Source of the DNA: Thermomucor indicae-seudaticae
Taxonomy: Eukaryota > Mucoromycota > Mucoromycetes > Mucorales > Lichtheimiaceae
Assembly: GCA_000787465.1 (NCBI GenBank)
Contig: JSYX01000325.1
Location: forward strand, 1 to 19,777
DNA length: 19,777 nucleotides
Reading direction: 5' to 3'
In this document: piece after piece, positions 1-19,777 of the stretch
Position numbering within the stretch: the first letter of the stretch is position 1
How the letters are laid out: each line of letters starts with the position of its first letter
Position numbers and translations under genes: made by a program
The notes under the pieces: generated by a model
Told to the model about the DNA's origin: nothing
Database searches by the model: none
What the model saw: only the letters and a program-made list of their open reading frames with translations

Positions 1-799
1 TTTAAAGAATAAACCTGTAATACGAAAATTGCATTCCGCTGAGCTATCTATGATCACTAATCAGGACTTGCTTGGTTTTATTCTTCCGTACGTCCATTTC
101 GTAACGAAAAGGCAACATTACAAGATTCTCAGATAAAGCCAGGATTTGTTCCAGGACTCCAAAAAGCCACTAAATAAGGCATGAAGATTACTCGAATTGC
201 TCCACGACTTATTTACTAAATAAACTACTGTTTAGAAGTTGAGGGCACACCATGTGCCTGCCATGCTATCGAGAATGCTGGCTGGAACTGGCGTGGCGAT
301 CGTCAGAACCGTTTTCCTGTGGGGTTCTAACATACGAAGGCAGGATACTGACGACCGAGAGGGCAACGTGAAGGTATTTCCGCTGGTTCAACAATACTCT
401 ATTTTGAATGAATGTCTGTGTTGTATGGGATTCTTTTTGCGTCAACCATAAATTAAGTCTGCGCTGAAAAGGAATAAAATATGTATCACTTAATTAGAAA
501 TTCGCGCAGATGATACCCTCATTTTGCACACTTACCGCTCAGTTCGCCGAGCTATGCGCAAACTTGATTCAGATCGGCGCAAAACGAAGCCCAAGCACGC
601 ATAAACATTCAATGTTTAGCCTTTCGTTATGTTGCAAATATGACAATGTTTTCCTACCAGCCTGTCGCAAAAGAGAATATTCAGTAACAGTGTCTTGCTG
701 GTAATTGATTTCTTCACTTACGAAGTTACCCGTCAGGAGGACCATCGGGAGTAACAAGTGGTATGACTGTCCCTTTGGCAGTGGCCGCCACAGCATCGA
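1..799. other. Region downstream of the Fanzor relic, no supported gene
   Basis: No reading frame here looks like a real protein and I see no splice-bounded exons. The stretch lies immediately 3' of the leftward-reading Fanzor gene. In described Fanzor and TnpB loci the guide RNA and the downstream element end lie in this position, so a guide RNA remnant could be here. I could not identify a conserved hairpin, inverted repeat or target duplication that marks the element's end. Confidence 0.4.
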
Positions 800-3688
800 C
801 TACATACATAACTCCATCAGATACTGTACGGTGACTGTCAATAATACATTACCATTGCCCGCCGGTGTATGGGGTTGTGCTTTTGTATTCAGCATCCTTC
901 GAGCGGCTGAATTCCTTGAAAAAGGGGCCAACGTTTGACCGGGAAGTAGATGGCTAGCGCTTGCCATGGCGATACATATAGCTGATACTGTGTCTCGATT
1001 TTGCACGGATTTTCCAGCCTTGTATAAGGGACATCTGGTATTCGTACACAACGAAGCTCCGTTAATAGGCTTTTGTTGCTTCTTGCCATCCTTGACGATC
1101 GTGGCTTTTGGTCTCACTACAGGACCGAAGCATGCGATACATGTCTGAAAACTCCTATATTCGTTCGCCATTCCGACAACAGTATGCCGCCGATGCTGCT
1201 TCCTCATTTTTGTTCCTCCTCTTCTCACAGTTCCCTTCATGCGGCTTCCAACTCCGGTGCCCTGGGTGCCGATTAGCATGATAGGAATGCTTTTACGCTT
1301 TCCGGTCGCTTTTAGGATCGCTTTTCGTTCACGCGCGGCGACTTGACTATACGCTTTCTTCGTAGCCAACTCCTGCGACCATTGATCCCGATGGGACCTA
1401 GGAGAATGGTAGAAGCCGCGTAATGCGTCTCGGGTCTCTCGCGCTGCCTATATACAGGGGTTACTTATGACGCTAGATAATATATAGCATTCATATACCT
1501 TTTGGCATTTTTCGACACCTTCTGGTGTAGAAGCTCTTTTGAATAAATTTTCCTTCAGCTTTTTTTCAGCCTCCAACACGTCGGCATTCCGCAATTTTCT
1601 TTTTTCACGTAGGCGCGTAATGTTATTCATCCGTGGTTTTTCGTTCAACTGTTGCGCCGTTATTCGGTGAGGCTTTGGGACATCAACAACTTCATCATGG
1701 CTACTAGATCCATCGAATGAATCGCCTTTATCCTCTAAGATGCTGAATCAGTTGTACAACTCGAGATGCTGCTTGTATTTCTCCATCGTCAAGGGAACGG
1801 TGTTAGACATAGTGCGAATACCATAATCGGTTCCGCCGAAAACCAGAGGTCTGTTTGCTTGCTCTGCCTCGTTTTGAAGTTGTGAAATATCGACCTGTTC
1901 CGTGTGATCTTCACAACCGAGCCTTGTCAATGTCGGCCTAGCCATAGCTATGTCTTGGTCTCGCTCCGCGTCAGCCGAACCTTCTGCTTTTGCCTTTCCC
2001 GTTTTCTTCTCCTCTTTTAACGCTACAAGGCGACCATGTGCGCTGCGAATTGCCATTCGGATATCCTTGAGATCACGCTTGTTCTTGCTAAAGGCAGTAC
2101 CTGCAACAGCACGGTTTGCTTGACATTTCTTCATATTGGTATGATCCGTGTTCTCTTTCGCAGAGTCTTCCAATTTCGCTTTACGGTACTCCTTGTCTGC
2201 TACTCTTTTCTGTTTCTTTATGTCCTCTTTCGCTGCTTGTAGATGATCCAGCTTCTCTTCCAATTGTGCGAGTATGCCTTCCATAGTGCCCTTGTCATAG
2301 TCTTTGAATGGGTTGCCAATTGCTTGATGGGACGATGCTCCTTTCCGACTGCTACGCCGCGTTTCGTACATAGACGTTGCTACTTGAACATTTTCCTTCA
2401 CATGTCCATGTACTCTGGCCGCTTTGAAATGTGTTATATCAATCTGATCATCAAAAACGTATCCATTTTCGTCGCACAAAGCCTTGATCTTTTCGAGATC
2501 GAAGAATGATCCTATGATTGCCTTCTTGTCCTTTTTCTTCGCCTTGCACTCCTTGCTCTGCGCTGACATTCGTTGCACGAATTCTCTCTGACGCGCTTCG
2601 TGCTGTGGTGCAAGCAATAGTCGCAATAAGACCCTCGCCAAGTACTCTGCTGCCTTCTCCAGCATAGTTCCATTTATCATGTTATCGAGATTTGTTGCTA
2701 GATTTTGTACGGCATTGTTGACAGTTGTAAACAACCCAGTGGGTGAACGAGGCACATCACGAAAGCCATCAACTGCTAAATCCGCCCAGAGCGGATGCTT
2801 GTCAGCTGCCGTTGTGTCATAGCTGCCAAGTACTGTTGGTGGATAAACTGTAAATGGTCTACTTTAAAAAGTTTTTCGTAATCCTTGGCTTCGCGAGGCG
2901 ATTTCCTCCGCACTGAAATGTTCAAGCAGCCATCGCAGTCTAAGACAGACCGGTCCCGGATGGCGTGTTCGGGAAGAGACTCGACCCGAAATTTGTGACT
3001 ACCACTTTGATACATATCGCAGTATGGTGGCCCTGATAATTGCTGATAGCTCGGCAAGTTCGTCCGTTATCATTATCGCTGTTGCATCAACTTTTTCATA
3101 GAAAAGCACACGAAGCTCCGGTGGCAAATCATGGCGGAGAAGCTTCTCGACGCGCGTCGTACATGTGCGCAGCTCTTCATGGTGTTTATCTGCGGTTTGC
3201 CTTCTTACCTGTAGTTTGATTTGGGAGGAAAAGTGTCGAAGTGCTGCTTGACATATTCTCTCCAACCCATATACACCTTGCCTCCTTTTCCCAGTGTCGC
3301 CTCTGTTGTTCCGTACTCGACCATGGCATCATTCTTTATTCCAATCCTGTCGGCTTCCGCCCAAGTACTTCTCGGCACCCTTGTTGCGTGAAGGAGCGCC
3401 TCCTTCTTTGTAAGCAATAGCTAATTAATCTTCTCTTGCTCCTTTCTCTTTTGCTCCTCGGTTTTATCCAAATCATCAGTGGTCTTGATAGATTGTATGA
3501 TCTGTCGTAATTTGACCTCGAAGGCTTCGGTTAAATTTTGCTTCGCAACTTTGACGACGATCTTATGGATCTCTCTTGATGATTTCTTTGCACTTGTTTT
3601 AAAAAACAGGAGCCCGCGGATTCTTGTACAAGACTGAGCGTTGAATTGCTTTCCGTCTTTTTGATGGCTTTTTCTTCGCTTTTGACAT
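800..3688 (-). pseudogene. Fanzor: Fanzor (eukaryotic TnpB-like RNA-guided nuclease), N-terminal part disrupted
   Basis: The C-terminal two thirds, all in one frame, show a TnpB/Fanzor RuvC nuclease. The RuvC-I aspartate is in FGGTDYGIRTMS (Asp codon 1828-1826). The RuvC-II glutamate is in GMANEYRSFQTC (Glu codon 1162-1160). A zinc finger has CxxC (1141-1130) and CxxxxC (1048-1031), and the RuvC-III aspartate is in NRDTVSA (994-992). This D-E-CxxC-CxxxxC-D order is the family signature. Two stops inside this frame can be removed by short introns: 1498-1448 is convincing, 1757-1701 is possible. The N-terminal part starts at an ATG at 3688 with a lysine-rich, NLS-like start (MSKAKKKPSKRRK), as expected for a nuclear enzyme. 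It then breaks: frame change at a T run near 3600, TAG at 3423-3421, frame change between about 3290 and 3205, another near 3050-3000, and another between about 2870 and 2780. Full length would be roughly 900 residues. Family assignment is firm; whether it is a true relic or an assembly with indels is open. Confidence 0.85.
1448..1498 (-). other. Candidate 51-nt intron inside the Fanzor gene
   Basis: The donor is AAG|GTATATG and the acceptor is CTGTATATAG|GCAGCG. The length is 51 nt, so the frame is kept. Removing it deletes an in-frame TAG (1450-1448) and joins KCQK to AARETRDALRGFYHS, a helical stretch before the RuvC-II region. The size and border sequences match introns of the housekeeping genes in this window. 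A second candidate at 1757-1701 (57 nt, donor GTACAAC, acceptor CTAGTAG) would remove the in-frame TGA at 1750-1748; it is weaker. Confidence 0.6.
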
Positions 3689-3940
3689 GATGAACTTCTA
3701 TGCAAATCGTCCAACAACAGATCGCAGTGTAACAGGAGTTGTAACAATATTGAAACGTATCAATCGATAGAACAAAGCTGCTCAGTTATTTCTGAAAAGG
3801 TTTAAATTCAAGGTTTTTAAGAAACATTATGCACAACCAAAAAATCACTAAACGTCGCCTGACCCAGAGCAGCCAATTGACTGTTTTCAGCCGCCAGATG
3901 AGGATCACAAGAACCGTACATGGATGCTTCACGTGTATGG
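3689..3940. other. Short spacer between Fanzor start and hAT-type element
   Basis: This is the presumed 5' flank and promoter side of the Fanzor gene. I see no clear TATA box, inverted repeat or duplication that would mark the Fanzor element's left end. Confidence 0.3.
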
Positions 3941-3948
3941 GCGATAGA

Positions 3949-4004
3949 TAGGGTTCCGGACCAGTGCTCTGCTCTGGTTCTGTTCTGGATCTGCTCTGGT
4001 TTCT
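3949..4004 (+). repeat. Left terminal inverted repeat of the hAT-type element
   Basis: It begins TAGGGTTCCGGA and includes GGATCTGCTCTGGTTTCT at 3987-4004. It contains several overlapping copies of CTGCTCTGG/CTGTTCTGG, which could be subterminal transposase-binding repeats as in other hAT elements. Confidence 0.75.
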
Positions 4005-4131
4005 AAAACCCCATAATGTGATGCGTCCAGACCTAACTTGCTTTCCTCCATCGTCTCGTCTTCTCCAGCAAAAGTAATGTAGTTACAGCTATTTCACAAT
4101 GAACACAGGAGCACGCTAGTGTTCGCCGCTT

Positions 4132-4151
4132 GACTCGACTCGACTCGACTC
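4132..4151 (+). repeat. Tandem (GACTC)4 microsatellite
   Basis: There are four perfect head-to-tail copies of GACTC inside the hAT-type element. Confidence 0.9.
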
Positions 4152-4627
4152 GTGGTGAACCCTAGAGCATGTTCTCTCTATTGCAGAAAGCTCTTTCGGG
4201 CATCCACAGACAAATGACTTTCTCCTGGAATCCTTTTGACACTTCAAGCAGTAAGAGGCGTTACGTTCAATTCATATCTTAAATATGTGAATCTCGGCTT
4301 CAGCAAAGCAAGCACTGCAGAAATGAGCATTTTAAAAATTCATGGCGTCTGTGAACAGCTGCCATGATTCGAGGAAGACATAGAACAAGTTTGCAAATCT
4401 CCCCACTGCAACAACTCCGTTGATCGTAATGGCGTGCATTAATCGTGTATATGTCTTTAGAATGAGGTTCCGGAAAGGTGCAAGAGGGAACCAATAAAAT
4501 GTTTATTGACTTCATCCCATATCTTCTGCTAACATCCACAAAGAAATAGGATGCTTTGCTTTGTTGCTTCTGGTTGAGCCGGTTTCCAAAACAAAAAGCC
4601 TTCTTCTAAATTTACAAAGTCACTGTC

Positions 4628-4689
4628 AGAAACCAGAGCAGAGCAGATCCAAGCCTCAATCAGTTCTGCTCTGGTTTTCCGGAACCCTA
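4628..4689 (-). repeat. Right terminal inverted repeat of the hAT-type element
   Basis: This is the inverted partner of 3949-4004. The inner block (4628-4650) matches the left repeat except for one extra GAGCA unit, and the outer 12 bp match exactly. The middle differs, so the repeat is imperfect. Confidence 0.75.
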
Positions 4690-4697
4690 GCTATAGA

Positions 4698-5751
4698 AAT
4701 GCTGGAATACTATGATCATATTTGTAGCACATAGTCGGTGCTGTAATCTACTGGAGGCAATCCGTTCCAGGAGCGCAAAGTTCTTTCATGGTACAGTATT
4801 CGCAACACCTATCCGGGTCACTATGCAGGACCGCAGTACTCAATAATGAAACGTATCAAGAGAATACTCGCTACGGCTTCAAATGTTTTATACAGGTAAA
4901 ACTACCTCAACAATGTATACGCACTCATATGCTCATCCATAGGATGGGCGCACGGACTGAACTCTCCAACACACCACAGGATGACACGCTTTTGTTCCCT
5001 GCCTTGGTACCCACCGCCTCCCACACCAGTAGCATAGCAGGTCCATAAAAGTAATACTAACCCAGTAAGTTTGATTATAACAAACACTTCGCTTCGTGTC
5101 ATCAATAACTCGCGAGATTCAGTGCAATTATAATAGTACATAAACGAGCATGTCCGTTGTGCCGACATGGATGATCCCTCCGACGGCATTCGTAGAGATC
5201 GTCATACACGAAAAAGAGATTCGTGTCTTCAAACGCGTTCTCGCGTGTTGGAGGTTCACCCAGACCCCCGTTGCATATAAAAGAAAGCTCTTATTCAAAC
5301 CTTCAGTTTACTTTTTTCGCGTTTGAAGTACTCTGCACTTACTTTGTGGGAGGATGTGTTCATAAGACTATATGCTCTTCCATGAGCGTTATCACATAAC
5401 TGTACCTACTTTCTGTTCATCCATCCAACTCAACGACTACATGTCTACTGGAATGTGTTCGATGTGAAGCGAATGGCCACACTATATGTCGCTGCTCATC
5501 CCTCTTGCTCGCTCCCTCGCTTCGAGCTTATTTTTCTTTTTTGGAGGGGGTGCAGGAACTTTTACAACAGTAATTCTCTAAACCCGCAAACATCCTGCGC
5601 ATGGGTAATAGATTAGGATGTAAACTGATGAATGACGCCGCCGCAAATCAGATCCTCCTCCCACCGTAAAGCGGAATCGACACTCTACGCATATTCATTC
5701 TGATTGGACGCAAACAAAGAAAGCCGCCACGCAAATCACCTCTGTTTTCAG
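4698..5751. other. About 1 kb without a supported gene
   Basis: Both strands are closed by many stops. There are isolated splice-like signals: a donor CAG|GTAAAA near 4896, a TACTAAC branch-like sequence near 5054-5060 followed by CAG, and a TATAAAAG box at 5276-5283. None connects to a plausible reading frame. The stretch probably holds eroded mobile DNA or a gene too degraded to read. Confidence 0.4.
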
Positions 5752-5971
5752 AGCAAAGATAATTTTAAGAACCGCAACCATCAAGGAAAAACTGTGTATA
5801 TCCCTGGCAATCCGAAAAAGGAGCGATTCATACTGCGACGTGTCTTCAAAACCTATGGAATACGTCTATACGCCGTTTTCACGGACTGGACTCGATCAAA
5901 AAGGATCAACACGATTCCTAAATACTTGACAGAGCTGCGTCAGACAACAAGAGAACGACTGCAGGAGCAAA
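5752..5971 (+). other. Exon-like open segment of unknown family
   Basis: This stretch looks coding. It is preceded by a good acceptor (CTGTTTTCAG) and ends at a good donor (AG|GTATGT). The open frame itself runs wider, 5704-6024. The translation is basic and charged, with motifs YIPGNPKKERFILRR, YGIRLYAVFTDWTR and LTELRQTTRERLQEQR, the last likely helical. A second short open frame follows at +1 (about 5999-6112), containing GAVRLGIDEVC. I do not recognise the family. It may be one exon of an unrecognised gene or a fragment of a mobile-element protein, and I could not find convincing partner exons. Confidence 0.3.
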
Positions 5972-6112
5972 GGTATGTGAATCTAGGTTGGGACCCGCTT
6001 AACCTCCTTCAACGATCGCTATGACGGTGCCGTTCGGCTTGGTATCGACGAGGTGTGTGCCATTGTGAAGCACCTTTCTGCCAGCCGATCATCCAACAGA
6101 ATAGTCATATAA

Positions 6113-6754
6113 GCTTTGTTTAAACAGACTATGGTATTCATTGTTTGTCGAGGAAAATGCGATTTGCGGGCAAATTAAAGAATTGTGGCAGATGATATGT
6201 AGAATACTGTAAAGGACAAGTCATCTATCATTGCTGCAACGTTGTTCGGCTTGTGCAGGTCTGTGTAAATGTCTGCATATTCAGGTATATGATGAAGAAG
6301 GGACATAGAATGCTCAAGGACAATGCAGTAATGACGACGTCTATACGTAGCAGCAAATCCTATGCATGGACGCTATTGCTCGCTTTACCTTTGCAAGACG
6401 TTCTCGGGAGGATTAACTCAGCAGCCGCCTGACAAGACAGCTCCCGCAGCATCCTCAGAACGTCTAAATCTTCCTGCATTCCCAACAATTAATAAACGCA
6501 AAGTAGAAGGGCTCTCTCGCATAATGTCTACTCGCTATCTGCTCCGCTAGATTTGAACCGGTGTAAAAGAGAATTATACGGTATTTACAAAAGAGGAGAG
6601 TAATATTAAAGGAGTTCGAGGGAAAGATCATGGAAAAAAAAAGAAATAAGCATTGCCCACCGACACACATGCAATCATCTCTCCGGAAGTTGATGGCCGA
6701 GAATATAAGAAAAAGAAAAGGGTGAAGGGGAAGGACAGGATATAGATAGCAGGC
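6113..6754. other. No supported gene, 3' side of ORMDL
   Basis: One short open stretch (6362-6550) shows no family features. The part nearest 6755 would hold the 3' UTR and polyadenylation signals of the leftward ORMDL gene; it is purine-rich on the plus strand (6590-6740). Confidence 0.4.
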
Positions 6755-7420
6755 CTAGTCAACGACATGGTCAATCTTGTTGATACCGAATATCCTTACT
6801 CGATGCATGACAGGCAGCTTTGCTATTAACACCAGTAACAGCGGGGCAAAGTTGATAATCAGCAACGTTAAGTCGTAATGCGTGTAGTGAATACTCAATA
6901 AGAATCTAATGGACAAACGGAAATTAGTTTATCTCGCGCAACTGAAACCTTTCTGAGTGCCAAGAGGACTTACAGTGCAATAGGAACAGCAGTAAAGAAT
7001 TTGCGAGTGGCAGTAAACTGCACTCCTCCGTCAATTTGTTCCCATAATGTCAGGCCGTCATAGGCTCCTTGATGGTTTTCAAACGGGATGCCTTGCACCC
7101 AGTGAAACATAATGTAATGACCCTTTACCATTCAAAAATAGAAGGATTGTCGATTAGTCTATCTCTGGAAATCTCGGAGCTGAACTTACAATGTTAAAAG
7201 TGAGGTTGGTCAAGGTCCAGCTTGCCTCCGAGGTGATGAAAGGAATGATGGAAAATAAGGTCTTGAGAAGTACAATAACGAACAAGGTCGTAAACCAAGC
7301 GCCTTTATCACCTGAATGTGAGCAACAAAGAAAGACAGGTCAGGAGAGCAATTACAAGTTACCTTTGTAATTTACCCATGACGAATTAAAATTGGGCATT
7401 GCACTTTGGTCGAGCGTCAT
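6755..7420 (-). CDS. ORMDL: ORMDL family regulator of serine palmitoyltransferase
   Basis: Four exons: 7420-7363, 7302-7190 (or starting 7311), 7122-6974, 6905-6755. The product is about 156 residues, the usual size. It is a multi-pass ER membrane protein that restrains serine palmitoyltransferase, the first enzyme of sphingolipid synthesis. Diagnostic matches are NSSWVNYKG near the start, [51 protein letters not shown] and the C-terminal [10 protein letters not shown]. Hydrophobic helices lie at the start of exon 2, across the exon 2-3 junction and in exon 4. Introns are 60 (or 51), 67 and 68 nt. The first intron has two in-frame acceptors 9 nt apart; the downstream AAAG at 7304-7303 gives NYKGAW, as in relatives, the upstream CAG inserts three residues. 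ATG at 7420 is the most upstream in frame; a second at 7399 is possible. Confidence 0.95.
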
Positions 7421-8339
7421 GTGCGCTTTTTGTTCCTTGATGCTAGACATTTCGAATCAGGTAACACTCTAAAGCCACGTTGTTGCCCGAACAGTTCGAG
7501 TCCATATAAAATATCGGAGACTGAATTGGGAAACACAAAAATGGGCACTTCATGTGTGATGCCTTTCAAAGAGGCTATTTTTACACCTTTGAAAACGTTC
7601 CATTAAGGACCGAAGTTGTTATTCCAAGGAACAACATTCCAGCAGATCGGATTTGCCCACATGGTATCACACCCCTTGTCTCCGATAAAGTTGTTAATGG
7701 CTCACTTCAAAAGGTGTGATGCTCTTCTAAGTTAATCCTTCTCTGGCATTAGGTGAGAACGTACCTTAGTATACAGTGTCTGGCATCTAGAAATAAAGAC
7801 CAGTGCAGTATAAATGTCATCCCTGATTTCTGCTGACGATGTCTCTTCTGTTAGAGACAAATGTGCTCAGGATGATTTCCCAGCTGTGAAACAAGGAAAT
7901 GTGTGCTCTATGGAAAGCAAATATCAAAGATGTAGTGAACTCCCTTTCAATGGCAGGCGAGGCTAGACTGGGCATATTGACGGCGGATAAGTTGTTATCT
8001 GAGGATGGCCATCAAGACTAGTTCTTCATCAGATGCGATACCTTGTAGACTTGACGCAAAAGTGACCCCTATGCATCCAAGCACCATTGCCCTAGAGCTC
8101 CTGTTCGGTTATACTCTTACGAAACACATATTCTATGTGCGAAGATCTTATGCTAGTCGTCCGTTTCCACTTTAACATCGGATAACCACATACTGCCCAA
8201 CTGTCAGTGAAGATTTCCTTTCTCCACTGAGCTTCCTAGAAGCAGGATCATCCATGTCAAGAATTCGCCGTTTCCGGCACAGGCGGAAGAAATTTTTTCT
8301 GGTTCTTTCACTTTTCACTTACTCGGACGATTGCTGATC
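7421..8339. promoter_or_regulatory. Divergent intergenic region between ORMDL and DPH5
   Basis: About 920 bp separate the two start codons, so this must contain both promoters. It is long for this gene-dense part and may include older inserted DNA. An 8-bp inverted repeat (ATCACACC 7666-7673, GGTGTGAT 7713-7720) is present. A 50-codon frame at 7814-7966 has no recognisable features. I see no other gene. Confidence 0.4.
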
Positions 8340-9453
8340 ATGTTGTATGTTGTTGGACTTGGGTTGTCGGACGAAACGGACATTACAGTAAAGGGCTTGG
8401 AGGCTGTTCGAAAGAGCGAGCGCGTGTATCTGGAGGCATACACATCTATATTGACCGTTGGCAAAGAGAAACTTGTATGTCTTAAAAAAGCAGCGACGCG
8501 ATCTGGACGGAAGGAAGAACAACTCAAACTCAAAGATGCAGCTAGGAAGAGTTTTATGGAAAGCCGGTGGTCATTGCCGACCGTGAAATGGTCGAATCAG
8601 AAAGCGATGTCATTTTAGCGAATGCGGATCAAGTGGACGTCAGCTTCTTGGTTGTAGGCGACCCATATGGGTAATACAAAACGGGCCCTGCTCTCCCACC
8701 CTCCACGTCAGACGGAAGTATTTAACGGTTTCTTGCTTCCGTAGGGCGACCACTCATACTGATCTTGTTATACGTGCTCGAGAATTGGGGATACCTGTTC
8801 AGGTGATACACAATGCGTCGATCATGAATGCAGTAGGCGCTTGTGGTCTGCAGCTTTACAATTTCGGACAAACGATTTCGATTGTCTTCTTTACCGACAC
8901 TTGGAGACCGGATAGCTTTTATGATCGTATCAAGGAAAACAAAGGTCTTGGCCTGCATACCCTGTGCTTATTAGGTAATATTGCAGATGATGTCATGCAT
9001 ACGTTGCTAGGAAAGTAAAACCCCATGCTATTTGTTACAGATATCAAGGTCAAAGAACAAAGTATTGAAAACTTGGCAAGGTAGAATGGAAAAGAAGATT
9101 CCTCATAGTCTCAAACTAAAATACGTGTGTCATTCAGAGGACGCAAGATTTATGAGCCCCCAAGATACATGACCGTGAATCAAGCCATTGAGCAATTACT
9201 GGAAATTGAAGAAAATCGTCAAGAAGGCATCTGCAAGCCTGACTCGTTGGCTATCGGATGTGCTCGTATAGGCACACCTACTCAAAAGATTGTGGCTGGC
9301 TCGCTGGACGAGTTGCTGCATGTGGACTTTGGTGGTCCATTGCATTCGCTTGTTTTGGTTGGGTCAAGAATGCATCACATGGAAGCGGAATTTATTCGCG
9401 AGTTTGCTGTAAACAAATCAACCATTGATCTCCATATGGAAAAGCGTCAATGA
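8340..9453 (+). CDS. DPH5: Diphthine methyl ester synthase (diphthamide biosynthesis methyltransferase)
   Basis: Five exons: 8340-8474, 8546-8670, 8745-8974, 9041-9080, 9138-9453. The product is 281 residues, in line with human and yeast Dph5 (about 285-300). It uses S-adenosylmethionine to methylate the modified histidine of elongation factor 2 on the way to diphthamide, in the cytosol. Hallmarks in order are [44 protein letters not shown], the SAM-site loop [67 protein letters not shown] and PLHSLVLVG. Introns are 71, 74, 66 and 57 nt, all GT-AG. The ATG at 8340 gives exactly the family N terminus. The gene ends only 79 bp before the next gene. Confidence 0.97.
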
Positions 9454-9532
9454 ATACTGCATAAATAAAAATGTTTCAGTTTTGTATTTCTTCATTTCTC
9501 TTCCTCTTACACTACGTTTGCAAAAACCGACT

Positions 9533-9849
9533 ATGTCTTCTTCTACTTACGACGCCGAGAAAAAGGTTAATGAAAACATCGCCAAGGCTTCTAGCAACGC
9601 TCAAGAAGAAGTGACTCGACTACGGGCTGAACTCGATGAGCTGCGTCGCAAGGCTGGGCCCAAAGTCAGAGAAGCAGAGAACTTTCTGACTTCACCAACG
9701 GCTATCGGCTTCTACCAAGGTATGGCCTTCTTATCTTCTTGTTTCTTCAGGAAGAACGGTTGTGATTTACGCTTGGGTAAACAGGCCTCGTCGCCGGTGT
9801 AGCTCTTGTCCTTGCATATGCCAAATACAATGGAGGACTTCGTATTTAG
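9533..9849 (+). CDS. Small single-helix membrane protein, OM14-like
   Basis: Two exons, 9533-9719 and 9785-9849, give an 83-residue protein. Residues 1-50 are charged and helical, likely coiled coil (EEVTRLRAELDELRRK). A short TSPTAIGFYQG motif and one membrane helix (LVAGVALVLAYAKY) follow, ending GGLRI. The motif and tail helix recall small fungal proteins related to the C-terminal part of yeast OM14, a mitochondrial outer-membrane protein, but I rate that as a resemblance. The 65-nt intron falls inside the conserved motif (donor AG|GTATGG, acceptor AACAG). The start ATGTCTTCTTCT has no competing upstream ATG in frame. It sits in the same direction as DPH5 and the SAPS gene, but each gene has its own spacer. 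Confidence 0.75.
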
Positions 9850-10059
9850 ATACATCTACAGAGAAAGTAACCGACATAATAAAAAAGATTGCAACCGGCC
9901 TCTCTTGGTCTATTTGTGCCTTATTCTGATGAAATGTCAGGATTTGCATAGTATAGTAACATGCATTGCATCGGAACAGAAAAACGTGGCATCTGTAACA
10001 CAACGGAGGGGCGCAAAGAAAGGGGTGACACGTCAAAGTTCATCGTTTCTTGCTTTGCA

Positions 10060-12353
10060 ATGTTGCGTCGTCTGGGCTTTGGTCGTGCATCTACACTTGA
10101 AGCGCTCTTGGCGAAACCAAATATAAACTTGCGAGATCTGTTTGAACATGACGATCAGCTGTTACAAGAAGTACATTTGCAAAATCCTAAGCTGATTAGC
10201 TTGTATGTATCTTTCGTGTACACAGTTCTTTCTTTTTTCGTACGGCGAAATGGAGGAGAAAGTTTCCTAAATGTTCGCTGATGTAATAACCGATAAAGGT
10301 TGACACCTCAGTTTACGACAACCGAGCATCTTGTCCCAGTTGGTGAACCATGTCGTTAGCGAAAAGGTCATCCTGCCGTCCGACAGCAACAGCAGCAGTA
10401 ACAACAAGAAAAAAAACTCGTTGGAAGCCTACTTGTCTTGCGAGATCCTAGCGGCTGGCGTGCCTGCTTTGATGGATGGTCTCGTGTTTTCGCACCCGGA
10501 GCTTCTAACCATGTTATGGTCTCTGCTTGATCTGCCACCACAGAGTTTATCTCCGCGTCAGATTGTCGGCTTTTGCAGGATCAATGGCATGCTCCTTCAT
10601 AAACGAACGGCCGACTTGGTGCATTTTATACAGTCCAATCACGATATCGTTGGGAAATGGCTGCAGCATATCTTTGCAGACGGTGGAGCAGGCGTGCCTC
10701 ACCTGTCGGATCTTTTGGTTGCCCTAGTCCAATGTGATCACAGCACTGAAGGCGCAGGCATTGTATCCGTAAGAGCTCAACCTTTTATAGTTTGGTGTCC
10801 TTGTCTTGAAAAATCTCACATTGTGCAGTGGCTTGCAGATCACGGCTTGTTGACTCTCTTAGTCGATCGCTTACAGCCGCAGCTGGATCCATTGGTGGGT
10901 AGATAGATGGATCATAGTGGAGAATAAGATTCTCATCAGACATGGTACCCTCAGAATCACGATATTGCCAAACAAGTCTTGTGTGATATCATTCAAGTAT
11001 CCCAACATCCCTCTTCAACCGAAACCCTTGTTGCGCCGAATGCTTTAATTAATGAACTCACTAGGCAAGTAGGAAACGGATGTTGGCTTTCTTATACATT
11101 AAAGTGACTCTTTTTAAACCAGCTCTGTGACCATGGATCGACTTGCTAGCTATATGCTGGCTCGACCCGGTTCAAATGCATCAAGTACTCTTATGAATGG
11201 GATCGGCATTCTAAAGTCCCTTCGTGAAAACTACGGAAGACGGTAAGCTCAATCTAAACAGACTTTGACAAGAGCGAACCCGTCTTGATTTCATTTAGTC
11301 TAGGCCCTTCGGCAATCATCCATCATCTCCTTCGTCAAGTCCCATATTTTGCCATTTCCTGCGTGTGTTTACTGAGCGCTTGAAGGATTTCACAGACAAA
11401 TTAGATTTGCCTGATCGGAAGGCAAGTAGTACAACAAATGGATTTGGTCATTCGCTATGATATCTTACGCGATATTCTTATAGACAGATGAACATGTCGT
11501 ACAGCCATTAGGCATGATCCGACTTGCAATTTGCGACCTATTGCTTGAACTCCTGTATTGCTCAGACATGTTCAGCGAGTACAGTAAAGATCCAGAGTGT
11601 ATAGAATCTGCCAAAAGGTTTCAACAAGCACTTGTAGATCATGAAGTAGTCCCCCGATGCTTGGTAAGTCTCTTGTTTGAGCTATCATAAACGCGGGCTG
11701 GCTACTTAATTCTCAAGAACTAGGATTTATTTTTTGCATTTCCATGGAATAATATGCTTCATAACATCGTTTATGCATTGTTGCATGAAATTATGCTCTT
11801 TAACAAGAATATCCTTTTATTGGAGGTAACAATTTCGTTTAGAGGGTTTAACTGAGCCGGTACTGATTTTACGAATTGGTATAGATTTTGGATAAAGGTC
11901 GCATAATCGAACGCATTCTTGATGTGGAAAAGCTAAACCAGGATTCAGTGTAAATAAGATTGCATAATTGTACTTATATCATGCTAGTACTAAAGTCTTA
12001 TCCTTAGACGAGAGCGGAGGCAACGCCTCGGTTACATGGGACATATTGTGCTCATATCGAATGATATACGGTATCTGTTTGAAAATAATGAAAGCCTAAC
12101 AGACAGAATACTGGGCAAGGACTCCGACCTAAAATCGCGCTGGGAAGCATTTACAAAGCAAGTTGACGCGCAAATGGAGAGCCAATTGATGTTTAAGGGA
12201 GAACCTGTCTTCTGGTCCGGGAGCAGATACCAGGATACCCAGCGACTTTTCATGGTAAGTCTTGTATCGCCCGTTAACTAGCAATACGAGCAGGATATCT
12301 ATATTCATGCGCTCGTGTAGCAGGATGAAGCCATGACGGTGTGCGAAGATTAG
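10060..12353 (+). CDS. SAPS family protein (Sit4/PP6 phosphatase-associated regulatory subunit)
   Basis: Eleven exons: 10060-10202, 10312-10768, 10829-10894, 10940-11064, 11123-11242, 11304-11421, 11484-11663, 11724-11825, 11885-11949, 12008-12254, 12324-12353. The product is 550 residues and all phases agree. SAPS proteins bind the PP2A-like phosphatase Sit4/PP6 and direct it in cell-cycle and nutrient signalling. Evidence in order: LLQEVHLQNPKLISFL near the N terminus, LSQLVNHVV, STEGAGIVSWLADHGLL, IAKQVLCDII, LMNGIGILKSLREN, QPLGMIRLAICDLLLELL, the signature DLFFAFPWNNMLHNIVY, and RLGYMGHIVLISNDI. The intron after 11064 is GC-AG; the one after 11421 can be read as GC-AG or, 4 nt later, GT-AG. 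The shortest intron is 45 nt (10895-10939). The product is short for the family and lacks a long acidic tail; the last 10-codon exon is the least certain part. Confidence 0.93.
11065..11122 (+). other. GC-AG intron in the SAPS gene
   Basis: The donor is ACTAG|GCAAGT and the acceptor TTTAAACCAG, 58 nt. No nearby GT donor keeps the frame: the GT four bases on leads to a stop in the next exon. The join gives INELTSSVTMDRL, in frame with the conserved downstream segment. Confidence 0.8.
11422..11483 (+). other. Intron with GC-AG or shifted GT-AG reading in the SAPS gene
   Basis: GC-AG reading: AAG|GCAAGT to TTATAG, 62 nt, giving DRKTDEHVV. GT-AG reading: GCAA|GTAGTA (11426) to ACAG (11487), also 62 nt, giving DRKANEHVV. 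Both keep frame and differ by one residue, so the sequence alone cannot decide. Confidence 0.5.
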
Positions 12354-13056
12354 TTCATTTTCGAACCAGGGCCTGTTGTCTGTCAATGGATAACAGTGCT
12401 TCTAAAAGATTTGCATTGTACATACCCAATACTTTATGAAGAGGAAATGTGTATGTTCCCGCCCAACCCATTTTGCATTCAACTGAGCATAGACAACGCT
12501 ATTGTTCTTTCTTTTTCTGTTCTCATTAAACGTTCACTTTTATTGATTTGGCATAAATTAGGATGGAAATTGCCAGATACCTTCCTCTTTTGTTTCATGA
12601 CAACCTATCGTCTTCTAAATGCAGTATCTCTAGGAGACATTGACTGGACGTACTAGCTACACGAAGGTGTAGGCTTTATCTTTTCTCCACAGTACTTCCG
12701 CGGAAAAGGAGCGACAGAGACAATTTGAGCCAACATTCACAAACTGGAATATGCGAACCCAATTGAATAACTGTAGATTGCTCTGAGCGCTTGTTTTCCA
12801 AGCAACGTTGCCTGGCTAACGGCGTGGATAGGCAGACGCGATCTTACTGATCCGTCCCGGACCGAAAAGGGAAGGTACCTGGGGCTGTCCGTTAGCAACC
12901 ACCAACCAATTAGGGACGTTTACTTTATAAGAATGTTTTTAATGGTTTGGTATGCATGCCAGGCCATACTGAAAGATGTTGTATTGACAACTGTATATAA
13001 ACAAGGCCACCGTTTGAAGTTATCGAGGGCCCAATTGTTTTCCTTTTTTCATCGTC
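12354..13056. other. Intergenic region: SAPS 3' end and secreted-protein promoter
   Basis: The left part should hold the SAPS 3' UTR. A 50-90 codon open stretch (12396-12656) lacks any family feature. The right part is the promoter of the secreted-protein gene. An inverted repeat GCTAACGG (12815-12822) and CCGTTAGC (12889-12896) could be a paired regulatory site. Confidence 0.5.
12906..13001 (+). promoter_or_regulatory. Promoter with CCAAT and TATA boxes
   Basis: CCAAT lies at 12906-12910 and TATATAAA at 12994-13001, 56 nt before the ATG at 13057. This is the clearest core promoter in the window and suggests strong or regulated expression of the secreted protein. Confidence 0.65.
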
Positions 13057-14564
13057 ATGAAGCTTATTAGTCTCGCAAACGTTTTGGTTGTGCCGCTTGC
13101 TTTTGCCTCCCCCTTCCAAGCTGCTACTCCTGTCCGCGTAAGTCCACCATTCCCCTTTTCTTTTTACTGTTTACTGCATGCACCCTGTACTTATTGTTAT
13201 TATTAATAAAGGCATCCGATACGTCATCGATCGATGTGGCAACGATGGTGCCCCAAGCGGTCGCAGCAGCCTTTGAAAAGAATATGGATATCGTGTTGAC
13301 CGAGACGCAGCGTCGGATCGATAAAGAGATTGCTCAAAAGGCGCAAGACATGGGATTGGCGGGCCCAAGAAACCTGGAAGGACTGCTACGCGACTTGTTC
13401 AACTATGACCCCGTGCCCATGGTGTCGACGGTACCGGTTCATCAGCAAAAAGGCTCTACAACCGAACTGGATTACCTCGAGGCCGTGCTGAGCGACACTG
13501 CAAAAGCTCTGGACAGCTTGGTTAACACGACGATCGCCGATATGGACCGAGTCCTGGGTGACGATATAGTTATCCAGCCTTTACCTGGCGTTAGTAGTAG
13601 TAATGAAGAGTCCCTGACTCATTTGGAGACCGATATCGTCAATACGCTGCGTGAACTGTTGAACAAGATCCTGAGGCAACAACAGCAGCCGTTCTCATTA
13701 CAGTCCGTCGTCGACCAGCTCAAGCAAATCATTAGAGCCTTGTTGAGTCATCTTACGGGTGCTGGTGGCGACAATAGCCCACTGGTGGAAGACCTCCAGG
13801 CCTCGGTCGGCGATTTGGTTCAGGGACTATCTGCCGAATATAGTCATTTGGTTCAGGGCACGGAATCCGTACTTGTTGACTTGTTCAAGAATCTAGGCGG
13901 CAGCTCTGCGGTACTGACTCCTCCTCCTCCTCCTCCTGCTGCTGCTACTGCTAATCAACACGGCGCAAGTAGTCTGATTGGCATGCACCTCGCTCTGCGT
14001 ATCGACGAAACCGTCCAGTCTATACTCAAAGACGTCCAGGACTACAAGCACGCGGTTCTGGTCGGCCAAGCACTCTCGGACTCGGCTGGACGCTATATGG
14101 TCAACCTTTTGCGACATGCCAATGGTATCCTAACCTCCCTCGAACAGATGCCCGAAGCCGAATTCCTTCACCGCTTCGTCGAACTGGAACCCCTCCTGGT
14201 CAGCGTCGTCAACGCCCTTCAGACGATCGTCGGTGGCCCCGAAGATAGCATCACAAGAGCTGTTCGTGACATTCTGCATATCCTCGGCGGTTTGGTCGAA
14301 ACCATCAAACACATCCTGTTCGGCTCTAGCCCTATCCTATCTAAATCTCGCGCTATTATCAGCCTTGAGCACCTCGTCCCCAAACTCCTCATGAAGATCT
14401 TTGGCAAAGTCCTTGCCAACCACCCTGAATTGGTCCCTATCGCTGAGAAGCTCATGTCCATTCTAAGCCATATCCTTGGCGAAAACCCAACCATCTCCCA
14501 AGAACAACTACTCCAGGCTGTCAGGGCTGTCCTCAAGGACTTAAGCGAAATCAAACTCAAATAA
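13057..14564 (+). CDS. Secreted helical protein, function unknown
   Basis: Two exons, 13057-13137 and 13212-14564, with a 74-nt intron. The product is 477 residues. Residues 1-17 are a typical signal peptide (MKLISLANVLVVPLAFA), with cleavage likely after AFA, so the protein should enter the secretory pathway. The mature part is rich in leucine, isoleucine and valine in amphipathic helical repeats (for example TLRELLNKILRQQQQ, LVEDLQASVGDLVQGL). A central linker of six prolines and an alanine-rich stretch, encoded by (CCT)6(GCT)3 at 13920-13946, splits it into two helical halves. No cysteine is seen in the mature protein and no further membrane segment is obvious. I do not recognise a family. 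It could be an envelope, lipid-binding or structural secreted protein; the sequence does not say which. Confidence 0.85.
13813..13858 (+). repeat. Short internal duplication in the secreted-protein gene
   Basis: ATTTGGTTCAGGG occurs at 13813-13825 and again at 13846-13858, 33 nt (11 codons) apart. It encodes the repeated HLVQG/DLVQG motif, an 11-residue periodicity typical of amphipathic helices. Confidence 0.85.
13920..13946 (+). repeat. Coding trinucleotide repeat (CCT)6(GCT)3
   Basis: It encodes a Pro6-Ala3 linker between the two helical halves of the secreted protein. Such runs vary in length between strains. Confidence 0.9.
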
Positions 14565-15077
14565 GTTCTTTTTTTCATCTTTATTTATTTATCTATAGTT
14601 AATAGGCTTAAATACGAACGCATTTTGCACAAGCCTTTCAATCCTTTGCACCGAGTGCAACGTTTTCTCCACGGGTTTATACATGATCAAACATTTCGCC
14701 ACGAGACTTCTTTCAATAAACTTCCTTTAAATACGAGATCATAACACTTGACAGAGCGTATAAATATTATAAATATTCCACCAATGGCAAAACCTCTTTT
14801 TATTCACGAAAAAAAAGGAAGCAGAACTCACGATACATGTGCGTTATTCATGTTCTTTATTCGTTTTTGAGATCATGGTAACAGTTACAGACAACAAAAA
14901 CAGGCAACTAACTTGTATTCAAGCGCGTGTTCCGAGTCTAATGCTTCAGATGACTGTCTTTTTAGTGTCTTAAGGTACTCCCAACTCTCACGAGCGCAAA
15001 GTGATTCGAACAGGCAATGCAGAGTAGCATAGAATTGAATCAGGGCAAAAGTGTACAATCAAGAAGTTCATTATCAT
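14565..15077. terminator. Convergent 3' region of the secreted-protein and hydrolase-phosphatase genes
   Basis: This AT-rich 513-bp spacer lies between two converging genes. AATAAA-like signals (for example near 14716) and long A/T runs fit polyadenylation regions for both strands. I see no gene. Confidence 0.55.
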
Positions 15078-17358
15078 CTACCGCTTCGGTAATACGTATC
15101 GAAGATATAATTCATCGACAAAATGTGCATGTCTATGTATCATGATATTAGATGATGAACAAAGATGCGATGTTTCTTTTCCCCTTTTACCTTATTCCTG
15201 GTGGACGTGCATCTGCAAAATATCGAAGTGCATCCTGCACTGATACACCTAGTTTCTCAATCATGTAGCAGCAAATGAAAAATCCGGTCCGGTTGAACCT
15301 GGAGAAAATTAGCATTAGGGAATAGGAAAGACAACTGATACCAATCTATATTTTACCCGTAATGGCAGTGTACTGCAATCTGAGCTTTTGGTTTCTTCTC
15401 CCAGCATTGGGCCGCGATTTCAATAAATTTGCGCACATCATCGCGTTCTGGTGGTATCTTTGACACCGTTCTCAACTTGATGTATTCGACTCGGGAGTGC
15501 TCAAAGTCGCTGGCACGGTAAGGCGGTGTATCGTTCGAAATATCAATTATGAAGCCAATTTCAGGATAGTTGGCCAAGAACGCTGAAGGACAGTGGTTGG
15601 GGTCTGTTTGTCGCATGACCTACATAGCCCTTTCGCTCAAGGAAACATGATTTCTATACAGCTCACGAATAAGTCTTCGTTACCTTCATGGCCCTGAACA
15701 GAGAAGGACCAATTGGCTTTGAAGTAATGTTTGCGGTACGAGCCCACTAAAAGGAACGCATGGATCAGCAGGCAACCCACATTTAGCCCATCTTATGGCA
15801 TCGATATCGTTTACCTTTTCGTAATTCTTCAAATCCCACTTGTTTTCACCTTTTGTCCGGTGCAGTGCCTGCCAAGCACCACTTAAGGTATGAAGACCGC
15901 AATTTTTCACCAGAAAATCCGAAACGACAGGGTTGACGAGCTCAGGATGGACAACCATTGGTAAATGGCCCACGTCCGGTATGACGTATGGTTCAGGAAC
16001 TCGTATGCCATCCGCATGGCTTACAGTATCCCATTTAGTATCTTCTGGGTCCAGCCCGAGAAGATGATTTCGAATCACGTTCACATCATTGGGTGGTGTT
16101 ACTTTATCCTAATCCGTATCATGTTGGTTTTCCTTGTAATAACCAGAACTCTGTCTGTCCCTCTTTGGCCCTTACCTCACTTCCGCTGATGAGCAGGACG
16201 CCAACCTTGATCTTTTGGTATACCTCGCGTGATGGAAAACTAGCACCGTAAACAAAGCGCTTGTACGTTGCCGTGCGACTTTGCAGATTCCAACGCAGCT
16301 GCCTAAATACATCTTTCTTTAATCCACAACATCCCTCTCCCTCGTAAAACGAATGCACACACAGAGAACCTTACTTTCGACGCAGGTGATCCTCGGCATC
16401 CAGGCCAAGCACTCGCTCCACGCATTTGCTGTTCAATCCTCCTTTGCGATCCGCTGTCCGAGCAAACTCAAATAACCAGTCGGGGATCCACCTTAACGTC
16501 CGCTGGCTCTTCTTCTGCTCTTGCTCGATGTGTTCTTTTGGAGATATCAATACCAATCCTCTTAAACTAGGTTGTATCAAAGGCGACGCAGCAACATGTG
16601 TCGCAATCGAGCATCCATACGCATGAGCAATGATGACCGTGGACGGATACTGGTACCGATCTGTCAATAGACTGGCGACATCTTTGACGAGACTTGACGT
16701 GGCATACATGTTCCAACTGCCATAGCCACACGAGGTCATCAGATAATCCAGACTAATGGGATCATTTCCTTTCTAACGTGACCTACTCTAGGCTCACTTC
16801 ACTTTGTCCGCAACCCAAAAGATCGACCGCAAGCACGTGCGCCGTTTGGGAAAAGTATTCGATCTGACTTTGCCACTGCGATACCTGAACGATAAAGGCT
16901 TCCCATGTTATTATTATGTGGCGCTAATCGTGTGGGCGTGCGCTCTCACCTGTCCTCCCAGCCCATGAATAAATACAAGCAAGGGTACCTTGCTGCCAAG
17001 TTCATGAATAATGTGCACAATGCGTAATCGATGTCCATTGATCTCTACGAATTGCGTATTCTCCGCAATAATAGCCGGCTCGGCTGTATTGTCATTAAAG
17101 AACAGAGTGAGAATGACAATCGCTCAAACATTTACTGTGCCATATCGTTTCCCACTTGCGTTCAGCTAAGAGTGCGCGTTCTAAGTGCGCTTCATTAAGA
17201 TCACGTTTTGTAATGAGGTAACAGAGTCGCTGAAGCAGCCGTCTTTTCAGGTGCCGAGGGTCCCTGTAGAGATAAAAGGTGCATGCGAGTGTGGCCAAAG
17301 TAAATGCAATGGCAACGTTTTTATAATTAAGGGACAGCTTTAGCAATCGCGGAGGCAT
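15078..17358 (-). CDS. Alpha/beta-hydrolase fused to a dual-specificity phosphatase, N-terminal membrane anchor
   Basis: Ten exons: 17358-17136, 17083-16950, 16884-16787, 16716-16375, 16302-16176, 16108-15815, 15746-15684, 15619-15357, 15298-15191, 15132-15078. Total 1707 nt, 568 residues. Residues about 12-30 form a likely membrane anchor (VAIAFTLATLACTFYLY). Next comes an alpha/beta-hydrolase: oxyanion region FIHGLGGQVSQW, DLLGCGQSE, elbow IIAHAYGCSIA, acid-loop SGSEDKVTPP and VIPDVGHLPM with the histidine. In relatives the elbow is GHSxG; here the serine is alanine (codon 16622-16620). A cysteine-dependent phosphatase follows: IIDISNDTPPY, VHCHYGFNRTG (the CX5R loop, Cys codon 15367-15365), ARPPGIRHAHFVDELYLRY. 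This phosphatase resembles the RNA-triphosphatase/DUSP11 side of the family. I infer a membrane-bound protein with an inactive or altered hydrolase and an intact phosphatase. The ATG at 17358 is preferred over one at 17499, which would overlap HOP2. Confidence 0.9.
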
Positions 17359-17449
17359 TGAAAAAAGGGTGGGGAAAGGCAAAGAGAAGAAAAAGCTGCG
17401 GAGCTTTTGCCCCGTCGTATGCAGAAACACGAACAGCTCTTGTATCGTC
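17359..17449. promoter_or_regulatory. 91-bp bidirectional promoter between the fusion gene and HOP2
   Basis: The two start codons face away from each other and are 91 bp apart, so both genes must share this space for initiation unless their transcripts overlap. The strand read by the hydrolase-phosphatase gene is pyrimidine-rich just before its ATG. No TATA box is visible. Confidence 0.6.
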
Positions 17450-18499
17450 ATGGGCAAAAAAAAGCCAAGTAGTGCCGACGGTATATTGCCGTATTTCATT
17501 GAATCGCAGACGAGTCAATAACCTTAATCGTTGTTGTAGACGAAGTACTCGAGTATCTACGCAGAGTCAATCGCCCGTATAGTGCTAGTACGAATTCTTC
17601 GCTTTTCCTGCTTCTGGCGTTAGGCTTATTTCTTGAACAGCTGACATTTTCAACAATTTACACGGGAAATACCAAAAAACGGCCATCACGAAGGCATTGG
17701 ATCGCTTGATTGAACAAGAAGATGTTGTGTCAAAAACATATGGCAAAATTGTCATTTATGCCATCAAGCAGGCAAGTTATCTTTGTATGCCGACGGTTCA
17801 TACAGTACCGCCCTTATGCAAATGTTGCCAGCGCACCGATGACTTGCCGTCCACGGAGGATATTCAGGCAATGGACACAGAAATTGAAAAGCTGTCGAAA
17901 GAACTCGAAGAACTTAGGAATATGAACCAGCAACTGGCCCAATGTAAACAAGTGCTTTTGCAACCAATTATTTACCATGATGGCTGAAAAGACAAATTTA
18001 GCTATCAGCAGCCTGAATAGCACACCGTCCACGTCCGATGCCCGAGAATTGCTGAAAAAGACGCGTCAAGAGGTATATTGTTAAACGCTTTTTCGTATCC
18101 ATCTAACCACTCTTCTTTCCCTGCCCAGTAGAACGTTATGTACAAGGAGCGGCTGGAGAGTCTACGATCTGGCGTCGTGCTGATCCCAGAGGCTGAGAGA
18201 AAAAGCGTTGATGCCGAATATACGAAATACAGAAAGGAATGGCGTACAAGACGAAAAATGGTAACGTGAACCAAGAGAGGAAAAGCAGGGCGATAGTAGG
18301 CTAAACTTTTAGCAGTTTAGAGAGATCTTAAATGCTGTCGCTGAACATATCCCAGGTAAAACAGAGTCGTTCATGGTAAGTTATCACTCAGGTCAAGAGC
18401 GTTGCAACTATGAGGTTTTATGCAACGTTGGAACAGGAGGAGCTTGGAATAGAACAAGATCCTATTCCATACGAGCAAGACCCGCTTGCGGCTCTGTAA
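17450..18499 (+). CDS. HOP2: Homologous-pairing protein 2 (TBPIP/Hop2), meiotic recombination
   Basis: Eight exons: 17450-17480, 17540-17587, 17641-17771, 17832-17943, 18002-18072, 18132-18260, 18316-18375, 18437-18499. The product is 214 residues, nearly the length of human PSMC3IP/HOP2 (217). Hop2 with Mnd1 helps Dmc1/Rad51 find and invade the homologue in meiosis. The N-terminal winged helix is clear (EYLRRVNRPYSATDIFNNL, ITKALDRLIEQEDVVSKTYGKIVIY). A coiled coil follows (STEDIQAMDTEIEKLSKEL), then the conserved KYRKEWRTRRKM and FREILNAVAEHIPGK, ending in GIEQDPIPYEQDPLAAL. Introns are 59, 53, 60, 58, 59, 55 and 61 nt. The third is GC-AG (CAG|GCAAGT) and, being 60 nt with no stop, would add 20 unrelated residues if retained. 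Its presence means the fungus keeps a meiotic recombination gene. Confidence 0.95.
17772..17831 (+). other. GC-AG intron in HOP2
   Basis: The donor is AAGCAG|GCAAGT and the acceptor ATGTTGCCAG, 60 nt. Splicing joins IYAIKQ to RTDDLPSTED, matching the family. The unspliced reading is open but inserts a cysteine-rich stretch not found in Hop2 proteins. Confidence 0.8.
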
Positions 18500-18807
18500 T
18501 TAAGAAACTCTGTGACTAGAATAGCACAACAATTAATAACAATGCGACTTGCTATGTAAGTTGAGATATTAGAATATCTGCTTCGATTGATAAAATGACA
18601 ATACTCTGCCAACAAAAGATATATGCCAATGGCTGGTATAAGTTTAATCCGCTTGTTTAAGTTACCCAGAGAATGCCAGCAACAAAGAGTATGTCCACGA
18701 GTTGGTCTTTTCTCTCTTGAGCAGAAGCATATAGAAACTGTACAAGACTCGAACGTCGCAGGCAAATTTAGCTAGGACATGGAATAAAAAAGTAACAAAA
18801 CAGGCAC
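18500..18807. terminator. Convergent 3' region of HOP2 and CBC2
   Basis: This 308-bp AT-rich spacer separates two genes that end towards each other. It should contain both polyadenylation sites. No gene is seen. Confidence 0.5.
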
Positions 18808-19641
18808 CTATTCTTCGTCTTCGTCCTCGTCATTTTCCCGGAATCGTGGATTCTAAGCAGTATATTGGTACCTCGTTCCCGCTTGAATAAATGCATTGCA
18901 TTACCTGTTCCCTTTGGCGTTTCCGGTTACTAGCCAAGGTATCATCCTCTCGTTCTCTCTTGCGAGTTGGATCAGGTCCTCGACTTCTGTACTCTTCAGC
19001 GCCCCGTGGAATTTCTTTGATGGCCTCATAATGTTCTCTTTGCTGCAGCTCTCGCTCACGTTCCAGCTGCATCCGCATACGATGACCCCAGCCACCGCGA
19101 CCGGCGTCGTATTCTGTACGATATTCATCTCTGACCTGACCACCGCTTCTACCTCGTCCATATTGTCTTCCTTCTTTGAAACCCGGATCCAGATCACACC
19201 GGATCACGCGTTCATCCAGTTTCGTTCCATTAATGTATTTCATGCAGTCCAAAGCATCACTACGATGATAGTATCTGTACCCCTCTTTGTCAGAGGATCA
19301 TTTGTTGCTTTGCCTGGTTTTCATTAACGTACTCGACAAAACAGAAGCCGCAAGGTGTCTTCTGGTTGCGATCAAGTCCCATAATAATACGCTTAATTTC
19401 GCCGCATTTGGAGAATAGCTCGTAAATTTGTTCCTCTGTGGTGTAAAAGGACAAGTTGCCGACGTACAATGTGGAGGTCGTTGACAGATCCTCTTTAAAT
19501 TGACTTGATGTTCCCTAAAGCACAGTTCATCCCAAAGTTAACTTGTGTCACTTGAAAAGATACAGAAATCAGAAGATGTACCTGGTAAAATTGATCCCGG
19601 TAGCTGGAGGGAACAGCGAGAGAGCTGACGATCGTCGACAT
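18808..19641 (-). CDS. CBC2: Nuclear cap-binding complex small subunit (CBP20)
   Basis: Four exons: 19641-19582, 19514-19333, 19274-18905, 18852-18808. The product is 218 residues. CBP20 binds the m7G cap of nuclear transcripts together with CBP80 and supports splicing and export. The cap-stacking tyrosines fall in [10 protein letters not shown] and [10 protein letters not shown]. The RNA-recognition motif has RNP2 (LYVGNL) and RNP1 ([12 protein letters not shown]), followed by [19 protein letters not shown]. The conserved C-terminal extension [21 protein letters not shown] and YDAGRGGWG is complete. A lysine/arginine/glutamate-rich tail follows, ending in the acidic ENDEDEDEE. Introns are 67, 58 and 52 nt, all GT-AG. 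The last intron removes a stretch that would otherwise end the protein after [11 protein letters not shown]. The start ATG gives the expected N-terminal length. Confidence 0.96.
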
Positions 19642-19777
19642 TGATTTTTGTCAGAGTACAAACGTACGGATGGCCTTTTGGGGAAATTTTCCCACTCTGA
19701 AGTGACTGCATCATGCATGTGCCAGCTTTCAAGAAGTACGTATTTGCACCAGTTAGTTTTTTTTTGTTAGGCTGGAG
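19642..19777. other. Upstream flank of CBC2
   Basis: This is the 5' flank of CBC2 to the end of the window. It contains no recognisable gene. Confidence 0.4.

Follow-up and report, generated by a model that had tools for sequence, protein, structure and literature searches.

What is to be made of a gene that keeps the catalytic residues of a Fanzor nuclease but whose N-terminal part cannot be translated in one frame? Fanzors are nucleases of eukaryotes, related to the enzymes with which CRISPR systems cut. The locus lies on the minus strand of a 19,777-nt stretch of Thermomucor indicae-seudaticae DNA (the window), which is contig C281 of a 24.8-Mb, 735-contig assembly, and paralogs were compared within those contigs. 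We read it, with a probability of roughly 0.85, as the decayed remains of a Fanzor1-type gene, long and with introns, within a mobile element that has a large hairpin end at position 394 (Table 1). Judged by sequence comparison, it is one of many related Fanzor-type copies in this genome.

Table 1. Features of the window and their positions, with features of the element first and host-type neighbour genes last.
Feature	Position	Strand	Remark
Element with Fanzor-type copy	394..3800	minus	3' terminus near 394, 5' limit approximate
Conserved 3'-terminal hairpin	394..617	minus	candidate omegaRNA/right-end RNA scaffold
Last exon	803..1447	minus	RuvC-II, zinc ribbon (TNB), RuvC-III; stop codon 802-800
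RuvC-III Asp (NRD)	992..994	minus	
Zinc cysteines	1141, 1132, 1048, 1033 (first base)	minus	
RuvC-II Glu	1160..1162	minus	separated by six residues from first zinc Cys (Ealt spacing)
Intron, 51 nt	1448..1498	minus	GTATATG..TATATAG, holds in-frame TAG 1450-1448
Coding stretch	1499..1747	minus	from real stop to intron
TGA	1748..1750	minus	real nonsense change
Open stretch, 371 aa	1751..2863	minus	RuvC-I (GTDYG); joint of missing middle near 2530-2560
RuvC-I Asp (GTDYG)	1826..1828	minus	
Broken N-terminal coding part	2829..3688	minus	frame-aware alignment to C498 relative; C26 comparison
Tetrapyrrole-methylase-family protein	8211-9018		host-type neighbour gene
SAPS domain	10304-10906		host-type neighbour gene
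Bud6-like N-terminal domain	13071-14564		host-type neighbour gene
Dual-specificity phosphatase	15353-15619		host-type neighbour gene, weak match
Alpha/beta hydrolase	16371-16772		host-type neighbour gene
Hop2-type winged helix	17637-17987		host-type neighbour gene

Family identity and catalytic motifs

The Fanzor-type identity proposed in an earlier note on this DNA is supported by profiles of the family and not by the window copy alone, for which no match was found in Pfam or in the PDB, nor any in a protein search at E 0.001. Searched against the 177,635 sequences of the PDB, a profile of the relatives (A5) placed SpuFz1, the Spizellomyces punctatus Fanzor, first (E = 5e-4), the sole other match having an E value of 0.41. 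A second profile (A1) gave three matches, the top two of which were SpuFz1 (E = 0.0094) and the Parasitella Fanzor PpFz1 (E = 0.055). Parasitella parasitica, the host of the latter, belongs to the Mucorales. Seven of 11 copies matched the Pfam TNB domain (PF07282), the best of them at E = 1.1e-4. In a Foldseek search with a structural model of the relative P0001, which is modest in quality (mean pLDDT 64, pTM 0.38), the top five matches were chains of SpuFz1 (PDB 8gkh) and PpFz1 (PDB 9cf0) at E 2e-3 to 4e-3; none reached E 0.001, TM-scores were low, and a second structural aligner returned Cas12, TnpB and Fanzor structures intermixed. On the evidence of the profiles, the family is homologous to Fanzors.

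Profile searches assigned 14 further proteins (P0001-P0014) to the same family, all of them short predictions (102-437 aa) that carry no function at source. Their named sources are Rhizomucor pusillus, Mortierella alpina, Mortierella sp., Benniella, Radiomyces spectabilis, Dissophora and Mucor mucedo, which are Mucoromycota. A tree of 20 rows, in which 4 of 17 inner branches had good support, joined the window to C498, Rhizomucor P0002 and Radiomyces P0010, a grouping supported at 100/97. Besides the profile match, the family resembles SpuFz1 in its D-E-D layout, with the Glu just ahead of the C4 zinc ribbon, and the genome resembles that of S. punctatus as described in PMC10432273, where many copies and ghost ends likewise occur together. 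With coding spans of ~3.5-3.8 kb, introns included, in C486 and C339, the relatives are longer than most Fanzor1 proteins, for which PMC11423790 gives 600-700 aa. Fanzor1 elements of related fungi have been described from Rhizopus, Phycomyces and Mucor (ROr, PBl and MCi; PMC3627910); the present family, likened to them by description and not by sequence, may or may not belong there.

The D-E-D residues occupy the positions given in the earlier note and, as it had stated, share one frame with the four zinc-finger cysteines, the three minus-strand open stretches 2863-1748, 1747-1448 and 1447-800 forming one frame, and the catalytic Glu sits on the loop preceding the TNB domain, as described in PMC11423790. 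Bao and Jurka defined a Fanzor motif, D-X(125,275)-[TS][TS]XX-C4-X(5,50)-RD (PMC3627910). Along this motif, the window, its intron excluded, has Asp and Glu 205 residues apart (~208 to the Ser) and a C4 finger followed by RD (R 997, D 994), but S-F in place of [TS][TS]. The second of these sites is Phe (1150-1148) in the window and Ser in all 10 other aligned copies, and by this alignment the window copy has lost the second Ser. NEYRS, which had been singled out as an unusual RuvC-II motif, proved to be nothing of the kind, NEYRSSQTC being the family consensus across 11 aligned copies; in these alignments, the unusual features are instead the Phe at 1150-1148 and the family's DYG at RuvC-I.

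DPG combined with Ealt (ExxxxxxC, in which the Glu precedes the zinc finger by six residues) has been presented as the Fanzor fingerprint, and DPG at RuvC-I has been called near exclusive to Fanzors (both in PMC10711439). The window has the Ealt spacing (Glu at residue 96, first Cys at residue 103) but not DPG. Across 13 copies, comprising the window and 12 of the 20 related loci, RuvC-I reads DYG in 11, DPG in C228 and DCG in C116, so that the family, mostly DYG, differs from SpuFz1. The window copy is therefore called a divergent Fanzor1-type relative and not a typical Fanzor. This departure is the more interesting point and lies outside what the earlier note had found: should the family be Fanzor1, the published fingerprint would miss a multi-copy fungal lineage. 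The motif also varies inside one family in one genome, C228 having DPG and the 12 others DYG or DCG.

Decay of the coding region

Between RuvC-I and RuvC-II the frame contains two stops that are absent from the earlier note, TGA at 1750-1748 and TAG at 1450-1448. The TAG is no lesion, because it ends a 51-nt intron. Side-by-side comparison by eye placed GTATG or GTATA ~50 nt ahead of the conserved frame restart in 10 of 15 loci. Splice-aware alignment to P0001 was applied to 12 copies, namely the window plus those 11 among the 20 loci that were picked for matches to both RuvC-I and the last exon. The method can produce false introns, and additional ones in C424 and C116 look spurious. Ten of the 12 copies, the window included, were given an intron here, with C228 and C116 reading straight through; a second, upstream intron was placed in nine, the window, C498 and C116 being without it. 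The TGA, by contrast, is a genuine nonsense mutation. Its site encodes Arg in 7 of 12 other copies, the remainder having His, Lys, Lys, Ala or a deletion, and between RuvC-I and the last aligned residue it is the sole stop or frame change in this copy.

The N-terminal part is far more damaged. Frame-aware alignment to the C498 relative, whose N-terminal frame is open over 303 aa, located a TAG stop at 3423-3421 and four changes of frame, close to 3607, 3234, 3007 and 2829. The earlier note had recognised this breakage and placed two frame changes at T runs. The breakage itself stands, as does the run at 3603-3598 beside a frame change; the run near 2868, on the other hand, falls within a stretch in frame with the relatives, and the shift sits near 2829. 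A copy on C26, 94-96% identical to the window at its two ends and deleted between, has the run at 3603-3598 in identical form. In the same region it shows a one-base difference near 3233, CAG in place of the stop at 3423, ATA at the window's first ATG and one-base losses of its own. A middle segment is also missing from the window: between ~2560 and ~2530, relatives have ~770-1,120 nt more, as measured in five copies (C498, C228, C339, C486 and C640). This segment is homologous among 10 copies, the window frame continues through the joint, and a PDB search with a profile of the segment turned up no Fanzor.

The earlier note had also considered an intact gene whose N-terminal frame is broken solely by homopolymer sequencing or assembly errors. 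One frame change does adjoin the T run at 3603-3598, but with that run the same in C26 and the other one in frame, we regard this explanation as very improbable; it would in any case leave the TGA nonsense codon, the N-terminal TAG (CAG in C26) and the missing middle, none of which is a homopolymer error. As far as the aligned copies tell, the N-terminal breakage is decay. The frame change near 3607, being common to C26, suggests that part of this decay is older than the split between the window and C26.

The recent inactivation that had been proposed is supported in part: residual constraint speaks for it, but the copy has gathered several lesions and lost a large internal piece. Against C26, pN/pS was 0.35 over 103 codons (8 synonymous and 9 nonsynonymous changes; Fisher p 0.036 on rounded counts), and against C61 it was 0.59 over 288 codons (23.5 synonymous, 51.5 nonsynonymous; Fisher p 0.026 on rounded counts), the counts being small and both C26 and C61 being broken themselves. 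From these ratios, constraint seems to have acted during part of the time since the window, C26 and C61 split. The nuclease of the window copy is almost certainly dead. Elsewhere in the genome, 5 of the 12 copies show neither a stop nor a frame change between RuvC-I and the last aligned residue, a span short of full length; C353 among them has Asp for the Glu and C261 is without one zinc Cys, leaving C228, C339 and C486 with all D-E-D and C4 residues. A broken copy alone is ordinary transposon decay, and the family behind it matters more; its DYG motif and hairpin end raise the interest moderately.

The 3'-terminal hairpin and its possible role

Divergent copies have a noncoding 3' end in common. 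Of nine ends compared, six finish in CAGTA, two in GAGTA and one in CACTA, and the sequence past the terminus is different in each. Seven of the nine fold into a long hairpin (z -1.8 to -6.2), the 3' ends of C633 and C142 folding no better than shuffles; the window hairpin has z -4.5 over 220 nt and -2.8 over 247 nt. In an alignment of the seven hairpin ends (A2), from which C633 and C142 were left out, 84.6% of cells pair, compared with 30-48% when the partners are slid. Both-side changes occur in 18 of 48 pairs, compared with 11.2 in shuffles (18 being reached in 2 of 500), and the covariation score is 0.350, compared with 0.274 in shuffles (reached in 0 of 500); for all these statistics the structure was derived from the same alignment. 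The RNAalifold covariation term of the seven-copy alignment, at +0.66 kcal/mol, is weakly unfavourable.

A model of the seven ends (R1), searched against 21 sources, gave sense-strand matches in 10, the window among them, at E values up to 1; those from outside the model were C593 (E = 1.4e-5), C142 (4e-4) and C633 (0.018). In 11 of the 20 related loci, R1 gave no sense-strand match; three of these have another common 3' end, two have a third, and one is cut by the contig end. The sense fold is more stable than the antisense fold in all seven ends, and G-U cells outnumber A-C cells by 49 to 26 (p 0.011), a test that is biased in that the structure was picked on the sense strand. The 3' end thus forms a covarying hairpin, ~220 nt long and fixed at its terminus, which we propose as a candidate guide-RNA scaffold. 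With such a candidate, guide sequences could be taken from the flanking DNA of several copies.

Two variants of the ends were seen among the related loci. L029, L030 and L037 (on C486, C192 and C424) represent another subfamily, with a short hairpin GGCGTTC...GAACGCC followed by TAAAAA and different flanks; GCGTTC is found in two of the three. L026 (~5440) and L035 (~5147) have a common 5' boundary, TTATTGGATTT..., which looks similar to the 3' end in reverse complement and is possibly a terminal inverted repeat.

By analogy with known Fanzors, intact members of the family would be RNA-guided DNA nucleases, the hairpin end would be transcribed jointly with flanking DNA as an omegaRNA scaffold, and the DNA below position 394 would serve as the guide. 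For Fanzor1, the scaffold of the right-end RNA is predicted in PMC10711439 to include the terminal repeats and to continue into the flank. The hairpin would be large for this role: at ~220 nt it compares with a SpuFz1 small RNA of 88-90 nt (PMC10432273), and PpFz1, by contrast, is described as having the smallest known omegaRNA scaffold (PMC11423790).

The hairpin may instead be purely a transposon end acting at the DNA level, palindromic and foldback- or Helitron2-like, with no RNA scaffold, and we give this reading somewhat less than even odds. Helitron2 ends bear hairpins (PMC3627910), covariation alone cannot separate RNA from DNA pairing, and a solo copy on C393 is near-palindromic over 378 nt (z -32), as for long terminal inverted repeats. 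The greater stability of the sense fold in every one of the seven ends and the excess of G-U over A-C, the latter in a sense-biased test, speak against this reading, as does the prediction that Fanzor1 terminal repeats lie within the reRNA (PMC10711439); by the same prediction, DNA-end and RNA roles can coexist.

The window copy would have no working nuclease left, though its 3' RNA could still be made. Guide-donor ghost loci have been proposed in Spizellomyces, where 134 ghost loci are described and ghost RNAs of four loci were functional with SpuFz1 in human cells (PMC10432273). That the window copy is such a locus, dead as a protein gene but with a hairpin end retained to supply guide RNA to intact Fanzor-type copies at other places in the genome, seems unlikely to us, though several observations fit. 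The window hairpin still folds, its sense strand does so more stably, as in the other ends, potential recipients may exist among the five copies that are lesion-free from RuvC-I onward, three of them with all D-E-D and C4 residues, and one solo end (C393) has no detected Fanzor gene. Compared with C26, the 224-nt hairpin has zero indels, with 7 internal indels (12 with end gaps) in the three further segments of the alignment, which total 1,266 nt; zero is, however, not significant where ~1.2 are expected, and hairpin substitutions (4.9%) are as frequent as elsewhere (3.5-7.7%). Trans use of the window copy's RNA end is put forward hypothetically. We hold as doubtful at best the wider proposition that a lineage within Mucoromycota has long Fanzor1-type nucleases, encoded with introns, that join DYG to Ealt, an unexpected pairing in Fanzors, and an unusually large palindromic right-end RNA, and in which decayed copies and solo ends act as trans guide-RNA donors. 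Small-RNA sequencing would make the host role of such Fanzors, including guide supply by protein-less loci, directly testable.

The solo palindromic element on C393 (L051 1213-1590, C393:9058-9435) has ends like those of the Fanzor-type elements, and no Fanzor coding match at E 0.01 was found in 3.4 kb around it, a stray match having E 0.12. Of two other solo-end candidates, C645 retains weakly matching pieces of a Fanzor gene (E 2e-4 and 1e-3), and C176 runs into the end of its contig.

Element limits and surroundings

The limits of the decayed Fanzor1-type element were drawn from the C26 copy, which aligns from ~3801 to 395 with both ends abrupt, and from an empty-site comparison with a left-flank paralog on C134 that is without the element. 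No transposase domain was found at E 0.01 in 10 open frames from seven loci. Compared with Helitron2 and other transposon superfamilies, the window copy has the 3' hairpin, and no 5' element end was recognised in it; MCi-2 and MCi-5 are characterised in PMC3627910 as being without recognisable terminal inverted repeats. Beyond the element lie host-type genes (Table 1), 3 of the 10 neighbour frames tested at 8211-17987 being without a match.

A second element stands beside the Fanzor-type copy, at 3944-4694, bounded by 17-nt GGGTTCCGGA-type inverted repeats that are 94% complementary and 717 nt apart, with TGCTCTGGTT repeats inside. It looks like a non-autonomous DNA transposon, and pieces of 3949-4117 match several further sites in the genome.
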